Assembly (NCBI GenBank): GCA_017453255.1
Contig: JAFTKN010000009.1
Location: 1 to 64,000 of the forward strand
Length of the DNA: 64,000 nucleotides
From: Clostridia bacterium
GTDB lineage: Bacteria; Bacillota; Clostridia; Oscillospirales; CAG-272
Direction of reading: 5' to 3'
Shown: positions 1 to 64,000 of the stretch, one piece after another
How the letters are laid out: each line of letters begins with the position of its first letter
Position numbering within the stretch: the stretch's first letter is position 1
Program-made: the position numbers and the translations under genes
The notes under the pieces: model-generated
The model's input: the letters and a program-made list of their open reading frames with translations, nothing else
Told to the model about the DNA's origin: nothing
Databases searched by the model: none

Positions 1-104
1 CAGAACCTTGTTACTCGCAGGCTCGTAATAAGCACAGAACAAAAACAGACACTCCTAAAACTAAAAAGCTAAATAAAATTGTATTTTTAGTAAAAAATAA
101 TGTC

Positions 105-140
105 GAGATGTTGCAAAAAATTGCAACATCTCCTCTTTTT
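105..140 (+). terminator. Rho-independent terminator of an upstream gene
   Basis: A perfect 12-bp stem (105-116 with 121-132) closes a four-base AAAA loop and is followed by CTCTTTTTT. It should end a plus-strand transcript that enters from the left. Bases 1-104 hold only short open ends in several frames, and I cannot identify the gene they belong to. Confidence 0.8.
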
Positions 141-155
141 TATGTCTGTTTTTTA

Positions 156-210
156 GACGCGACCTCGCACTCTACCGTACGAAGTACGCCTACGTTTGCG
201 AGTTCACGTC
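156..210. repeat. Nested small hairpins between terminators
   Basis: Nested inverted repeats: GACG (156-159) with CGTC (207-210), CTCGCA (164-169) with TGCGAG (197-202), and GTAC-GAA-GTAC (177-187) at the tip. There is no coding signal. The style resembles the hairpin arrays near the tRNA genes at 50.5-53.4 kb. Confidence 0.45.
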
Positions 211-240
211 TTCTGCACTCATTTCACTATCCCCCAAAAA

Positions 241-268
241 AGGAGCTGTCGCTAATGCAACAGCTCCT
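241..268 (-). terminator. Terminator of the DtxR-family gene
   Basis: A 9-bp stem (241-249 with 260-268, AGGAGCTGT/ACAGCTCCT) lies just past the stop of the minus-strand regulator. Read on the minus strand it is followed by TTTTT. Confidence 0.85.
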
Positions 269-275
269 TTGTTTT

Positions 276-644
276 TTATTTAGACTTATTTAAAAATTCC
301 TTTAGCTTTTCAAAGCTTTCTTTACTTATAACATGCTCGATTTTACAGCTATCCTCAAGGGCTGTTTCCTCGCAAACACCGAGAGTCATTAAGGCTTTGG
401 CTATAATTTCGTGACGTTCATAAACATTTTGAGCAATTTTAAGTCCTTTTTCGGTAAGGTCTAAGTAGCCGTTTTCATCAGCTACTACATAGCCTTCCTC
501 TCTAAAGTGCTTCATAGCGACAGACACGCTGGGCTTAGTAACCTTAAGCTCGTTTGCAACGTCTATGCTTCTTACAAGACCCTTAGATTTTTTTAGCACT
601 AATATAGTCTCAAGATAATCCTCGCCAGACTCCTTAATAATCAT
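276..644 (-). CDS. DtxR/MntR-family metal-dependent repressor
   Basis: A 122-residue regulator. It has an N-terminal winged helix (about 1-62, with the family-typical SGEDYLETIL opening and the recognition stretch VTKPSVSVAMKH), followed by the metal-binding and dimerisation region (His, Glu and Cys residues about 78-108, e.g. ERHEIIAKAL and KIEHVIS). It lacks the SH3-like third domain, as in MntR. Family members bind DNA when loaded with Fe(II) or Mn(II). Two operator-like palindromes sit in front of the nearby feo genes, so iron control of Feo uptake is the likely job (inference). It has its own promoter inside the end of copA. The metal it senses cannot be told from sequence. Confidence 0.9.
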   Translation of the reverse strand: MIIKESGEDYLETILVLKKSKGLVRSIDVANELKVTKPSVSVAMKHFREEGYVVADENGYLDLTEKGLKIAQNVYERHEIIAKALMTLGVCEETALEDSCKIEHVISKESFEKLKEFLNKSK

Positions 645-673
645 GCCTGTCCCTCCTTTTATAAACTAAGATA

Positions 674-702
674 ATTATATCATAAAATAGCTTAATTGTC
701 AA
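674..702 (-). promoter_or_regulatory. Sigma-A promoter of the DtxR-family gene
   Basis: On the minus strand, TTGACA (697-702), a 17-bp spacer and TATAAT (674-679): a perfect consensus promoter overlapping the 3' end of copA. The regulator can therefore be transcribed independently of the copper pump. Confidence 0.85.
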
Positions 703-898
703 TTACATTGTAGCCTTGATTTTTGATTGTGTCAATAACAATTTGCTTATCAACCTCTTTTGAAAAAATAACGGTTGCACTTTTATTTTCGTGACTTGCC
801 TCGGCACTAACAGCACCATCAAGTGCTAAAAGAGCATTCTTAACTCTTGCTTCACAATGTGGGCACATCATACCCTCAACCTTTACTGTGATTTCCAT
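692..898 (-). CDS. copZ: Probable CopZ copper chaperone from an internal in-frame start in copA
   Basis: Within copA, in the same frame, AAAAGGAGAA (GGAG at 907-910) stands eight bases before ATG 898. Starting there gives a free 68-residue heavy-metal-associated domain (Cys12-Pro-His-Cys15), which matches the size and layout of CopZ chaperones that pass Cu(I) to CopA. The site coincides exactly with the domain edge. E. coli copA is known to yield a free metal-binding domain by ribosomal frameshifting; here internal initiation would reach a similar end. No separate copZ is seen nearby. The product is inferred. Confidence 0.55.
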   Translation of the reverse strand: MEITVKVEGMMCPHCEARVKNALLALDGAVSAEASHENKSATVIFSKEVDKQIVIDTIKNQGYNVIDN

Positions 899-3199
899 TT
901 TGCTTTCTCCTTTTATATCCTCTAATTTGGGGATTTCCTTTAATTTTGATTTATAATGTGGATTTTTGTTTTTGTTAAATAGGTTCAGCCTTAAAGCATT
1001 TAAAACAACGCTAACGCTTGAAAGGCTCATAGCAAAAGCGCCTATCATAGGGCTAAGTGTAAAGCCAAGTGGTACAAAAATACCGATGGCTACAGAAATT
1101 GCTATCAAATTATATATAAATGCCCAGAATAGATTTTGACAAATATTATTAAAGGTCGCCTTACTTAGCTTGATAGCAGTACATAAATCAATAAGATTGT
1201 TTTTGGTAAGCACCACGCTTGCTGTATCAATAGCTACGTCTGTGCCTGCACCAATAGCCACACCAACGTGGGAGGAGGCAAGGGCAGGGGCGTCGTTTAT
1301 TCCATCACCAACCATCATGGTTTTACCATACCTGCTTAGCTTTTCAACTATATCCTTCTTTTCCTCTGGCATAACCTCGCTAATGCACATATCAATTCCT
1401 ACGTGATCACTAACACGCCTTGCAGTAAAACGATTATCTCCTGTAAGCATTACTGTATATATACCCATATGCTTTAGCTTTTGTATTGCCTCACGGCTTT
1501 CACTCTTTACATAATCAGCTAAAACAAAAAAGCCTATACACGTGTCGTTCTTTTTTATGAATATAACCATTTTTCCTTGTGTGGAAATCTGATTGTAGGT
1601 ATCATAAAGCTCCTTTGGAGAGCCTACTAATTTGTAGCTTCCAATTTCATAATAGCTTTCGTTAATATATCCACTAATTCCGCTACCCTTAAGGGTTTTA
1701 TAATCTGTTACATCAAATAAGGTAGCATTATGCTCCTTGCCATAATCACAAATAGCTCTTGCAAGTGGATGCTCGCTTCTGCTTTCCAAAGAATAGGCAA
1801 TGGAAACAAGCTCATCTTGGTCGATTTCAAAGCAATTAATGTCGGTAACAAAGGGCTTGCCTAAGGTAATAGTTCCTGTTTTATCAAGAACTACTATTTG
1901 CGTTTTTCCAGCCTGCTCAAGAGCCTCAGCATTTTTAAATAAAATGTTATTTTTTGCACCTATGCCATTTCCAACCATTATAGCAACAGGTGTTGCAAGA
2001 CCTAATGCACATGGACAACTGATTACTAAAACTGAAATTCCGTGGGTTAGTGAAATGCCGATATCACCGAGTGCAATTTGCCATATTATTGTAGTTATTA
2101 AGGCAACTAAAAGCACGCAAGGAACGAAAATTCCCGACACAGTGTCAGCAATTTTAGCAATTGGCGCTTTTGTGCTTGATGCGTCCATTACTGTTTGAAT
2201 AATTTTTGAAAGGCTTGTGTCCTTGCCAACCTGTGTTGCCTTTACCCTTACATAGCCCGACTTATTAATTGAGGATTCAAAAACCCTTTCGCCAACTGAT
2301 TTATCTCGTGGAACGCTTTCGCCAGTAAGAGATGCCTCGTCAAATGAGCCCTCACCCTCAATAATTTCACCATCTGCGCAAACACTCATGCCTGCCTTGA
2401 CGATAAATATGTCGCCAACCTTTAGCTCGCTTATTGGAATTTCAGCTTCAACTCCGTCACGAATAATTAGAGCAGTCTGTGGCTTTAGCTTCATAAGTGA
2501 TTTTAGTGCATTTGTGGTTTTGCCCTTTGAAATTGCCTCAAGCATCTTTCCAAAGGTGATAAGAACAAGCACCATAGCGGCTGCCTCAAAATAGAGGTTA
2601 TGCAAATAATGCTTTGCAGTAATTAAGCTATCTATAGTGTTAGCTTTTACACAATCACTAATTAAAAACAAGATTACAATACTATAGATGTATGAGGTAA
2701 GAGAGCCCAAGGAAACAAGCGTTGCCATATTTGGCGATTTTTTAATAACACCCTTTGCACCATTTATAAAGAATTGCTGGTTAATCACCATTACAATCGT
2801 AGCTAAAACAAGCTCTAAAATTCCTATTGCAACGAAATTTCCCTCAAAAAATGGTGGGAGAGGAAACGACCACATGTTATGTCCCATAGAAACATACATC
2901 AATGGTAAAAGGAAGAAAAGTGAAGCAATAAAGCGTTTAAATAGTATAGATGCTTCATTATTTTCAAAGGATGTGGTAGTGGTATCTACTTTGTCTTCTG
3001 ATTCTTCACTTCTTGCACCATAGCCTGCATCCTTTACAGCCTTAATTATTTCCTCGTCTGAAAGAGATGAGGAAACAACCATAGAGTTAGTAAGCAAATT
3101 AACCTGACAGGAGGTAACTCCCTTTAGCTTGCTAACAGCCTTTTCTACACGTGCAGAGCAGGAGGCACAGCTCATACCTGTAATATTAAACTTTTTCAT
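692..3199 (-). CDS. copA: Copper-exporting P1B-type ATPase
   Basis: An 835-residue Cu(I) exporter of the cytoplasmic membrane. In order: an N-terminal heavy-metal domain (CASC, Cys 11/14), membrane segments, the ion-binding CPC motif (395-397), the phosphorylation site DKTGT (Asp439), the SEHPLARA motif of the nucleotide domain, the hinge GDGINDAP (Asp632), and a second heavy-metal domain at the C-terminus (CPHC). The ATG at 3199 is chosen because AAAGGAGA lies eight bases upstream; the reading frame opens 36 bases earlier without such a site. The C-terminal metal domain has its own internal ribosome site (separate entry). Copper rather than silver or zinc is inferred from CPC and the CxxC domains. 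Confidence 0.95.
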   Translation of the reverse strand: MKKFNITGMSCASCSARVEKAVSKLKGVTSCQVNLLTNSMVVSSSLSDEEIIKAVKDAGYGARSEESEDKVDTTTTSFENNEASILFKRFIASLFFLLPLMYVSMGHNMWSFPLPPFFEGNFVAIGILELVLATIVMVINQQFFINGAKGVIKKSPNMATLVSLGSLTSYIYSIVILFLISDCVKANTIDSLITAKHYLHNLYFEAAAMVLVLITFGKMLEAISKGKTTNALKSLMKLKPQTALIIRDGVEAEIPISELKVGDIFIVKAGMSVCADGEIIEGEGSFDEASLTGESVPRDKSVGERVFESSINKSGYVRVKATQVGKDTSLSKIIQTVMDASSTKAPIAKIADTVSGIFVPCVLLVALITTIIWQIALGDIGISLTHGISVLVISCPCALGLATPVAIMVGNGIGAKNNILFKNAEALEQAGKTQIVVLDKTGTITLGKPFVTDINCFEIDQDELVSIAYSLESRSEHPLARAICDYGKEHNATLFDVTDYKTLKGSGISGYINESYYEIGSYKLVGSPKELYDTYNQISTQGKMVIFIKKNDTCIGFFVLADYVKSESREAIQKLKHMGIYTVMLTGDNRFTARRVSDHVGIDMCISEVMPEEKKDIVEKLSRYGKTMMVGDGINDAPALASSHVGVAIGAGTDVAIDTASVVLTKNNLIDLCTAIKLSKATFNNICQNLFWAFIYNLIAISVAIGIFVPLGFTLSPMIGAFAMSLSSVSVVLNALRLNLFNKNKNPHYKSKLKEIPKLEDIKGESKMEITVKVEGMMCPHCEARVKNALLALDGAVSAEASHENKSATVIFSKEVDKQIVIDTIKNQGYNVIDN

Positions 3200-3222
3200 A
3201 AGCCATCTCCTTTCTAAATAGT

Positions 3223-3251
3223 ATTTTATCACCAAAGAATAATATTTGCAA
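3223..3251 (-). promoter_or_regulatory. Promoter of copA
   Basis: Minus strand TTGCAA (3246-3251), 17-bp spacer, TAAAAT (3223-3228), about 24 bases before the copA start. I saw no clear CopY- or CsoR-type operator. Confidence 0.6.
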
Positions 3252-3368
3252 GGGTAATTTTTGTTAGAAGAGGTGTAAAGAAAAGCTTAGCCACAGAAGC
3301 CTACATTAATTAAATATAAGGAATTTTTTCACTTCAAGAAAAAAGTTGAAATTTTTTTCAAAAACCTA

Positions 3369-3423
3369 TTGACAAATAATGGACGTGGTGCTACAATATG
3401 TGTGTCAGTTAGTTTGGACTAAC
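3369..3423 (+). promoter_or_regulatory. feo promoter with DtxR-like operator
   Basis: TTGACA (3369-3374), 17-bp spacer, TACAAT (3392-3397). The start of transcription would fall near 3404, and the inverted repeat GTTAG-N6-CTAAC (3408-3423) covers about +4 to +19. The sequence resembles DtxR/IdeR boxes, and the same arrangement recurs before feoB. Repression by the DtxR-family protein at 276-644 is inferred. Confidence 0.75.
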
Positions 3424-3449
3424 TCATGCTTTTAAAGGAGGTACACGAA

Positions 3450-3662
3450 ATGATGCCTTTGGCTATGGCTAAACCAGGAGAGATAAATAAGATAGTTAAA
3501 ATTTCTGGTAAAGATGAAACAAAAAGATTTCTAAATAATTTAGGCTTTGTTGAGGGAGCAGAGGTTTCTATTGTGTCTGTTTTGGGTGGAAATATGATAG
3601 TTCATATAAGAGACGGACGTGTGGCTCTTGATGGAGATTTGGCTCGTAGAATAATGGTTTAA
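3450..3662 (+). CDS. feoA: FeoA-like SH3-domain protein (first copy)
   Basis: A 70-residue FeoA-domain protein (small SH3-like barrel) that works with FeoB in ferrous iron uptake at the inner face of the membrane. Typical features are the short N-terminal strand, KRFLNNLGFVEGAEV near the middle and the closing RIMV. AAAGGAGGT at 3434-3442 fixes the start at ATG 3450; an upstream in-frame ATG lies over that site. It is followed by a second feoA and by feoB on the same strand. Two FeoA paralogues before FeoB are common in Clostridia. Confidence 0.88.
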   Translation: MMPLAMAKPGEINKIVKISGKDETKRFLNNLGFVEGAEVSIVSVLGGNMIVHIRDGRVALDGDLARRIMV

Positions 3663-3705
3663 CCAAGTTCTATATATTCTACTTTTGTTGGAAGGAGGCT
3701 TTACT

Positions 3706-3924
3706 ATGACACTTAAAGAGGTAAAGGTTGGCGAAACTGTAACTGTTACCAAGGTCGCTGGTGATGGCGTTGTTAGACGTCGCATTATGGATATGGGTAT
3801 TACACGTGGAGTTGAGATTTACGTAAGAAAGGTTGCTCCTTTAGGAGACCCAATCGAGCTTACTGTGAGAGGTTATGAGCTATCTGTAAGAAAGCAAGAT
3901 GCAGAAATGGTTATAGTAAAATAG
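3706..3924 (+). CDS. feoA: FeoA-like SH3-domain protein (second copy)
   Basis: A 72-residue FeoA-domain protein, with the family pattern VTKVAGDGVVRRRIMDMGI and PLGDPIELTVRGYELSVRK. The start at 3706 follows GAAGGAGG by eight bases. It diverges clearly from the first FeoA copy, so this is an old duplication rather than a recent one. It lies 43 bases after the first copy and 55 before feoB. The gap before feoB holds a second operator-like palindrome. Confidence 0.9.
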   Translation: MTLKEVKVGETVTVTKVAGDGVVRRRIMDMGITRGVEIYVRKVAPLGDPIELTVRGYELSVRKQDAEMVIVK

Positions 3925-3950
3925 TAACAGTTTAATTTTTTTATTGTACG

Positions 3951-3966
3951 GTTAGATTAGACTAAC
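3951..3966 (+). promoter_or_regulatory. Second DtxR-like operator, before feoB
   Basis: GTTAGATTAGACTAAC: the same GTTAG-N6-CTAAC palindrome as at 3408-3423, ending four bases before the feoB ribosome site. No convincing promoter is visible with it, so it may act as a roadblock or control an internal promoter. Confidence 0.6.
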
Positions 3967-3979
3967 TAAGGAGGGTAAA

Positions 3980-6490
3980 ATGTCAATAAAAATTGCGTTA
4001 GTTGGTAACCCCAACTGCGGTAAAACGACTCTCTTTAACGCACTAACAGGCTCAAATCAGTATGTAGGTAACTGGCCTGGCGTTACAGTAGAGAAAAAAG
4101 AGGGAAAAATCAAGTGGAACAAAGAGGTTGTTGTTACTGACTTGCCTGGTATCTATTCCTTGTCTCCATATTCCCCAGAGGAAGTAATTGCAAGAAATTA
4201 TCTTGTAAATGAAAAGCCTGATGTTGTTTTGAATATTCTTGACGGTTCAAACCTTGAAAGAAATCTATATTTAACAACACAGCTTGCTGAGCTTGGTATT
4301 CCAATGATTGTCGCTGTCAATATGATGGATATCATAAGAAAAAATGGCGACGAAATCAATCTAAATAAGCTTAGCGAGGACTTAGGCTGTAAGGTTGTTG
4401 GTATTTCTGCTGTAAAGGGTGAAAACGTTAAGGACGTAGCAGAGAAGGCAATTAGCCTTGCAGGCAGTGAACAAAAGGTTAAGAAAAATCTCTTTTCTAA
4501 GGAAGTTGAAGAGGTGCTTTCAAAAATAGAGGAAGAAGCGCTTGCAGAAATTGAGGAGAGCAAAAAGCGCTGGTACGCAATAAAGCTCTTTGAAAGAGAT
4601 GAAACAATGACAGTTGATATGAACAATACAACTGCTGAAAATATCGAAGGCTATATTGCAAGCGTTGAGGATGCGCTTGATGATGATGCTGAGGGTATTA
4701 TTACAAACGAAAGATACGATTATATTACTAAAATTGTAGTCAAGAAAAAGAACAAGAAGATCTCTGAAAAATCAACTATTTCAGATAAAATAGATAAGGT
4801 TGTAACAAACAGATTTCTTGCACTTCCAATATTCGCGCTTATAATGTTCTTTGTTTACTATATCGCAATGGCTCCTGGCTTTATAGGTGATGCCTTGACA
4901 GGCTGGGCAAATGATGGCGTATTTGGTGATGGTTACTTCCTATTTGGTGTAGGCGAAGATAATTATAACGCCGCGGTTGAAGATTTTGAATATAATACTT
5001 CGATAGTTGAAAGTGCTCCAGAGGGCTTTGCCCCAGGTCAAACCTTTGAAATTCAGGGTGAGGACGAGAAACCAATCACTATTACATACGATAAGTTTTT
5101 AGAAGCACAGAGTGTAGAAGAACCAAATCCTGCTGATGGATACGGAGCTTGGATTCCTGGCATTCCTGCACTTGTTGGACAGTTGCTTGATAAGGCACAT
5201 AGTCCAGCATGGCTTTCTAGCTTGATTCTTGATGGTATTATTGGTGGCGTAGGTGCAGTTTTAGGCTTCGTTCCACAAATGCTATTATTATTCTTAATGC
5301 TTTCACTTCTTGAAGACTGTGGCTATATGTCACGTGTTGCATTCATTATGGACAGAGCATTTAGAAGACTTGGTCTCTCTGGCAAATCCTTTATTCCTAT
5401 GCTCGTTGCAACAGGCTGTGGTGTTCCTGGCATTATGGCAAGCAGAACAATTGAAAATGAACGAGATAGACGAATGACGATTATGACAACAGGCTTTGTT
5501 CCTTGTGGCGCTAAGCTTCCAATCGTTGGACTTATCGCAGGTGCGGTATTCGGTGGTAATCCATTTATCGCGGTATCTGCATACTTTATTGGTATTGCAG
5601 CAGTAATTATTTCAGGCATTATTTTGAAGAAAGTAAAGGCTTTCAAAGGTGAGCCTGCACCATTTGTTATGGAGCTTCCTGCTTATCATGCACCAACAGC
5701 AAAGAACATTGGCAAGGCAACATGGGAGCGTGGTTGGTCATTTATTAAGCGTGCAGGAACAGTAATATTTATTTCTGCAATGATTATTTGGTTGCTTAAC
5801 TCCTTCTCTTGGGCATCTGTTTCACACGAACACGAAATAGAGCTTGTAGATGAAAATGGTGAAGTAATAACAGTAGTAGAAAATCACGAACACACAGGTA
5901 TTTACTATATTGGTGAAGGCTGTGAAAGTGATTCAATATTGAAGGTAGTTGGATCATCCTTCTCACCATTATTTGAGCCACTTGGATTTGGTGAATGGCA
6001 ACCAACAGTAGCAACTGCACTTGGCTTGGTGGCTAAGGAAGAGGTTGTTGGTGTATTTGGAACACTGTCGGAAATGCTTCCTGAGGATAACGACCTGCTC
6101 GGTGAAATTGAGGAGGGAGAAAATAGTGGAGCTGAAATTATCGGTCAAGAGTTCTTTAACGGTAGTATGCTTGCCGCATTCTCGTTCTTAATATTCAATT
6201 TACTTTGTGCTCCTTGCTTCGCTGCAATTGGTGCAATCAAACGTGAAATGAATAGTGGCAAATGGACACTTGCAGCGGTTGGCTATATGACAGGTCTTGC
6301 ATATTTGGTTTCGCTTATGATTTACCAATTCGGTATCCTATTCAGATGGGGTGCATTTAGTGGTTGGACAGTTGTAGCTGTAATTGGCTTAGTATTTATG
6401 CTATATATGCTATTCCGTCCAGCAGAATTTACAATTACAGGTGCTATTAAAAAAGCACTTAATAAGGAAAAAAAGGTTACACAAAAATAA
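3980..6490 (+). CDS. feoB: Ferrous iron transporter FeoB
   Basis: An 836-residue Fe(II) permease of the cytoplasmic membrane. The N-terminal G domain shows GNPNCGKTT (9-17), GVTVEKKEG, DLPG (54-57) and NMMD (114-117). A linker follows, then membrane segments with two Gate regions containing FIPMLVATGCGVPGIMA and CAPCFAAIGAIKRE. Two extracytoplasmic insertions stand out: an acidic one after the first membrane segment and one with HEHE (616-619) and NHEH (635-638). Translation starts just after an iron-type operator. A Cys-rich small protein follows 16 bases downstream. Confidence 0.96.
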   Translation: MSIKIALVGNPNCGKTTLFNALTGSNQYVGNWPGVTVEKKEGKIKWNKEVVVTDLPGIYSLSPYSPEEVIARNYLVNEKPDVVLNILDGSNLERNLYLTTQLAELGIPMIVAVNMMDIIRKNGDEINLNKLSEDLGCKVVGISAVKGENVKDVAEKAISLAGSEQKVKKNLFSKEVEEVLSKIEEEALAEIEESKKRWYAIKLFERDETMTVDMNNTTAENIEGYIASVEDALDDDAEGIITNERYDYITKIVVKKKNKKISEKSTISDKIDKVVTNRFLALPIFALIMFFVYYIAMAPGFIGDALTGWANDGVFGDGYFLFGVGEDNYNAAVEDFEYNTSIVESAPEGFAPGQTFEIQGEDEKPITITYDKFLEAQSVEEPNPADGYGAWIPGIPALVGQLLDKAHSPAWLSSLILDGIIGGVGAVLGFVPQMLLLFLMLSLLEDCGYMSRVAFIMDRAFRRLGLSGKSFIPMLVATGCGVPGIMASRTIENERDRRMTIMTTGFVPCGAKLPIVGLIAGAVFGGNPFIAVSAYFIGIAAVIISGIILKKVKAFKGEPAPFVMELPAYHAPTAKNIGKATWERGWSFIKRAGTVIFISAMIIWLLNSFSWASVSHEHEIELVDENGEVITVVENHEHTGIYYIGEGCESDSILKVVGSSFSPLFEPLGFGEWQPTVATALGLVAKEEVVGVFGTLSEMLPEDNDLLGEIEEGENSGAEIIGQEFFNGSMLAAFSFLIFNLLCAPCFAAIGAIKREMNSGKWTLAAVGYMTGLAYLVSLMIYQFGILFRWGAFSGWTVVAVIGLVFMLYMLFRPAEFTITGAIKKALNKEKKVTQK

Positions 6491-6506
6491 TTAGGAGGTA
6501 ATTTGC

Positions 6507-6677
6507 ATGACAGCAGGTTCAATTGCGATACTTGGCGTAGTTTGTGCAATTGCGGTTGCAATAATTGCATCGTGGATAGTTGGCAAAGCTAAGGGCAAGG
6601 GCGGCGGATGTAGCGGAAGCTGTGGAGGCTGTTCAGGCTGTGCAATGTCAGGCAAGTGCCACGAAAAAAAGAAATAA
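6507..6677 (+). CDS. FeoB-associated Cys-rich membrane microprotein
   Basis: A 56-residue protein starting at ATG 6507 after TTAGGAGGT. Residues 6-26 form one hydrophobic helix (IAILGVVCAIAVAIIASWIV). The tail is rich in Gly, Cys and Lys with five cysteines (35, 39, 42, 45, 51). The arrangement matches the small FeoB-associated Cys-rich membrane proteins found after feoB in many anaerobes, which are thought to support Feo function. The Cys tail could bind iron or an Fe-S cluster (inference). It is the last gene before the feo terminator. Confidence 0.85.
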   Translation: MTAGSIAILGVVCAIAVAIIASWIVGKAKGKGGGCSGSCGGCSGCAMSGKCHEKKK

Positions 6678-6730
6678 GCTTTAAAAAGCTCAATCTATAT
6701 AAAACTCTTTAAAAAACTTTCCAAAAAACA

Positions 6731-6766
6731 CCCAAGCCAAAGGGGAACAGGCTTGGGTCGTTTTTT
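6731..6766 (+). terminator. Terminator of the feo operon
   Basis: CCCAAGCC (6731-6738) pairs with GGCTTGGG (6750-6757), followed by TCG and six T. Confidence 0.9.
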
Positions 6767-6827
6767 AGAGTAATGCGCAAATAAAAATAATGTATTTTAA
6801 AAAAATTAAAAAAATTCAAATTAACTA

Positions 6828-6856
6828 TTGACAAATAAGACATTATATGATAAAAT
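6828..6856 (+). promoter_or_regulatory. Promoter of the tRNA-Thr/tRNA-Tyr pair
   Basis: TTGACA (6828-6833), 17-bp spacer, TAAAAT (6851-6856), 23 bases before tRNA-Thr. Confidence 0.85.
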
Positions 6857-6879
6857 ATTGCCGTTGCAAGACCACCTAT

Positions 6880-6954
6880 GCTGGTGTGGCTCAATGGCAG
6901 AGCAGCTGATTTGTAATCAGCAGGTTGATGGTTCGACTCCGTTCACCAGCTCCA
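6880..6954 (+). tRNA. tRNA-Thr (anticodon TGT)
   Basis: Acceptor GCTGGTG pairs with CACCAGC. The anticodon stem GCTGA/TCAGC frames loop TTTGTAA, giving anticodon TGT (reads ACA). The T-loop is TTCGACT and CCA is encoded (6952-6954). Confidence 0.95.
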
Positions 6955-6969
6955 AGGTCTTGCAAATAT

Positions 6970-7054
6970 GGGGGATTTCCCGAGCGGCCAAAGGGGGCAG
7001 ACTGTAAATCTGTTGTCAACGACTTCGGTGGTCCGAATCCACCATCCCCCACCA
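6970..7054 (+). tRNA. tRNA-Tyr (anticodon GTA)
   Basis: Acceptor GGGGGAT pairs with ATCCCCC. The anticodon loop CTGTAAA gives GTA, and the long variable arm is typical of bacterial tRNA-Tyr. CCA is encoded (7052-7054). It is cotranscribed with tRNA-Thr, 15 bases apart. Confidence 0.95.
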
Positions 7055-7060
7055 ATAAAA

Positions 7061-7086
7061 AAGACACCTAACAAGGTGTCTTTTTT
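7061..7086 (+). terminator. Terminator after tRNA-Tyr
   Basis: AAGACACCT (7061-7069) with AGGTGTC (7074-7080), then six T. Confidence 0.9.
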
Positions 7087-7262
7087 ATTGGTCGTGAATG
7101 AGTCTTCGGACGACATTTCCGTCTTTGACGGAAATGTGGTTCGCAATTTGCGAGCAAGCCACAATCAGCTCGCTAGTAAGTGGTGCGAGCAAATCTTGCC
7201 ACAAGGCAAGAATCCACCCTCGGATATGATTGCACCAAATTTATTGGGAGTAACGAAATTGC
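7087..7262. repeat. Cluster of small unrelated hairpins, no gene
   Basis: This noncoding stretch after the tRNA terminator is a string of short perfect hairpins: GTCTTCGGAC, ATTTCCGTC/GACGGAAAT, TTCGCAATTTGCGA and CTTGCCACAAGGCAAG. TGTGG and CCACA enclose one of them. It resembles the arrays by the other tRNA genes of the window, but without their GTGATATT linkers. Confidence 0.5.
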
Positions 7263-7270
7263 AAACCACA

Positions 7271-7299
7271 AAACAGGCATCCGAAAGGGATGCCTGTTT
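7271..7299 (-). terminator. Terminator of the XRE-family gene
   Basis: AAACAGGCATCC (7271-7282) pairs with GGATGCCTGTTT (7288-7299). On the minus strand a T-rich tract follows. Confidence 0.75.
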
Positions 7300-7310
7300 A
7301 CTTACATGAT

Positions 7311-7553
7311 TTATTCAAGCCCTAATAGCCAATTTACAGAAACCTTTAAAATCTTAGAAAGAGCACGTAATTCATAATCGGCTACAAATCTTGTGCCTAT
7401 TTCTATTCTGGAAACGCTATCTCTTTCGATGTTAATTCCTGCAACCTGAAGCTGTGCTGACAATGCACTTTGAGTTAGACGCTGGCGGCATCTTGCCTCA
7501 TGAACTCTGTCACCACATATGTTCTTTTTTCCGTTGAAATCATAAATCTTCAT
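7311..7553 (-). CDS. Small XRE-family helix-turn-helix regulator
   Basis: An 80-residue DNA-binding protein consisting almost only of a Cro/C1-type helix-turn-helix (RVHEARCRQRLTQSALSAQL, then RDSVSRIEIGTRFV), ending in the family-typical SVNWLLGLE. It is divergent from a lipoprotein gene. An 11-bp perfect inverted repeat between them overlaps the lipoprotein promoter, so it probably controls that gene and perhaps itself. Similar short XRE proteins in Clostridia are mostly uncharacterised, and the signal it senses is unknown. Confidence 0.85.
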   Translation of the reverse strand: MKIYDFNGKKNICGDRVHEARCRQRLTQSALSAQLQVAGINIERDSVSRIEIGTRFVADYELRALSKILKVSVNWLLGLE

Positions 7554-7595
7554 AATTTTCTCCGAATAGTCTTTAGATAAAGTTCAGAATTTATC

Positions 7596-7634
7596 TTGAC
7601 TTTAACACAAATTTACTGTATAATTGTGTTAAAG
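7596..7634 (+). promoter_or_regulatory. Lipoprotein promoter embedded in an 11-bp inverted repeat
   Basis: TTGACT (7596-7601), 17-bp spacer, TATAAT (7619-7624). CTTTAACACAA (7600-7610) and TTGTGTTAAAG (7624-7634) are perfect inverted repeats separated by 13 bases, covering the spacer and the -10 box. Binding there would block the promoter. The adjacent XRE protein is the obvious candidate. Confidence 0.8.
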
Positions 7635-7719
7635 ATAAGAATATTGATTTTATGTTAAGATTTATTGATATTTTTATCCTAATTTTTTAAAAAAATTCAA
7701 AGGAAAGGGGGGAATGACA

Positions 7720-8283
7720 ATGAAGAAAATTTTAAGTGTTTTAATGGTACTTGTATTGGTTTGTAGCTCAATGCTTATGCTCGTTGCTTGTGGAGGAGAT
7801 GGTGGTAATGGAGGGGTAAATCCTGATGATATTACCTTAGGCTCACTTACAGAAAAGCCGGAAGATTATTCTGTGTTTTCAAATGAGTACGTTACATTTT
7901 ACTATCCATCAAGTTGGGAAAGTAATAAGTCCTCAGATGATATAGGTTACGTAGCAGATATGACAACTGGATTAACTTTTCTTGCAAGTGTGGCACAAAC
8001 AAATAATGAAAAGCCTGATTCGATTGTTGAAGATCTTCGCAGGCATGTTATAGAAGATGTTCCAGATGATATAACTGGTGTAATGGTAAGCGAAGTAACA
8101 ATGATTAAGGAAAATGTTTACACATTTGAGCAGTCATTTAATGGACAAACAACAACCTTTCTTTATGTATTTTCTGTAAATGATGACGGCAATGCTATTT
8201 GCTATATTGAAACACGATACTCTATCGGACACAATATGGAACAAATTACTACTATTATAAATTCAATTCAATTTGCAAATTAA
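7720..8283 (+). CDS. Lipoprotein with a PsbP/DcrB-like domain
   Basis: A 187-residue predicted lipoprotein. The N-terminus has Lys-Lys, a hydrophobic stretch and a lipobox (LVAC, lipidated Cys about residue 24). After a Gly/Asp linker, residues from about 50 (EYVTFYYPSSWES) to the end show the strand pattern of PsbP/DcrB-like domains, which start with a 'fyPssWe' motif and end in a helix such as IINSIQF. The ATG at 7720 is preferred over 7714 because of spacing from GGGGGG. Outer face of the membrane is expected. The function is unknown; its promoter is under an XRE-type operator. Confidence 0.75.
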   Translation: MKKILSVLMVLVLVCSSMLMLVACGGDGGNGGVNPDDITLGSLTEKPEDYSVFSNEYVTFYYPSSWESNKSSDDIGYVADMTTGLTFLASVAQTNNEKPDSIVEDLRRHVIEDVPDDITGVMVSEVTMIKENVYTFEQSFNGQTTTFLYVFSVNDDGNAICYIETRYSIGHNMEQITTIINSIQFAN

Positions 8284-8310
8284 AAAAGAGAGCATTGGCT
8301 CTCTTTTTTT
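8283..8310 (+). terminator. Terminator of the lipoprotein gene
   Basis: AAAAAAGAGAGC, ATT loop, GGCTCTCTTTTTTT. Confidence 0.9.
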
Positions 8311-8320
8311 GTACTTAAAA

Positions 8321-8338
8321 AGGGACTGCAAAAGCAGT
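8321..8338 (-). terminator. Terminator of rny
   Basis: GGGACTGC-AAAA-GCAGTCCC, just past the rny stop. On the minus strand it is followed by CCCTTTTTAAG. Confidence 0.8.
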
Positions 8339-8347
8339 CCCTTGATT

Positions 8348-9901
8348 TTATTTTGCGTAGTCAACTACACGGCTTTCTCTAATAAGATTAACCTTAATCT
8401 GTCCTGGATATTCAAGCTCGCTTTCGATTTTCTTAACAATGTCACGTGCAACGAGAGCCATTGTTTCATCACCGATTTGCTCAGGCTTAACCATAATACG
8501 AATTTCACGACCTGCCTGAATAGCAAATGTCTTTTCAACACCCTCAAAGCTTTTAGCGATTTCCTCAAGCTTTTCAAGTCGTTTTATGTAGTTTTCAAGA
8601 TTTTCACGTCTTGCACCTGGTCTTGCAGCAGAAATAGCATCTGCAGCTTGAACAATAACAGCGATAATTGATTGAGCCTCGACATCACCATGGTGCGCCT
8701 CGATTGCGTGAAGCACCTCTTTTGACTCCTTGTATTTCTTAGCTACATCTACACCGATTTGAACGTGTGAGCCCTCAATTTCGGCTGTTAGAGCCTTACC
8801 AATATCGTGTAGCAAGCCTGCACGCTTAGCAAGTGTAATATCAGCGCCAAGCTCGGCAGCCATAACGCCTGCAAGCTCGGAAACCTCAATAGAGTGGGTA
8901 AGAACATTCTGACCATAGCTTGTTCTGTATTTTAGACGACCGAGAAGCTTAATAAGCTCAATATTGATGCCGTGAACACCTGTTTCAAAGGTAGCTCTTT
9001 CACCAGCCTGCTTAATAGAGGCATCAACCTCTTTTTTAGCCTTCTCAACGCAATCCTCAATTCTTGTTGGGTGAATACGTCCGTCTGAAATAAGCTTTTC
9101 AATAGCAATTCTTGCAATTTCACGTCTAACAGGGTCAAAGCCAGAAATAGTAATAGCCTCTGGTGTATCGTCAATGATAAGCTCAACGCCTGTAAGATTT
9201 TCAATAGCCCTTACATTACGTCCCTCGCGTCCGATAATTCTACCCTTCATTTCGTCGTTTGGTAGAGGAACAACAGAAATAGTAGCCTCAGATACATGCT
9301 CTGATGCGCATCTTGCGATAGCGAGAGAGATAATGTTCTTTGCCTTCTTATCTGCATCCTCCTTAAATTCAGCTTCAAGCTCAATAAGTCTTTGAGCCTG
9401 CTCGTGCCTAACGTCATCCTCAAGATTCTTAATGAGCAAGGCTCTTGCCTCCTCAGCACTGTATCCTGAGATTTTTTCAAGCAATTTAAGCTGTGTTTCG
9501 TGTGCCTGTGTTAGCTTTTCTTTAATTTCGTCAATTTCTTTAACCTTCTTTTGAAGTGCTTCTTCCTTCTTTTCAAGGGCATCAACCTTTTTGTCGAGGT
9601 TTTCTTCCTTATTAGCAAGTCTTGTTTCCTGACGGTTAAGGTCACTACGTCTTTCCTTTATTTCAGCATCAAGCTCTTTTCTTTCCTTGGAAATCTCGTC
9701 CTTAGCCTCAAGTAAAAATTCCTTGCGCTTGGTTTCAGCAGCTTTTATAGCATCCTCAAGTAGCTTTTTCGCCTGTTGCTCAGCAGAGCCCAATTTTTTA
9801 TCTGCAGAAAGCTTTCTTATAATTGAGCCAATAATTCCGCCAACAATAAGACAGAGAACAGAAGCGCCAGCTATGAGTCCAATAGCTAATGGTAATTCCA
9901 C
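8348..9901 (-). CDS. rny: Ribonuclease Y
   Basis: A 517-residue membrane-anchored endoribonuclease that starts mRNA decay. In order: an N-terminal membrane helix ([20 protein letters not shown]), a long Lys/Glu coiled coil (about 30-190), a KH RNA-binding domain ([15 protein letters not shown]) and an HD domain ([16 protein letters not shown]). The length matches B. subtilis RNase Y. The start is GTG 9901, eight bases after AAAGGAGG; the open frame extends 90 bases further without a ribosome site. It stands alone between its own promoter and terminator. Confidence 0.95.
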
Positions 9902-10050
9902 AACACGTACCTCCTTTATTTTATTTGTGTGAAAGCTTCTCCACAAGGTGGAGAACAAAAAAGGTATGTAAAAAGCAGTGGGGGTACACAAAGCCCCATA
10001 GCAATATTTCTACATACTATAATTTTATATTATAAAATCAATAAAGTCAA
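9902..10050 (-). promoter_or_regulatory. rny promoter and leader
   Basis: Minus strand TTGACT (10045-10050), 17-bp spacer, TAAAAT (10022-10027). The leader of roughly 110 bases holds two hairpins (GGGG...CCCC and CTCCACCTTGTGGAG) before the ribosome site. Confidence 0.65.
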
Positions 10051-10177
10051 GACTTAATTTACAAATAGTTAAAATTTTATAATATTTATTGTGGTGGAAA
10101 ATAATCGTAGCTTATTGAAATTTGCTTACATATCATATATAATATAATTAGCATATTTTTCCGAGTGAGGTGAACAA

Positions 10178-10660
10178 ATGAAGCTAAGTGAGGCAAAAAT
10201 CAACTTTTTGGATAGTCTTGCAAAGGGTGCATTACTAACCGCAACTGACAACGAATGTAAGTCAAATACAATGACGGTTTCTTGGGGTGGCTGTGGAATT
10301 TTATGGGGAGAGCAGGTTTGCTTTCTGTTTGTAAGACCTGAAAGATACACCTACTCATTTTTAGAGAATGGAAGCTATCTGTCGTTGTCATTTTTAAAGG
10401 AGGATGAAAAGGACACCTTAGCATTTTGTGGAACAAAATCAGGCAGGGACGTGGATAAATTTAAGGAATGTGGCCTTGATTTTACCTTGGAAAACAAAAG
10501 TGTGTGCTTTGAAAAAGCGATTTGCACAATTCAACTAAAAAAGCTATATGCACAGGATTTGAAATCAGAGTGCTTTCTCGAACCAGAGTTGCTAAAATGG
10601 TATAAGGGACAGGGAATACACAAAATGTATATTTGCGAAATATTAAATGTAAAGGAATAG
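10178..10660 (+). CDS. Flavin reductase-like (FMN-binding split barrel) protein
   Basis: A 160-residue flavoredoxin-type protein. The N-terminal half carries the pattern of the flavin reductase-like family (KSNTMTVSWGGCGILWG, then PERYTYSFLEN and SLSFL), where FMN binds at a dimeric split barrel. CGTKSGRDVDKF is also family-typical. Such proteins reduce or carry FMN for electron transfer; the partner is unknown. It is the first gene of an operon with the rhamnosidase four bases downstream. GAGGTGA lies seven bases before the start. Confidence 0.85.
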   Translation: MKLSEAKINFLDSLAKGALLTATDNECKSNTMTVSWGGCGILWGEQVCFLFVRPERYTYSFLENGSYLSLSFLKEDEKDTLAFCGTKSGRDVDKFKECGLDFTLENKSVCFEKAICTIQLKKLYAQDLKSECFLEPELLKWYKGQGIHKMYICEILNVKE

Positions 10661-10664
10661 AATA

Positions 10665-12854
10665 ATGAAAAACGGAGCTTGGATTACTGAAAAAAGCAGA
10701 GATGCGTCAAATAATCAAACATATTACTTTAAAAAGGATTTTGATTTAAAGACTGTTAAAGAGGCTAAAATTGAAATTTCTGCTCAGGCAAGATATAAGC
10801 TGTTTATTAATGATAGCTATGTTTGCTGTGGACCATGTAAGGGTAGCAGAGAAAAGACCTTTTTCGATACAGTTGACGTAACAAAATATCTTAAGGTTGG
10901 TAAAAATCAGATTTTTGTTGAGGTTTTACAGCTTGTGTCAACTGATGTTGAGGGTAAAATGTCACCTATTGAGGGCGTTTTGAGAGTCGGCCCTGCGCTT
11001 CTTTGCTGTGAGCTTAATTGTGGAAGCATGTGCATAAAAACAGACGAAAGCTGGCTTTGTGCAAAAGTAGAGGGCATTAAGCACATGAGTGCAAGTAGCT
11101 GTTATTCTGCTGCGACAAGAGAGATAGTTGATTTGAAGGCTATCGAAAATATAGAATTTGATAATGCAGTTAAGCAATGTGGTATTTCAAATGGTGAAGA
11201 GGACCATTATTGGTGGGGCTCTACAAATAGACTATTCCTTTTTGAAAGACCTATTCCAATGCTCGATTTTAAGGATAAGACAGACATTGTTTCCTTTGAT
11301 GGTGAGTTTTTTGAGGCAAAATATTTGACCTTTGGCTTCCCGCGCTTTAAGGTTAGTGGTAAGGGTAAAATCAGACTTTATTATTTTGAATGCTTTACTG
11401 AAATTCAAGGCAAGACAAACAATGTGCGTACTGATAGAGGTCTCGACTTTACAAAGGAAATGTATGATGAGCTTACAGTAGATGGTGAATTTACATATGA
11501 GCCATTTTGGTTTAGATGCTTTCGTTTTATAAACGTGGAAAAAACGGGAGACGTGTCGATAAAATTGGATAGCTTCTTAGAGGTTAATTATCCAATGGAG
11601 GTAAGACAGGATTACGATTTTGGAAGAAGTGACGATAATAAGCTTTGGGAAATTAGCGTAAGAACACTTCAAAGATGTATGCACGAAACATATGAGGATT
11701 GTCCTTTCTATGAACAGCTTCAATATGCTATGGATACCTCTGTTCAAATGCTATTTAACTACCAGCTAACAGATGATGATTTGCTTGCAAGAAAGGCGAT
11801 GGATGACTTTGCTGCTGCCCAGCTTTCAAACGGCCTTATGCCCTCAAGAGCTCCTTCGGTAGGCGAGCAACATATTCCAACCTTCCAATTCTATTTTATT
11901 TTTATGGTTTACGCTCACTATATTCGATTTGGCGATAAAGCGCTTGTTAGAAAGCATTTAAGAGCTATGGATGGAGTAATTGAGTGGTTTAGCCAGCATA
12001 TGACTGATGACGGACTCGTTGGACAGAGCAAATATTGGAACTTTGTTGACTGGGCAAAGCCTTGGGGATATGTAGAGGGTAAAAATGATGGTGGTGTACC
12101 TGTAGATATTGACGAGGGAATTATCGGTATTTATAATCCAATGATGGCATATTTTCTACAGTGTGCCTCAAAGCTAAACGCAATTTGTGGTAGGCGTGAT
12201 GTAGCAAAGGAATATTTAGATAAGGCTAATTCTATCAAGAAAAATGTTGAAAAATTCTTCTATGATAAGAAAAAAGGCTTATATGCTGACAATTTAACCC
12301 ATACCAAATACTCACAGCATATGCAGACATGGTGTGTGCTTAGTGGTGTTTGTAAGGGTGACAAGGCAAGAAGGATAATGGAAAATTGTCAAGAACTTGA
12401 GGCAAAAAGCACCTATGCCTTTGCATACTTTTACTTCAGAGCCTTAGAAAGCGTTGGGCTTTATGAAAAAACTGAGGAAATGATGGAGAGCTATCGTAAT
12501 CTGCTAAAATTAAACTGTACTACTGTTCCTGAAACACCTGAGTATTCAAGAAGTGATTGTCATGCTTGGGGTGCACTTGCAATTTATGAATTTAGTGCAA
12601 CTGTTTTAGGCGTAAGAACCTATGATATAAGCGAAAAATCTGTTCTTGTAAAGCCATACATAAAGGATAGAAATTATGCCAAGGGGACGGTTTCTACAAT
12701 CGGTGGAAATATCACAGTTGAGTGGAAAAGGCTTGATGACAAATTTGAAATTACAGTATGTGGAAACGACAAAACTAAAAAGGTAATAGTTATGCCTAAT
12801 GGCGACACATACGAAACAAATGATAAAAAAGCAACCTATAAATGTAACTTATAA
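10665..12854 (+). CDS. Alpha-L-rhamnosidase-like glycoside hydrolase (GH78 type)
   Basis: A 729-residue six-hairpin glycosidase. The N-terminal part is beta-sandwich-like (carbohydrate-binding, up to about 320). The catalytic (alpha/alpha)6 barrel contains the GH78 hallmark [15 protein letters not shown], then NFVDWA, and near the end [10 protein letters not shown]. There is no signal peptide, so it should act in the cytoplasm on imported rhamnose-containing oligosaccharides. It lies between a flavin reductase-like gene and methylglyoxal synthase. The family is clear; the exact substrate is not. Confidence 0.85.
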
Positions 12855-12870
12855 AAAGGAAGTAAAAAAT

Positions 12871-13248
12871 ATGCGTATAGCTTTGATTGCACATGATAAG
12901 AAAAAGGATAATATGATTAGCCTTGCAATAAAGTATAAGGACACCTTAAAGGATCACGAGCTTTTTGCAACTGGTACAACAGGAACTCTTGTAATGGGAG
13001 AAACAGGCTTACCAATTAGGAGAATGAAAAGTGGTCCTCTCGGCGGTGACCAACAAATTGGCTCAATGGTAGCAGAGGGAAAGCTTGATTTGATTATTTT
13101 CCTGCGTGACCCACTAACCTCACAACCACACGAGCCTGATGTAAGTGCACTTTTACGTCTTTGTGATGTTCAGTCGATTCCTCTTGCGACGAATCAAAAA
13201 AGTGGTGAAATAATGCTTGAGGCGGTAAAAAGCGGACTTATTAAGTAA
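12871..13248 (+). CDS. mgsA: Methylglyoxal synthase
   Basis: A 125-residue enzyme that converts dihydroxyacetone phosphate to methylglyoxal and phosphate. The sequence carries the MGS signatures: [35 protein letters not shown] (phosphate-binding) and [17 protein letters not shown], including the catalytic Asp of GGDQQ. The start at 12871 follows AAAAAGGAAG; the frame is open further upstream, but within the rhamnosidase gene. It is the third gene of the operon. Rhamnose breakdown produces dihydroxyacetone phosphate, so its placement could relieve sugar phosphate overload (inference). Confidence 0.95.
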
Positions 13249-13260
13249 AATTTTATAACA

Positions 13261-13291
13261 AAAAACAGGAATTTTTGAAATTCCTGTTTTT
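13261..13291. terminator. Shared bidirectional terminator
   Basis: AAAAACAGGAATTT and AAATTCCTGTTTTT form a long stem with runs of A and T on the two sides. It serves mgsA (plus) and the surface protein (minus). Confidence 0.85.
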
Positions 13292-13303
13292 ATATTATAG
13301 ATT

Positions 13304-16204
13304 TTATTTAAGTGTATTGAACTTATACTTAAATCCTGTAGATGCGTTTTTCTTTTTGAAGAATGTGAAGTATAGTGTAAGAACGATACCACCCACAAGG
13401 AATAAAGAGCCGATAACTATTAAAACAATAACCCAAGCAGGAATTTCGCTTGTGTTTGAAATAGGTAAGCGGTCGATTTCCTCGATTATTTCTGTTTTAC
13501 AAATAGCACAGAAGTATCTTGTTTGTCCTCGGGATGTTTCTGTAGGCTCAAGTAGTATCTCACCCTCGCCCTCTTTAACGTGCTGACCTTCGATTAGCGT
13601 TTCACGAGTGTCACCACAAACGCTACATGTTCTTATAGCAACTCCCTGTGTTTTGCATGTACCAGGATCAATTATTGTCATATCACCGAAGTCGTGACGT
13701 CCTGTAGGCTGTAATGCAACCTTTTTTGTCTTACCACAAAGCTTACAGGTCTGAATTTCCTGACCATAGCCATGCTCCTTGCTACATGTAGGCTCAATAG
13801 TTACAACTGTATTTACTGTATCCCAGTCGTGAAGACCAACATTTGAAAGTGGATCGTGGTAAATACGATTAGCCCAAACGTCCTCCTCAACCTTACCACA
13901 GACGCAAACGCCTAATGTATAGTATGAGCTTTCACAAATCCAACCATCACAGAAAATCTTTTCAGAGTTAGTATAAACGTGTGAGTTGTAATCAAATGCC
14001 AATATAGTCTTGTTTTCAAGGTCCTCATAGCCACATTCCTCACAAACAGGAGCGTAGTAGCCTCTTACACGACAGCTTGATGGAACATAATTACAATGCT
14101 CACAGGTCTTACCTGTCTGATGTGTATGCTCATCTGCATATAAGTGAGGGAGCATAGGAACCTCACTAAGAATAATTGTGTCCTGACATCTTGAGCAGGT
14201 TTCAATCTCAGAGCCAACTTGACTACAAGTAGCAGGATTACTTGTCAAAACGTAATCGTGATCCTTATAAACAATATTCATACCTGCAAACTGCTGATTG
14301 CTACCATTTAAGCTCTTGCGTAAAACACTATTGAATGCGTGGGTTGCACCAACACCATCGTCAAGAGTATAGCCCTCAACAAAGATTTCCTTAATCATAG
14401 TTTCATGCGAAACAAGGTTGAATACTCCGTTGCCTATTGTTTTAACCGAAGAACCAAGTGTTAGCGTTTTCATTCTAATGTTTTGGAAGGCTCTTTCGTT
14501 TATCCTTTCAGCATTTAATACCATATGCTCGATAATAAGTGGGCTATTGTCTGCCTGTGCAAACGCCTCGGTATCAATTGTACCTGTAATATATTCAAGG
14601 CCATGAATTGTTTCAAGCTTTTCCATAAGCGAGAAGGCATATTTACTTACGTTTGTAAGTGAACGAGGTAGCTCAAGCTCCTTTATAAAGGAGTTTTTCC
14701 TGAACGCACCCGTTTCTGTACTATTTCTATAATCTCCATAAACATCGGTTGTACCAAGAGGAACCTCAATATAGAATATATCATCCTGTGTAACGCCTAA
14801 GTCATACTCAATAAATGCTGTAGAGAAGGACATAAGCTTCGTGCCCTCGAGTGTATAGAGGTCAAGTGAAGGAACTCTTGTAAATTCCTGTTCACCCTTT
14901 TTGTTGATTATACCAACTGTAACATATACTGTTGATGGGTCTGGATAAATATACTTATTATATTCATATCCACAGCTTTGACATGTATATGCGTAGCATC
15001 CAGCCTTTGTTTCCTCAGGAGTGTTAATGATGTCGTTTACAAGTGAAATTGTATATGAGTGACCGATACCATTTGCTAAATCCTCAGTATATGTAGCATT
15101 ACAGTAGCTACATGTGTGGGTAACGGTAACAGGCTCAGTACAGCTTGAAACATCTGGCTTTACAGTAACAGGACCCTCGTGAGCACACTTTGAAAATTCG
15201 TATATGTCACCAACCTTGGTAAAGGAATAATTTTTAGCAGTAAAGAATGAGGCTATATCCTTAGAAAATGTAGGCTTAGAGCCATCTACTATAATAGTCT
15301 TGTATCTATTCTCGTCCTTAGAAAAGCCTGTTGTTGTATCTAACTTAAAGCTACCACCGTAAATTGTTGTAGTGGCAATTAAATCACCTGTGTCAACACC
15401 GTAATCGTCGTAAAAATATTCACAGCTGGTTTCATAGCTTGAGCCGTCATAGAAATTAATAACACCATTTTTCATACCATAGGTACGGAGTAAACGGTCG
15501 GATTTGATTGAGCCATATATATTTATCTCAATTCCGTCAAGCTTAGAAATATCCTTTTCCACAACTATTAAGCCAACATTAGAGATAATCTCGCAATCAT
15601 TAGTTACTGTAAATGTTAAATTGCTTGTGCTTGCTTGTGGAGTTAGACAAACAAGAGAGTTTACCATATGTGAGGCGTCAGCGCCTGTATATGTATATTC
15701 AAGCTTACCATTTGCAAAAATGATACCGCTGTTTTCACCAGAAAATGCGTTTTCGCTTGATTCAATCTTAACAGTATTTCCACCTAAGTCAATATAAAGA
15801 AGGGTATTACAAAGAGTAAAGGAGCTTGAAAATGTCATGCTCGAGTTTACCTTGATATATGAGTAGCCCTTAGTAATTGCATTTGTAAAGCCACCAGTAA
15901 GAGAAGCGGAGCCACCCTTTGCAAGATTTAGGCTTATATCATTATTGACACTTACCGAGCTACCAGCGGGGTAGAAGGCACCGTCGCTTGTAAACCAGCC
16001 CTGATATGTACCTGTATCACAGTCCTTTTGAGGCAAGGCATAGCTTGAGCCCTTATCGACAAGAACGGTTTCAATAACCTCTCCATCATCTATTAAATTA
16101 ACGATACATTTCTCTTCCTCTGCAGAGGTGAAAACTGCAAATAGTGTAACGCTTAAGACTATACACAGTAATGCTAATAATACTTTTAAGCTAACCTTTT
16201 TCAT
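13304..16204 (-). CDS. Large Cys-rich, BspA-type leucine-rich surface protein
   Basis: A 966-residue secreted, membrane-anchored protein. The N-terminal signal peptide ends near TSAEE. Next comes an InlB B-repeat-like segment (about 33-70, ending YQGWFTSDG), a beta-helix-like region (about 90-340), several Cys-x2-Cys modules (CSYCNATYTED, CQSCGYEYN, CSRCQDTI, CEHCNY and others), and a BspA-like leucine-rich block (about 500-620, SLTNVSKYAFSLMEKL). A membrane helix near 925-948 is followed by Lys-rich residues; no LPxTG sorting motif is seen. Zinc ribbon-like or disulfide modules are both possible. Adhesion or host interaction is inferred only from family. Confidence 0.8.
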   Translation of the reverse strand: MKKVSLKVLLALLCIVLSVTLFAVFTSAEEEKCIVNLIDDGEVIETVLVDKGSSYALPQKDCDTGTYQGWFTSDGAFYPAGSSVSVNNDISLNLAKGGSASLTGGFTNAITKGYSYIKVNSSMTFSSSFTLCNTLLYIDLGGNTVKIESSENAFSGENSGIIFANGKLEYTYTGADASHMVNSLVCLTPQASTSNLTFTVTNDCEIISNVGLIVVEKDISKLDGIEINIYGSIKSDRLLRTYGMKNGVINFYDGSSYETSCEYFYDDYGVDTGDLIATTTIYGGSFKLDTTTGFSKDENRYKTIIVDGSKPTFSKDIASFFTAKNYSFTKVGDIYEFSKCAHEGPVTVKPDVSSCTEPVTVTHTCSYCNATYTEDLANGIGHSYTISLVNDIINTPEETKAGCYAYTCQSCGYEYNKYIYPDPSTVYVTVGIINKKGEQEFTRVPSLDLYTLEGTKLMSFSTAFIEYDLGVTQDDIFYIEVPLGTTDVYGDYRNSTETGAFRKNSFIKELELPRSLTNVSKYAFSLMEKLETIHGLEYITGTIDTEAFAQADNSPLIIEHMVLNAERINERAFQNIRMKTLTLGSSVKTIGNGVFNLVSHETMIKEIFVEGYTLDDGVGATHAFNSVLRKSLNGSNQQFAGMNIVYKDHDYVLTSNPATCSQVGSEIETCSRCQDTIILSEVPMLPHLYADEHTHQTGKTCEHCNYVPSSCRVRGYYAPVCEECGYEDLENKTILAFDYNSHVYTNSEKIFCDGWICESSYYTLGVCVCGKVEEDVWANRIYHDPLSNVGLHDWDTVNTVVTIEPTCSKEHGYGQEIQTCKLCGKTKKVALQPTGRHDFGDMTIIDPGTCKTQGVAIRTCSVCGDTRETLIEGQHVKEGEGEILLEPTETSRGQTRYFCAICKTEIIEEIDRLPISNTSEIPAWVIVLIVIGSLFLVGGIVLTLYFTFFKKKNASTGFKYKFNTLK

Positions 16205-16331
16205 AATAACTCCTTATGTAATTCGTCACAATGACGAGCAAAATCCTTAATGTTCATTAAATATTATACAATATTTACAAAAACTTGTCAATATATATTA
16301 TTTAATTGTTTAAAATATATGGGAGTAGTTG

Positions 16332-16360
16332 TTGACATTCGACATATTTCGTGCTAAAAT
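16332..16360 (+). promoter_or_regulatory. Promoter of the HdeD-like gene
   Basis: TTGACA (16332-16337), 17-bp spacer, TAAAAT (16355-16360). Confidence 0.85.
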
Positions 16361-16392
16361 ACAAATGAATTTCACAAAGAAGGGTGAATATA

Positions 16393-16977
16393 ATGAAAAA
16401 TTTGATTAGAGGAAAGATCAAAAAGGATAAGCTATTTATTGTTTATCTAATACTTGGTATAGTATTTTTTGCAGTCGGCTTAATTCTTATGCCGTTTTGG
16501 GTGAACGTTGGTGGACCATTTCAATATTTAAGCGTTGGGGCTTTGAATTATGTGGTGGCATCATGTCTGTTTATTTATGCTTTAGCATATTTAATTCCAA
16601 GGTGGAAAAGAAATTCTGGGTCATTTGTGCAAACGCTAACAGTTATTGAAATTGTTCTTATGATTATAATCGGTGTTGGCTGTATTCTTGCCTCTACTGG
16701 TGTCTTAAAGGCTGCGCCTTGTCAAATTTTAGGTATTGCAGTTTGGACAAGAGGCGTTACTGAAATATTATGCGGATTTTTCCATATGAGAGAGGGCAAT
16801 AAGAATTATGCACCTTGGAAGCTTGTTTTGGCAATTGCTTTAGTAACCATGGGTACATATCTTATGGTGTCTTCTGTGTTTGAAACAATTCAGCTTCAAT
16901 GGGTTATCGGCTCGGCTCTAATGGCGATAGGCATAATTGCCTTTGCTTATGGAATCTACTCAAGAAAGAAGAAATAA
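16393..16977 (+). CDS. HdeD/DUF308-like multi-pass membrane protein
   Basis: A 194-residue membrane protein with six predicted helices in three pairs (for example LFIVYLILGIVFFAVGLILM and VIGSALMAIGIIAFAYGIY), the architecture of the HdeD/DUF308 family. The ATG at 16393 is used rather than a GTG nine bases earlier because AGAAGGGTG is the likely ribosome site. It is monocistronic, with its own promoter and terminator. Family members are linked to acid or envelope stress in enterobacteria, but a role here cannot be assigned. Confidence 0.7.
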   Translation: MKNLIRGKIKKDKLFIVYLILGIVFFAVGLILMPFWVNVGGPFQYLSVGALNYVVASCLFIYALAYLIPRWKRNSGSFVQTLTVIEIVLMIIIGVGCILASTGVLKAAPCQILGIAVWTRGVTEILCGFFHMREGNKNYAPWKLVLAIALVTMGTYLMVSSVFETIQLQWVIGSALMAIGIIAFAYGIYSRKKK

Positions 16978-16979
16978 CA

Positions 16980-17007
16980 AAAAAGCGACACAGTGTCGCT
17001 TTTTTTG
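16980..17007. terminator. Bidirectional terminator
   Basis: AAAAAAGCGACAC/GTGTCGCTTTTTTT hairpin. It is positioned for the HdeD-like gene, and possibly also for the radical SAM operon from the other side. Confidence 0.85.
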
Positions 17008-17079
17008 CTATTGTTTACATATAAATCTCGTTTCTATGGTATAGATTATGGCTTTCAAAAGCACGCAAGCTATATCTTT

Positions 17080-17946
17080 TTAAAACTCTGGCGTGTAGCA
17101 TTTGTCGGCAGATTTTCTATCCTGAAAATATCCGTCAAAGCCAAGCTCTATTGCTTTGCTTAAGACACTTTCATATTCAAAGGTTGTAATTTTTCTTTTT
17201 ATTTCTTTATATTCATCAGGGCAAAAGTCTGGGGTATATTGGCTCATTAGTGAAAGCTTAAAGCTACTTATATCGAAGCTATTTTTTAAATCCTCTAAAA
17301 TTTTAATTGAATCATGTCTTAATGTAGGCAATACAAGGTGGCGTACTATGACACCACTTTTTATTATGCCGTTTTTGTCAAGGGATATTTTTGGCTTGAG
17401 CTTAAGCATATTAGAAAGAGAAGCCTTGGCGAGCTCATAATAGTCCCTTGCGTTTGAATATTTTAAAGAGCTTTCCTTGCTAAAATACTTGACATCTGTC
17501 AAAAAAACATCCACGTAGTCAGCCATTTTTAAAATTTCCTCTGGATTTTCATAGCCTGAGGTGTTGTAAATTATGGGCACCTTGATTTTATCACGGATTA
17601 GATCAATAGCCGTTCTTATTTGACTTGAAAAATGGGTTGGGGTTACAAGATTTATATTATTTACCTGCTTATCTTGAAGCTCCAGCATAATTTCGGAAAG
17701 ACGTAAAATGCTTATTTCTTCACCCTTACCATTTTTGCTTATCTCCTTGTTTTGACAATAAACACAGCCAAGAGAACAGCCTGAAAAAAATATACAGCCG
17801 CTTCCGTTTTCAGAGCTTATACAGGGCTCCTCCCACATATGAACCATATATTTTGCAATTTTCACCTTGTCATTTGTACCACAAGCCCCCTTATGAGTGC
17901 TTCTGTCAATTCCACATTTGCGTGGGCAAGCATAGCATTTTTCCAT
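17080..17946 (-). CDS. Radical SAM protein of the PflA/PflX-like type
   Basis: A 288-residue radical SAM enzyme. The N-terminus has an extra Cys cluster (CYACPRKCG, CGT), and the SAM-cleaving 4Fe-4S motif follows as CSLGCVYC (C-x3-C-x2-C, about 55-62). The layout matches the uncharacterised PflX group (COG1313), relatives of pyruvate formate-lyase activases; no glycyl radical substrate gene is adjacent. It is the last gene of the mnmM operon and overlaps the RNHCP gene by one base (TAATG), which implies translational coupling. The reaction is unknown. Confidence 0.85.
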   Translation of the reverse strand: MEKCYACPRKCGIDRSTHKGACGTNDKVKIAKYMVHMWEEPCISSENGSGCIFFSGCSLGCVYCQNKEISKNGKGEEISILRLSEIMLELQDKQVNNINLVTPTHFSSQIRTAIDLIRDKIKVPIIYNTSGYENPEEILKMADYVDVFLTDVKYFSKESSLKYSNARDYYELAKASLSNMLKLKPKISLDKNGIIKSGVIVRHLVLPTLRHDSIKILEDLKNSFDISSFKLSLMSQYTPDFCPDEYKEIKRKITTFEYESVLSKAIELGFDGYFQDRKSADKCYTPEF

Positions 17947-18275
17947 TATAAGCTACCTGCAGTCAGCTTGATGATTTTTTTGATATCATCAGGCTGATTT
18001 TTTGCTTCGGTTGATGCCTTGTTTCGTTTTATTTCGCCACATTTTCTGCATTTATGTAAGATAACATATCCCTTTTTTGAGTCAAGCTCTACCTTGATTG
18101 CGTCCATAACTCCACCACAGGAGTTTTGCCTGTCCCCAGGCATTATGTCCACGTGCTTAGAGCAGAGGCATTTAGGACAATGGTTTCTTGAGGAATATCC
18201 AAGAGGCTCAACTATAAAACCACAGTTTTCGCAAATAAATCCATTATCATTTTTAGTAAATCTTTTGTTTTCCAT
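17946..18275 (-). CDS. RNHCP-domain zinc-ribbon protein
   Basis: A 109-residue protein that matches the RNHCP domain named after its RNHCPxC motif (here SRNHCPKCLCSKHVD, about 30-44). Two zinc-ribbon-like Cys pairs flank it (CENCGF; CRKCGEIKRNK). The ATG at 18275 lies one base past the mnmE stop, so translation is probably coupled. Members often lie beside tRNA-modification genes, and an RNA-related role is plausible but unproven. Nothing is missing compared with the family's usual length. Confidence 0.85.
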   Translation of the reverse strand: MENKRFTKNDNGFICENCGFIVEPLGYSSRNHCPKCLCSKHVDIMPGDRQNSCGGVMDAIKVELDSKKGYVILHKCRKCGEIKRNKASTEAKNQPDDIKKIIKLTAGSL

Positions 18276-18276
18276 T

Positions 18277-19644
18277 TTATTTTCCAACACAGAAGCGAGA
18301 AAAGATAGCATTTACAATTTCCTCGCCTGCATCCCTTAAATCTATCATATTTAGCTCACTAAGTGCTTTTTCAAGTGTAAAGCAAACAACATCAGGGGTC
18401 ATTTGACAGCTTAGCGCCTCTTTTGCATAAAGTGCTTCGTCAAGTGCTAAGCTTACAGATGCGCTTTGTCGTGCATTTGCAACAATGGCATCATTTGAAA
18501 GGTCGAAATTACCAAGCTCATATAAATCGGAAATTGCTTTGCTTAGCTCTTTTAGTCCACTTTCGTCCTTTGTGCTGATATACACAACCTTGTCAAAGGA
18601 TTTTTTGATTTTTTTCTCAAAATCATCAGAAATACACTTGGACGTGTCTGTTTTATTAATAATACCTATTGCATTTTTGTTCTTGATTTCATCTAAAATT
18701 TGAATATCCTCTGCCTCCTCCTTGCGTGAATAATCAAACACGCAAAGAATAAGCTCAGATTCCTCAATTTTTTGAATAGCACGTGTAACCCCGATTTTTT
18801 CAACCGTGTCATTTGTTTCTCTTATTCCTGCAGTATCAGCTAAGCAAAGAGTAACACCACCTATGCTTGCAGTATTTTCTATTACATCACGAGTAGTTCC
18901 TGCAATATCTGTAACAATAGCAAGCTCCTTGCCTAAAAGCATATTGTAAAGAGAGCTTTTTCCAGCATTTGGCTTTCCTATGATTGCAGTTTTAACACCC
19001 TCGCTAACAGCCTTTCCTGCTTTATAGCTCCTTTTTAAGCTATCAAGTCCAGCAATTACAGAGTCGATGGATTTTTTCATATCCTCGTAGGTATTATCCT
19101 CAATATCCTCGTCGGGATAGTCAATAACTGCATATGCACGAGAAATTAGCGAAATAATAGTTTCTCGTATTTGTTCAACCTTAGCCGAAAGAGTTCCTCT
19201 TGCAATAGAGGAGGAAAGCCTTAATTGGCTATCAGTTTTTGCATCAATAACATTAGAAATCGCTTCTGCTCTTGAAAGAGTAAGCTTTCCGTTAATGTAA
19301 GCTCGCTTGGTAAACTCTCCAGCCTTGGCAAGCCTTGCACCACTTGACAAAACAGACTCTAAAACTGCTTGAGTTGAATAAATACCACCATGACAGCATA
19401 TCTCACAAACATCCTCACCAGTAAAGGAGTTGGGTGCTTTGTAGTATGTTAAAATTCCATCGTCAATTATAGCTTTATCACGAGTAATTTCACCATAATA
19501 GGCTCTGCGTGGCTCGATTTCCTTAGCCTTAGGCTTAAAAACTCTTGTAGCTACCTCTAAGGCATTGTCACCACTAATTCTAATTACTGCAACACCACCC
19601 TTACCATAGGCTGTGGAAATTGCGCTTATTGTTTCATTTAGCAT
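18277..19644 (-). CDS. mnmE: tRNA modification GTPase MnmE
   Basis: A 455-residue GTPase that acts with MnmG to add an aminomethyl-type group to C5 of wobble uridine 34 in certain tRNAs. The N-terminal folate-binding domain starts ISAISTAYGKGGVAVIRISG. A helical domain contains the inserted Ras-like G domain (GKPNAGKSSL, then DIAGTTRD and DTAGIR). The protein ends in the catalytic FCVGK, where the family has FCIGK. AAAGGAAA precedes the start. It lies three bases after mnmM, which acts later in the same modification pathway. Confidence 0.97.
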   Translation of the reverse strand: MLNETISAISTAYGKGGVAVIRISGDNALEVATRVFKPKAKEIEPRRAYYGEITRDKAIIDDGILTYYKAPNSFTGEDVCEICCHGGIYSTQAVLESVLSSGARLAKAGEFTKRAYINGKLTLSRAEAISNVIDAKTDSQLRLSSSIARGTLSAKVEQIRETIISLISRAYAVIDYPDEDIEDNTYEDMKKSIDSVIAGLDSLKRSYKAGKAVSEGVKTAIIGKPNAGKSSLYNMLLGKELAIVTDIAGTTRDVIENTASIGGVTLCLADTAGIRETNDTVEKIGVTRAIQKIEESELILCVFDYSRKEEAEDIQILDEIKNKNAIGIINKTDTSKCISDDFEKKIKKSFDKVVYISTKDESGLKELSKAISDLYELGNFDLSNDAIVANARQSASVSLALDEALYAKEALSCQMTPDVVCFTLEKALSELNMIDLRDAGEEIVNAIFSRFCVGK

Positions 19645-19647
19645 AAA

Positions 19648-20202
19648 TTATTTCCTTTCAACAACAAAAAAGTAAGGGGACGTGGGTGAATTTACTATTT
19701 GAAATTTTGATATACTCATTTCAAATCTACTGATTTTAGAGAAGTATTCCTCGAGCATAAGCCCCTCAAGCCTGCCTTCCTCGTGACCTGGGTAAACTGC
19801 TACAAGTAAAATGCCGTTTGTATCAAGCATATCAATAGCGCTTGTAACAGCAGGCAGAGTGGTCTCTCGCTTGGTGGTAAGCTCCTTATTTCCGTTTCCA
19901 GGCATATATCCAAGATTAAACATTCCTGCCTTGATTTTACCAGAAATATAATTTTTTGCGTTATGGTGGCTATCCAAAATCAAGGTATAATTTTTAGGGC
20001 AGTTTTCCTTTTCTAAGGTTTTTTCTGTGCTAATCAAGGCGTTTTCTTGTATATCAAAGGCATAAACCTTACCATTTTCACCAACTGTCTTTGAAAGAAA
20101 GGCGGTGTCGTGTCCGTTTCCCATTGTAAAATCGGCACATATGTCGCCCTCCTTTAAATGGGAAAGGATAAAGCTTTTTTGTAAAGTAAGTAAATCGGTC
20201 AT
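19648..20202 (-). CDS. mnmM: MnmM-like tRNA methyltransferase (YtqB family)
   Basis: A 184-residue class I SAM-dependent methyltransferase of the rRNA_methylase/YtqB type. Features are CADFTMGNGHDTAFL (SAM-binding glycine loop), VYAFDIQ, LDSHHN, FNLGYMPGNGNKE (family signature) and VYPGHEEG. B. subtilis YtqB, renamed MnmM, methylates the aminomethyl group at U34 of tRNA, replacing the MnmC methylase of enteric bacteria. The directly coupled mnmE supports that role here. It is the first gene of the operon, behind a consensus promoter. Confidence 0.9.
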   Translation of the reverse strand: MTDLLTLQKSFILSHLKEGDICADFTMGNGHDTAFLSKTVGENGKVYAFDIQENALISTEKTLEKENCPKNYTLILDSHHNAKNYISGKIKAGMFNLGYMPGNGNKELTTKRETTLPAVTSAIDMLDTNGILLVAVYPGHEEGRLEGLMLEEYFSKISRFEMSISKFQIVNSPTSPYFFVVERK

Positions 20203-20237
20203 ATCAAGCCTACCATATCTTAAAAATAACTACAAAA

Positions 20238-20266
20238 ATTATAAACCCTATTTAGTTTTTTGTCAA
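20238..20266 (-). promoter_or_regulatory. Promoter of the mnmM-mnmE operon
   Basis: Minus strand TTGACA (20261-20266), 17-bp spacer, TATAAT (20238-20243). Confidence 0.88.
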
Positions 20267-20294
20267 GTATTCGCGTTTTTTATAATATTATTCC

Positions 20295-20323
20295 TTGACA
20301 AATAAAATACTTAATGCTAAAAT
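20295..20323 (+). promoter_or_regulatory. Promoter of alaS
   Basis: TTGACA (20295-20300), 17-bp spacer, TAAAAT (20318-20323). The leader is only about 40 bases, too short for a T-box. Confidence 0.85.
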
Positions 20324-20370
20324 GTATGTGTTTTAATATTGTTTATAAAACCCGAAAGGAATATGCGACT

Positions 20371-22983
20371 ATGAAATGGACATCCTTAAACGACTTAAGA
20401 GAAAAATACTTGTCCTTCTTTGAATCAAAGGGACATTTAAGACTTGGTAGCTTTTCTCTTGTACCAAATAATGATAAATCCTTACTTTTAATAAACTCAG
20501 GAATGGCTCCTATGAAGAAATTCTTTACAGGAGAGGTTGTTCCACCATCAAAGAGAGTTACAACATGTCAAAAATGTATTAGAACTCCTGACCTTGAAAG
20601 AGTTGGTCATACAGCTCGTCACGGTACATTCTTTGAAATGCTTGGTAATTTCAGCTTTGGAGATTACTTTAAGAAGGAAGCTATTGCTTGGGCATGGGAG
20701 TTTTTAACAAAAACACTCGAAATTGATGAAAATCTTTTGTGGCCATCTATCTATGAAAACGACGAGGAGTCTTATGAAATTTGGGCTAACGACATTGGTG
20801 TAAACCCTGATCATATAGTAAGACTTGGTAAGGCTGATAACTTCTGGGAGCATGGTAGTGGTCCTTGTGGTCCTTGCTCAGAGATATACTTTGACCGTGG
20901 AGAAGAGCGTGGCTGTGGCTCACCAGACTGTAAGCCTGGCTGTGACTGTGACAGATTTATGGAAATTTGGAACAACGTATTTTCACAGTTTGATAATGAC
21001 GGAAATGGCAACTATACAGAGCTTAAGCAAAAAAACATTGATACAGGTATGGGACTTGAAAGACTTGCTTGTGTTATGCAGAATGTTGAAAATATGTTTG
21101 AGGTTGATTCTGTAAGAAAAATCCTTGATACAGTATGTGAAATTTCAGGTAAGGAATATGGTAAGAATGCAAACGACGATATTTCTATCCGTGTAATTAC
21201 TGACCATACAAGAAGTGCTACATTTATGATAAGCGATGGCGTTGTGCCTTCAAACGAGGGCAGAGGATATGTTCTTCGCCGTATTATAAGACGTGCATGC
21301 AGACATGGTAAATTGCTTGGAATTAATCACCCGTTCCTTGTAAAAATGTGTGAGGTAGCAATTGGTGAAAGCAAGGACGGATATAAGGAGCTTGAAGCAA
21401 AGAGCGATTATATCAAAAAGGTTATTGCCTTGGAGGAGGAGCGCTTTGATGCTACTATTGACCAAGGTCTTACAATTCTTGACGGCTTTATTTCTAAGGC
21501 AAAGTCAGAGGGCAAGAATGTGCTTTGTGGTGCTGATGCCTTTAAGCTTTATGATACCTTTGGCTTCCCAATCGACCTAACTCGTGAAATAGCTGAGGAA
21601 AATGGTCTTAGCACAGATATGGACGCATTTAACGCACTTATGCAGGAGCAAAAGCAAAGAGCAAGAAATGCAAGAGCTAATATAAGTGGCTGGCAGGAGA
21701 AGGCTAAGAGCTTTGATATTCAAAAGACAGAATTTTTAGGATATGAAAATATCGAGTGCGAGAGTCGTGTGCTTGCGATTTTAGATGAAAATGGCGAGGA
21801 CGTGGACGAAATTAACGAGGGCGAATGCTCAGTTATCCTTGATAAAACTACCTTCTATGGCGAGGGTGGTGGTCAGGTTGGCGATACTGGTGTAATCCTT
21901 TGCGAAAATGGGTCAATTGATGTTCTTGACACAAAAAAGAGTGATGGTGTTTATATCCACCTATGCAATGTAACAAACGGAAAAATCAAGGTTGGCGACA
22001 TTGTTAAGTGTGCAGTTGATAAGCAAAGACGTGAGGCTATAATGAGAAACCATTCAGCCGTTCATATGCTACAGGCTGCATTAAGACAGGTTTTAGGCAC
22101 ACATGTAGAGCAGGCAGGCTCATATGTTGACGAAAAAATTGGTCGATTTGACTTTACTCACTTCGCTTCACTAACTGATGAGGAAATTTCTAAGGTTGAA
22201 TCTCTTGTAAACGAAAGCATTTTAGCTGGAATTAATGTAGAAACAATAGAAACAGATATAGAAACAGCACGCAAAAATGGAGCTATGGCACTCTTTGGCG
22301 AAAAGTACGGCAAGGTTGTTCGTATGGTTAAAATGGGTAGCTTCTCAACTGAGCTTTGTGGTGGTACACACTTAAATAACACAGCTAAGGCAGGACTTTT
22401 CAAGATTGTTACTGAAATAGGTGTAGCTGCTGGTGTTCGTAGAATTGAGGTAGTTACAGGCTATGGCGTATTAAGCTTACTTAATAATAAGGAAAGCCTT
22501 ATTGAAAATACAGCAAGAGAGCTTAAATGTCAAAATGCAAACGACCTAACAAAGAGAGCAATGTCATTAAACGAGGAAATCAAGGGACTTAAAAAGGAAA
22601 TTGAAAGCCTTAACTCAAAAATCGCTAATTCTAAGGTGAGCGACCTAATTGCTAATGCAATCAATGTAAAATGCTTTAAGGTTATTACTGCTGATCTTAA
22701 GGATATGACTATGGATTCTGCACGTTCACTTGGAGATGCTATTAAGGATAGTGAGCCAAATGCTGTTGCAGTATTCGCACTTCATTCTGGAGAAAAGCTT
22801 AACTTTATGGCAGCTTGTGGCAAGGATGCAGTTAAAAACGGTGCACACGCAGGAAACATTTTAAGAGAGGTTAGTGCAGTCACAGGTGGTAAGGGTGGCG
22901 GAAGACCTGACAGTGCTATGAGTGGAGGTAGGGATATTTCCAAAATCGACGAGGCTTTAAAGCTTGTTGACAGCTTATTATAA
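20371..22983 (+). CDS. alaS: Alanyl-tRNA synthetase
   Basis: An 870-residue class II synthetase that charges tRNA-Ala and edits Ser/Gly errors. The start at ATG 20371 gives the usual opening (SLNDLREKYLSFFESKGH). The catalytic core has RHGTFFEMLGNFSFGDYF and GRGYVLRRIIRRACRHG. The editing domain has HSAVHMLQAAL and CGGTH, and the C-Ala domain ends GKGGGRPDSAMSGG. The frame is open 57 bases further upstream but over the promoter -10 region. It is monocistronic. Confidence 0.97.
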   Translation: MKWTSLNDLREKYLSFFESKGHLRLGSFSLVPNNDKSLLLINSGMAPMKKFFTGEVVPPSKRVTTCQKCIRTPDLERVGHTARHGTFFEMLGNFSFGDYFKKEAIAWAWEFLTKTLEIDENLLWPSIYENDEESYEIWANDIGVNPDHIVRLGKADNFWEHGSGPCGPCSEIYFDRGEERGCGSPDCKPGCDCDRFMEIWNNVFSQFDNDGNGNYTELKQKNIDTGMGLERLACVMQNVENMFEVDSVRKILDTVCEISGKEYGKNANDDISIRVITDHTRSATFMISDGVVPSNEGRGYVLRRIIRRACRHGKLLGINHPFLVKMCEVAIGESKDGYKELEAKSDYIKKVIALEEERFDATIDQGLTILDGFISKAKSEGKNVLCGADAFKLYDTFGFPIDLTREIAEENGLSTDMDAFNALMQEQKQRARNARANISGWQEKAKSFDIQKTEFLGYENIECESRVLAILDENGEDVDEINEGECSVILDKTTFYGEGGGQVGDTGVILCENGSIDVLDTKKSDGVYIHLCNVTNGKIKVGDIVKCAVDKQRREAIMRNHSAVHMLQAALRQVLGTHVEQAGSYVDEKIGRFDFTHFASLTDEEISKVESLVNESILAGINVETIETDIETARKNGAMALFGEKYGKVVRMVKMGSFSTELCGGTHLNNTAKAGLFKIVTEIGVAAGVRRIEVVTGYGVLSLLNNKESLIENTARELKCQNANDLTKRAMSLNEEIKGLKKEIESLNSKIANSKVSDLIANAINVKCFKVITADLKDMTMDSARSLGDAIKDSEPNAVAVFALHSGEKLNFMAACGKDAVKNGAHAGNILREVSAVTGGKGGGRPDSAMSGGRDISKIDEALKLVDSLL

Positions 22984-22989
22984 AAAATT

Positions 22990-23020
22990 GAAAGCAGGCA
23001 TTTTGTCCTGCTTTCTTTTA
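22990..23020 (+). terminator. Terminator of alaS
   Basis: GAAAGCAGG (22990-22998) with CCTGCTTTC (23007-23015), then TTTT. Confidence 0.88.
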
Positions 23021-23077
23021 ATTATTAACAATTTGTGAATTTACCAATAATTTACTAATAATTAGTATAATATTCTA

Positions 23078-23138
23078 TTTACAATTTGGAAAAAATATGT
23101 TAAAATGAAAAAAATTTGGTTTTAGATTATATCTAAAA
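23078..23138 (+). promoter_or_regulatory. Promoter and possible operator of the oad operon
   Basis: TTTACA (23078-23083), 17-bp spacer, TAAAAT (23101-23106). Just downstream of the expected start lies a perfect palindrome, TTTTAGAT-TAT-ATCTAAAA (23120-23138), placed where a repressor could act. No regulator gene is adjacent. Confidence 0.6.
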
Positions 23139-23163
23139 TAAAAAATAAGAAGGAGTGAAGCAA

Positions 23164-23484
23164 TTGGGAAATCTTTTTTTAACAGCCGATGGTACAAATG
23201 TCGGTCTTGAGGTTCTTAAGGTTTGTGCGATTGGTATAGGTGTAGTTTTTGCAGGTCTTATTTTGATTATTGGACTTGTCGAGCTTATGACCTTTATCTG
23301 TAACAAGCTTGTAGCTAAGACAGAGGTTAAGGCAAGCGCACCTCAAGTGGCTCAGCCACAGGTGGCGCAAAGCGCAGTCATTGAAAATCGTGGTGAAATT
23401 GTCGCAGCAGTATGTGCAGCGGTAGCAGAGGAAAACGGTACGGACATTTCCGCTATTCGTGTAATCTCATTTAAGAAAGTATAA
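23164..23484 (+). CDS. oadG: Oxaloacetate decarboxylase gamma subunit
   Basis: A 106-residue subunit with a single N-terminal membrane helix (VLKVCAIGIGVVFAGLILII) and a soluble tail typical of OadG/MmdD (a Gln/Ala/Pro linker, then EIVAAVCAAVAEENGTDISAIRVISFKKV). The start is taken as TTG 23164, eight bases after AAGGAG; a GTG nine bases earlier overlaps that ribosome site. It anchors the complex and contacts OadA and OadB. It is the first of four genes for a sodium-pumping decarboxylase. Confidence 0.88.
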   Translation: MGNLFLTADGTNVGLEVLKVCAIGIGVVFAGLILIIGLVELMTFICNKLVAKTEVKASAPQVAQPQVAQSAVIENRGEIVAAVCAAVAEENGTDISAIRVISFKKV

Positions 23485-23505
23485 TTATTGAAAGGAATAT
23501 AAAAA

Positions 23506-23868
23506 ATGAAAGCATATAGAGTAAATGTAAACGGAAATGTTTATGAAATCACACTTGAGGTAATTGATAAGGAAGATATTAAGGCTCCAGCTGAGGCAAA
23601 AAAGGTTGAAGCAGCTCCAGCACAAGAAGCACCAGCAGCTCCAGCTGTGGCAGGTAATCAAACAATCACAGCTCCAATGCCTGGTAATATTTTAAAGGTT
23701 AATGTTTCTAACGGTCAAGCAGTTAAGAAGGGCGATATTTTAATGATATTAGAAGCAATGAAAATGGAAAATGAAATTCTTGCTCCAGCTGATGCTACAG
23801 TAGCTTCTGTAAATGTATCAGCTAACCAAACAGTTGAGTCTGGTACAGTTCTTTGCACTCTTAACTAA
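23506..23868 (+). CDS. Biotin carboxyl carrier subunit of the decarboxylase
   Basis: A 120-residue biotin carrier. The N-terminal strand region is followed by an Ala/Pro/Glu-rich flexible linker (about 28-50) and a biotinyl domain with the lysine acceptor motif EAMKMENEI. It carries CO2 from OadA to the membrane pump OadB. In Klebsiella the biotin domain is fused to the end of OadA; here it is a free protein, as in many Clostridia and in methylmalonyl-CoA decarboxylases. Neighbours identify the complex. Confidence 0.93.
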   Translation: MKAYRVNVNGNVYEITLEVIDKEDIKAPAEAKKVEAAPAQEAPAAPAVAGNQTITAPMPGNILKVNVSNGQAVKKGDILMILEAMKMENEILAPADATVASVNVSANQTVESGTVLCTLN

Positions 23869-23883
23869 TAAAGGAGCAAAAAA

Positions 23884-25179
23884 ATGGATCAGTTTTTAAA
23901 GGAGACAGGCTTTTTCCTATTTTCAGTAGGTGAAAACTGGAAAATGCTAATTATGATAGCAATAGCATGTGTGCTATGCTATCTCGCTATTGTTAAAAAG
24001 TTTGAGCCACTGTTGCTCTTACCAATAGCAATCGGTATGCTACTTACAAACCTTCCAGGAGCAGGTATGTTCCATGAGGAATTGTTTGCAGGTGGACACG
24101 TAAACTGGGCACTATTTGGTGGTAGCCCTGTAACAGAGGGTATGCTTACTGATTTGTTAAATAACGGCTTAACCACGGAAAGTGCAGTTTATCAATCAAT
24201 GGAAGCGCTTTGTAAAGCAGGTCAAGGCATATCAGTAGGTCTTATTGACGTTCTTTACTTAGGTGTTAAGCTTGGTATTTATCCTTGTTTAATCTTCATT
24301 GGCGTTGGTGCAATGACAGACTTTGGTCCGCTTCTTGCAAATCCAAAGAGCTTAATTTTAGGTGCAGCTGCTCAAATCGGTATTTTTGCAACTCTTGCAG
24401 GCGTAATGGGTGTAAGCGCATTAGGAATACCAAACGCAACATTCTCACTACAAGAGGCAGCATCTATCGGTATCATCGGTGGAGCTGACGGACCAACAGC
24501 AATATTTGTAACATCAAATATGGCTCCTCAGCTACTTGGACCTATCGCAGTTGCCGCATACTCATACATGGCACTTGTGCCTGTAATTCAACCACCAATT
24601 ATGAAGCTTCTCACAACAGAGAAGGAGAGAAAGATAAAGATGCCTGCTCTTCGTCCTGTTTCAAAAACTTCAAAGATTGTATTCCCAATCGTAATTACAG
24701 CGTTTGTATCATTGCTCGTTCCTTCAGCAGGCGCACTTGTTGGTTGCTTAATGTTTGGTAACCTACTAAAGGAATGTGGCGTTTGTGAAAGACTTTCAAA
24801 GACAGTTCAAAACGAGCTTATGAATATAGTAACAGTATTTTTGGGCATTTCCGTTGGCGCAACAGCAACAGCATCAACCTTCCTATCCCCAAAAACACTT
24901 ATCATTATTGTAATGGGCGTAGTTGCATTTGGTGTTGCTACCGCAGGTGGCGTATTAATTGCAAAGCTTATGAACCTTTTCTTACCAGAGGGCAAGAAAA
25001 TCAATCCACTTATCGGCTCTGCTGGAGTTAGTGCAGTTCCAATGGCAGCACGTGTATCACAAAAGGTTGGTCAAGAGGCTGAGCCTTCAAACTTCCTACT
25101 AATGCACGCTATGGGACCAAACGTTGCAGGTGTTATCGGCTCTGCAATTGCGGCAGGCGTTCTTATGGCACTTCTATAA
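23884..25179 (+). CDS. oadB: Sodium-pumping oxaloacetate decarboxylase beta subunit
   Basis: A 431-residue multi-pass membrane protein that decarboxylates carboxybiotin and exports Na+. Family signatures include GVGAMTDFGPLLANPKSLILGAAAQ, SIGIIGGADGPTAIF (with the Asp needed for Na+ coupling) and GSAGVSAVPMAARV near the end. Twelve bases separate it from the biotin carrier gene. The C-terminus ends within the membrane, as usual for OadB/MmdB. It could equally serve a methylmalonyl-CoA decarboxylase, but the OadA downstream decides. Confidence 0.96.
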   Translation: MDQFLKETGFFLFSVGENWKMLIMIAIACVLCYLAIVKKFEPLLLLPIAIGMLLTNLPGAGMFHEELFAGGHVNWALFGGSPVTEGMLTDLLNNGLTTESAVYQSMEALCKAGQGISVGLIDVLYLGVKLGIYPCLIFIGVGAMTDFGPLLANPKSLILGAAAQIGIFATLAGVMGVSALGIPNATFSLQEAASIGIIGGADGPTAIFVTSNMAPQLLGPIAVAAYSYMALVPVIQPPIMKLLTTEKERKIKMPALRPVSKTSKIVFPIVITAFVSLLVPSAGALVGCLMFGNLLKECGVCERLSKTVQNELMNIVTVFLGISVGATATASTFLSPKTLIIIVMGVVAFGVATAGGVLIAKLMNLFLPEGKKINPLIGSAGVSAVPMAARVSQKVGQEAEPSNFLLMHAMGPNVAGVIGSAIAAGVLMALL

Positions 25180-25186
25180 AATTAAA

Positions 25187-25211
25187 GGCTACACGTTTTA
25201 TGCGTGTAGCC
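25187..25211 (+). other. Intercistronic hairpin between oadB and oadA
   Basis: GGCTACACG (25187-25195) pairs perfectly with CGTGTAGCC (25203-25211) around a 7-base loop. It has no T run, so it is more likely an mRNA-stabilising or processing hairpin that sets subunit ratios than a terminator. Confidence 0.7.
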
Positions 25212-25228
25212 TGAATATGAGGTAAAAA

Positions 25229-26626
25229 ATGGCTAAAAAAATATTAATTACAGATACAATATTACGTGACGCTCATCAGTCACAGGCAGCTACAAGAATG
25301 AGAATTGAGGATATGCTTCCAGCTTGTAAGGCGCTTGATCAGGTTGGTTACTGGTCACTTGAGTGCTGGGGTGGAGCTACCTTTGATAGCTGTATGCGTT
25401 TCTTAGGCGAGGATCCATGGGAAAGACTTAGAACTCTAAGACGTGCTATGCCTAATACAAGGCTTCAAATGCTTTTAAGAGGTCAAAACCTTTTAGGATA
25501 CAAGCACTATGCTGATGATGTAGTTGAGGAATTTGTAAAGAAATCTATTGAAAATGGTATCAATGTTGTTCGTATTTTCGATGCTCTTAACGACGTTAGA
25601 AATATCGAAACAGCAATGAAGGCTACAAAGAAATATGGTGGACATGTTGAGGCTGCTATTTCCTATACAGAAAGCCCTGTTCACAATCTTGAATACTTTG
25701 TAAAGCTTGCTAAGGAGCTTGAAAACAGAGGCGCTGATACAATTTGTATTAAGGATATGGCAAATCTTCTTTTACCATATGATGCGTATGAATTGGTTAA
25801 AGCCTTAAAGAAAGAAATTAGCGTTCCAATCCATTTGCACACACACAATACCACAGGTACAGGCGATATGACATACCTAATGGCGATTCAGGCAGGAGTT
25901 GATATTATTGATACAGCTCTTTCCCCACTTGCTAATGGTACATCACAGCCATCAACTGAGGCTATTGTAGCAACACTTCAGGGTACAGAGTACGATACAG
26001 GTATCAAGCTTGATGCTTTAAGTGATATAGCAGCTCATTTCAGAGATGTTGCTAAAAAGCTCAAGGAGCAAGGCTCACTTGACCCTAAGGTATTAAATGT
26101 TGATCCAAATACACTTTTATATCAGGTTCCAGGTGGAATGCTCTCCAACCTTATTTCACAGCTTAAGCAGGCAAAGGCAGAGGACAAATACTATGAGGTG
26201 CTTGCTGAGGTTCCAAGGGTTAGAAAGGACTTCGGTTACCCACCACTTGTAACTCCAACAAGCCAAATTGTCGGCTCGCAGGCTGTGCTTAATGTGCTTT
26301 CTGGTGAAAGATACAAGATGGTAACTAAGGAATCCAAGGGACTTTTAAAGGGTGAATATGGTAAGGTTCCTGGTGAGGTAAACGAAGAGGTTAGAAAAAA
26401 GGCAATAGGTGATGAGCCTATTATTGAGTGCCGTCCTGCTGACCTTATCGAGCCAGAGCTTGAAAAGTATCGTGCCGAGGCAGGCGAGCTTGCAAAGTGT
26501 GACGAGGACGTTTTATCCTACGCACTCTTCCCACAGGTAGCAACAAAGTTCCTAACTGAAAGAAATAAGCCAAAGGCTGATCCTAACGCAGTAAGGGAAT
26601 TGTTCGTAGAGGACTTAGGTAAATAA
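25229..26626 (+). CDS. oadA: Oxaloacetate decarboxylase alpha subunit (carboxyltransferase)
   Basis: A 465-residue cytoplasmic carboxyltransferase that moves CO2 from oxaloacetate to biotin. The TIM barrel starts TDTILRDAHQSQAATRMR, the site with metal and substrate ligands. LHTHNTTGTGDMTY supplies the metal-binding His-x-His, and KDMA carries the lysine typical of the family. The PYC/OADA conserved domain follows. It lacks the C-terminal biotin domain, which is encoded separately upstream. Loss of oxaloacetate here links to citrate synthase at 34.4 kb and to pyruvate. Confidence 0.95.
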   Translation: MAKKILITDTILRDAHQSQAATRMRIEDMLPACKALDQVGYWSLECWGGATFDSCMRFLGEDPWERLRTLRRAMPNTRLQMLLRGQNLLGYKHYADDVVEEFVKKSIENGINVVRIFDALNDVRNIETAMKATKKYGGHVEAAISYTESPVHNLEYFVKLAKELENRGADTICIKDMANLLLPYDAYELVKALKKEISVPIHLHTHNTTGTGDMTYLMAIQAGVDIIDTALSPLANGTSQPSTEAIVATLQGTEYDTGIKLDALSDIAAHFRDVAKKLKEQGSLDPKVLNVDPNTLLYQVPGGMLSNLISQLKQAKAEDKYYEVLAEVPRVRKDFGYPPLVTPTSQIVGSQAVLNVLSGERYKMVTKESKGLLKGEYGKVPGEVNEEVRKKAIGDEPIIECRPADLIEPELEKYRAEAGELAKCDEDVLSYALFPQVATKFLTERNKPKADPNAVRELFVEDLGK

Positions 26627-26631
26627 AAAAT

Positions 26632-26660
26632 AAAGACGCTTCAAACGAAGCGTCTTTTTT
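26632..26660. terminator. Terminator after oadA
   Basis: AAAGACGCTTC (26632-26642) with GAAGCGTCTTTTTT (from 26647). A-rich and T-rich flanks allow use from both sides. Confidence 0.9.
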
Positions 26661-26670
26661 ATTTTTAACT

Positions 26671-26820
26671 GATTTTAAATCCTCTAAGAATGCCTCGTAG
26701 GACATATCCGAAATAGCCTTCCCTTGTGAGGGAAGGGGGACCGTCATCGACGGTGGATGAGTAGTAACTATTCTCTGATAGATTTCAAGTCCTCTAAGAA
26801 CGCCTCGTAGGACATATCCG
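26671..26820. repeat. Duplicated nadE 3' end around a palindromic repeat element
   Basis: Bases 26671-26710 repeat at 26781-26820 with 37 of 40 identities. The second copy is the coding end of nadE. Between them lies an element with two perfect hairpins: CCTTCCC...GGGAAGG (26717-26736) and ACCGTC-ATC-GACGGT (26740-26754), followed by GGATGAG. This resembles the dispersed palindromic repeats of gut Clostridia, such as those flanking the DUF559 gene at 62.8 kb. Confidence 0.75.
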
Positions 26821-28603
26821 ATGGCATTTGCAAATCATACTTACCTAAGGAAACTGAGCCTAAGCTGATTGCGTCAGGTGAGCAACAGCGCTTAAAGTGT
26901 TGAGTAAAAAAGCGCTTAATAAAAATTTCAAGCCACTTGTAAATAGTATCGCAATCAAAAATGCCTTCGAAATTCTTTACGGCAAGGTGATATATTTCTG
27001 ATGGAGCAAGGCTTTTACCTGCAAAATAGTATATAAAGAAATCGTGTAGCTCGTAAGGACCTACAATATCCTCAGTCCTTTGCTGTATTTCTCCGTCCTT
27101 GTGCGGCAAAAGCTCTGGAGAAACAGGAGTATCTAAAATATCATAAAGAATGTCGGCTACCTTTTTGTCAGCATTTTTTGCAAAATAAGCCACCACGTGC
27201 CTGATTAACGTCTTCACAATAGCGCTATTTACCCCGTACATTGACATATGGTCACCGTTATAGGTTGACCAGCCGAGAGCAACCTCACTCATATCTCCTG
27301 TGCCGATAACAATACCGCCTAAATCGTTTGCAATATCCATTAAAACCTGAGTTCTTTCACGTGCCTGTGCATTTTCATATGTCACGTTTCTGTTTTCCAT
27401 ATCATGTCCAATATCTCTTAGATGAACAGAAACCGCTTCAGCAATATTAACCTCTTTTAGAGTAACACCCAAGGCATTACAAAGCTCGGTCGCATTATTT
27501 TTCGTTCTGCTTGTTGTACCGAAGCAAGGCATAGTAACACAAACAACATTTTTTCTATCCCAACCAATTAAATCAGCACATAAAACGCAGGTAATGAGCG
27601 CAAGGGTAGAGTCAAGACCACCAGATATACCTAAAACACAGCATTTTGAATAGCTTGCAGTAAGCCTTCTTGCAAGAGCGTGGCTTTCCATATCAAGTAT
27701 TTTTTTAAGTCGTCTGTTAAGCTCCTTTTCGTCCTTTGGAATAAAAGGATTTTTACTTGTCTCTATATTTAAGCAAAGTTTTTTTGCAAAGCTTGAGTAG
27801 CTTTCAAATTTGCAACTTGAATTATTTGAAAAGCATTCAATTATCGACACGCACTCCCCATTTTTAGATTCAAACGGCAAGGCACTTGCTAAAATTTCGC
27901 CCCTTTGAGAAATAATATTGCTTGCTGAAAAAATTACATTAGAGCTTGATTCGTTTTCGCAAGGAGTACATAGCATATAAGCACAGCCAAGTGCTTCGCT
28001 TTTTTTCTTAGCATATTCAGTAGCTATTATCTCACTTGTAATTGTTTCATAAAGAGAGGTGGGATTGACAAGCACACTCGGTGTAGCGCTTAGCTGAATT
28101 TTACCACTACCTAAGAAAAATCCAAATTTGTTACCATTTTTCGTAGCTTCAAAATAATTTGAGAAATTAATTTTCTGATTAAGCAGATTGATTTCACCAT
28201 AAAAGCCCTCTGACAAGGCTCTTATGTGGCCTAAAGGAGATTTAATATCTATTGAATCATTATATATAGCACCAAGAATTTTACCATTTTCTATAATAAC
28301 ACCAGTACTGCATGTATTTTTGCCCTGCTTAACAGGCAATCCGATAATAGCTAAAACCGAGGTACCCTTAGTCTTGTTTAATATCTTTCCTAAGGCACTC
28401 TCACAGCTTCTTATAATAACGTCGTTTGATAGCATATCACCAAGGCTTGTACCACAAAGGCAAAGCTCTGGAAGACAGAGAACATCAACACCCTCACTAT
28501 CTGCACGTATAATCTCGTCGGCTAATAAATCACCATTATAGATAGGATTACCTAACTTAATTTCAGGTGATAAGCACTTAACCTTAATAAGCTCCTTTTT
28601 CAT
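26768..28603 (-). CDS. nadE: NAD+ synthetase with a probably inactive glutaminase domain
   Basis: A 611-residue two-domain enzyme that amidates nicotinic acid adenine dinucleotide to NAD+. The synthetase half is intact (SGGLDS P-loop at 327-332, TGDMSE). The N-terminal nitrilase-like glutaminase half keeps the Glu of LPELC (Glu46). Where the family has the nucleophile in a CED-W context, this protein reads FGFFLGSGK (160-168), and the usual Pro-Lys site reads IYND, so Cys and Lys appear lost. It may depend on free ammonia or another amidotransferase (inference). It is divergent from pncB of the same pathway. Confidence 0.9.
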   Translation of the reverse strand: MKKELIKVKCLSPEIKLGNPIYNGDLLADEIIRADSEGVDVLCLPELCLCGTSLGDMLSNDVIIRSCESALGKILNKTKGTSVLAIIGLPVKQGKNTCSTGVIIENGKILGAIYNDSIDIKSPLGHIRALSEGFYGEINLLNQKINFSNYFEATKNGNKFGFFLGSGKIQLSATPSVLVNPTSLYETITSEIIATEYAKKKSEALGCAYMLCTPCENESSSNVIFSASNIISQRGEILASALPFESKNGECVSIIECFSNNSSCKFESYSSFAKKLCLNIETSKNPFIPKDEKELNRRLKKILDMESHALARRLTASYSKCCVLGISGGLDSTLALITCVLCADLIGWDRKNVVCVTMPCFGTTSRTKNNATELCNALGVTLKEVNIAEAVSVHLRDIGHDMENRNVTYENAQARERTQVLMDIANDLGGIVIGTGDMSEVALGWSTYNGDHMSMYGVNSAIVKTLIRHVVAYFAKNADKKVADILYDILDTPVSPELLPHKDGEIQQRTEDIVGPYELHDFFIYYFAGKSLAPSEIYHLAVKNFEGIFDCDTIYKWLEIFIKRFFTQHFKRCCSPDAISLGSVSLGKYDLQMPSDMSYEAFLEDLKSIRE

Positions 28604-28630
28604 AATATACCTCTTTTTTGTAAAAAAGTC

Positions 28631-28683
28631 TTGAAATTTTTTGCTATTTACTTTATTATATAATCATAATATTAAAATTTCAA
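28631..28683. promoter_or_regulatory. Overlapping divergent promoters of nadE and pncB
   Basis: Plus: TTGAAA (28631-28636), 17 bp, TATTAT (28654-28659). Minus: TTGAAA (28678-28683), 17 bp, TATAAT (28655-28660). The two -10 boxes occupy the same bases, so polymerase cannot use both at once. Confidence 0.65.
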
Positions 28684-28712
28684 TATTATTTTTCTAAAAA
28701 AGGAGATTATTT

Positions 28713-30152
28713 ATGAACATAGATAAGAGAGATTTAACACTTTTGTGTGATTTTTATGAGCTTACTATGGCAAGAGGCTACTTTAATTCTAAAATGAAGG
28801 ATAAAGTTGCTTACTTTGACGTGTTCTTCAGAAAGGTGCCTGACGGTGGTGGATATGCAATCTGTGCAGGACTTGAGCAAATTATCGAATATATTAAATC
28901 TATTAAATTTGAAAAAGAGGATATTGAATATTTAAGAGGTAAGAGATTGTTTGATGAGGAGTTTCTTTCCTATCTATCAACCTTTCACTTTACAGGTGAT
29001 ATTTGGGCAGTACCAGAGGGTACAGTAATTTTTCCTGGTGAGCCAATTATGACAGTAAGAGCAAATGCGATGGAGGCTCAATTTATTGAAACCTTTATTT
29101 TACTTATATTTAACCACCAATGCTTAGTTGCAACAAAGGCATCAAGAATAGTTCGAGCAGCGCAGGGCCGTCCTGTTTCTGAGTTTGGCTCTCGACGTGC
29201 ACACGGACCAGATGCAGCGCTATATGGTGCAAGAGCCGCATATATTGGTGGCTGTACCTCTACTGCCTGTGCATTAGCAGATAAAATGTTTGGTGTTACT
29301 GCTGGTGGTACAATGGCACACTCTTGGGTACAGATGTTTGGTGACGAATACGAGGCATTTAAAACCTATTGTCAGCTTTATCCAAATAATCCAACCCTTT
29401 TGGTTGACACATATAATGTAACAAGATCAGGCGTACCAAATGCAATTAAGGCATTTAAAGAGGTATTAACTGAGGAGCAAAGAAAGCATTGTGCAGTAAG
29501 GCTTGACTCTGGTGACATTACATATCTTACTAAAAAGGTTAGAAAAATGCTTGATAACGCAGGGCTTAATGAATGTAGAATAACTGTGTCAAACTCGCTT
29601 GATGAATATATCATAAGAGATATACTAATGCAAGGGGCACAGGTTGATGGCTTTGGTGTTGGCGAAAGAATGATAACCTCAAAGAGCGAGCCTGTTTTTG
29701 GCTGTGTATATAAGCTATGCGCAGTTGAGGAGGACGGAAAAATCGCTCCAAGAATTAAAATAAGCGAAAATATCGCAAAGATTACAAATCCAGACTTTAA
29801 AAAGCTATATCGCTTTTATTCCAAGGATACAGGAAAGGCAGAGGCTGACCTTATTACAATACATGATGAGGTTATTGACAAATCACAGCCCTATGAGCTA
29901 TTTGACCCTGAGCATATATGGAAGAAAAAGACAATGGAAAATTACATTTTGAGAGAAATGCTTGTTCCTATCTTTATAAATGGTGAGCTTGTGTATGAGT
30001 CACCAAGCGTTTCTGAAATTAGAGAAAATTGCAAAAAAGAGCTTGAGTCTATGTGGGACGAGGTTTTGAGATTTGAAAATCCTCATAATTACTATGTTGA
30101 CCTATCTCAAAGATTATGGGACGAAAAGCACGAGCTTTTAAAGAAAAGATAA
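28713..30152 (+). CDS. pncB: Nicotinate phosphoribosyltransferase
   Basis: A 479-residue enzyme that joins nicotinate to PRPP, making nicotinate mononucleotide for NAD salvage. Family signatures are LLCDFYELTMARGYF at the N-terminus, EFGSRRAHGPDAALYGARAAYIGG (with the conserved catalytic His) and RLDSGDITYL. AAAAAAGGAG precedes the start. It is divergent from nadE, the last enzyme of the same route, so control of the two may be linked. YmdB follows 46 bases downstream. Confidence 0.95.
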   Translation: MNIDKRDLTLLCDFYELTMARGYFNSKMKDKVAYFDVFFRKVPDGGGYAICAGLEQIIEYIKSIKFEKEDIEYLRGKRLFDEEFLSYLSTFHFTGDIWAVPEGTVIFPGEPIMTVRANAMEAQFIETFILLIFNHQCLVATKASRIVRAAQGRPVSEFGSRRAHGPDAALYGARAAYIGGCTSTACALADKMFGVTAGGTMAHSWVQMFGDEYEAFKTYCQLYPNNPTLLVDTYNVTRSGVPNAIKAFKEVLTEEQRKHCAVRLDSGDITYLTKKVRKMLDNAGLNECRITVSNSLDEYIIRDILMQGAQVDGFGVGERMITSKSEPVFGCVYKLCAVEEDGKIAPRIKISENIAKITNPDFKKLYRFYSKDTGKAEADLITIHDEVIDKSQPYELFDPEHIWKKKTMENYILREMLVPIFINGELVYESPSVSEIRENCKKELESMWDEVLRFENPHNYYVDLSQRLWDEKHELLKKR

Positions 30153-30198
30153 TTTATGCCTTGTGGCATCGATAATCCGAGTAGAAAAGAGAAAAAAT

Positions 30199-30990
30199 TT
30201 GAAAAACACATTTAAGCTTTTAGCTATAGGGGACGTTTGTGGACCCTTGGCGGTTGAGTATTTAAAAAGAAATTTATGGGCTATTCGCAAGGAATATAAT
30301 GCCGATATGGTTATTGTAAACGGCGAAAATAGCGCAGAGCCAAATGGCATAGACAAGACAAGTGCAGGGGGTATTTTTGATAGTGGTGCTGACGTTATAA
30401 CAACAGGAAATCACGTATATAGAAAAAGCAGTGCTTTTTCCTATCTTGATGATGAGCCAAACATTTTAAGACCACTTAATTATCCTGACGAAAACCCAGG
30501 TAGAGGAGAAACGATAGTTAAAATTAACGGCTATAAAATTCTTGTACTAAATGTGCTTGGTCAGGCCTATATGGACACATACTCTTCACCCTTTGAAGCG
30601 ATAGAGAGGGCGCTTAAGCGTAATGAGGGAATGTATGATTTTTGCGTGCTTGATATACACGCAGAGGCAACGGGAGAAAAAAAGGCAATAGCCTATGAGT
30701 TTAGTGACAGAATCAGCGCAGCCTTTGGAACTCATACTCACGTGCAAACAAATGACCCGCAGATTTTAAACGGAAAATGTGGATATATCACCGATTTAGG
30801 CATGGTTGGTGCTAAGGATAGCATACTCGGAGTTAAAAAGGAAGCGGTAATTTACAAGCTAAAAACCAAGCTTCTTTCAAAATTCGATTTTGCTGAGGGT
30901 AAAATTGAGTGTGATATGGCACTTTTTGAAATTGATTTGGATACATTTAATACTATAAGCGTAACTAACATTATTACAGGAGATAATTAA
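30199..30990 (+). CDS. ymdB: YmdB-family metallophosphoesterase
   Basis: A 263-residue calcineurin-like phosphoesterase of the YmdB type (TIGR00282). It has the metal-ligand motifs LLAIGDVCG, NGENS, TTGNHVY, DIHAEATGEK and GTHTHVQT. B. subtilis YmdB hydrolyses 2',3'-cyclic nucleotides and affects sporulation and biofilm gene expression, acting with RNase Y. I chose TTG 30199, next to the first strand of the domain; GTG 30163 is an alternative that adds 12 residues. It sits between pncB and galK on one strand. Confidence 0.9.
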   Translation: MKNTFKLLAIGDVCGPLAVEYLKRNLWAIRKEYNADMVIVNGENSAEPNGIDKTSAGGIFDSGADVITTGNHVYRKSSAFSYLDDEPNILRPLNYPDENPGRGETIVKINGYKILVLNVLGQAYMDTYSSPFEAIERALKRNEGMYDFCVLDIHAEATGEKKAIAYEFSDRISAAFGTHTHVQTNDPQILNGKCGYITDLGMVGAKDSILGVKKEAVIYKLKTKLLSKFDFAEGKIECDMALFEIDLDTFNTISVTNIITGDN

Positions 30991-30991
30991 A

Positions 30992-32272
30992 ATGAGAACA
31001 AATGAGCTTTTAGATTGTATAGAAAATGGTGGACTTGACCTTGTTTTAACAAGAATCTATGGTAAGGAAAATCTTGATAGCCAAAAGGAAAGATATATTG
31101 AGGCTGTAAAGGATTTTGAAGCAATTTATGGAAAAAGAGAGGTAAGCTTGTTTTCAGTGCCTGGAAGAAGCGAGCTATCTGGAAACCACACCGACCACAA
31201 TCACGGCAAGGTGCTTGCAGGCTCAATAAATCTTGATATTATTGCAGTTTCAGCAAAAACAGACGACGGAATAATCAGAATTAAATCTAAGGGCTTTGAT
31301 GAGGATGTGGTTGACACAAATACATATACCAAGCCTAAGGAAAGCGATTTCTTTAAGTCAAATGCACTTATTGCTGGAATGGCTAAGGCATTTAAAAACG
31401 ACGGCTATGCTTCAGGTGGATATGTAGCATACACAACCTCAAATGTATTTAAGGGCTCTGGACTTTCCTCCTCGGCTGCCTTTGAGGTAATGGTAGGAAA
31501 CATTCTTAATTATTTCTATAATGACGGAAAAGTTGAAAACGTAGAAATTGCAAAAATGGCACAGTACTCAGAAAATGAATTTTTCGGTAAGCCCTGTGGT
31601 CTTATGGACCAAATGGCTTGTGCCGTTGGTGGCTTTGTTTACATAGATTTTGAGGATACAAAAAATCCTGTAATTGAGAAAATTCCATTCGACCTAAGTG
31701 GTCAGGGATATGCACTTTGTATCGTAAATACAGGTGGAAATCATGCTGATTTGAACGAGGATTATGCCTCTGTTCCAAGTGAAATGAAGAGTGTAGCTAA
31801 GTTCTTCGGCAAGGAATATTTAAGACAGCTAACAAAGGAAGAGGTTCTTGCCTCGGTTGAGCTTTTGCGTACAGCCTGTGGTGACCGTGCAATTTTAAGA
31901 GCAATCCACTTCTTTAATGAAAATGAAAGAGTTACAAGTCAGGCAGATTCATTAAGACAGGGCGATATACGAGGCTTTTTTAAGCTCGTTAAAAAATCAG
32001 GTCGTTCCAGCTTTATGTATCTACAAAACGTATTCACAACTAAAAATGTAAGAGAGCAGGGACTTTCCTTAGCTCTTGCAATAACTGACTCTGTTCTTAG
32101 TGGAACAGATAGTGCGTTTAGAGTTCACGGTGGTGGTTTTGCAGGAACAATTCAGGCATTTGTACCATTTAACCTTGTTGAGCAATATAGGGAGGCAATT
32201 GACTCTGCCTTTGGAATAGGTGCTTGTCACGTTTTAAGAATACGTCCAGACGGAGCTATTAAGGTAATATGA
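30992..32272 (+). CDS. galK: Galactokinase
   Basis: A 426-residue GHMP kinase that phosphorylates galactose at C1. Signatures: VPGRSELSGNHTDHNHGKVL (galactokinase motif near the N-terminus), GSGLSSSAAFEV (ATP-binding) and RVHGGGFAGTIQAF at the C-terminus. The length is slightly above the usual 390 residues. The start lies one base after the ymdB stop, and the stop overlaps rsmG by four bases (ATGA). A GH35 beta-galactosidase at 48 kb could supply galactose. Confidence 0.95.
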   Translation: MRTNELLDCIENGGLDLVLTRIYGKENLDSQKERYIEAVKDFEAIYGKREVSLFSVPGRSELSGNHTDHNHGKVLAGSINLDIIAVSAKTDDGIIRIKSKGFDEDVVDTNTYTKPKESDFFKSNALIAGMAKAFKNDGYASGGYVAYTTSNVFKGSGLSSSAAFEVMVGNILNYFYNDGKVENVEIAKMAQYSENEFFGKPCGLMDQMACAVGGFVYIDFEDTKNPVIEKIPFDLSGQGYALCIVNTGGNHADLNEDYASVPSEMKSVAKFFGKEYLRQLTKEEVLASVELLRTACGDRAILRAIHFFNENERVTSQADSLRQGDIRGFFKLVKKSGRSSFMYLQNVFTTKNVREQGLSLALAITDSVLSGTDSAFRVHGGGFAGTIQAFVPFNLVEQYREAIDSAFGIGACHVLRIRPDGAIKVI

Positions 32273-32994
32273 CCAGCTTTCAAAAAAGACTATACGAGGT
32301 GGCAGAGCAAAACTCTGCCACAAGTGGTATATTAAGGGATAATCATTTAGAGCTTTTAGAAAAATTAAAGCTCCATATGGTAGAAACAAATAAGAGCCTT
32401 AATCTAACTGCGATAACTGATGACGAGGGAATTATATTAAAGCACCTTGTCGATTCTATGGCGATTTACCCATATATCAAGGATGCAAAAACAGTTGTGG
32501 ATATTGGCTGTGGTGGAGGCTTTCCTTCCCTTGTAATTGGAATTTTAGCCCCACACGTGTCTGTTTTTTCTGTTGATAGCGTTACTAAAAAGGTAAATTA
32601 TGTTAAGGATACAGCAAAAATGCTTGGTATAAGCTTAGAGGGCTCAAATAGACGAGCTGAGGAGCTTGGGCAGGATAATGAATATAGAGAAAAATTCGAC
32701 CTTGCCTGTGCAAGAGCAGTTGGAAGACTTAATCTAATTTGTGAGCTTTGCTTGCCTCTTGTTAAGGTTGGAGGCTATTTTGTAGCTATGAAATCTGTTG
32801 ATACGGACAATGAGCTTAAGGAAGCAAAAAACGCTATCGAATTATTGGGAGCTGAGCTTGGTGAGGTTAATAGATATAAGCTTTCTAACGGAATTGAGGA
32901 AATAGAAAGAACGATTGTTCTTATTAAAAAGGTCAAAGAAACACCAAAAAAATATCCAAGAAACAATTCGCAAATATCTAAAAAGCCACTTTAA
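32269..32994 (+). CDS. rsmG: 16S rRNA m7G527 methyltransferase RsmG
   Basis: A 241-residue SAM-dependent methyltransferase (GidB family) that methylates G527 in the 530 loop of 16S rRNA. Typical elements are MVETNKSLNLTAITD, HLVDSMA, VVDIGCGGGFPSLVIGI (SAM loop) and ARAVGRLNLICEL. Translation is coupled to galK by an ATGA overlap. A Lys/Pro/Asn-rich tail of about 20 residues extends past the family's usual end. Confidence 0.95.
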   Translation: MTSFQKRLYEVAEQNSATSGILRDNHLELLEKLKLHMVETNKSLNLTAITDDEGIILKHLVDSMAIYPYIKDAKTVVDIGCGGGFPSLVIGILAPHVSVFSVDSVTKKVNYVKDTAKMLGISLEGSNRRAEELGQDNEYREKFDLACARAVGRLNLICELCLPLVKVGGYFVAMKSVDTDNELKEAKNAIELLGAELGEVNRYKLSNGIEEIERTIVLIKKVKETPKKYPRNNSQISKKPL

Positions 32995-33013
32995 TTAAAC
33001 CAAGGAGGAGAAA

Positions 33014-34270
33014 ATGAAAAAACGTATTTTTGTATTACCCTGTTTAGTAATTTGCACAATTTTATTAGTTGTTTTCTCGTCCTGTGATTTATCAAACGAG
33101 CAAAATGACAGCATAGGTCAAGGCTATTTCAGCTTTAACTATGTAACAGAGAATGAGGGAGAGGAGAAAAACGAAATTATCTGCACAGCAGAATGTGCCC
33201 TTCCTCTATATGAATATACAGCCACCCTTTTGTTTGTTGATAATGAAGGTAACATTTTTTATGAAAGTGAGCCAAAAACCACCTTGTGCGATATAGAGGC
33301 TGGAACAGAATTTAATATCAGCTTTATAGAGGATAGGCTAACTTGTGAAAAAATTAGCCTATATAGGCTAAGAATAGAGGGAAAAAGCCATGAAAGGCCT
33401 TCTTCTTTAAAGAACAAAACATATAATGTTAAATTTATAATTGGCGAAAGCATAATTTCAAATGAGAATGTAAAGGGACTGACAAAAATTGAAGCTCCCA
33501 CCCTTGAAAATAAGGAATATTTAACATTTGAGGGCTGGTACTATGAGCCAGAGCTTTTAAACAAATGCGACACAGACGAATATACGGTTATAAGAAATGT
33601 AACTCTTTATGGAAAGTATAGCTTTAATGCAGAAAAAGTATCTCATAAGATAGCAAATGACATATTAAAAAGCACAGTTACCATAACATCAGAGTTTTAT
33701 GAAAGCCCAATTTCATTTTCTGCTGATTACGCCCTAAACGGCTCAGGAGTTATATTCAAGGTTGAAGACGGATATGCCTATGTTTTGACAAATAACCATG
33801 TTGTTTACTATGAAAAAGCATATAGCGAAAGCTTTTATGTAACTGACAGTCAGGGCTATATCTATAATGCTCATATATATAATGATGCAAAAAGCGAGGA
33901 ATATGATTTAGCAATACTTCGCTTTAAAATTGACAGCAAGGAAATAAACGCCATTCCCTTTGCAGATAGTGATGCAAAAAAGGGCGAGGTAGTAGCCTCG
34001 GTAGGCTCTCCTAACAGTCAGGTAAATACCGTTACCTATGGTCGAGTGATTGACAATTTAAAGGTAAGCGGAGAAATTGTACTTAATTTTAAGGTAACAT
34101 ATCATACTGCAATTATAGGTGAGGGCTCAAGTGGAGGAGTCCTATTAAATGGAGATTTGGAGATTGTTGGAATCAACTTTGCAGGCTACGCAACAGAAGG
34201 CTTAGGCAAGGGACTTTCAATTCCAGTTTCCAAGGTTATAGAGTTTATAACGCCTTATTTTGAAAATTAA
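33014..34270 (+). CDS. Lipoprotein with a trypsin-like serine protease domain
   Basis: A 418-residue predicted lipoprotein. A signal peptide ends in the lipobox FSSC. An immunoglobulin-like region follows, then an InlB B-repeat-like segment (about 165-200, LTFEGWYYEPELL). The protease domain has the HtrA-type triad: His in LTNNHVV, Asp in EYDLAIL and Ser in GEGSSGG. No PDZ domain follows, unlike HtrA/DegP. It should work outside the membrane, perhaps on misfolded or surface proteins (inference). It lies 19 bases after rsmG, with a strong AAGGAGGAG site. Confidence 0.88.
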   Translation: MKKRIFVLPCLVICTILLVVFSSCDLSNEQNDSIGQGYFSFNYVTENEGEEKNEIICTAECALPLYEYTATLLFVDNEGNIFYESEPKTTLCDIEAGTEFNISFIEDRLTCEKISLYRLRIEGKSHERPSSLKNKTYNVKFIIGESIISNENVKGLTKIEAPTLENKEYLTFEGWYYEPELLNKCDTDEYTVIRNVTLYGKYSFNAEKVSHKIANDILKSTVTITSEFYESPISFSADYALNGSGVIFKVEDGYAYVLTNNHVVYYEKAYSESFYVTDSQGYIYNAHIYNDAKSEEYDLAILRFKIDSKEINAIPFADSDAKKGEVVASVGSPNSQVNTVTYGRVIDNLKVSGEIVLNFKVTYHTAIIGEGSSGGVLLNGDLEIVGINFAGYATEGLGKGLSIPVSKVIEFITPYFEN

Positions 34271-34370
34271 TATAAAAAAATATAATAATTCATACATTGT
34301 TCATAATTATATGCTACAATGGACTATATTTTATTACTTTAACACGCTAAAGTGAAAAGGGAGGTAGCTT

Positions 34371-35747
34371 ATGGCAACAGCAAAAAAAGAGCTAACTAAA
34401 ATTACACCTCAAATAATGAAATATGTGGAGCAATGCTCTAATACAACATATATTGAGCCAGAAATGTATATAAAGTACGACGTAAAGAGAGGGCTTAGAG
34501 ATTTGAATGGTAAGGGCGTTGTAGCTGGTCTTACTGAAATTTCTGAAATCAACTCCTTTATTGATAATCCAGATGGTACAAGAACGCCTTGTGATGGTGA
34601 GCTTTATTATCGTGGTATAAACATAAACGATTTAGTAAATGGCTTTTTAAATGACAATCGTCAGGGATATGAGGAAACTGTTTACCTCTTGCTTTTTGGT
34701 AATCTTCCAAATAAGGATGAGCTAAAGGAGTTTAGAGAGCTTTTGACAAAGTATAGAAGCCTTCCTAAAAACTTCGTTCGTGACGTGCTTATGAAGGCAT
34801 CTGGTAAGGATATGATGAATGTTTTGGCTCGTAGCGTCTTGACGCTTTATGCCTATGATGATAAGGCAGATGATACATCTATTCCTAACGTATTAAGACA
34901 GAGCCTACAGCTAATTTCTGAAATGCCACTTTTAGCAGTTTATGCTTATCGTAGCTATCTTTACTATGAAAAGAAAAAGAGCCTTATAATCAGACGACCA
35001 AAGGCTGAGTATTCAACTGCTGAAAATATCCTTTATATGCTTAGAAAGGACGGCTCGTTCACACCACTTGAGGCAAAAATACTTGACCTCGCATTAGTTT
35101 TACATGCAGAGCATGGTGGTGGTAATAATTCAAGCTTTACAACCCACGTTGTGACCTCATCTGGAACAGATACCTATTCTACAATTGCAGCCTCGCTTGG
35201 CTCACTTAAGGGACCAAGACATGGTGGCGCAAATACTAAGGTTGTAGAAATGATAGATAATATCAAAAAGAATCTAAAGGATTATACAAATGAGGACGAA
35301 ATTAAGAGCTACCTTACAAAAATCCTTAATAAAGAAGCTTTTGATGGTAAGGGATTGATTTATGGTATGGGACACGCTGTGTATGCACTTAGTGACCCAC
35401 GTGCTAATATCTTTAAATCCTTCGTTGAAAAGCTTTCTAAGGAAAAGGGACTTGAAAAGGATTTTAAGCTTTGTGCACTTATAGAAAAGCTTGCTCCTGA
35501 GGTTATTGCCAAGGAGAGAAAAATCTATAAGGGTGTTAGTGCAAATATCGACTTTTATAGTGGCTTTGTATATAATATGCTCGGCTTACCAACTGAGCTA
35601 TTTACACCTATTTTTGCAATAGCAAGAATAGCAGGATGGAGCGCACATAGACTTGAGGAGCTTCTACTAAACGGAAAGATTATCCGTCCTGGCTATCAGC
35701 ATGTTTGTCCAAGACACGAATACATTCCAATGGAAAAGAGAAAATAA
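34371..35747 (+). CDS. gltA: Citrate synthase
   Basis: A 458-residue citrate synthase of the long clostridial type. Catalytic residues are placed as in the family: His in HAEHGGGNNS, His in GMGHAVY and Asp in NIDFYSG; GPRHGGAN adds a substrate contact. The N-terminal extension includes a GELYYRGININDL region typical of the family. It is monocistronic, with its own terminator. It competes with the oxaloacetate decarboxylase for oxaloacetate, probably for glutamate synthesis. A methylcitrate synthase activity cannot be excluded. Confidence 0.93.
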   Translation: MATAKKELTKITPQIMKYVEQCSNTTYIEPEMYIKYDVKRGLRDLNGKGVVAGLTEISEINSFIDNPDGTRTPCDGELYYRGININDLVNGFLNDNRQGYEETVYLLLFGNLPNKDELKEFRELLTKYRSLPKNFVRDVLMKASGKDMMNVLARSVLTLYAYDDKADDTSIPNVLRQSLQLISEMPLLAVYAYRSYLYYEKKKSLIIRRPKAEYSTAENILYMLRKDGSFTPLEAKILDLALVLHAEHGGGNNSSFTTHVVTSSGTDTYSTIAASLGSLKGPRHGGANTKVVEMIDNIKKNLKDYTNEDEIKSYLTKILNKEAFDGKGLIYGMGHAVYALSDPRANIFKSFVEKLSKEKGLEKDFKLCALIEKLAPEVIAKERKIYKGVSANIDFYSGFVYNMLGLPTELFTPIFAIARIAGWSAHRLEELLLNGKIIRPGYQHVCPRHEYIPMEKRK

Positions 35748-35752
35748 ATGAG

Positions 35753-35782
35753 AAAACAGAGATTTTAAAAATCTCTGTTTTT
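35753..35782 (+). terminator. Terminator of gltA
   Basis: AAAACAGAGATTTT/AAAATCTCTGTTTTT forms an almost uninterrupted stem with a T run. Confidence 0.88.
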
Positions 35783-35806
35783 AGTATAAATATACTTTTA
35801 AATTGA

Positions 35807-35835
35807 TTGATTTTTTAAAACACCTGTGTTAGAAT
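35807..35835 (+). promoter_or_regulatory. Promoter of the SGNH hydrolase-nitroreductase pair
   Basis: TTGATT (35807-35812), 17-bp spacer, TAGAAT (35830-35835). Confidence 0.65.
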
Positions 35836-35863
35836 ATATATAAGAATTTTCAGGAGAATATAG

Positions 35864-36535
35864 ATGAAGATTTTATTTCAAGGGGACTCTATAACCGATG
35901 GAAACAGATACAAGGATATAGAAAGCAGATGGGATAAAAACCATCAGATAGGACATTCCTTTGCCTATATAGTAACGGGCTTAATTTCAATGCAATACCC
36001 CAAAAGACAATTTGAGTTTGTCAATCGTGGCGTAAGCGGAAATCGAACAAACGAGCTTCTTTCAAGGTGGAACGAGGATACAATAGAGGAAAACCCTGAT
36101 GTATTAATAATGCTTGTTGGTGTAAATGATGCCTTTTGTAATTATGAGGGTAGAGAATACGATGAAAAGGCTGAGCTTTATGAAAAGAATTATAGAGAGC
36201 TTTTGAAAATGGCTAAGGATAAAAATCCTGAGCTAAAGGTTATAATGCTTGAGCCCTTTGCAAATGTTGAAATAGCAAATCCAAGCGAAAATATAAGCAG
36301 GGAATTTAGACAGGAAAAATTAAACAATATTCAAGCTAAGGTAAGAAAAATAGCAAAGGATTTTGGAGCAATTTTTATCCCCCTCCAAGATAAATTTAAT
36401 AAAATTATGGATACTCCCTACCCCAAATACTGGTTATGGGACGGAGTTCATCCAACTGAGGCAGGGCATGCAGCTTTAGCAAGAGATGTAATTTATGAGC
36501 TTAACAAAATATTAAATATAAGGGTGGAAATATAA
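35864..36535 (+). CDS. SGNH/GDSL-family hydrolase
   Basis: A 223-residue esterase-type protein with the four SGNH blocks: the nucleophile in FQGDSITDG (block I), a Gly in RGVSGNRT (II), an Asn in VGVNDAF (III) and Asp/His in WDGVHPTEAGH (V). It has no signal peptide, so it is cytoplasmic. Likely activities are deacetylation of sugars or cleavage of short esters. CAGGAGAA stands eight bases before the start. It overlaps the nitroreductase gene by one base. Confidence 0.9.
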   Translation: MKILFQGDSITDGNRYKDIESRWDKNHQIGHSFAYIVTGLISMQYPKRQFEFVNRGVSGNRTNELLSRWNEDTIEENPDVLIMLVGVNDAFCNYEGREYDEKAELYEKNYRELLKMAKDKNPELKVIMLEPFANVEIANPSENISREFRQEKLNNIQAKVRKIAKDFGAIFIPLQDKFNKIMDTPYPKYWLWDGVHPTEAGHAALARDVIYELNKILNIRVEI

Positions 36536-37062
36536 TGGAATTAAAAGATGCAATTTATAATCGTAGAAGCATAAGAGGCTACGAGGAATGTGAAATAAAA
36601 AAAGAGGAGCTTTGCGAAATAGTGAAATCAGCGCAAATGTCACCCTCGTGGAAAAATTCTCAAACTCAAAGATTTTATATTGCTCATTCTAAGGAAGCAA
36701 GAGAGAAAATGGCTGACTGCTTAGCATCCTTTAATAAGGAAAGAACTATGGGAGCAGGGGCATTTGTTGTAACAACAGTAGTTAAGGGAATTAGTGGCTA
36801 TACCGATAGGGGAGCAACCCATTTAGGAAATGGCTTTGAATGCTTTGATAACGGCTTAGCTGTTCAAAATTTATTACTTTCTGCTTATGAAAAGGGCTAT
36901 GGTACCTTGATTATGGGACTTTATAAGGAAAACGAAATAAGAAAGCTGTTTGATATTCCTGAAAGCGAGGCCATCGTAGTAGTAATTGCTGTAGGTAAGC
37001 CAAGCGTTAGTCCAGAAGCACCACAGAGAAATCCTATAGATAAGGTATTAAAGATATTTTAA
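36535..37062 (+). CDS. Nitroreductase-family flavoprotein
   Basis: A 175-residue FMN-dependent oxidoreductase of the nitroreductase fold. The family's opening is clear (AIYNRRSIRGYEECEIKKEEL, then AQMSPSWKNSQTQRF for FMN contacts). The middle has GFECFDNGLAVQNLLLSAYEKGYGT, and the end has VVVIAVGKP. The substrate cannot be told from sequence. Its start overlaps the stop of the SGNH hydrolase (TAATG), so the two are translated together. Confidence 0.92.
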   Translation: MELKDAIYNRRSIRGYEECEIKKEELCEIVKSAQMSPSWKNSQTQRFYIAHSKEAREKMADCLASFNKERTMGAGAFVVTTVVKGISGYTDRGATHLGNGFECFDNGLAVQNLLLSAYEKGYGTLIMGLYKENEIRKLFDIPESEAIVVVIAVGKPSVSPEAPQRNPIDKVLKIF

Positions 37063-37063
37063 A

Positions 37064-37088
37064 AAGGGCGAAAAATCGCCCTTTTTTG
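37064..37088. terminator. Shared terminator of the nitroreductase gene and dapA
   Basis: AAAGGGCGA/TCGCCCTTTTTT hairpin between convergent genes. Confidence 0.88.
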
Positions 37089-37093
37089 CTAAA

Positions 37094-37978
37094 TCATATC
37101 AAATTGTATTCCTTCAAAACCTTAGTAATTTGTTCCTTGCGCATAGATTTTGTAAGAGGTAAACGCATATCAGATAAGCAAAGCCCCATTTGTGAAAGAG
37201 CCTCCTTGACGGGTACAGGATTAACCTCTGAAAACATTTCGCGAATAAGTGGTATTAGCTTTAAGGAAAGCTCTCGGCTTTTTTCTATATTTCCGTTTTT
37301 AAACTCATAGCAAAGCTGATGCATGTAGCTCGGTATTAAATTTGCACAAACGGAGATAACACCACTTCCACCTAATGATAGGTTTACATATGTAAGGTCG
37401 TCGTTTCCTGTATAAACATCGAAATAGTCACCATATAATGATATAATCTCCGACATATAGCTAACGCTCGGGCTTGCTTCCTTTATGCCGACTATATTGT
37501 CAATTTCCTTTAGTCTTTCGTAAATTTCTAATGGAATATTTACGCATGTTCTTGTGGGAACATTATATAAAATCAAGGGAATATCGACACTCTGCGCCAC
37601 TTTTTTGTAATGCTCATATAGTCCGTTTGGTGTTGCCTTGTTGTAGTAAGGAGTTACAAGTAAGCAGGCATCAGCCCCTAAATCATATGCCATTTTTGTG
37701 TATCTGATGCTAACCTCAGTTGAGTTTGTGCCTGTTCCTATAATTAAAGGAATTCGTCCACCGATTTTTTCCTTCGCAAAAAGTATAATCTCTCGTCTTT
37801 CGTTCTCGTTAATTGTTGGTGCTTCACCAGTAGTTCCTAATACAATTAAAGCATCAGTTCCGTTTCTTATCTGTAGGCTTATAAGCTCTCCGAAAGCTGG
37901 GTAATCTATCTCTCCATTTCTAAAGGGAGTAGCTATTGCACACCCACTTCCAAAAAATAAATTTCGTTTTCTCGACAT
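37094..37978 (-). CDS. dapA: 4-hydroxy-tetrahydrodipicolinate synthase
   Basis: A 294-residue class I aldolase that condenses pyruvate with aspartate semialdehyde, the first committed step to diaminopimelate and lysine. Features: GCAIATPFRNGEIDY at the N-terminus, GTTGEAPT, YYNKATPNGLYEHY, the Tyr of LYNVPTRT, and the Schiff-base Lys in IVGIKEAS. AGGAGG precedes the start. It is monocistronic and divergent from queA. Feedback-site residues were not assessed. Confidence 0.95.
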   Translation of the reverse strand: MSRKRNLFFGSGCAIATPFRNGEIDYPAFGELISLQIRNGTDALIVLGTTGEAPTINENERREIILFAKEKIGGRIPLIIGTGTNSTEVSIRYTKMAYDLGADACLLVTPYYNKATPNGLYEHYKKVAQSVDIPLILYNVPTRTCVNIPLEIYERLKEIDNIVGIKEASPSVSYMSEIISLYGDYFDVYTGNDDLTYVNLSLGGSGVISVCANLIPSYMHQLCYEFKNGNIEKSRELSLKLIPLIREMFSEVNPVPVKEALSQMGLCLSDMRLPLTKSMRKEQITKVLKEYNLI

Positions 37979-38004
37979 AAAACCTCCTGAAAATAAAATA
38001 TTTG

Positions 38005-38033
38005 TTGAAAAAGGTAAGAATTTAATATATAAT
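38005..38033 (+). promoter_or_regulatory. Promoter of the queA-rluD operon
   Basis: TTGAAA (38005-38010), 17-bp spacer, TATAAT (38028-38033). The leader is short, leaving no room for a preQ1 riboswitch. Confidence 0.7.
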
Positions 38034-38075
38034 ATAAAATGAGAATTTATTATATAATATGCGAGTAATATTAAA

Positions 38076-39155
38076 ATGATAAAAAACGAACTAACAAAAA
38101 CTGATTTAAGGACAAGCGATTTTGACTATGCTCTTCCAAATGAGCTAATTGCTCAAACGCCATTAGAGCCACGCGATTCCTCAAGGCTCATGGTCTTAAA
38201 AAAGGACGGGGAAATTGAGCATAAGCACTTTTACGATATTTTAGATTATTTAGAGCCAAGTGACACTCTTGTTATAAATGATTCAAGGGTTATCCCTGCA
38301 AGAATATATGGTAGTAAGGTAAGAAAGGGCGATTTTGCCTCCGAGCCTTCAAAGATTGAAACGCTACTATTAAAGCAGATTACCCAAAATAAGTGGGAGG
38401 TTTTATTAAAGCCTGCTAAGAAAATTAAAATTGGTGGTCAAATCGATTATTCTGGAATTTTAAGGGCGACAGTTTTAGAAATTGTCGAGGACGGAAATAG
38501 AATAGTTGAGTTTTCCTACGATAATGATAAATATAAAAATATCTTTGAGGTTTTAAATCAAATAGGCTCTATGCCACTTCCACCCTATATAACAGAAAAG
38601 CTTGAAAATAAGGATAGATATCAAACTGTTTATGCAAGGGAAAACGGTAGTAGCGCTGCCCCTACAGCAGGACTTCATTTTACAAATGAGCTTCTTGAAA
38701 GAATCAAGGAAAAGGGAATTATGATAGTTCCAGTAATGCTCCATGTCGGCTTAGGCACATTTAGACCTGTAAAGGCAGAAAAAATTGAGGAGCATATTAT
38801 GCACTCTGAGTTTATTTCTGTAAGCAAGGAAAGTGCTGATATTATAAACGAGAGAAAGAAAAAGGGTGGAAGAATAATAGCCGTTGGTACAACCTCATTA
38901 AGAACCTTGGAAAGTGCATCAAACGATAACGGAGAGGTTATAGAGGTATCAACCGACACAGGTATATTTATCTATCCAGGCTATAAATTTAAGGTAGTAG
39001 ATGCCTTAATTACGAATTTTCACTTACCACAAAGCACACTTTTAATGCTTGTATCAGCCTTAGCAGGCAAGGATTATATAAAACGAGCATATGAAACGGC
39101 GGTTAGGGAGAAGTATCGCTTTTTCTCCTTTGGCGACGCTATGTTCATTCAATAA
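38076..39155 (+). CDS. queA: S-adenosylmethionine:tRNA ribosyltransferase-isomerase QueA
   Basis: A 359-residue enzyme that makes epoxyqueuosine in tRNA by transferring the ribosyl part of SAM to preQ1. Signatures: [50 protein letters not shown] and [14 protein letters not shown]. The ATG at 38076 has no clear Shine-Dalgarno sequence and adds about ten residues to the usual start, so the true start is uncertain. It begins a run of same-strand genes for tRNA modification, cell division and lipoprotein maturation. Confidence 0.95.
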
Positions 39156-39220
39156 GCTACGTAATACTGCGTTGCTTCTTGAACGAACACAGATAAATAA
39201 ACAAAAGGAGGTATTTTTTC

Positions 39221-40816
39221 GTGAAGGTTATTGCAATAGTTGGGCCAACGGCTGTTGGTAAAACTGCGCTTTCTATAAGGCTTGCAAAAGAGCTTAACGG
39301 AGAGATTATCTCCTGCGATTCAATGCAAATTTACAAGGGCATGGATATAGGCACAGCAAAGCCAACATATGAGGAAATGGAAGGAATACCCCACCATTTA
39401 ATTGATATAAAAAGTCCAAATGAGCAATTTTCCTGTGCTGATTATGCCATTTTAGCAAAGGAAAAGATTGAGGAAATTACAAAAAGAGGGAAAACTCCTA
39501 TTTTTTGTGGTGGTACAGGACTTTATCTTGATAGCGTTTTAAAAATATCCTCCTTTAATGAAAGTCAAAAGGACGAAGAGTACAGAAATTATCTTACCGA
39601 GCTTGCCGAAAAAGAGGGAAATTTAGTTGTATATAAAATGCTTGAGGAGATAGATATAGAAAGTGCTAAAAAAACTCACCCCAATAATTTGCAAAGAGTA
39701 ATAAGAGCCCTTGAAATATATAAATGCACAGGCATTACAAAGACTGAATGGGATAAAAGGTCAAGAGAGGGAAAGCCTCCATATGAAAGCACTGTTTTGT
39801 TTCTAACCTGTCAGGATAGAGAAATGCTTTATCAAAGGATAGACAAAAGGGTTGACCAAATGCTTGCAGAGGGACTTTTAGACGAAACGAAAAGGCTTTA
39901 TGAAAATGGCTATTTAAGGGAGGGAACAACAGCATATAGTGCAATAGGCTATAAGGAGCTTTTGCCATTTATAAAAAGAGAACAAACTATAGATTTATGT
40001 GTAAGCGAGCTTAAATTGGCTACTCGTCACTACGCAAAAAGACAGCTAACATGGTTTTCCTCCCGTAAGGATTACCATAAAATCTATGTTGATATAGAGA
40101 ATTCATACGAAAGCGCAATTAATATAATAAAAGGGAAAATGGATACAAGAAAAGAGCAAATTAAATCAAGCTATGAGCTTGTGAAAAATAGAATTGATGA
40201 GCTTTCTAAGGGACGTAAGGTGACACTCCTTGCTGCTACAAAAATGCAGAGCTGTGAGGATATAAATTATCTAATTTCCTTAGGGGTAAATACCATAGGT
40301 GAAAACAGAGTAAATGAGCTTATGGAAAAATATGAGGGATATGACAAAGCTGCCTCCCTACATTTTATAGGCACACTACAAAAAAACAAGGTAAAATATA
40401 TAATTGATAAGGTAGATTTAATCCATTCTGTTGACTCCCTTTCTCTCCTTTCAGAGATAGATAAAAGAGCAGGCAAAATCGGCAAAAGAATGGGAGTTTT
40501 AATTGAGGTTAATAGTGGTAGAGAGGAGTCTAAGGGTGGCATAATGCCCGAGGACGTGTCTGATTTTTATGCCGAGGCTATTAAGCTTTCTAATATTGAG
40601 GTAATGGGACTTATGACAATGGCACCAAAATGCGAGGATAAGAAAGATTACCTTAAATATTTCGGATTGACTAAGGAGCTTTTTGATAAGCTATTTAAAA
40701 ACAAGCCTGATGCTATTTTGTCAATGGGAATGAGTGACAGCTATGAATATGCAATAGAGGCAGGAGCAAATTTAGTAAGAGTTGGCAGTAAGCTTTTCGG
40801 AGAAAGGAAGTATTAA
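39221..40816 (+). CDS. miaA: Fusion of tRNA dimethylallyltransferase MiaA and YlmE/YggS-type PLP protein
   Basis: A single 531-residue frame. Residues 1-305 are MiaA, which adds an isopentenyl group to A37 of tRNA (GPTAVGKT at 7-14, SCDSMQIYKGMDIGTAKP, GGTGLYLDSVL). Residues 307-531 are a YggS/YlmE-type PLP-binding TIM barrel (LLAATKMQ with the PLP Lys, IGENRVNELMEKY, HFIGTLQKNK, MGMSDSYEYAIEAGANLVRVGSKLFG). No stop or frameshift separates them. The ATG at 40139 (residue 307) has GGG only four bases ahead, a poor site. YlmE normally stands alone before sepF, as the second half does here. Confidence 0.9.
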   Translation: MKVIAIVGPTAVGKTALSIRLAKELNGEIISCDSMQIYKGMDIGTAKPTYEEMEGIPHHLIDIKSPNEQFSCADYAILAKEKIEEITKRGKTPIFCGGTGLYLDSVLKISSFNESQKDEEYRNYLTELAEKEGNLVVYKMLEEIDIESAKKTHPNNLQRVIRALEIYKCTGITKTEWDKRSREGKPPYESTVLFLTCQDREMLYQRIDKRVDQMLAEGLLDETKRLYENGYLREGTTAYSAIGYKELLPFIKREQTIDLCVSELKLATRHYAKRQLTWFSSRKDYHKIYVDIENSYESAINIIKGKMDTRKEQIKSSYELVKNRIDELSKGRKVTLLAATKMQSCEDINYLISLGVNTIGENRVNELMEKYEGYDKAASLHFIGTLQKNKVKYIIDKVDLIHSVDSLSLLSEIDKRAGKIGKRMGVLIEVNSGREESKGGIMPEDVSDFYAEAIKLSNIEVMGLMTMAPKCEDKKDYLKYFGLTKELFDKLFKNKPDAILSMGMSDSYEYAIEAGANLVRVGSKLFGERKY

Positions 40817-40817
40817 T

Positions 40818-41201
40818 ATGGGACTTTTTAGCTTTTTCAGAAAAAAGAAATATTATTATGATGATGACGAATTTGAGGAGGAGGAAAAGGAGGAAGCTCC
40901 TGCAAATGTATCCTTAGAGGGCGCATTAGAGCTTAAAATCTGCAAGCCAAGAACCTTTGAGCAGGCATTACCAGCAGTTGATTATTTATCCTCTGGTAGA
41001 ACTGTGCTTTTAAATCTTGAGGGTGTAGATGAAAAGCTATATTTAAGAATAATCGACTTTATAAGTGGGGCAGCATATGCCTTAGGACTTACCATAAAAA
41101 AGGCAACAAACGACTCCTTTTTCATAACTCCAAGGGACGTTGACGTAAGTGGAGAGCTGTTTGAAACTGCAGATGATGAAGAGGAATTTTTCACTCTATA
41201 A
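40818..41201 (+). CDS. sepF: Cell division protein SepF
   Basis: A 127-residue SepF that helps FtsZ filaments bundle and attach to the membrane at the division site. The N-terminal amphipathic membrane-binding helix (MGLFSFFRKKK) is followed by an acidic linker (DDDEFEEEEKEE). The core domain shows KICKPRTFEQALPAVDYLSSGRTVLLNLEG and RIIDFISGAAYALG. AGAAAGGAAG precedes ATG 40818, one base after the ylmE-type stop. The order ylmE-sepF-ylmG is the classic Gram-positive arrangement. Confidence 0.95.
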   Translation: MGLFSFFRKKKYYYDDDEFEEEEKEEAPANVSLEGALELKICKPRTFEQALPAVDYLSSGRTVLLNLEGVDEKLYLRIIDFISGAAYALGLTIKKATNDSFFITPRDVDVSGELFETADDEEEFFTL

Positions 41202-41210
41202 AGGAGAAAA

Positions 41211-41486
41211 ATGAGGGCAAGAACAATCATATTAACCACCATTTATAGCGTGCTTAACGCGTTTAGCCTATTGCTATTTATAATGGCAATTTGCTCGTGG
41301 TTTCCACAGGCAAGGCAGTCAAAATTTTATATGGTAATGGATAAAATAGTAAGTCCATTATTAAGACCAATTAGAAGTCTTTTAAATAGGTCACAAATGA
41401 TTAGAAATTGTAGAATAGACTTGTCATTTTTAGCACTTGTTTTGATTGTTTCCTTAGCCGAGAGGCTTATATATTATTTGATTTAA
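41211..41486 (+). CDS. ylmG: YggT/YlmG-family membrane protein
   Basis: A 91-residue protein with two hydrophobic helices and the YggT signature between them (ICSWFPQARQSKFYMVMDKIVSPLLRPIRSLL). YlmG is found beside sepF across Gram-positive bacteria and in plastid ancestors. It is tied to cell division or membrane organisation, but its molecular role is unknown. AAAGGAGAAAA is the ribosome site, and nine bases separate it from sepF. Confidence 0.9.
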   Translation: MRARTIILTTIYSVLNAFSLLLFIMAICSWFPQARQSKFYMVMDKIVSPLLRPIRSLLNRSQMIRNCRIDLSFLALVLIVSLAERLIYYLI

Positions 41487-41495
41487 GGACAAAAA

Positions 41496-42002
41496 ATGAA
41501 AAGAATTATAACATTAATATCCATAATAGCAGGTACTTTGCTTCTTGACCAGCTTTCTAAGGCGCTTGTTGTTGGTAATATGGTATATGGCGAATTGGGA
41601 AGTGTGCCGATTATACCGAATTTCTTCCACCTAACCTATATACACAATGACGGAATGGCGTTTGGACTTGCTGATAATACTGTCGGTAGAGCTATATTTA
41701 TGACCGTTTCCACAATCGCTATAATAGGACTTTGCATTTATCTCTTTCGCTTTTGCAAGGAGGGAATGCTTTTGCAAACAGGAGTAGCGTTTATAATTAG
41801 CGGTGGAATAGGCAATATGATTGATAGAATCTTCCGTTATAATGTAATTGATATGCTGGATTTCAGAGGAATTTGGGGATATATCTTTAATGTAGCAGAT
41901 GCCTTTGTTTGCGTAGGCGCAGGCATAGTAGCAGTAGCTCTTATTATCAGCATTTTAAAGGATAAGAAAAAGCCTAAAGAGGATAAAAATGATAATAAAT
42001 GA
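41496..42002 (+). CDS. lspA: Lipoprotein signal peptidase LspA
   Basis: A 168-residue membrane aspartyl protease that removes signal peptides from lipidated prolipoproteins. Four membrane helices and the two catalytic Asp motifs are visible: GGIGNMIDRIF and FNVADAFVCVG. NDGMAFG is also conserved. Candidate substrates in this window include the lipoproteins at 7.7, 33.0 and 54.0 kb. A Lys/Asp-rich tail ends the protein. Its 3' end overlaps rluD by 14 bases. Confidence 0.96.
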   Translation: MKRIITLISIIAGTLLLDQLSKALVVGNMVYGELGSVPIIPNFFHLTYIHNDGMAFGLADNTVGRAIFMTVSTIAIIGLCIYLFRFCKEGMLLQTGVAFIISGGIGNMIDRIFRYNVIDMLDFRGIWGYIFNVADAFVCVGAGIVAVALIISILKDKKKPKEDKNDNK

Positions 42003-42915
42003 AAATGACGCAAAAAAGCGTCTTGACGTATATGCCTCAGAAATATCAGAAATCAGCCGTTCAAATGCTCAGGGCTTGATAGAAAAGGGGCTTATAACTG
42101 TAAATGGTGAAATTAAGCCGAAAAATTATAAGCTAAATATTGGCGATAATGTAAAAATAGAAGAAATAGAGCCAATCAAGCTTGAGGTAAGGGAGGAAAA
42201 TATTCCCCTTGATATCATTTATGAGGATGACGATATAATAGTAATAAATAAAGCGTCTGGAATGGTCGTTCATCCAGCACCAGGAAACGAGAGTGGAACG
42301 CTTGTAAATGCACTTTTGTATCATTGTAAGGGCAGTCTTTCTGGCATAAATGGTGTAATAAGACCAGGAATAGTTCATAGGATAGACAAGGATACAAGTG
42401 GACTTTTGGTAGTAGCGAAAAATGATGAAAGCCATGTTTTTCTTTCCTCGCTTCTAAAGGAGCATAAAATCAAAAGAGAATATCACGCAATTTTGATAGG
42501 ACACTTAAGGGAGCAAAGGGGAACGGTCACCACCTATATGGCACGTCACCCTGTTGATAGAAAGAAAATGGCTGTCGTTTCTCCAACTAAAGAGGGGGCA
42601 AGAGAGGCAATAACTCATTATCAGGTAATAGAGGAATACCCAGGCTATACATATGCGAAAATGGAGCTTGAAACAGGTAGAACTCACCAAATCAGAGTCC
42701 ATATGAGCTATTTAGGTCACCCACTTGTAGGCGATGAAACCTATGGTGGTGGTAAAACTCAATTTGAAAAATCAAATAAAGTACTAATAAATGGGCAAGC
42801 ACTCCATGCAAAAAGGCTAAGCTTTATTCACCCACGCACAAAAGAGGAAGTGTGCTATGAGTGCCCACTGCCGTGTGATTTTGAAAAGCTACTAAAAAGA
42901 CTGAGAGAAAAATAA
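41989..42915 (+). CDS. RluD-family 23S rRNA pseudouridine synthase
   Basis: A 308-residue RluA/RluD-type pseudouridine synthase. An N-terminal S4 RNA-binding domain (KKRLDVYASEISEISRSNAQGLIEKGLITVNG) is followed by the catalytic domain with HRIDKDTSGLLVVAKN, which holds the catalytic Asp. GRTHQIRVHMSYLGHPLVGDETYGG comes near the end. It follows lspA, as ylyB does in B. subtilis. The target uridines are likely in 23S rRNA but not certain. Last gene of the operon. Confidence 0.94.
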   Translation: MIINENDAKKRLDVYASEISEISRSNAQGLIEKGLITVNGEIKPKNYKLNIGDNVKIEEIEPIKLEVREENIPLDIIYEDDDIIVINKASGMVVHPAPGNESGTLVNALLYHCKGSLSGINGVIRPGIVHRIDKDTSGLLVVAKNDESHVFLSSLLKEHKIKREYHAILIGHLREQRGTVTTYMARHPVDRKKMAVVSPTKEGAREAITHYQVIEEYPGYTYAKMELETGRTHQIRVHMSYLGHPLVGDETYGGGKTQFEKSNKVLINGQALHAKRLSFIHPRTKEEVCYECPLPCDFEKLLKRLREK

Positions 42916-42950
42916 AAGGAACAGATTTTGAAACTCTGTTCCTTTTGTTT
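42914..42950. terminator. Bidirectional terminator between rluD and the aconitase X operon
   Basis: AAAAGGAACAGA (from 42914) with TCTGTTCCTTTT (42935-42946), then GTTTTT. Confidence 0.88.
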
Positions 42951-43394
42951 TTATTCAACCTCAACTATTCCGTTTTCCTTAACTGTGATTTTCATTCCGT
43001 CCTTAACATATGATAGAAACTCGTCGCCTAAGGAGTCTATAACAGGCATAGATACATTGTCAACCCACACCTCAGCCAAAACAGCACCTGCTGCAGCTAA
43101 GGAGTCTATATGGCTTGCAAAAAGCAGGCAGGCGGGATTTTTCTCCATAGCGCAAGCACAGTAGAGAACAAGACCGCCGGTGGTCGAGCCTATTGTTTGA
43201 GGTAAGCAAAGTGCTTTATTGATTAGCGGCTTTCCGTAAAGCTCCTCGTTGTTTTGGTCGCCACATTTTACCTCCTTATCACCGAATTGCAGTGCCATTT
43301 GGAGTGAGGCGAGTGTGTTAAAGCCTTGCTTAGTAACTACTGCCTCGGCGCTTACCTGTCCGGGTGTAATTACTCTACCTTGAAATTGCCTCAT
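42951..43394 (-). CDS. Aconitase X small (swivel) subunit
   Basis: A 147-residue DUF126-type swivel domain of aconitase X. Family features are GQVSAEAVVTKQGFN, the substrate-loop region LPQTIGSTTGGLVLY and the closing KDGMKITVKENGIVEV. Two-subunit aconitase X enzymes are Fe-S dehydratases; characterised ones act on cis-3-hydroxy-L-proline in bacteria or phosphomevalonate in archaea. Its start overlaps the large-subunit stop by one base (TAATG), giving equal translation. Substrate not determinable here. Confidence 0.88.
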   Translation of the reverse strand: MRQFQGRVITPGQVSAEAVVTKQGFNTLASLQMALQFGDKEVKCGDQNNEELYGKPLINKALCLPQTIGSTTGGLVLYCACAMEKNPACLLFASHIDSLAAAGAVLAEVWVDNVSMPVIDSLGDEFLSYVKDGMKITVKENGIVEVE

Positions 43395-44668
43395 TATCTT
43401 AACCCCCCTGTAATTATATTTAAAATTTCGTTATCTGTATAGTATCTTGCGCTTGTGTATGTGCGAAGCTTATTTGATGAGGTGATAACAGGCATCTTTT
43501 TGCAAAGAGGGTTGTTCATATACATAAGCGGGCAAATGTAAGAGATAACTACTCCTGTTTTTTTAAGACGAGATGCATATTCTGTTTTTTCAAAAGCCTC
43601 AATAACCTTTGGTGCAGCTGTAAGTACGGTTTTAACAGTAACCCTTTTTTTGCCGTTTTGATTAAGTCGGCTTTCTATATTTATAGTCCAATCCTTAAGC
43701 TGCTCAAGGGACAAATGCGGGCAACCGATAAAGCATAGCTTCGGCTTGGAGCTTGGATTTTTCCAAACGATAGGATAGTTATTCTTTACTCTTTCCAGCT
43801 CGCTGTCGTCAATTATATATTCCTTAGCATCCTCGCAGATTAAGGACTTACCAAGCTCCTTAGCCTCCGGGGTCAGATTTTCCACGTGGTAAAGACCTAC
43901 AGCGCCATTTGACGCAGTTGCAGCACCAAAATCCTTAAGATAGGCACAGGTGCTGTCGTTAAGCTCACTTCCTAACCACTTATCAAGCCCGATAATGTAA
44001 GGAACGTCCTCCATAACCCTCATACCGATTGCAGAGCCTAAGAGCTGTGCCTCGGGCTTTTTGGTTGTTTCGATTTTGATTACCCAGTCGGCGCGTCTGC
44101 CCTCGTCTGTAAGCAGTCCAAAATACGGAACATATCCAACTATTGAGCCCATAATGTCTATAATTCCCGAGTTGCGGTTACATCTTGCGCCCAAAACGGA
44201 GTTGGCATAAACAACAGCGCTTGACTCCGCCCACGAAAGAACCTCGCCCTTTTGCGGCTTGTTGCCGATTTCATCCATATAGCAGGTACAGCTGAAGGCA
44301 TCCTCGTTCATAAGTCCAAGCTTTTTTAGCTGCTCCTCATAAAATCCCTGCTTAGTATACATAAATTTATTAAATACTAAATTTTGTAAAAAATTAGCAG
44401 GAACGTTTTTATCAAGAGGTCTTGGGTCAACCGAGAATTTTTGTTCTGAGCAGACACCTGCGTCAAGCAGCTTTTGCATAAGGTCGTAAACAGGTGACAT
44501 TACCTTTAAGCCAAAGGATGTTACCAGGTGGTTGTATTTTGATGTGATAGGCACCAGCTTTTCAGCCTCAAAGGCGTCGCCGTACATTACCATAGTCCTC
44601 ATAACCTTAGCAAGCGTTTCGCCCTTTTTACCATTAAGAATTTCTTGCTGTTCTTCTGTAAGTATCAT
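43394..44668 (-). CDS. Aconitase X catalytic (large) subunit
   Basis: A 424-residue DUF521-type catalytic subunit. Candidate cluster ligands and active-site stretches include CSCTCYMDE, GARCNRNSGI, FIGCPHLSLEQL and ICPLMYMNNP. The architecture matches the large subunit of split aconitase X. The flavoprotein gene lies nine bases upstream in the same operon, so the dehydrated product may next be reduced, or the flavoprotein may form the substrate (inference). Base composition is somewhat richer in G and C than in neighbouring operons. Confidence 0.88.
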   Translation of the reverse strand: MILTEEQQEILNGKKGETLAKVMRTMVMYGDAFEAEKLVPITSKYNHLVTSFGLKVMSPVYDLMQKLLDAGVCSEQKFSVDPRPLDKNVPANFLQNLVFNKFMYTKQGFYEEQLKKLGLMNEDAFSCTCYMDEIGNKPQKGEVLSWAESSAVVYANSVLGARCNRNSGIIDIMGSIVGYVPYFGLLTDEGRRADWVIKIETTKKPEAQLLGSAIGMRVMEDVPYIIGLDKWLGSELNDSTCAYLKDFGAATASNGAVGLYHVENLTPEAKELGKSLICEDAKEYIIDDSELERVKNNYPIVWKNPSSKPKLCFIGCPHLSLEQLKDWTINIESRLNQNGKKRVTVKTVLTAAPKVIEAFEKTEYASRLKKTGVVISYICPLMYMNNPLCKKMPVITSSNKLRTYTSARYYTDNEILNIITGGLR

Positions 44669-44677
44669 ATCTTCTCC

Positions 44678-46747
44678 TTAAATCTTCATACAAGTGCTCC
44701 AGGCACCCCAAATTACGCTTCTTAAATTGCCAACCTTAAGAGCATCGCCTATGATGTGAATATGGCTACTCTTTTTGAATGCAGGACTTGGATTATATCC
44801 TATTGAGGTAATAACTGTATCTCCCTCAACCGTAAATTTCTCACCGCTTTTATTTTTAACTATTACGTTTCCGTTATTTATTTCGCAAACAGAGCTTTCC
44901 AAATAAACAGTAACATTATTTGTTTCAAAGAAATCGCGAAGATAGCTTGAGTTAGCAAGACAAACGCCCTTAGCGGTTATAAGATCGTCTTGCGCTTCGA
45001 TAATAGTAGGCTTTTTGCCCTGCAGGTATAGCTCGTAGGCAATTTCACAGCCTGTAAGTCCTCCGCCGATTATTGTAACTCTTTTTCCGGCATCATGCTT
45101 TCCAAGTAAAAAGTCAATGGCTTCAACCGCACTGTCACCGCCCTTGATAGGCAGCTTTTTGGCAGATGCGCCTGTTGCCACAATAATCTCATCTGCGTTA
45201 AGTTCTTTAATATCCTTAACCTCTGTATTTAGATTAATTTCAATAGGATATTTTTTAAGCTCACGGATATACCAGGAAATAAGCGCCCTGTCCTTTTCCT
45301 TGAAGGACGGAGCAGAGGCAGCGATAAACACACCGCCGAGGGAGTCACTTTTTTCGTATAGCGAAACCTTGTGTCCGCGCTTAGCACAAACAAGAGCAGA
45401 CTCCATTCCGCCAATGCCGCCGCCGATAATTGCAACCTTCTTTGGCTTCTTTGCAGGCTCTATGAAAAATTTCTTTGACTGCATAGTTTCTGGATTAAGG
45501 GCACAGCGGGCAAGACCCATAGTGTCTGAAAGCGCCTGTGTGTTTGCGTGACCCTTAGAGCGAGAAAAGTTGAAGCAGCCGCTATGACAGCAAATACAAG
45601 GCTTAATGTCCTCGCATCTATCCTCAATCAGCTTAGTAATCCATTCAGGGTCAACAAGAAATTGACGTGCAACGCCCACAGCGTCTATTCTTCCGTCAGC
45701 CACCGCCATAGCACCGACATCAGCACTCATCCTGCCTGCGCAAACGACGGGGATATCAACGAATTTCTTAATATGTGCCACATCCTCTAAATTGCAGTTT
45801 TCTGGCATATACATAGGCGGATGAGCCCAATACCAGGAGTCGTATGTGCCATTATCTGCATTAAGCATATCGTAGCCTGCGTCCTGTAAATATTTTGCGG
45901 CTCTTTCGGACTCTCTCATATCTCTTCCAACCTCTGTGTAATCCTCGCCCGGCATAGCGCCCTTACAAAAGCCCTTCATTTTAGACTCAACAGAGTAGCG
46001 AAGTGAAACAGGGTAGTCCTCGCCACATTCCTTTTTAATGGCACGGACAACCTCGGTTGCAAAGCGATAGCGATTTTCAAAGCTTCCGCCATATTCGTCT
46101 GTACGCTTATTGAAAAACTCAATGGCAAATTGGTCAAGCAAATATCCCTCGTGTACTGCGTGTACCTCAACGCCGTCAACTCCCGCCTCACGGCAGAGCT
46201 TGGCGGTTTTAGCAAAAGCCTCAATTATTTCGTGTATTTGCTTTACTGTCATTTCAGGACAAATAATATCGTGGTCCCAGCGAGAGGGCTGAGGGCTTGG
46301 ACTTGCCAGCTCGTGAGAAGTGTTTATGATAGGCTTGATAATTGCTCTGGTCAGTCTGTTTTTATGTAATGGAGCAACAAGCTCGGTAATAGCCCAGGAG
46401 CGTCCCATTCCTGCTGTGAGCTGAATGAATAGCTTAGCTCCTGTTTTATGGATTTCGTCCATAAAAGCCTTAAGCTCTTTAAACATTTTCTTGTTTTGCC
46501 ATAGCCACTTTCCCCAAAACGTGTCACGTAGCGGGGCAATTCCCGGAATAATAAGACCAACATTGTTCTTAGCTCTTTCAAGGAAAAGCTTCGCAGCCTC
46601 CTTATCAAAGTGGCAGCCTGTAAGCTCAAACCAGCCAAACAGAGATGTACCGCCCATAGGGCACATAACAATGCGGTTTTTAATCTCAACATTACCTATT
46701 TTCCAAGGTGTAAACAAGGATTTGTATTTTTCGTTTATCATATCCAT
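44678..46747 (-). CDS. Old Yellow Enzyme/2,4-dienoyl-CoA reductase-type Fe-S flavoprotein
   Basis: A 689-residue NADH:flavin oxidoreductase. The N-terminal FMN TIM barrel (KSLFTPWKIGNVEIKNRIVM to about 380) contains the HAVHEGYLLDQF site, the place of His-x2-His or Tyr proton donors in the family. A 4Fe-4S cluster motif follows (CICCHSGC with a later Cys). The C-terminal FAD/NAD halves have IIGGGIGGMESA and IIGGGLTGCEIA. Relatives include 2,4-dienoyl-CoA reductase, enoate reductases and bile-acid enzymes. ATG 46747 follows AAGGGAG; an upstream GTG overlaps that site. Confidence 0.88.
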   Translation of the reverse strand: MDMINEKYKSLFTPWKIGNVEIKNRIVMCPMGGTSLFGWFELTGCHFDKEAAKLFLERAKNNVGLIIPGIAPLRDTFWGKWLWQNKKMFKELKAFMDEIHKTGAKLFIQLTAGMGRSWAITELVAPLHKNRLTRAIIKPIINTSHELASPSPQPSRWDHDIICPEMTVKQIHEIIEAFAKTAKLCREAGVDGVEVHAVHEGYLLDQFAIEFFNKRTDEYGGSFENRYRFATEVVRAIKKECGEDYPVSLRYSVESKMKGFCKGAMPGEDYTEVGRDMRESERAAKYLQDAGYDMLNADNGTYDSWYWAHPPMYMPENCNLEDVAHIKKFVDIPVVCAGRMSADVGAMAVADGRIDAVGVARQFLVDPEWITKLIEDRCEDIKPCICCHSGCFNFSRSKGHANTQALSDTMGLARCALNPETMQSKKFFIEPAKKPKKVAIIGGGIGGMESALVCAKRGHKVSLYEKSDSLGGVFIAASAPSFKEKDRALISWYIRELKKYPIEINLNTEVKDIKELNADEIIVATGASAKKLPIKGGDSAVEAIDFLLGKHDAGKRVTIIGGGLTGCEIAYELYLQGKKPTIIEAQDDLITAKGVCLANSSYLRDFFETNNVTVYLESSVCEINNGNVIVKNKSGEKFTVEGDTVITSIGYNPSPAFKKSSHIHIIGDALKVGNLRSVIWGAWSTCMKI

Positions 46748-46813
46748 AAGCACTCCCTTCACAGCTTTGTCTGTAATAAATAATATGACTTATATAAGCT
46801 GATATGCACAAGC

Positions 46814-46842
46814 ATTATACCATAATTCCGTTGACCTGTCAA
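46814..46842 (-). promoter_or_regulatory. Promoter of the flavoprotein-aconitase X operon
   Basis: Minus strand TTGACA (46837-46842), 17-bp spacer, TATAAT (46814-46819). The -35 lies in a near palindrome TTGAC-CT-GTCAA (46831-46842) that could bind a regulator. Confidence 0.85.
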
Positions 46843-46886
46843 CAAAAAACAGGTAGTCGCTCAAAAATTTACAATTAAGACAAAAA

Positions 46887-46911
46887 GCATCGCACCTTCA
46901 CGGTGTGATGC
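46887..46911 (-). terminator. Terminator of the esterase gene
   Basis: GCATCGCACC (46887-46896) with GGTGTGATGC (46902-46911). On the minus strand TTTTTG follows. Confidence 0.85.
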
Positions 46912-46921
46912 TCTTGCTTTG

Positions 46922-47971
46922 TTAAAGTAGCTTTTTGATAAGCTTAATTAGCGGCTTTGACATAGAATAAAAGCCCCAGTCGTTAGGGTGACACATATCA
47001 ACAGTTCCGTTTGCACCACATTCCCTCATTAGCTCCTCACCGCCAATAAAATATACATTTTTATCCTTTTTACTTTTTGCATTTTTGTAGGTTTGCTTTA
47101 TAATTTTATATCTTTCAATTTCTGATTTATTTAATACTATCTTAGGCCTTGTAAGAAAAATAATCGGAAGATTAGGGTTTTGAGCTCTTATCTGATTAAA
47201 TAATCTCTCGTGAGTTTCGTTAAGATACTTAGCATCGGGTGCGTTATGGTCATAATCCATAACGAAAAGTGACATATCGAGATTTTTCATATAATCGCCA
47301 ATTTCAATTTCGGCTTTGCCGTTTCCAGAAAAGCCTAAATTTACAAAATTTGCATTTAATTTCTGCGATATAAGTGCACTGTAGCTATTACCAGGACGAG
47401 AGGCGCAGCCACCCTGTGTAATGGAGCTTCCATAAAATACAATAGGGCTTTCGACCTTATAAGGTACAGGCTCTGATACAGTAGCACTTGAGCTAAGACC
47501 TATATAGAGCTCATTTACATCGGAATAGAGAGGAAAGTTGATAGTAATATCTCTCATTTTGCTAGAGCCAAGCTCAATTACAGCCTCATATCCATCATTT
47601 ATGTTGTAAGGGGGCATAAATGTACCTAAATATTTTTCCCCACCCTTTTTTTCGTAAAGGTCAAAGCCACTTGAGCCACTTAATGCAAAGTGAGGCATTT
47701 TGCCTATATTTTCTAAATTTGCACTTATAGCAATATAAGGGCTGTTTGTTCTAAATCTGACTCTGCCACCTGATGTATTTGAGTGTAACCAATATACACC
47801 CTCGCTTACCTGCTTAGCTACATTTTCGGGCATTCTTCTGTATTTACCATTTTCGTAAAAAACACCATAAATCTTGAATGGTAAGGAGCGTATATCATAA
47901 AATTTAATATCAGCCTTGTCTATATTAGTTTCTACCTTAAAATTAGTGTCAATTTTTTCAATTTCTTCCAT
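46922..47971 (-). CDS. SGNH-type esterase with N-terminal GxDLY domain
   Basis: A 349-residue esterase. The N-terminal beta-rich domain contains VYWLHSNTSGGRVRFRT and the name-giving Gly-x-Asp-Leu-Tyr (SGFDLYEK). The SGNH domain follows: FYGSSITQGG (nucleophile Ser), GFSGNGKAE (Gly and Asn), and DMCHPNDWGFYSM (Asp/His). There is no signal peptide. Such enzymes remove acetyl groups from plant or mucin glycans. It is divergent from a GH35 beta-galactosidase, suggesting joint use on acetylated galactosides (inference). Confidence 0.88.
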   Translation of the reverse strand: MEEIEKIDTNFKVETNIDKADIKFYDIRSLPFKIYGVFYENGKYRRMPENVAKQVSEGVYWLHSNTSGGRVRFRTNSPYIAISANLENIGKMPHFALSGSSGFDLYEKKGGEKYLGTFMPPYNINDGYEAVIELGSSKMRDITINFPLYSDVNELYIGLSSSATVSEPVPYKVESPIVFYGSSITQGGCASRPGNSYSALISQKLNANFVNLGFSGNGKAEIEIGDYMKNLDMSLFVMDYDHNAPDAKYLNETHERLFNQIRAQNPNLPIIFLTRPKIVLNKSEIERYKIIKQTYKNAKSKKDKNVYFIGGEELMRECGANGTVDMCHPNDWGFYSMSKPLIKLIKKLL

Positions 47972-47994
47972 ATTTTCACCCCATTTTCTATCTA

Positions 47995-48061
47995 ATTATA
48001 GCATTTATTAAAATAAAACACAATACGTAATATTGAAATTGCTTTTTTATAATGGTATAAT
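47995..48061. promoter_or_regulatory. Divergent promoters of the esterase and beta-galactosidase genes
   Basis: Minus: TTGTGT (48018-48023), 17 bp, TATAAT (47995-48000). Plus: TTGAAA (48033-48038), 17 bp, TATAAT (48056-48061). Back-to-back placement leaves nine bases between the -35 boxes, so a single regulator could control both. Confidence 0.8.
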
Positions 48062-48092
48062 TAAAAAAAGCGAAAAAGGAGAAATATCTAAT

Positions 48093-49832
48093 ATGGATTT
48101 TAGAATAGAGGGAAGCGACTTTATTAAGAACGGCAAGAAAATAAAAATCATTTCAGGCGCAGTTCATTATTTTAGAAATATGAGGGATACATGGAGTGAT
48201 ATTTTTAAAAAAATGAAGGCAATGGGACTTAACTGCGTTGAAACCTATCTTGCGTGGAATATGCACGAAAAACAGGTAGGAGTGTTTGATTTTTCAGGAA
48301 ATTTAGATATAAGACAGTTTGTTAAGGATGCAGAAAAAGAGGGACTTATGGTAATTGTAAGACCAGGACCATATATCTGCGCTGAGTGGGAGTTTGGTGG
48401 TCTTCCTTGGTATCTTCAGACTATGGATGATATGGAAATTAGATGCTCAAATCCAGTCTATATGAAGCATTTTGAAATATACTTGAAAAATGTCTTTGAC
48501 CAAATTCGTGACCTTCAATTTACCAAGGGTGGACCTATTATTATGCTCCAATGTGAAAACGAGTATGGATATTATGGTGACGATAAGGAATACTTAAAAG
48601 CCCTTTATAAAATTTATAGAGATAACGGAATAGATGTACCACTTTTCACCTCCGACGGAACAAGTGAGGCAAATTTACTTGACGGAACGATTGAGGGGTG
48701 CTTGCCAACCCTTAATTTCGGCTCAAGAGTTGAGGAAAACTTTAAAGCACACGACAAGCTGTTTCCAAATTCACCAAAAATGTGTATGGAAATGTGGAAT
48801 GGCTGGTTTGATGCGTGGGGAGATGACAAGCACCATACAACAAGTGCCGAGAATTACGCAAATGTAGTTGACGATATGCTTAAAAAGGGAAGCCTTAATA
48901 TGTATATGTTTATAGGTGGAACTAATTTTGGCTTTACCAGTGGCGCAAATCACTATGAAAAATATACCCCAGACGTTACAAGCTATGACTATGATGCTAT
49001 GCTTACAGAATGTGGCGATATTACAGAAAAATATCTAAAGGTACGTAAGGTGATAGAGAAATATGTTGATTACCAATTACCTGAAATTCCAAAAAATCGC
49101 AAAAAGCGTGCTTATGGTAAATTTACCCTTAACGAAAAGGGAGGATTTTTCAATAATCTTAAAGAGCTATCAAGTCCGATTTTCTCAAATGTTCCAAAAT
49201 GTATGGAAAAATACGGCTTTGGCTACGGCTTTATAGCTTATCAAACAACCCTAAATCGTGATTATGTAAATGCCCCCTTGTCCTTCGAGGATATAGGAGA
49301 TAGAGCATTAGTATATGTAAATGATACCTTAAATGGTATAGTATATGTAAACGATGACGTGCTAAAAACCACAATAAATGCCAAAAAGGGTGATACCCTT
49401 ACCATTTTAGTTGAAAATATGGGCAGAGCTAATTTTGGACCTAAAATGATGCGTAAAAAGGGAATAGCAGGAAGGCTTTTGATAGGTGATAATATAATTC
49501 ACTTTAATTGGAATGTATATCCCTTGCCTATGGATAATCTTGATAATGTTAAATATGGTGAGGACTTTAATGAGCCAAGCTGCTTCTTGCGTGGTAGCTT
49601 TGAGGTTGACTGTGCAGAGGATACATTTTTATATCTTGACAATTTCAAGAAATGCTTCGTTGTAATAAATGGCTTTAATATAGGTAGATATTGGGAGATA
49701 GGTCCACAAAAAAGCCTTTATGTGCCTAAATCAATCTTGAAAGAGGGCAAAAATGAAATAGTAATTTTTGAAACCGATGGCTTAAAGGGCGAGTGCGTGG
49801 TTGAATTTAAGGACTACCCAACGTTAGGCTGA
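48093..49832 (+). CDS. Beta-galactosidase, GH35 family
   Basis: A 579-residue glycosidase that releases terminal beta-galactose. The TIM barrel holds SGAVHYFRNMRDTW, GPYICAEWEFGGLPWYL, the acid/base Glu157 in CENEYG, and the nucleophile Glu233 in MEMWNGWFDAWG. C-terminal jelly-roll domains follow (GRANFG, GFNIGRYWEIGPQKSLYVP). No signal peptide is seen, so it works inside the cell. The start is ATG 48093 after AAAAAGGAG; the longer frame runs back over the promoter. Released galactose could feed galK at 31 kb. Confidence 0.94.
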   Translation: MDFRIEGSDFIKNGKKIKIISGAVHYFRNMRDTWSDIFKKMKAMGLNCVETYLAWNMHEKQVGVFDFSGNLDIRQFVKDAEKEGLMVIVRPGPYICAEWEFGGLPWYLQTMDDMEIRCSNPVYMKHFEIYLKNVFDQIRDLQFTKGGPIIMLQCENEYGYYGDDKEYLKALYKIYRDNGIDVPLFTSDGTSEANLLDGTIEGCLPTLNFGSRVEENFKAHDKLFPNSPKMCMEMWNGWFDAWGDDKHHTTSAENYANVVDDMLKKGSLNMYMFIGGTNFGFTSGANHYEKYTPDVTSYDYDAMLTECGDITEKYLKVRKVIEKYVDYQLPEIPKNRKKRAYGKFTLNEKGGFFNNLKELSSPIFSNVPKCMEKYGFGYGFIAYQTTLNRDYVNAPLSFEDIGDRALVYVNDTLNGIVYVNDDVLKTTINAKKGDTLTILVENMGRANFGPKMMRKKGIAGRLLIGDNIIHFNWNVYPLPMDNLDNVKYGEDFNEPSCFLRGSFEVDCAEDTFLYLDNFKKCFVVINGFNIGRYWEIGPQKSLYVPKSILKEGKNEIVIFETDGLKGECVVEFKDYPTLG

Positions 49833-49837
49833 AAGAG

Positions 49838-49868
49838 AAAAAGCAAGTGCTAAATGCACTTGCTTTTT
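49838..49868. terminator. Shared bidirectional terminator
   Basis: AAAAAGCAAGTGC (49838-49850) with GCACTTGCTTTTT (49856-49868), between convergent genes. Confidence 0.9.
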
Positions 49869-49870
49869 GC

Positions 49871-50476
49871 TTATTTTGTTAATCTTTTTTTGCAATAGCT
49901 TCGTTTACCACAGTGTGGGCATTTTAGCTGTCTTGTGGTTATTGTGTGAGGACCCATAAGATAAGCACCCATAGAAGGAATAAATCTCTTTTTACAATGC
50001 CTGCACTCGAATGTGCCTGAATGATAGTCTAATATACATACAACATATATGCCACCAATCAATATTACGATGCTAATTATTATAAGAATAATTCTTTGGT
50101 AAGTGGGCATTTCGTAATAGCCACTTGCCATTAAAATTGTAAAGGCTGATAAAAGGGTAATTATACCCACAATAATAGATAAAAGTATATTTCTTTTGCT
50201 TTGCTTTCTTTCGAGTGCAAGGGATAGCATATTTTCCTCGGCACGCTTTTTATATTCCGTGTCATCAATTCTTTCACCAGAAAGAAGCTCGTTTACAGTA
50301 ATACCAAGCTCCTTACAAAGTGGCTCCATAAGGGTAACATCACAAAGACCATTTCCAGTTTCCCATTTGCTAACAGTTTTATCGCTAATATATAGCTTGT
50401 CAGCAAGCTCCTTTTGTGTAAGTCCCTTTTCCTTTCGCATTAAGGCTATAAATAAGCCTATTCGTTTTAAATCCAT
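49871..50476 (-). CDS. XRE-type membrane-anchored regulator with a C-terminal zinc ribbon
   Basis: A 201-residue protein. The N-terminal helix-turn-helix (LIALMRKEKGLTQKELADKLYISDKTVSKWETG) is followed by a linker, two membrane helices (about 100-120 and 130-150), and a Cys-rich end (CRHCKKRF, CPHCGKRSYC). DNA-binding proteins of this build, with membrane segments after the HTH, are frequent in Clostridia and are thought to sense envelope or cell-surface signals. Its target is unknown. ATG 50476 is used; a GTG three codons earlier overlaps the ribosome site. Confidence 0.82.
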   Translation of the reverse strand: MDLKRIGLFIALMRKEKGLTQKELADKLYISDKTVSKWETGNGLCDVTLMEPLCKELGITVNELLSGERIDDTEYKKRAEENMLSLALERKQSKRNILLSIIVGIITLLSAFTILMASGYYEMPTYQRIILIIISIVILIGGIYVVCILDYHSGTFECRHCKKRFIPSMGAYLMGPHTITTRQLKCPHCGKRSYCKKRLTK

Positions 50477-50584
50477 AAAATTCACCTGCCTGTATGTTTT
50501 TTAAAATCATTATATCACATAATTATTAAAATAACACACACGCAGAGTAGAGTTAGCAAAAAAACCACTCTACAAATAGTAGAA

Positions 50585-50777
50585 ATCTTTATTTCCAATC
50601 AAGTTCTGCTATTCTGCAAAAGCAGAGTGATATTTTTACTTTGTAAAAGTGATATTGTTCGCATAGCTCACAGTGATATTCTATTTGCTTATGCATTTTA
50701 AACTGCCGAAGGCAATATCACTGCGAAAGCAATATAACTGAGCATCGCTCAATAGAACTTGCGAAGCAAATAGAACT
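50585..50777. repeat. Hairpin array A with inverted linkers (GTGATATT/AATATCAC)
   Basis: A run of unlike small hairpins (TCTGC-AAAA-GCAGA, GCCGAAGGC, TGCGAAAGCA, GAGC-ATC-GCTC and others) is joined by 8-base linkers. The left half has GTGATATT three times (50627, 50649, 50673). The right half has the reverse complement or close variants (50714, 50731, 50751, 50769). Left CAAGTTCT also matches right AGAACTTG. The whole can fold as one long stem with side hairpins. It contains no gene. Confidence 0.8.
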
Positions 50778-50813
50778 AAAAAACCTCAGTTGATGGTTCA
50801 ACTGAGGTTTTTT
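50778..50813 (-). terminator. Terminator of the tRNA-Leu/tRNA-fMet pair
   Basis: AAAAAACCTCAGTTGA-TGGT-TCAACTGAGGTTTTTT, a long perfect stem directly after the tRNA on the minus strand. Confidence 0.92.
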
Positions 50814-50814
50814 C

Positions 50815-50892
<78 letters not shown>

Positions 50893-50919
50893 ATATAGAG
50901 ATTCCCTAAATGGGAATCG

Positions 50920-51009
50920 TGGTGCCGATGACCGGACTTGAACCGGTACGGGAATTTCTTCCCAACGGATTTTAAGTCCGTGGCGTCTGCCGATTCCGCC
51001 ACATCGGCA
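50920..51009 (-). tRNA. tRNA-Leu (anticodon TAA)
   Basis: Acceptor TGCCGAT pairs with ATCGGCA. Anticodon loop CTTAAAA gives TAA. A long variable arm (GGGAA...TTCCC) marks a class II tRNA, and CCA is encoded. It is cotranscribed with tRNA-fMet. A hairpin GATTCCC-TAAA-TGGGAATC lies between them (50900-50918), perhaps for processing. Confidence 0.95.
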
Positions 51010-51022
51010 TGTGTGCTTAGTA

Positions 51023-51051
51023 AGTATATCACACATTTTTTACTATGTCAA
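51023..51051 (-). promoter_or_regulatory. Promoter of the tRNA-Leu/tRNA-fMet pair
   Basis: Minus strand TTGACA (51046-51051), 17-bp spacer, TATACT (51023-51028). Confidence 0.85.
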
Positions 51052-51148
51052 CCCTTTTTTTAAAAATTTTTGGGTTCAATCTTTACCATATTATATGCGT
51101 ATATTGTTTGATTTTATACTTCATAAATCAAAAAAATTGAAAAAAGTA

Positions 51149-51177
51149 TTGCATTTTAAATAAACATATGATATAAT
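51149..51177 (+). promoter_or_regulatory. Promoter of tRNA-Trp
   Basis: TTGCAT (51149-51154), 17-bp spacer, TATAAT (51172-51177). Confidence 0.8.
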
Positions 51178-51197
51178 CGTTAAGTCAATAAAAATAT

Positions 51198-51273
51198 AGG
51201 GGTGTAGTTCAGTCGGTAGAACACCAGTCTCCAAAACTGGGTGTCCAGGGTTCGAGTCCTTGCGCCCCTGCCA
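51198..51273 (+). tRNA. tRNA-Trp (anticodon CCA)
   Basis: Acceptor AGGGGTG pairs with CGCCCCT (one G-T). Anticodon loop CTCCAAA gives CCA; the T loop is TTCGAGT and CCA is encoded. A copy of its last 11 bases recurs at 51545-51555, followed by a similar terminator. Confidence 0.95.
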
Positions 51274-51274
51274 G

Positions 51275-51310
51275 AAAAACGACAAAATTCGACAGAATTT
51301 TGTCGTTTTT
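51275..51310 (+). terminator. Terminator of tRNA-Trp
   Basis: AAAAACGACAAAATTC (51275-51290) with GAATTTTGTCGTTTTT (51295-51310), a perfect 16-bp stem with a four-base loop. Confidence 0.92.
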
Positions 51311-51490
51311 CAGTTATATTCGCCTTGCGGCGAGTTATATGCGTAACCGCGTGATATTTGCTTTGCAAGTGATATGCGCTTTGCGCGTTGAAGATTACAA
51401 GGCGAATATAATATCACTGTGAGCGTAGCGAACAATATCACTACGAGTGCAGCGAGTAATATCACGCCGAGCAAAGCGAGGCATATCACT
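51311..51490. repeat. Hairpin array B with inverted linkers
   Basis: The left half has GTTATATT, GTTATAT, GTGATATT and GTGATAT (51313-51375), separated by hairpins CGCCTTGCGGCG, GCGTAACCGC, TTGCTTTGCAA and GCGCTTTGCGC. The right half has AATATCAC three times plus ATATCAC (51410, 51434, 51458, 51483), separated by 16-17-base units built on the theme GAGC-n3-GCGA. The order of linkers mirrors array A. No gene. Confidence 0.8.
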
Positions 51491-51498
51491 AAAATCAC

Positions 51499-51555
51499 AC
51501 GGGTTCAAGTCCGTACGAAAACTCCTCAAAATATCTTTTTTGTCCGCCCCTGCCA
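51499..51555 (+). other. tRNA-like remnant and left copy of the island direct repeat
   Basis: ACGGGTTCAAGTCCGT (51499-51514) looks like a T arm. Bases 51517-51543 are the left copy of a 27-bp direct repeat whose right copy lies at 57742-57768 (25 of 27 identical). Bases 51545-51555 repeat the last 11 bases of tRNA-Trp. Together they suggest the scar of an integration or recombination event at the tRNA. Confidence 0.55.
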
Positions 51556-51594
51556 AAAATCGACAAGTTTCGACAGAAGCTTGTCGATTTTTTT
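51556..51594 (+). terminator. Second terminator resembling that of tRNA-Trp
   Basis: AAAATCGACAAG (51556-51567) with CTTGTCGATTTT (51580-51591), then TTT. Its wording parallels the tRNA-Trp terminator, consistent with tail duplication. Confidence 0.8.
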
Positions 51595-51599
51595 ATTTG

Positions 51600-51772
51600 T
51601 GCCGCAGGTACAACATCATTTGACCGAAGGTCAACATCATTTCGAGCAAAGCGAGAATATCATTGCCGTTTACGGCACAAATAAACGATGTTGCACCTTG
51701 TGCAAATGATGTGCTTCGCAAAGATGTGATGCCCTGCATCAATGAAGTTGCGCTCCGCTCAAACGGAAAGAA
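51600..51772. repeat. Hairpin array C with inverted linkers (AACATCATT/AATGATGTT)
   Basis: The left half has AACATCATTT twice and AATATCATT (51612, 51633, 51656). The right half has ACGATGTT, AAATGATGT, AGATGTGAT and AATGAAGTT. Hairpins between linkers are GACCGAAGGTC, GCCGTTTACGGC, GCACCTTGTGC, TTGCGCTCCGC and similar. It has the same logic as arrays A and B with a different linker word. Confidence 0.8.
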
Positions 51773-51822
51773 CGCGTCAGTTCAACTCTAAACGAAAAAG
51801 CGACAAAAAAGATATCGCCCGC

Positions 51823-51850
51823 AAAAAGCCTTGATTTTTCAAGGCTTTTT
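51823..51850. terminator. Terminator-like hairpin left of the island genes
   Basis: AAAAAGCCTTGA/TCAAGGCTTTTT, no adjacent gene on its left; it isolates the island promoter from readthrough. Confidence 0.8.
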
Positions 51851-51890
51851 CCTTTTTGGTGAAGAATTGTCTGAACCTCTCCGAAACGGA

Positions 51891-51919
51891 TTGACAAAAT
51901 CGAAAATTGGGTGTATAAT
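51891..51919 (+). promoter_or_regulatory. Promoter of the LuxR-type gene
   Basis: TTGACA (51891-51896), 17-bp spacer, TATAAT (51914-51919). Confidence 0.85.
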
Positions 51920-51990
51920 AATTTCAAGGTGTTCGTTATCCCGAACAAAATAAGTCTCTATGAAAGTTCGCTATGCCGAATAGGTGAAAT

Positions 51991-53211
51991 ATGGATTATA
52001 TAACCGTAAAAGAAGCCGCCGAGAGGTGGCAAGTAAGTGAAAGACGTGTTCAAATTTTATGCAATACGGACAGAATAAAAGGCGCATATCGTTTCGGCAA
52101 GTTGTGGATGATACCACAAACGGCGGTATTGCCCAACGCACGCAGAAGGGAAGAAGAACCTCATCTCCCAATGCCAAGAAAATCTCCCTTCCTTGATATG
52201 ACCAATCTATATAATAAAGTAGGCGGTGCGGAAGAATGCGCCGAGATGCTTATAAACCACCCCGAAGCTCACGCTCTGTTTGAGGCGCAAATCGCTTACA
52301 GGCGCGGAGAAATCGAAAAGGTTTACGAGCAGGCGAGATACTTCTTATCGGCACATTCGGGCTTTTATGCCGTTATCGGCGGTGGTATGCTACTTGCACA
52401 ATGCGCGATTTGGAGAGGGGATATTTTCCTTTGGAAAGAAGCGAAAAAGCACATATTTGAAGCACCCTGCAAGGACGAACACGACCGAGAAATTGTATCC
52501 CTTGCCCTCGCCATTATTGATAGCTCTATTTACGATAACAAGGACTATCCCGAATGGTTTAAGAGTGGAAACTTTGAAGCCCTGCCAGGCGATGCACACC
52601 CTGCGGCAAAGGTTTTCTACATTAAATATCTGTATATGGCTGCGTATGCGATTGCAACGGGGCAATTCAAGCTCGAAGGCGTTGAGGGCCTTGCCTTGAT
52701 GCGTATGATACCCAATACCATAGAGCCGATGATTTCTCAGGCGGTGCTTGATAAAACGATCGTTCCCGAAATGTATCTGCGTATGTCCTGTGCGGTGGCT
52801 TATTACAATTCAGGACAGAAGGAAAAAGCGATTGCTCATATAGATAAAGCAATAGCTCTTGCCTTACCCGATCAGATGTACGGCTTTTTGACCGAGTACA
52901 TACGCCACTTTGGGGAGTTGCTTGAACAGCGAATTGCCTTGCAGGATCCAAACGCTGTTGCTGCTGTAAAATCTCTTTATAATATATATAGAGTAGGATG
53001 GGTAAGGCTTTCAAGCCAAGTGCGAGATAAGATAGCGGTTGACCTTGATCCCAAGGAACGTGAGCTTGCCAAGCTCTGCGCCTTTGGATTTACGTCCAAG
53101 CAGATTGCAAGGATGCTCCATTTTTCGGAATCGACTATCAATCACGATATAACGCGAATCCTCAATAAAGCAAGTCTTTCAAACAAAAAAGAACTCGCTT
53201 TGATCCTCTAA
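51991..53211 (+). CDS. LuxR-type regulator with an N-terminal excisionase-like HTH
   Basis: A 406-residue regulator with two DNA-binding ends. Residues 1-45 (YITVKEAAERWQVSERRVQIL, GAYRFGKLWMIP) form a MerR/excisionase-type winged helix. The middle is helical and TPR-like (for example YNSGQKEKAIAHIDKAIALA). The last 60 residues (LDPKERELAKLCAFGFTSKQIARMLHFSESTINHDITRILNK) are a LuxR C-terminal HTH. It is the first gene of the GC-rich block and may control the surface proteins after it (inference). No sensor domain is recognisable. Confidence 0.82.
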   Translation: MDYITVKEAAERWQVSERRVQILCNTDRIKGAYRFGKLWMIPQTAVLPNARRREEEPHLPMPRKSPFLDMTNLYNKVGGAEECAEMLINHPEAHALFEAQIAYRRGEIEKVYEQARYFLSAHSGFYAVIGGGMLLAQCAIWRGDIFLWKEAKKHIFEAPCKDEHDREIVSLALAIIDSSIYDNKDYPEWFKSGNFEALPGDAHPAAKVFYIKYLYMAAYAIATGQFKLEGVEGLALMRMIPNTIEPMISQAVLDKTIVPEMYLRMSCAVAYYNSGQKEKAIAHIDKAIALALPDQMYGFLTEYIRHFGELLEQRIALQDPNAVAAVKSLYNIYRVGWVRLSSQVRDKIAVDLDPKERELAKLCAFGFTSKQIARMLHFSESTINHDITRILNKASLSNKKELALIL

Positions 53212-53308
53212 AAATTGCAAGTTTTTTGAGATTTTTTCGCAAAAAGTTTGCAAGAAAAACTCGTTTTTTTCTCTATAAAAATTGAATTAAATCTGCTATA
53301 ATTTTATT

Positions 53309-53430
53309 GCGAGGCGGAAGTCGGCTTGCCAGCGACCGCCTGTATAAATTACACGAAGCATAGCAAAGCAAGTCTTTGCAAGCGAAATTCTCATTTCGCA
53401 AGCGAGTATTGCTCGCAAAATGCATAGTAT
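53309..53430. repeat. Hairpin array D, noncoding
   Basis: Small hairpins in a row: CTTTGCAAG, GCGAAAT-TCTC-ATTTCGC, GCGAGTATTGCTCGC and, at the left, GGCGG...CCGCC. Bases 53212-53492 hold no other gene. It is placed within the island, unlike arrays A-C, which lie by tRNAs. Confidence 0.55.
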
Positions 53431-53492
53431 AATGTTATCGTAATAACTTATGGCAGATTTTTCTTTTTGATAATTTGCGAAAGGAGTCAAAA

Positions 53493-53861
53493 ATGTTCAC
53501 CTCACTTTTCGGACTAAACCTACCCCCAAAAGAGCCGGAGCATAAGGAAGGCGATCTCTACAAGATTATAACTGCACACGGCAAAACCTTTGAACTACGG
53601 TACGGTTATTACGAGGAGATTGACCGAGAAAATATGCACCTGATTGAGATTTATCCGAACTTTATCGAAAATCCCGTCTATACAGACGAAGGAATCCCGT
53701 TCGTAACGGCAATGCAGAAGCCGTGCAAGCACTTCAAGCTCGGTGCAGGCAAGTCGGATGACGGCGAGGACAACACCTGTTACCACTGTACCTACTACGA
53801 AAAATGCGAGGAACTGCTCGGCGTTTGCAGATGTAAGACACGGCAAAGAAAGAACGAATAA
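53493..53861 (+). CDS. Conserved hypothetical protein with a Cys-rich C-terminus
   Basis: A 122-residue soluble protein without a signal peptide. Family not recognised. The first 80 residues are mixed alpha/beta, with acidic stretches and aromatic pairs (KTFELRYGYYEEIDRENMHL). The end is Cys-rich: CKHFKLG, then CYHCTYYEKCEELLGVCRCK, with spacing suited to zinc or an Fe-S cluster. AAAGGAG seven bases before ATG 53493 fixes the start. It is typical of small accessory proteins on clostridial mobile regions. Confidence 0.7.
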   Translation: MFTSLFGLNLPPKEPEHKEGDLYKIITAHGKTFELRYGYYEEIDRENMHLIEIYPNFIENPVYTDEGIPFVTAMQKPCKHFKLGAGKSDDGEDNTCYHCTYYEKCEELLGVCRCKTRQRKNE

Positions 53862-53974
53862 AGAATAGAATATAATGTATAAATCGCAAGAGGGATATCC
53901 CTCTTTTGGTAGCTACTACGTACCTACCAAAAACAACTCTATTAACTAAAAAAATAAATTGGAGGCAAAACTCT

Positions 53975-54565
53975 ATGAAAAGAACAATCAAAGCATTTCT
54001 TGTTATCTGCTGTTTGGCAATATGCTTAACGCTTTGCTTGACAGCCTGCGGTAACAAGTGCGAACACAACTACGACAACGATTGCGATGCAATCTGCAAC
54101 GACTGTGGAGAAACACGAGAGGTCGGCGCACACGATTGGAGTTCCGCAACCTGCACAGCTCCCAAGACCTGTAGCGTTTGCGGAGCGACAGACGGTAACG
54201 CGCTCGGACACACCCCTGCCGATGATGACGGCGATTGCACCACAGCAATCAAGTGCAAGAGCTGTGATCAAATTGCAAAGTCCGGCAACCAAAGCCACGC
54301 CTACGGCACGATAACCTACACCTGGGCTAATGGTTATAGTAGCTGTACCGCTACGAGAAGCTGTGCGGTAGACGGATGCGACCATACCGAAACCGAAACC
54401 AAGACTGCAACACAGGACGGCACGATCTTCACGGCGGACTTTGAAGGCGAAGCCTTTGATACCCAGACAATTGATGCGAGCGTGAAAATCGATGGTGTCA
54501 CCGTCAACCCTTGGGAAAACGTCGACATTGACGGCGGCGAAGCCGAAGAAGAAACTAAGAATTAA
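53975..54565 (+). CDS. Cys-rich lipoprotein of the island
   Basis: A 196-residue predicted lipoprotein. The signal has a lipobox LTAC (Cys about 26). The mature part carries several Cys-x2-Cys pairs (CDAICNDCGE, TCSVCGATDG, CKSCDQ) spaced like the modules of the large surface protein at 13.3-16.2 kb, then an acidic end (about 150-196). ATG 53975 follows TTGGAGG. It precedes the fimbrillin-like genes on the same strand and may be part of the same surface structure (inference). Confidence 0.75.
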   Translation: MKRTIKAFLVICCLAICLTLCLTACGNKCEHNYDNDCDAICNDCGETREVGAHDWSSATCTAPKTCSVCGATDGNALGHTPADDDGDCTTAIKCKSCDQIAKSGNQSHAYGTITYTWANGYSSCTATRSCAVDGCDHTETETKTATQDGTIFTADFEGEAFDTQTIDASVKIDGVTVNPWENVDIDGGEAEEETKN

Positions 54566-54595
54566 GAATTCAGAATTATGAATTCGGAATTAGGA
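54553..54595. repeat. GAATTnn heptad repeat
   Basis: Short tandem units of 7 bases around AATT (GAATTAA, GAATTCA, GAATTAT, GAATTCG) fill the gap between two island genes. The same pattern recurs at 56606-56690. Confidence 0.7.
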
Positions 54596-54602
54596 GATAT
54601 CT

Positions 54603-56585
54603 ATGGTAAATTTCATAAAACAAAAATATAAAATTATTGCCGTGCTTTTTTTGCTCGTGATGCTGATCGGACTCATTCCGTTCACCGCAACCGAGGCGGC
54701 GGCGCAGGAAATCGATATTAACGCTACCTATAACGGTGATGACAGCGGTTTTATCGAAGGACAGGTAATGACCATCGCCATTGAATCAAGAACGAATGAA
54801 GTATATAAATCAAATTTCTTCAAATACACTTATCAAGGTGGCGAATGGGTTAGCAATAATCCGATGAAGGTTAGCGATATTGATGCAATTGAAGGAGTAT
54901 ATGCATACGTTGGATTTTCTGATATAAACGAAAAGGAACTCAATGAATGTTTGAATTACGACCAATTTATAACAGATGAAGATAACCTGATTTGTGACCA
55001 GTCCGATGATTTGCTCAGATATGATTGGATGATACCTGCAGAGGAAATAACACTTCCTACAGCAGAGAATCCCGTCATCAACGCTCATTTCATTCACGGA
55101 TTGGCAAAAGTTACTGTTGGGAATATCGTATATGGCACTGAATACGAAGAAACCCCGGTAATAACGGATGTACGTTTTAAGGGTTTTGCTTCGTCCGGTT
55201 TTGACATTACTAATAATGTCTTTGCCGGCGTTAGTTCTAATGGAATTGCAGATGTTGTACCATTTGAAGACACAACAAATGACACCTATACCGCATTGCT
55301 TGCAACCAATAGCGAAATGAACGATAACAACGAAATCATTATTCCTACCGAATGGACTCTACTGACACTTAAAGTGAACGGTGAGGAAAAGACGGTTAAG
55401 TTGGTAGATAATCCTGAGACCACACTTGTGAATGAAGCATTTCTTGAGGCCGGCACCCACTACACCTTCTACCTCAAGGTAGGTAAGAATAAGGTGACCA
55501 TCGTACAGGTTTTGACGGATGACATAGGTTCTCCCTTCGGTGCTGGCTGGGACAACGACGCAGAAGTAGGCCTTGACTCCAGCGCAGCAAGCATTGGCAC
55601 ACAAGATGTCGGCAAGACCAACTGGGTGGAGAACGATGAAATCATCGTCGAACTCTACTCATCAAAGTATGGCACACAGTACGCCACACTCATCTACAAC
55701 GGCTCCCAGTGGAACTTGAACGGCAGCCTCTTGTACCTCGAAAATGAGAAGCCCACCGTCTGCGCCTACTATGCGCCGTGCAACGAGGTGACAGGCAACA
55801 CGATGAACTTGAGAACAGGTATGCTGTATGGAATGACAGAATATCTTGAGGCATCTGATTGTCAAGTAGTAAACAATACAATCAGCATCAGTTTCGAGGG
55901 TGCTATCCGCAACTACAGCCGCTTGCGTATTGTAGGTCTGCCGAATCAGACCTTGACTGTCACCACCACGGGCTTTACTCCCGCAGGAGCAAGCGCCGCC
56001 GCAGACGGAACTACCTACACCGTTACGACAAACGGCGACGGCAACGCTTTCCTCTATGGCACCTTTGCTAAAGACGCAACCGTAACCGTGAAGAAGGGCA
56101 CAGCCACTCTTGCTGAGTTTGCTTTCTCTGAAGAAAAAGGCTTTTCCAACGGCACAGAACACAATAAGAGCTATGCGTTGGATGCAAGACCTGTCATCGA
56201 CGGTACATTGGGCGGCAAGGCCACAGCTACCGAGGACGATATAAAAGCTTTGGTGGAACAGATCAAGTATTATGTGGATAACGGCATCTCCACGATTATC
56301 GTAACCGGCAGCGAACCGGCTACTTTCTACCCCGTTACCGCTATTGGTGTCGAAGGTTTTGATAATTGTTTGTATTTGCAAAAATTGACGTTCGGTTCGG
56401 TAGTTACTTCAATAAAAGATGGTACCAACTCTGCTTTCGAGAAAGTTGGAGAGTCTGTCGATGGTGGTCTCTGTGATCTTGTCCTGAATCGCGGACAAGC
56501 GAGTGCCGCAACAGAGTATCAGCCGGACGTCCTAAACAAGAGGTGGTGGAACAACACCTACTGGAAGTACATTGAACTTCGGTGA
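54603..56585 (+). CDS. Large fimbrillin-like surface protein
   Basis: A 660-residue secreted protein. The N-terminal signal peptide ends at TEAAAQ. At least two fimbrillin-like segments are seen (about 30-310 and 320-510), each with the order met in Mfa/FimA-type proteins: early WVSNNP- or WNLNG-type Trp, a middle FIHGLAKVTV, and GTHYTFYLKVGKNKVTIV at the end. The C-terminus (about 560-660) has BspA-like leucine-rich wording (GVEGFDNCLYLQKLTFGSVVTSI). No membrane anchor or LPxTG is visible. Fimbrillins are typical of Bacteroidota, so transfer is likely. Confidence 0.68.
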   Translation: MVNFIKQKYKIIAVLFLLVMLIGLIPFTATEAAAQEIDINATYNGDDSGFIEGQVMTIAIESRTNEVYKSNFFKYTYQGGEWVSNNPMKVSDIDAIEGVYAYVGFSDINEKELNECLNYDQFITDEDNLICDQSDDLLRYDWMIPAEEITLPTAENPVINAHFIHGLAKVTVGNIVYGTEYEETPVITDVRFKGFASSGFDITNNVFAGVSSNGIADVVPFEDTTNDTYTALLATNSEMNDNNEIIIPTEWTLLTLKVNGEEKTVKLVDNPETTLVNEAFLEAGTHYTFYLKVGKNKVTIVQVLTDDIGSPFGAGWDNDAEVGLDSSAASIGTQDVGKTNWVENDEIIVELYSSKYGTQYATLIYNGSQWNLNGSLLYLENEKPTVCAYYAPCNEVTGNTMNLRTGMLYGMTEYLEASDCQVVNNTISISFEGAIRNYSRLRIVGLPNQTLTVTTTGFTPAGASAAADGTTYTVTTNGDGNAFLYGTFAKDATVTVKKGTATLAEFAFSEEKGFSNGTEHNKSYALDARPVIDGTLGGKATATEDDIKALVEQIKYYVDNGISTIIVTGSEPATFYPVTAIGVEGFDNCLYLQKLTFGSVVTSIKDGTNSAFEKVGESVDGGLCDLVLNRGQASAATEYQPDVLNKRWWNNTYWKYIELR

Positions 56586-56605
56586 CCCCACCGGCAAGTG
56601 CGGAG

Positions 56606-56690
56606 AAGAATTAAGAATTAAGAATTATGAATTATGAATTAAGTAAAACAATTCTGAATTCTGAATTCTGAATTCATAATTTAGAATTGG
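56606..56690. repeat. Longer GAATTnn heptad repeat with inverted halves
   Basis: The left part repeats AATTATG/AATTAAG and the right part repeats AATTCTG. The halves are partly complementary, so RNA from here could fold as a hairpin. It lies between the two fimbrillin-like genes. Confidence 0.7.
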
Positions 56691-56729
56691 CGGCGTAAAC
56701 TTTGCCGCACGAAAGGAGATATACATTAT

Positions 56730-57602
56730 ATGTTGAATATAATTAAAACCAAAAGCTTCAAAATCACGGCTGCCCTTCTTGCTCTCGTGCTTTGCGTGAC
56801 GGGCGTTGTATGGCACGTCGCAACCCCGGTGAGCGCCGCAGAGCTTGACATCACAGGCGCCAACGTGCAGGGCTATAGCCTTCTCAGCAGCAGTGCCGGC
56901 ACTACCCCACTCGAGGGCGAAACGAATAACCCTGCCACAATGAGCGTATTCGTCACCGGCGGCTCGGAAACAAAGTACAATGCCGACAACGTTAAGTGGA
57001 CGCACGACGGCACGAGTTGGGCGGGTGACGGCACCATGCTCTATGAGGGAACAGGCTCCGCGCAGAAGATCTTCGCTTGCGCGCCTTACACATCGGACGC
57101 TGCTGGCGGCGTCGTTACCGTGAACGCAGCCGATCAGACCGACTGGCTCGTGGCAACGTCTACGGATCTCACTTCCGGCAGCGTGTCGCTCAGTATGACC
57201 CACGCCCTTGCCAAGCTGGTGATCGTACCGTCCTTTGGAACTGAAATCAGCAACCAAACGGTTACAAAAATAGAAATCGGCGGTATGTATGCTTCGGGCA
57301 ATTTGAACATTGCCGACAACACCTGGAGCGATTTGGGCACAGCGAATGCTACTCTCGAAATGACAAACAATGAGCTTTCGGTGATCCCGATGGCAGAATG
57401 CACGGAGTTCACCGTCACCTTCACAATGGCAGACGCCCGCGTATTCACGACTACGGTCAGCCTTGCTGGTGTAGGTAGCAAATTGGAAGCCGGCACGCAG
57501 TACAACGTCAAGCTCCAGGTCGGTCAGGACAAGGTGACCATCGGCGGCATTACTGCTGCGCCTTGGAAGGTCATGAATGGCGGCGAGCTTGAAACCGAAT
57601 GA
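56730..57602 (+). CDS. Fimbrillin-like surface protein
   Basis: A 290-residue secreted protein. The signal peptide ends near VSAAE. The rest matches one fimbrillin unit: WTHDGTSWAGDGTMLY (Trp pair), FACAPYTSD, DWLVATS, SMTHALAKLVIV, and GTQYNVKLQVGQDKVTIGGITAAPW close to the end, much like the Mfa/FimA family of Bacteroidota. GAAAGGAG precedes the start. Codons are GC-rich compared with the chromosome outside the block. Its likely role is a pilus or surface fibre subunit or adhesin (inference). Confidence 0.72.
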   Translation: MLNIIKTKSFKITAALLALVLCVTGVVWHVATPVSAAELDITGANVQGYSLLSSSAGTTPLEGETNNPATMSVFVTGGSETKYNADNVKWTHDGTSWAGDGTMLYEGTGSAQKIFACAPYTSDAAGGVVTVNAADQTDWLVATSTDLTSGSVSLSMTHALAKLVIVPSFGTEISNQTVTKIEIGGMYASGNLNIADNTWSDLGTANATLEMTNNELSVIPMAECTEFTVTFTMADARVFTTTVSLAGVGSKLEAGTQYNVKLQVGQDKVTIGGITAAPWKVMNGGELETE

Positions 57603-57741
57603 TTTGCGCCTTTGGCGCACTGCTTATCGCCTGTTTCTATACCCATTTTTTATCCGAAACACAATAGCGTCCCTATTTTATATACGAAAAATGATAAGTA
57701 ATAGTGAATATTAAAAGGTGCTGATGAAGCCTTACACGAAA

Positions 57742-57768
57742 GAAAACTCCCCGAAATATCTTTTTTGT
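57742..57768 (+). repeat. Right copy of the island direct repeat
   Basis: 27 bases identical to 51517-51543 except at two positions. The GC-rich genes lie between the copies, and the AT-rich sequence style resumes to the right. Confidence 0.7.
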
Positions 57769-57782
57769 TTTAATTATAATAA

Positions 57783-57887
57783 TACACACAAAATGGTGTT
57801 AAAGCTATAATTATAAAAATTTCCAACCAAAAGAGAACAAGGCTTGTCTATATAGATAACGAGGGTAAAATCGTGGCTTATTTTTAA
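57783..57887 (+). pseudogene. C-terminal fragment of a broken gene
   Basis: An open stretch of 34 codons with a stop at 57885-57887 and no start codon: it ends TRLVYIDNEGKIVAYF, which reads like a genuine protein tail. An in-frame stop lies directly upstream, next to the direct repeat. It may be the remnant of a gene cut when the island arrived. Family not recognised. Confidence 0.4.
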
Positions 57888-57929
57888 GCTGAAATCCTAA
57901 GAGGCTATCTCTCCCTTTGCCTCACCCTC

Positions 57930-57959
57930 AAAAAAGACGGACACATGTCCGTCTTTTTT
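57930..57959. terminator. Terminator-like hairpin, first of two near-identical copies
   Basis: AAAAAAGACGGACA/TGTCCGTCTTTTTT. An almost identical hairpin lies at 58324-58351, on the other side of the small gene. Confidence 0.85.
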
Positions 57960-58100
57960 TATGCAATCAAGAAGTTGCAATTAGATACTAATTGTTTTTT
58001 ATATGTTATAATAAAAAATATACAACAAAACAGTTGTAAATTTGAAACTAAATATTTTTTATATTATATAATTACTAAAATGCGTGGTGGAGGCAACGAA

Positions 58101-58319
58101 ATGAATAGCGAAATTAAAAGACTATTTAAAATAGAGCAGGAAAAAATAATAATAAGCGAAAAAATAAAAGAGCTAAATAAACAAATATATGAAATGTCAA
58201 AAAGCAACCCTATCAGTGAAAAATATGAGGACTTGCTTGCTGAACTATCTTTAGCTTACCAAGAGGAAATGTTTGTGCGTGGCTTTAAATTGGGAATGAG
58301 GCTAACCAAGGAAGTATAA
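58101..58319 (+). CDS. Small DUF6809-like protein
   Basis: A 72-residue, Lys/Glu-rich helical protein ending FVRGFKLGMRLTKEV, a closing pattern I associate with the small clostridial DUF6809 group (tentative). GGTGGAGG lies before ATG 58101. It has no membrane segment or Cys. It is flanked by two near-identical terminators. Function unknown. Confidence 0.65.
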   Translation: MNSEIKRLFKIEQEKIIISEKIKELNKQIYEMSKSNPISEKYEDLLAELSLAYQEEMFVRGFKLGMRLTKEV

Positions 58320-58323
58320 AAAT

Positions 58324-58351
58324 AAAAAAGACGGACACGTGTCCGTCTTTT
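58324..58351. terminator. Terminator shared by trxB and the small gene
   Basis: AAAAAAGACGGACACGTGTCCGTCTTTT, almost a perfect palindrome, between convergent genes. Confidence 0.88.
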
Positions 58352-58354
58352 CGT

Positions 58355-59257
58355 TTATTTAAGTGCGTCTATATAATCACAAGCAGCAAGCGCGGCAGTT
58401 GCACCATCAGATGCTGCAGTTACAACCTGTCTTATTTTCTTTTGTCTGCAATCGCCTGCAACGTAAATGCCGTCAATGCCTGTTAAACAGCTTTCGTTTG
58501 CTACTGCATAGCCATAATTATTAAGCTCGATAACATTTTTAGCAAACTCGTTTTGAGGAATTAGACCGATAGCAACAAACATACCATCAAGCTTTATTTC
58601 GCTTTGTCCGTTTTTATCCTCGATAATAATAGAGGTAAGCTCATTTTCACCCTTTAATTCCTTAACAAGTGCGCCACAAATAACCTTAATGTTTTCACGC
58701 TTGTAAACAAGGTCACGTAGCTTTTGCTCGCCTGTTAGTGTATCAAGGTTTTGAACGATTGTAACGCTCTTACAAAGCTCGGAAAGCATTAAAGCCTCTT
58801 GCAAGGCAGAGTTTCCACCACCGATTACGCAAACGTCCTTACCCTCATAAAATGCACCATCACAAACGGCACAGAAGGAAATACCGTTACCGATAAAATC
58901 GGTTTCTCTGTCAAGACCTAAAAGCCTGTGCTTAGCACCTGTGGCAATGATAATAGACCTACCTTCAAAATTTCCGCTGTCAGTTACAACAGTTTTGATT
59001 TCACCATTTATAATTTCAGTTACCTCGGCTACCTCGATTTCAGCACCCTGCTCCATAGCCTGTGAAAGTAATTTGTCAGCAAATTCATTCCCTGAAAGCT
59101 CTAAAAATCCAGGAATATTTTCAACCTTTGGAGAGTGGGTGATTTGACCACCGAAGCTTTCCTTTTCGATAACTAAAACAGTTTTATTTGCCCTACAAGC
59201 ATATAGGGCGGCGGTAAGCCCTGCTGGACCACCGCCGATCACTATAATATCATACAT
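58355..59257 (-). CDS. trxB: Thioredoxin reductase
   Basis: A 300-residue FAD enzyme that passes electrons from NADPH to thioredoxin-like proteins. Motifs: GGGPAGLTAALYACR (FAD), the redox pair CAVC (129/132), VIGGGNSALQEAL (NADPH) and GIDGIYVAGDCR at the C-terminus. It starts two bases after nrdD, so both come from one mRNA. Since NrdD here has its own redoxin domain, TrxB is the likely donor to it (inference). Confidence 0.96.
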   Translation of the reverse strand: MYDIIVIGGGPAGLTAALYACRANKTVLVIEKESFGGQITHSPKVENIPGFLELSGNEFADKLLSQAMEQGAEIEVAEVTEIINGEIKTVVTDSGNFEGRSIIIATGAKHRLLGLDRETDFIGNGISFCAVCDGAFYEGKDVCVIGGGNSALQEALMLSELCKSVTIVQNLDTLTGEQKLRDLVYKRENIKVICGALVKELKGENELTSIIIEDKNGQSEIKLDGMFVAIGLIPQNEFAKNVIELNNYGYAVANESCLTGIDGIYVAGDCRQKKIRQVVTAASDGATAALAACDYIDALK

Positions 59258-59259
59258 AA

Positions 59260-61629
59260 TTAAGCACCGAGATATTTTTTAATATCAGAAACGCCTGTGT
59301 ATTTTGTTACGCCATCAAATGATTCGACAACAAGTGTAGGAGCTTGCTTAATGCCGTAAGCATTAGCCATTTCAGCATTTTCATTAGCGAGAAGCTTTTC
59401 ATACTTAACGCCTGCCTTATCAAGCAAAGCACAAGCAACCTTACAGTTTGGGCATGTAGCAGTTGTAAAGAGGTAGATGCCTTCCTTTACCTTTGGAGCG
59501 CTTGTACAACAGCATTCTTCCTTTACAACGGCGCCATTTCTTGTTAACTTGGAGTTGTCAATGTTATATACAAGTCTGTCCTTGTACTCCTGAGCCTTAC
59601 CATCGTTCCAGTTTTGAACAGGACGATAGTAGCCTGTAATACGGCTGTAAACCTCTGTTACAGAGTTACAGTCTGGGCATCTGTAATGCTCACCAGAAAT
59701 ATAACCGTGAGTCTTACATACAGAGTAGGTTGGGGACATTGTGTAGTATGGTAAACGATAGTTTTCAGCAATCTTTCTAACAAGGTTAGCAGCAGCCTTC
59801 CAGTCAGGAAGCTTTTCACCTAAGAATGCGTGGAATACTGTACCTGATGTGTAAAGTGTCTGAAGCTCGTCCTGAATATCAAGAGCTGTAAAGATATCCT
59901 CTGTATATCCAACAGGAAGATGTGAGCTGTTTGTGTAGTAAGGAGTCTTTGTTGCATCATCCTTAGCAGCTGTAATAATGTTTGGATAATGCTTAACGTC
60001 GTGCTTAGCAAGACGGAATGAGGTTGACTCAGCAGGAGTAGCCTCAAGGTTGTAAAGGTCGCCATATTTTTCCTGATAGTCAGAAAGGCGCTCTCTCATA
60101 TGGTTAAGAACATCCTTAGTAAACTTCTGAGCCTTTTCTTCAGTTAGGTCAGCTCTTAACCAGTTAGCATTTAAGCAAGCCTCGTTCATACCAACAAGAC
60201 CGATTGTGGAGAAGTGGTTATTAAATGTGCCGAGGTATCTCTTTGTATATGGATACAAGCCATTTTCAAGAAGTCTTGTAATAACTGTTCTCTTAACCTT
60301 AAGTGAACGAGCAGAGATATCCATAAGTCTGTCAAGACGGTCATAGAAATCCTTTTCGTCCTTAGCAAGGTAAGCAATTCTTGGCATATTGATAGTAACA
60401 ACACCAACAGAGCCTGTTGATTCACCACTACCGAAGAAGCCACCAGATTTCTTTCTAAGCTCACGAAGGTCGAGTCTTAGACGACAGCACATTGAACGAA
60501 CATCGCTTGGCTCCATATCACTATTAATATAGTTAGAGAAGTAAGGAGTTCCGTATTTTGCAGTCATTTCAAATAGGAGCTTATTGTTTTCTGTTTCGCT
60601 CCAGTCAAAGTTTCTTGTAATTGAGTATGTTGGAATTGGATATTGGAAGCCACGACCATTTGCGTCACCCTCAATCATAATCTCGATAAACGCCTTGTTT
60701 ATCATATCCATTTCCTTCTTACAATCCTTATACTTGAAGTCAAGCTCCTTACCACCAACGATACAGTTAAGCTCAGCTAAGTCGTTTGGAACGGTCCAGT
60801 CAAGAGTAATGTTTGTAAATGGAGATTGTGTACCCCAACGTGAAGGAGTATTTACACCATAAATAAAGGATTGAATGCACTGCTTAACCTCCTTGTAGGT
60901 AAGATTGTCAACCTTTACAAATGGAGCTAAGTATGTGTCAAATGAGCTAAATGCCTGAGCACCAGCCCACTCGTTTTGCATAATTCCAAGGAAGTTTACC
61001 ATTTGGTTGCAGAGTGTGGATAGGTGAGATGCAGGAGCAGAGGTAATTTTACCTGTAACACCACCCAAGCCCTCTTGAATTAATTGCTTAAGTGACCAAC
61101 CAGCACAGTAGCCTGTGAGCATTGAAAGGTCGTGAATGTGAATATCAGCATTTCTGTGAGCATTAGCGATTTCGTCATCATAAACCTCGCTAAGCCAGTA
61201 GTTAGCAGTAACTGCACCAGAGTTTGAAAGGATAAGACCACCTACAGAATAGGTTACAGTTGAGTTTTCCTTAACTCTCCAGTCGTTAATGTTTAGGTAG
61301 TTATCAATGATTGCCTTATAGTCAACCATTGTAGCATTAATGTTACGGATTTTTTCTCTTTGACGACGATATATAATATATGCCTTAGAAACATCATCAT
61401 AGCCAGCCTTAATAAGAACGGACTCAACGCTATCCTGAATATTTTCAACTGAAATCTTACCATCTTCAATCTTTGGCTCAAAATCAGCAGTAACCTTTAA
61501 AGCAAGGAAGTCGATAATATCCTGATTAAATTGCTTTTGGCAAGCATCAAATGCCTGTGCTATCGCATCGCTAATTTTCTTAATGTTAAAGTCAACAATT
61601 TTGCCGTCACGTTTGATTACGTTATACAT
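59260..61629 (-). CDS. nrdD: Anaerobic ribonucleotide reductase with a fused C-terminal redoxin domain
   Basis: A 789-residue class III reductase that makes deoxynucleotides without oxygen. It has an N-terminal ATP-cone (about 1-95, VIKRDGKIVDFNIKKI), the ten-stranded barrel, a zinc site (CPDC near 635), and the glycyl radical at Gly666 (RITGYYRP). A linker with a CCC run leads to a glutaredoxin/thioredoxin-like domain with TCPNC (726-729). The start ATG 61629 is preceded by AAAAGGAG; the open frame upstream is leader RNA. Radical formation needs nrdG upstream; trxB follows. Confidence 0.95.
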   Translation of the reverse strand: MYNVIKRDGKIVDFNIKKISDAIAQAFDACQKQFNQDIIDFLALKVTADFEPKIEDGKISVENIQDSVESVLIKAGYDDVSKAYIIYRRQREKIRNINATMVDYKAIIDNYLNINDWRVKENSTVTYSVGGLILSNSGAVTANYWLSEVYDDEIANAHRNADIHIHDLSMLTGYCAGWSLKQLIQEGLGGVTGKITSAPASHLSTLCNQMVNFLGIMQNEWAGAQAFSSFDTYLAPFVKVDNLTYKEVKQCIQSFIYGVNTPSRWGTQSPFTNITLDWTVPNDLAELNCIVGGKELDFKYKDCKKEMDMINKAFIEIMIEGDANGRGFQYPIPTYSITRNFDWSETENNKLLFEMTAKYGTPYFSNYINSDMEPSDVRSMCCRLRLDLRELRKKSGGFFGSGESTGSVGVVTINMPRIAYLAKDEKDFYDRLDRLMDISARSLKVKRTVITRLLENGLYPYTKRYLGTFNNHFSTIGLVGMNEACLNANWLRADLTEEKAQKFTKDVLNHMRERLSDYQEKYGDLYNLEATPAESTSFRLAKHDVKHYPNIITAAKDDATKTPYYTNSSHLPVGYTEDIFTALDIQDELQTLYTSGTVFHAFLGEKLPDWKAAANLVRKIAENYRLPYYTMSPTYSVCKTHGYISGEHYRCPDCNSVTEVYSRITGYYRPVQNWNDGKAQEYKDRLVYNIDNSKLTRNGAVVKEECCCTSAPKVKEGIYLFTTATCPNCKVACALLDKAGVKYEKLLANENAEMANAYGIKQAPTLVVESFDGVTKYTGVSDIKKYLGA

Positions 61630-61891
61630 AGTTTTTTCTCCTTTTTTAGATTTTTTAATACAAATTTTTGGAAATTTCTGCCAAAAATGGGGAAATTTCG
61701 TGAAGATAGCCCACTCAAACAATAGTAAGAGAGGGCTATACAAAATTAAACGAATATTGCCACGCTTTTTTAACACAATATGACAAGCTATTTGCCGTTT
61801 CAAACCGAATCGGTTCTATTCTCATCAGGCATAAAGCCTTGTGAGATAAGGCACTAATGGAAGCTTGTCACACAAAATATTGTGTGTTAGC
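61630..61891 (-). promoter_or_regulatory. Structured 5' leader of nrdD
   Basis: About 260 bases of untranslated RNA. A long closing stem joins 61862-61869 with 61782-61789 and continues, after a bulge, through 61877-61884 with 61772-61780. It encloses a GCCTT/AAGGC hairpin, an AACCG/CGGTT hairpin and TGCC/GGCA pairing. Two further hairpins follow: ATAGCCC (61706-61712) with GGGCTAT (61733-61739), and GAAATTTC (61671-61678) with 61692-61699, the last near the ribosome site. Confidence 0.6.
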
Positions 61892-61951
61892 GATATCATT
61901 CTATCATATATATTGTGTTTTGTCAATAGGAAATTTCACAATATCTTGTGT
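61870..61951 (-). promoter_or_regulatory. nrdD promoter with three NrdR-like boxes
   Basis: Minus strand TTGACA (61921-61926), 17-bp spacer, TAGAAT (61898-61903). Three 16-base sites resembling the NrdR box (ACACAATATATTGTGT-like) start at 61870, 61903 and 61936, each 33 bp apart. The middle one lies in the promoter spacer. NrdR is the ATP/dATP-sensing repressor of nrd genes in most bacteria; its gene is not in this window. Confidence 0.8.
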
Positions 61952-61957
61952 TTTTGA

Positions 61958-62650
61958 CTAAATTCCACGAATTTCGGCATATGTTACAAAATTAGACAAA
62001 ATTTCCTTCATTTTTTCTAATGTATCTTTGTCAATTTCGCTAAGACCATCTTGAATTAAATTGCCCGAGTCGACAAAATTCTGCAAATAGTGCCTTTTTG
62101 CACCCTTTACCCACTCACCCATTTTCGTAATATCGGAAATGGTATGTAATTCCTTAACTATTGTGGTTCTAAATTCGTAGTCGACAACGTCGCTTTTTAG
62201 TAGCTCGACGCTTTTTAAGATAGGGGAAATATCTAAATTTTCAACCCCAACTGTAAAGGCATATTTTTCCTGACAGCTTTTTATATCCATAGCAACATAA
62301 TCTATAAGCCTTTTATCAATAAGCGACTTTAGTCTGTCTGGAAAATATCCGTTAGTGTCTAATTTAATAGGATAACCAAGAGATTTAACCTTTATTAAAA
62401 ATTCCTCTAAATCCTTGCTTAAAAGTGGCTCTCCACCAGTTATGCAAACGCCCTCTAAAATACCCACACGCTTTTTGAGATAGCTTAAAATCTCTGTATC
62501 GCTATAGGTAATTGAGGTATCAATATCGGTAACTAATGATGCGTTATGGCAAAAAGGGCATCTAAAGTTACAGCCAGCTAAAAATAAAGTACAGGCAACC
62601 TTTCCTGGAAAATCGAGTAGCGTCAATTTTTGAAAGCCATTAAAATTCAT
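61958..62650 (-). CDS. nrdG: Anaerobic ribonucleotide reductase activating enzyme
   Basis: A 230-residue radical SAM activase of the NrdG2 type (TIGR02495). It starts GFQKLTLLDFPGKVACTLFLAGC; the SAM-cluster motif is CNFRCPFC (C-x3-C-x2-C), followed by GVCITGGEPLL and KLDTNG. It installs the glycyl radical in NrdD. AAGGAG seven bases before ATG 62650 marks the start. The nrdD promoter and boxes begin right after its stop, so nrdD can be expressed apart from nrdG. A pyruvate formate-lyase activase role is less likely given the neighbour. Confidence 0.93.
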   Translation of the reverse strand: MNFNGFQKLTLLDFPGKVACTLFLAGCNFRCPFCHNASLVTDIDTSITYSDTEILSYLKKRVGILEGVCITGGEPLLSKDLEEFLIKVKSLGYPIKLDTNGYFPDRLKSLIDKRLIDYVAMDIKSCQEKYAFTVGVENLDISPILKSVELLKSDVVDYEFRTTIVKELHTISDITKMGEWVKGAKRHYLQNFVDSGNLIQDGLSEIDKDTLEKMKEILSNFVTYAEIRGI

Positions 62651-62776
62651 TTTATCGCTCCTTAAGGGGATTATTTATATTAGTATAACATAATAAGGAA
62701 GAAAATCAAAGAACCAACTTGAAAAAACCAACAATTTGTGATAAATTATTTTTAATAAAAAATAAAGCTCAAATAT

Positions 62777-62834
62777 AAGGCTCCTTTTGCGTGAAACGGA
62801 AAGGGAGCTGTCACCGAAGGGTGACTGAGGGTTT
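62777..62834 (+). repeat. 58-bp palindromic repeat, copy 1
   Basis: Identical over 58 bases to 63307-63364. It contains a perfect hairpin GTCACC-GAAG-GGTGAC and an imperfect one CTCCTTTT...AAAGGGAG, and ends GACTGAGGGTTT. The wording is that of dispersed repeats in gut Clostridia. It lies 18 bases before the DUF559 start. Confidence 0.88.
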
Positions 62835-62852
62835 AAAATAAGAGGGCTAAAA

Positions 62853-63218
62853 ATGATAAAGAAGCATAATAAAGAACTGAAGCCTTTAGCTAAAAACCTT
62901 AGAAAAAATATGACAAGGGAAGAAAGACATCTGTGGTATGATTTCTTAAAGAATTATCCTATTCGAATTGACAGGCAAAAAATATTAGGTAAATATATAG
63001 TTGATTTTTATTGTGCAAGTGTAAAAATTATCATAGAGCTTGATGGTTCTCAGCATTATTTTGAGGACGGAGAAAAATATGATAGAGAGAGAACTGATTA
63101 TTTACAGAAAAACTTTGGTGTAACAGTAATTAGAATAAGTAATTTAGATGTAATGAAAAACTTTACTGGTGTATGCGATTATATTGACTATAAAATAAAA
63201 GAAAGGATAGAAAAATAA
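62853..63218 (+). CDS. DUF559 Vsr-like endonuclease-domain protein
   Basis: A 121-residue protein of the DUF559 family, related to very-short-patch-repair and other PD-(D/E)xK nucleases. The N-terminus has LAKNLRKNMTREERHLWYDFLKNY. The core has KILGKYIVDFYCASVKIIIELDGSQHY, with the expected active-site Asp and Glu, and ends in VTVIRISNLDVMKN. It is flanked by identical 58-bp palindromic repeats and followed by a diverged inverted copy. The biological role of the family is unknown; a part in moving or maintaining the repeats is a hypothesis. Confidence 0.88.
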   Translation: MIKKHNKELKPLAKNLRKNMTREERHLWYDFLKNYPIRIDRQKILGKYIVDFYCASVKIIIELDGSQHYFEDGEKYDRERTDYLQKNFGVTVIRISNLDVMKNFTGVCDYIDYKIKERIEK

Positions 63219-63221
63219 ACC

Positions 63222-63270
63222 AAACCACCCGACACCTATGGTGCCACCCTCCTTTAGAAAAAAGAGGGCT
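63222..63270 (-). repeat. Diverged inverted palindromic repeat
   Basis: CACC-TAT-GGTG and CCCTC...GAGGG hairpins in the opposite orientation to the 58-bp repeats, right after the DUF559 stop. The bases AAGAGGGCTAAA (63262-63273) also occur at 62840-62851, before the DUF559 start. Confidence 0.65.
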
Positions 63271-63306
63271 AAATGGTGAAAGCCGTTGTAAATAGAAGCT
63301 TTATCA

Positions 63307-63364
63307 AAGGCTCCTTTTGCGTGAAACGGAAAGGGAGCTGTCACCGAAGGGTGACTGAGGGTTT
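63307..63364 (+). repeat. 58-bp palindromic repeat, copy 2
   Basis: An exact copy of 62777-62834, placed 530 bp downstream and 17 bases before the PHP gene. Perfect identity argues for a recent duplication or ongoing conversion. Confidence 0.88.
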
Positions 63365-63381
63365 TAGTAAAGGATATGAAA

Positions 63382-64000
63382 ATGAAATACTGCGATTTAC
63401 ATAATCACTCAAATAATTCCGACGGTAGCGTAAGCCCGTCAGAGCTTATAGATTACGCCATAGAAAAGGGGCTTTGCGCTGTGGCACTAACCGACCATAA
63501 TACCATAGACGGAATTTGTGAGCTACAAAAGTATGCAAAAGATAAAAATATTGAGGCTGTTTCTGGCTGTGAAATCACAACAGAATTTTTAAATAAGGAA
63601 ACCCATTTGCTTGCTTTATTTATAAAGGAAGAAAAAGCATTTGAAATGGAGGAATTTCTTAAGGAGAGATTAAGGCTTAAGGCGCTTAGCAATATAGACC
63701 TTGAGAAAAATTTAAAAAATGCAGGCTTTAAGATAGACCTTAGCGAAATGATAGAAAAGTACGGCAAAAATATAAATAGAGCCCATTTTGCTAAGGAGCT
63801 TATAAATGAAGGCTATGTTAAAACCACTAAGGAAGCATTTAATACAATTTTGAAGCCAGACGGCGACTACTATAAGCCACTAAAAAGACCAGAGATTGTA
63901 GATACAATAAGGCTTGTAAGAAAATGGGAGGCTGTGCCTGTGCTTGCACACCCACTTTTGAGCCTCGAAAAGGGGGAGCTTGAAAAGCTTTTACCAGAGG
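63382..64000 (+). CDS. PHP-domain phosphoesterase, 5' part
   Basis: The first 206 codons of a PHP-family metal-dependent phosphoesterase; the rest lies beyond the window. The start (MKYCDLHNHSNNSDGSVSPSELI) holds the first metal-binding HxH (His8-x-His10). ALTDHNTIDGI, GCEITTEF and LAHPLL continue the family pattern seen in nucleoside 3',5'-bisphosphate phosphatases. ATG 63382 fits AAAGGA best; ATG 63376 is two codons earlier. The repeat upstream ends just before it and may carry its promoter or influence its mRNA. Confidence 0.88.
   Translation, partial: MKYCDLHNHSNNSDGSVSPSELIDYAIEKGLCAVALTDHNTIDGICELQKYAKDKNIEAVSGCEITTEFLNKETHLLALFIKEEKAFEMEEFLKERLRLKALSNIDLEKNLKNAGFKIDLSEMIEKYGKNINRAHFAKELINEGYVKTTKEAFNTILKPDGDYYKPLKRPEIVDTIRLVRKWEAVPVLAHPLLSLEKGELEKLLPE

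Follow-up and report, generated by a model that had tools for sequence, protein, structure and literature searches.

The 64,000-nucleotide stretch of a Clostridia bacterium contig analyzed here, hereafter the window, carries near its right-hand border a DUF559 nuclease gene (62853..63218, forward strand) that encodes a 121-amino-acid protein with a Vsr/EDxHD fold and lies in the intergenic region between nrdG and a PHP-domain gene. Short structured repeats, which we call ends, adjoin the gene on both sides. The left end is a type T1 repeat (62777..62834, forward strand) consisting of hairpin 1, GCTCCTTT..AAAGGGAGC, hairpin 2, GTCACC-GAAG-GGTGAC, and the trailer TGAGGGTTT. Directly 3' of the DUF559 stop codon lies the opposite end, a diverged repeat of type T2 on the reverse strand (63222..63273), with a hairpin 1, the hairpin 2 GGCACC-ATA-GGTGTC, and the trailer GGGTGGTTT. 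Left end, nuclease gene, and inverted right end form a compact element of about 450 bp. An identical second T1 copy (63307..63364, forward strand), located in the leader of the PHP-domain gene, is read as a single extra copy. A relative, a single T3-type end (26715..26765, forward strand), is found 3' of the nadE stop codon; it comprises CCTTCCCT..AGGGAAGG, followed by GGACCGTC-ATC-GACGGT and the trailer GGATGAGTAG. Duplicated nadE 3'-end sequence borders this single end on both sides, as an outer copy (26671..26711, forward strand; 41 nt, 93% identical) and an inner copy (26781..26821, forward strand) that remains the coding copy. Elsewhere in the window, at 61875-61954, three ATATTGTGTTTT-like motifs with an exact 33-bp spacing precede the gene for anaerobic ribonucleotide reductase and are probably NrdR boxes.

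A preliminary description of this DNA had reported two exact 58-nt repeats around a DUF559 gene, a perfect 6-bp hairpin (GTCACC/GGTGAC) in the repeat, a diverged inverted copy, a short repeated stretch, and a relative in the nadE tail. All of these are real. The short stretch is AAGAGGGCTAAA, present at 62840-62851 and at 63262-63273, the latter occurrence being the inverted copy's outer arm, and the repeat also possesses a longer neighboring hairpin that the preliminary description did not mention. What requires amendment is the layout: the association with the gene stands, but the left and right ends differ in type and are inverted, rather than being simple identical direct repeats. Folded as single-stranded DNA, the T1 repeat, the inverted T2 copy, and the nadE-tail repeat each form two neighboring hairpins and do so better than 200 of 200 shuffles (T1, z = -5.8, with 0 of 200 shuffles folding as well; the inverted copy, z = -3.2). 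The repeat core has two matches in the window, compared with 0.03 expected from shuffles. In the window's own genome, an exact-pattern search confines the T1 end type to this locus, with two copies, and finds a sister end type 11 times; searching with one type alone gives a misleading picture, given that the ends are of three types.

DUF559 (PF04480, E = 8.6e-28) is the sole family that matches the protein in a domain search. A high-confidence structure model (pLDDT 91.5) most closely resembles 3hrl, itself a DUF559 protein (Z 14.9), followed by the homing endonuclease I-Bth0305I (Z 12.5) and Vsr (Z 10.8); low-scoring toxin chains in the PDB match list were rejected as chance matches. The model thereby predicts a Vsr-type PD-(D/E)xK fold whose active-site residues are E, D, H, and D, which places the protein in the EDxHD/Vsr-like superfamily. 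An alignment of 25 diverse relatives shows no variation at E24, D51, E62, D64, H68, D77, and R80 and contains no HUH motif. Because these residues are invariant and dN/dS between close pairs is low (0.03-0.23), indicating purifying selection, the enzyme has been kept working across copies.

Across 29 genomes of the genus, the ends fall into three types built to one common plan of about 50 nt: AGCC or AGGC, hairpin 1, a short linker, hairpin 2, and a G-rich trailer. The consensus sequences are GGAGCTGTC..GACTGAGGG for T1, GGAGGTGGC..GACGGAGGG for T2, and GGGGGACC..GGTGGATGAGG for T3. The sequence of hairpin 2 varies freely while its pairing is kept: 99.3% of cells are paired, and there are 24 double changes, compared with 9.3 in shuffled alignments and nearly none when the partner is slid. 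Scored by the G.G, A.A, T.A rule of purine-motif triplexes, the trailer is the mirror of the hairpin-1 purine arm at 7.14 of 8.02 positions, as against 5.72 with trailers exchanged between ends and 5.38 with trailers shuffled, a fit that the shared ancestry of the ends inflates. Despite that inflation, the window's two ends satisfy the mirror rule each in a private way, the right end at 9 of 9 positions (arm AAAGGAGGG, trailer GGGTGGTTT) and the left end at 8 of 9 (arm AAAGGGAGC, trailer TGAGGGTTT). A hairpin followed by a mirror trailer is the design of the intrastrand-triplex (boxC/PIT) motif, and such a triplex is predicted for these sequences. Since the alignment of the three end types was too ragged for a covariance model, we relied on pattern searches with reversed-pattern controls. 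Single ends show no orientation bias relative to the host gene (27 antisense, 26 sense), and at three loci (L018, L055, L275) they stand in head-to-tail arrays with few bases between them, beside DUF559 or away from it.

The gene and the ends are closely associated across the genus. DUF559 occurs in 22 of the 29 genomes, with up to 8 copies each at different loci; most of the clostridial genomes here are metagenome assemblies, whose contigs break at repeats. The end finder places an end beside DUF559 at 49 of 57 loci inspected, and ends on both sides in inverted orientation at 24; the background at these loci, farther from the gene, is 3 ends in 110,751 bp. Exact patterns locate 511 ends in the 29 genomes, at hundreds of dispersed sites, with zero matches to the reversed patterns, and ends per genome track DUF559 counts (rho 0.73, p = 8e-6). 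An evenly sampled set of 196 genomes of the class includes 22 with a strong DUF559 match (E below 1e-20), of which 19 carry T2 or T3 patterns; among the 174 others, 12 do (p = 1.5e-15). A few non-palindromic chance matches were left among these 31 repeat-positive genomes. An independent triplex finder detects its motif at 72 of 79 DUF559 loci in Clostridia and at 44 of 56 in the genus. Chance as an explanation of the association is rejected on these numbers. The preliminary description had staked its proposal on DUF559 genes usually having flanking repeats and on repeats being rarer in genomes that lack the gene, and both are found.

Among all fetched loci, 79 inverted pairs of ends were identified. 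DUF559 is enclosed by 54 of them, and in 52 of these the ends are separated by 361-423 nt; thus, the gene alone is enclosed. The other 25 include 23 with 28-125 nt between their ends, that is, gene-less pairs of about 110-220 bp. Unlike end types are paired in 66 of the 79. These data bear on the idea that some other enzyme moves the repeats and that DUF559 is captured cargo. Some genomes with repeats do have no detectable DUF559 gene, as that idea would have it. Nonetheless, no gene other than DUF559 recurs between the ends of the 79 pairs, the DUF559 stop codon often falls inside the end, and in several phyla DUF559 is linked in the same way to repeats of unrelated sequence (see below). We regard captured cargo as distinctly improbable.

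Evidence for movement comes from the host DNA around the ends. Direct duplications of host sequence flank 26 of 94 end clusters (single or clustered ends), compared with 0 of 184 control positions. Clear cases measure 34 to 109 bp and abut the element; one longer match proved to be a tandem array. For full elements, at least 11 of about 46 possess duplications of 40-112 bp, and exact examples include 89 bp at a full element (L051) and 72 bp at another locus (L252). More than half of the full elements and most single copies have no detectable duplication, gene-less pairs have one in 1 of 9 cases, and the window's own DUF559 element has no clear one.

The comparison of empty sites proposed in the preliminary description was carried out, and empty sites exist alongside the long target duplications. 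The nrdG-PHP intergenic region is uninterrupted in two other genomes (G015, G018), and in a third (G003) a single T3 end interrupts it, bordered on each side by a copy of a 48-50 bp stretch. Likewise, the nadE end is uninterrupted in G017, G022, G026, and others; in G006, G014, and G025, a full element occupies it, with long duplications of 104, 89, and 109 bp, respectively. In the last three genomes (loci L177, L178, and L183), the nadE frame crosses the left end of the element to a TGA stop codon, which in G006 and G014 overlaps the GTG start of DUF559 (GTGA), so that translation of the nuclease looks coupled to that of nadE. Other recurrent targets are the gene 3' ends encoding RDILEEYKNR and KYE..DYSKKK, each in two or three genomes (L276, L014, L060; L242, L252). 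Gene ends may be favored as targets because long duplications that contain the stop codon leave the host gene whole.

Recurrence of targets raises the question of homing. According to this explanation, DUF559 is a homing endonuclease that cuts conserved gene ends lacking it, homologous repair copies it in, and the repeats are passive. Its closest solved relatives include I-Bth0305I, of the EDxHD homing family, which shares its fold and its E/D/H/D active-site pattern, and the nadE end is occupied by full elements in three genomes and by a single end in a fourth. However, target duplications are not created by homing itself, gene-less single ends insert with equally long duplications, and ends are scattered over hundreds of sites. 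Moreover, unlike I-Bth0305I, which is intron-encoded and has separate DNA-binding parts, the DUF559 gene is free-standing and bounded by repeats, and its product possesses little beyond the catalytic domain; unlike homing endonuclease elements generally, it resides in no intron or intein and lies between genes. Homing is, in our judgment, unlikely. The same duplications address another account, namely that the repeats are ordinary regulatory hairpins, either terminators or mRNA stabilizers, that adjoin DUF559 incidentally. The repeats are intergenic and often lie 3' of stop codons, as such hairpins do, but the association is far above chance in every cellular set examined, an Rfam search matches the repeats to no family, and the flanking duplications, which mark insertions, refute regulation as the full account. 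That account is scarcely credible, while a secondary regulatory role for the repeats is possible.

Taken from comparison of sequences, the association of gene and ends, the inverted and mostly unlike pairing, the covariation of the hairpins, the duplications, the empty sites, and the purifying selection point to a mobile repeat system that probably works in the manner of REP/RAYT with an unrelated nuclease, its small element consisting of a left end, the nuclease gene, and an inverted right end. The preliminary description had suggested that the nuclease mobilizes its own repeats. The association, duplications, and empty sites support this suggestion, and from them we infer, with good confidence, that DUF559 is the mobilizing enzyme. 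The trailer could fold onto hairpin 1, supplying a third strand. The most parsimonious scheme is that the nuclease would recognize the folded end, likely as single-stranded DNA, and cut the end and/or the target. Host repair synthesis would then insert the copy. PD-(D/E)xK enzymes hydrolyze DNA and, to our knowledge, are not known to join strands; insertion must therefore lean on host repair. Two opposite-strand nicks 35-110 nt apart, once filled in, could generate the long duplications, a route that we put forward only tentatively. Gene-less pairs and single ends would be non-autonomous derivatives.

The parallel with REP/REPIN sequences and their RAYT (TnpA-REP) proteins (PMC3116915, PMC6006769), drawn in the preliminary description, holds in part. 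In both systems, short hairpin repeats are dispersed singly and as inverted doublets, a single small nuclease gene has its own repeats on either side, and non-autonomous copies outnumber the gene. The parallel fails at the enzyme, which is not an HUH/tyrosine (Y1) protein, as RAYT is, but a Vsr-fold PD-(D/E)xK nuclease, and at the repeats: in place of the GTAG or CGTC foot tag of REP, the conserved feet are AGCC/AGGC and a G-rich trailer, and the ends consist of two hairpins and a third-strand trailer, with long target duplications. Terminal inverted repeats around a gene, together with target duplication, also recall insertion sequences. Here, though, the 40-112 bp duplications are much longer than is usual for insertion sequences, and DUF559 alone lies between the ends, with no DDE, HUH, serine, or tyrosine transposase. 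IS200/IS605 elements are similarly minimal, with hairpin ends around one gene, and their transposase is of about 150 amino acids, but they use HUH chemistry, have non-triplex ends, and are not known to duplicate their targets. Finally, the short gene-less elements with the same inverted ends resemble MITEs.

The system is not confined to Clostridia, as the preliminary description had implied. In a plasmid and replicon collection, a finder that uses no clostridial end types detects the triplex motif no more than 260 bp from the gene at 21 of 27 DUF559 loci from outside the class (chance about 0.11 per locus; p = 2e-15). Positive loci include those of Sinorhizobium, Shinella, Azospirillum, Sphingomonas, Sphingobium, Methylobacterium, Klebsiella, Photobacterium, Neisseria, Deinococcus, Synechocystis, and others. 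In Picosynechococcus and Pseudanabaena, which the finder misses, hairpin-plus-G-run repeats are visible by eye on both sides of the gene. Divergent DUF559-like genes on phage contigs have the motif at only 2 of 39 loci with the same finder. Because DUF559 and triplex-type repeats are also paired in other phyla, the data suggest one ancient system. As to individual cases, the ends on Sphingomonas and Sphingobium plasmids (Alphaproteobacteria; L356, L367) share the clostridial T3 linker design, GGGGGACC-hairpin-GGTGGAGGGG. Separately, the chloroflexotal Ktedonobacteria brp13 encodes, at 3.1 Mb (L173), a clostridial-type DUF559 that is 53% identical, with a hairpin repeat downstream; the sequence suggests transfer between phyla.

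In E. coli, boxC (TM_ECO) repeats form a stable intrastrand triplex, demonstrated in solution for TM_ECO, and exist as two types; close inverted pairs were found five times, every time with one of each type, and a mobility gene was never found near boxC/TM repeats in that survey (Holder 2015, PMC4666352). The clostridial ends share with boxC/PIT the hairpin, the mirror third strand, and a wide bacterial spread, and their unlike pairs largely obey the same two-type inverted rule. They differ in that a further hairpin separates hairpin 1 from the third strand, a feature also present in Sinorhizobium and Sphingomonas, and, in contrast to boxC as described, they adjoin DUF559. In E. coli K-12, a canonical boxC (L346, 1705-1743) follows the DUF559 gene ycjD, the end of which is overlapped by a degenerate inverted boxC-like copy, an adjacency with a chance of about 0.004. 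This boxC was located by eye and by exact match; the automatic triplex finder missed it because boxC carries a mismatched triplet. BoxC is present in 5,375 of 5,426 E. coli genomes and persists in lineages without ycjD.

The ycjD region itself occurs in 3,362 of the 5,426 genomes, as one copy at one place, which would suit a different role for DUF559: that of a host housekeeping nuclease whose task is to process the structured repeats beside it, without moving them. A Vsr-like fold under purifying selection fits such a role too, but the many copies per clostridial genome, at different loci with their own ends and target duplications, do not, and we consider it very improbable. Returning to mobilization, we put at about even the chance that the DUF559 family mobilizes intrastrand-triplex repeats in bacteria at large, E. 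coli boxC and the cyanobacterial, rhizobial, deinococcal, and neisserial repeats among them. Hundreds of genomes contain triplex-type repeats (boxC/PIT), which have been described since the 1990s; a one-gene partner, recurring in several phyla next to repeats of unrelated sequence, makes their origin directly testable, including in E. coli K-12, and may explain the spread of the long-puzzling boxC repeats in that species. If correct, this partnership would provide a function for DUF559, whose structure 3hrl was solved without one, and would add to bacterial transposition an enzyme class that is neither DDE, HUH, serine, nor tyrosine, specifically, a hydrolytic nuclease acting with host repair. 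In the open literature searched, we found no report of a link between DUF559 and triplex repeats.

In the fabI-sapF gap of E. coli (L346, L371, L372), ycjD with boxC alternates with the eefRABCD efflux operon (reported in PMC12817139), and in one strain (L372) the 3' end of ycjD has been lost.
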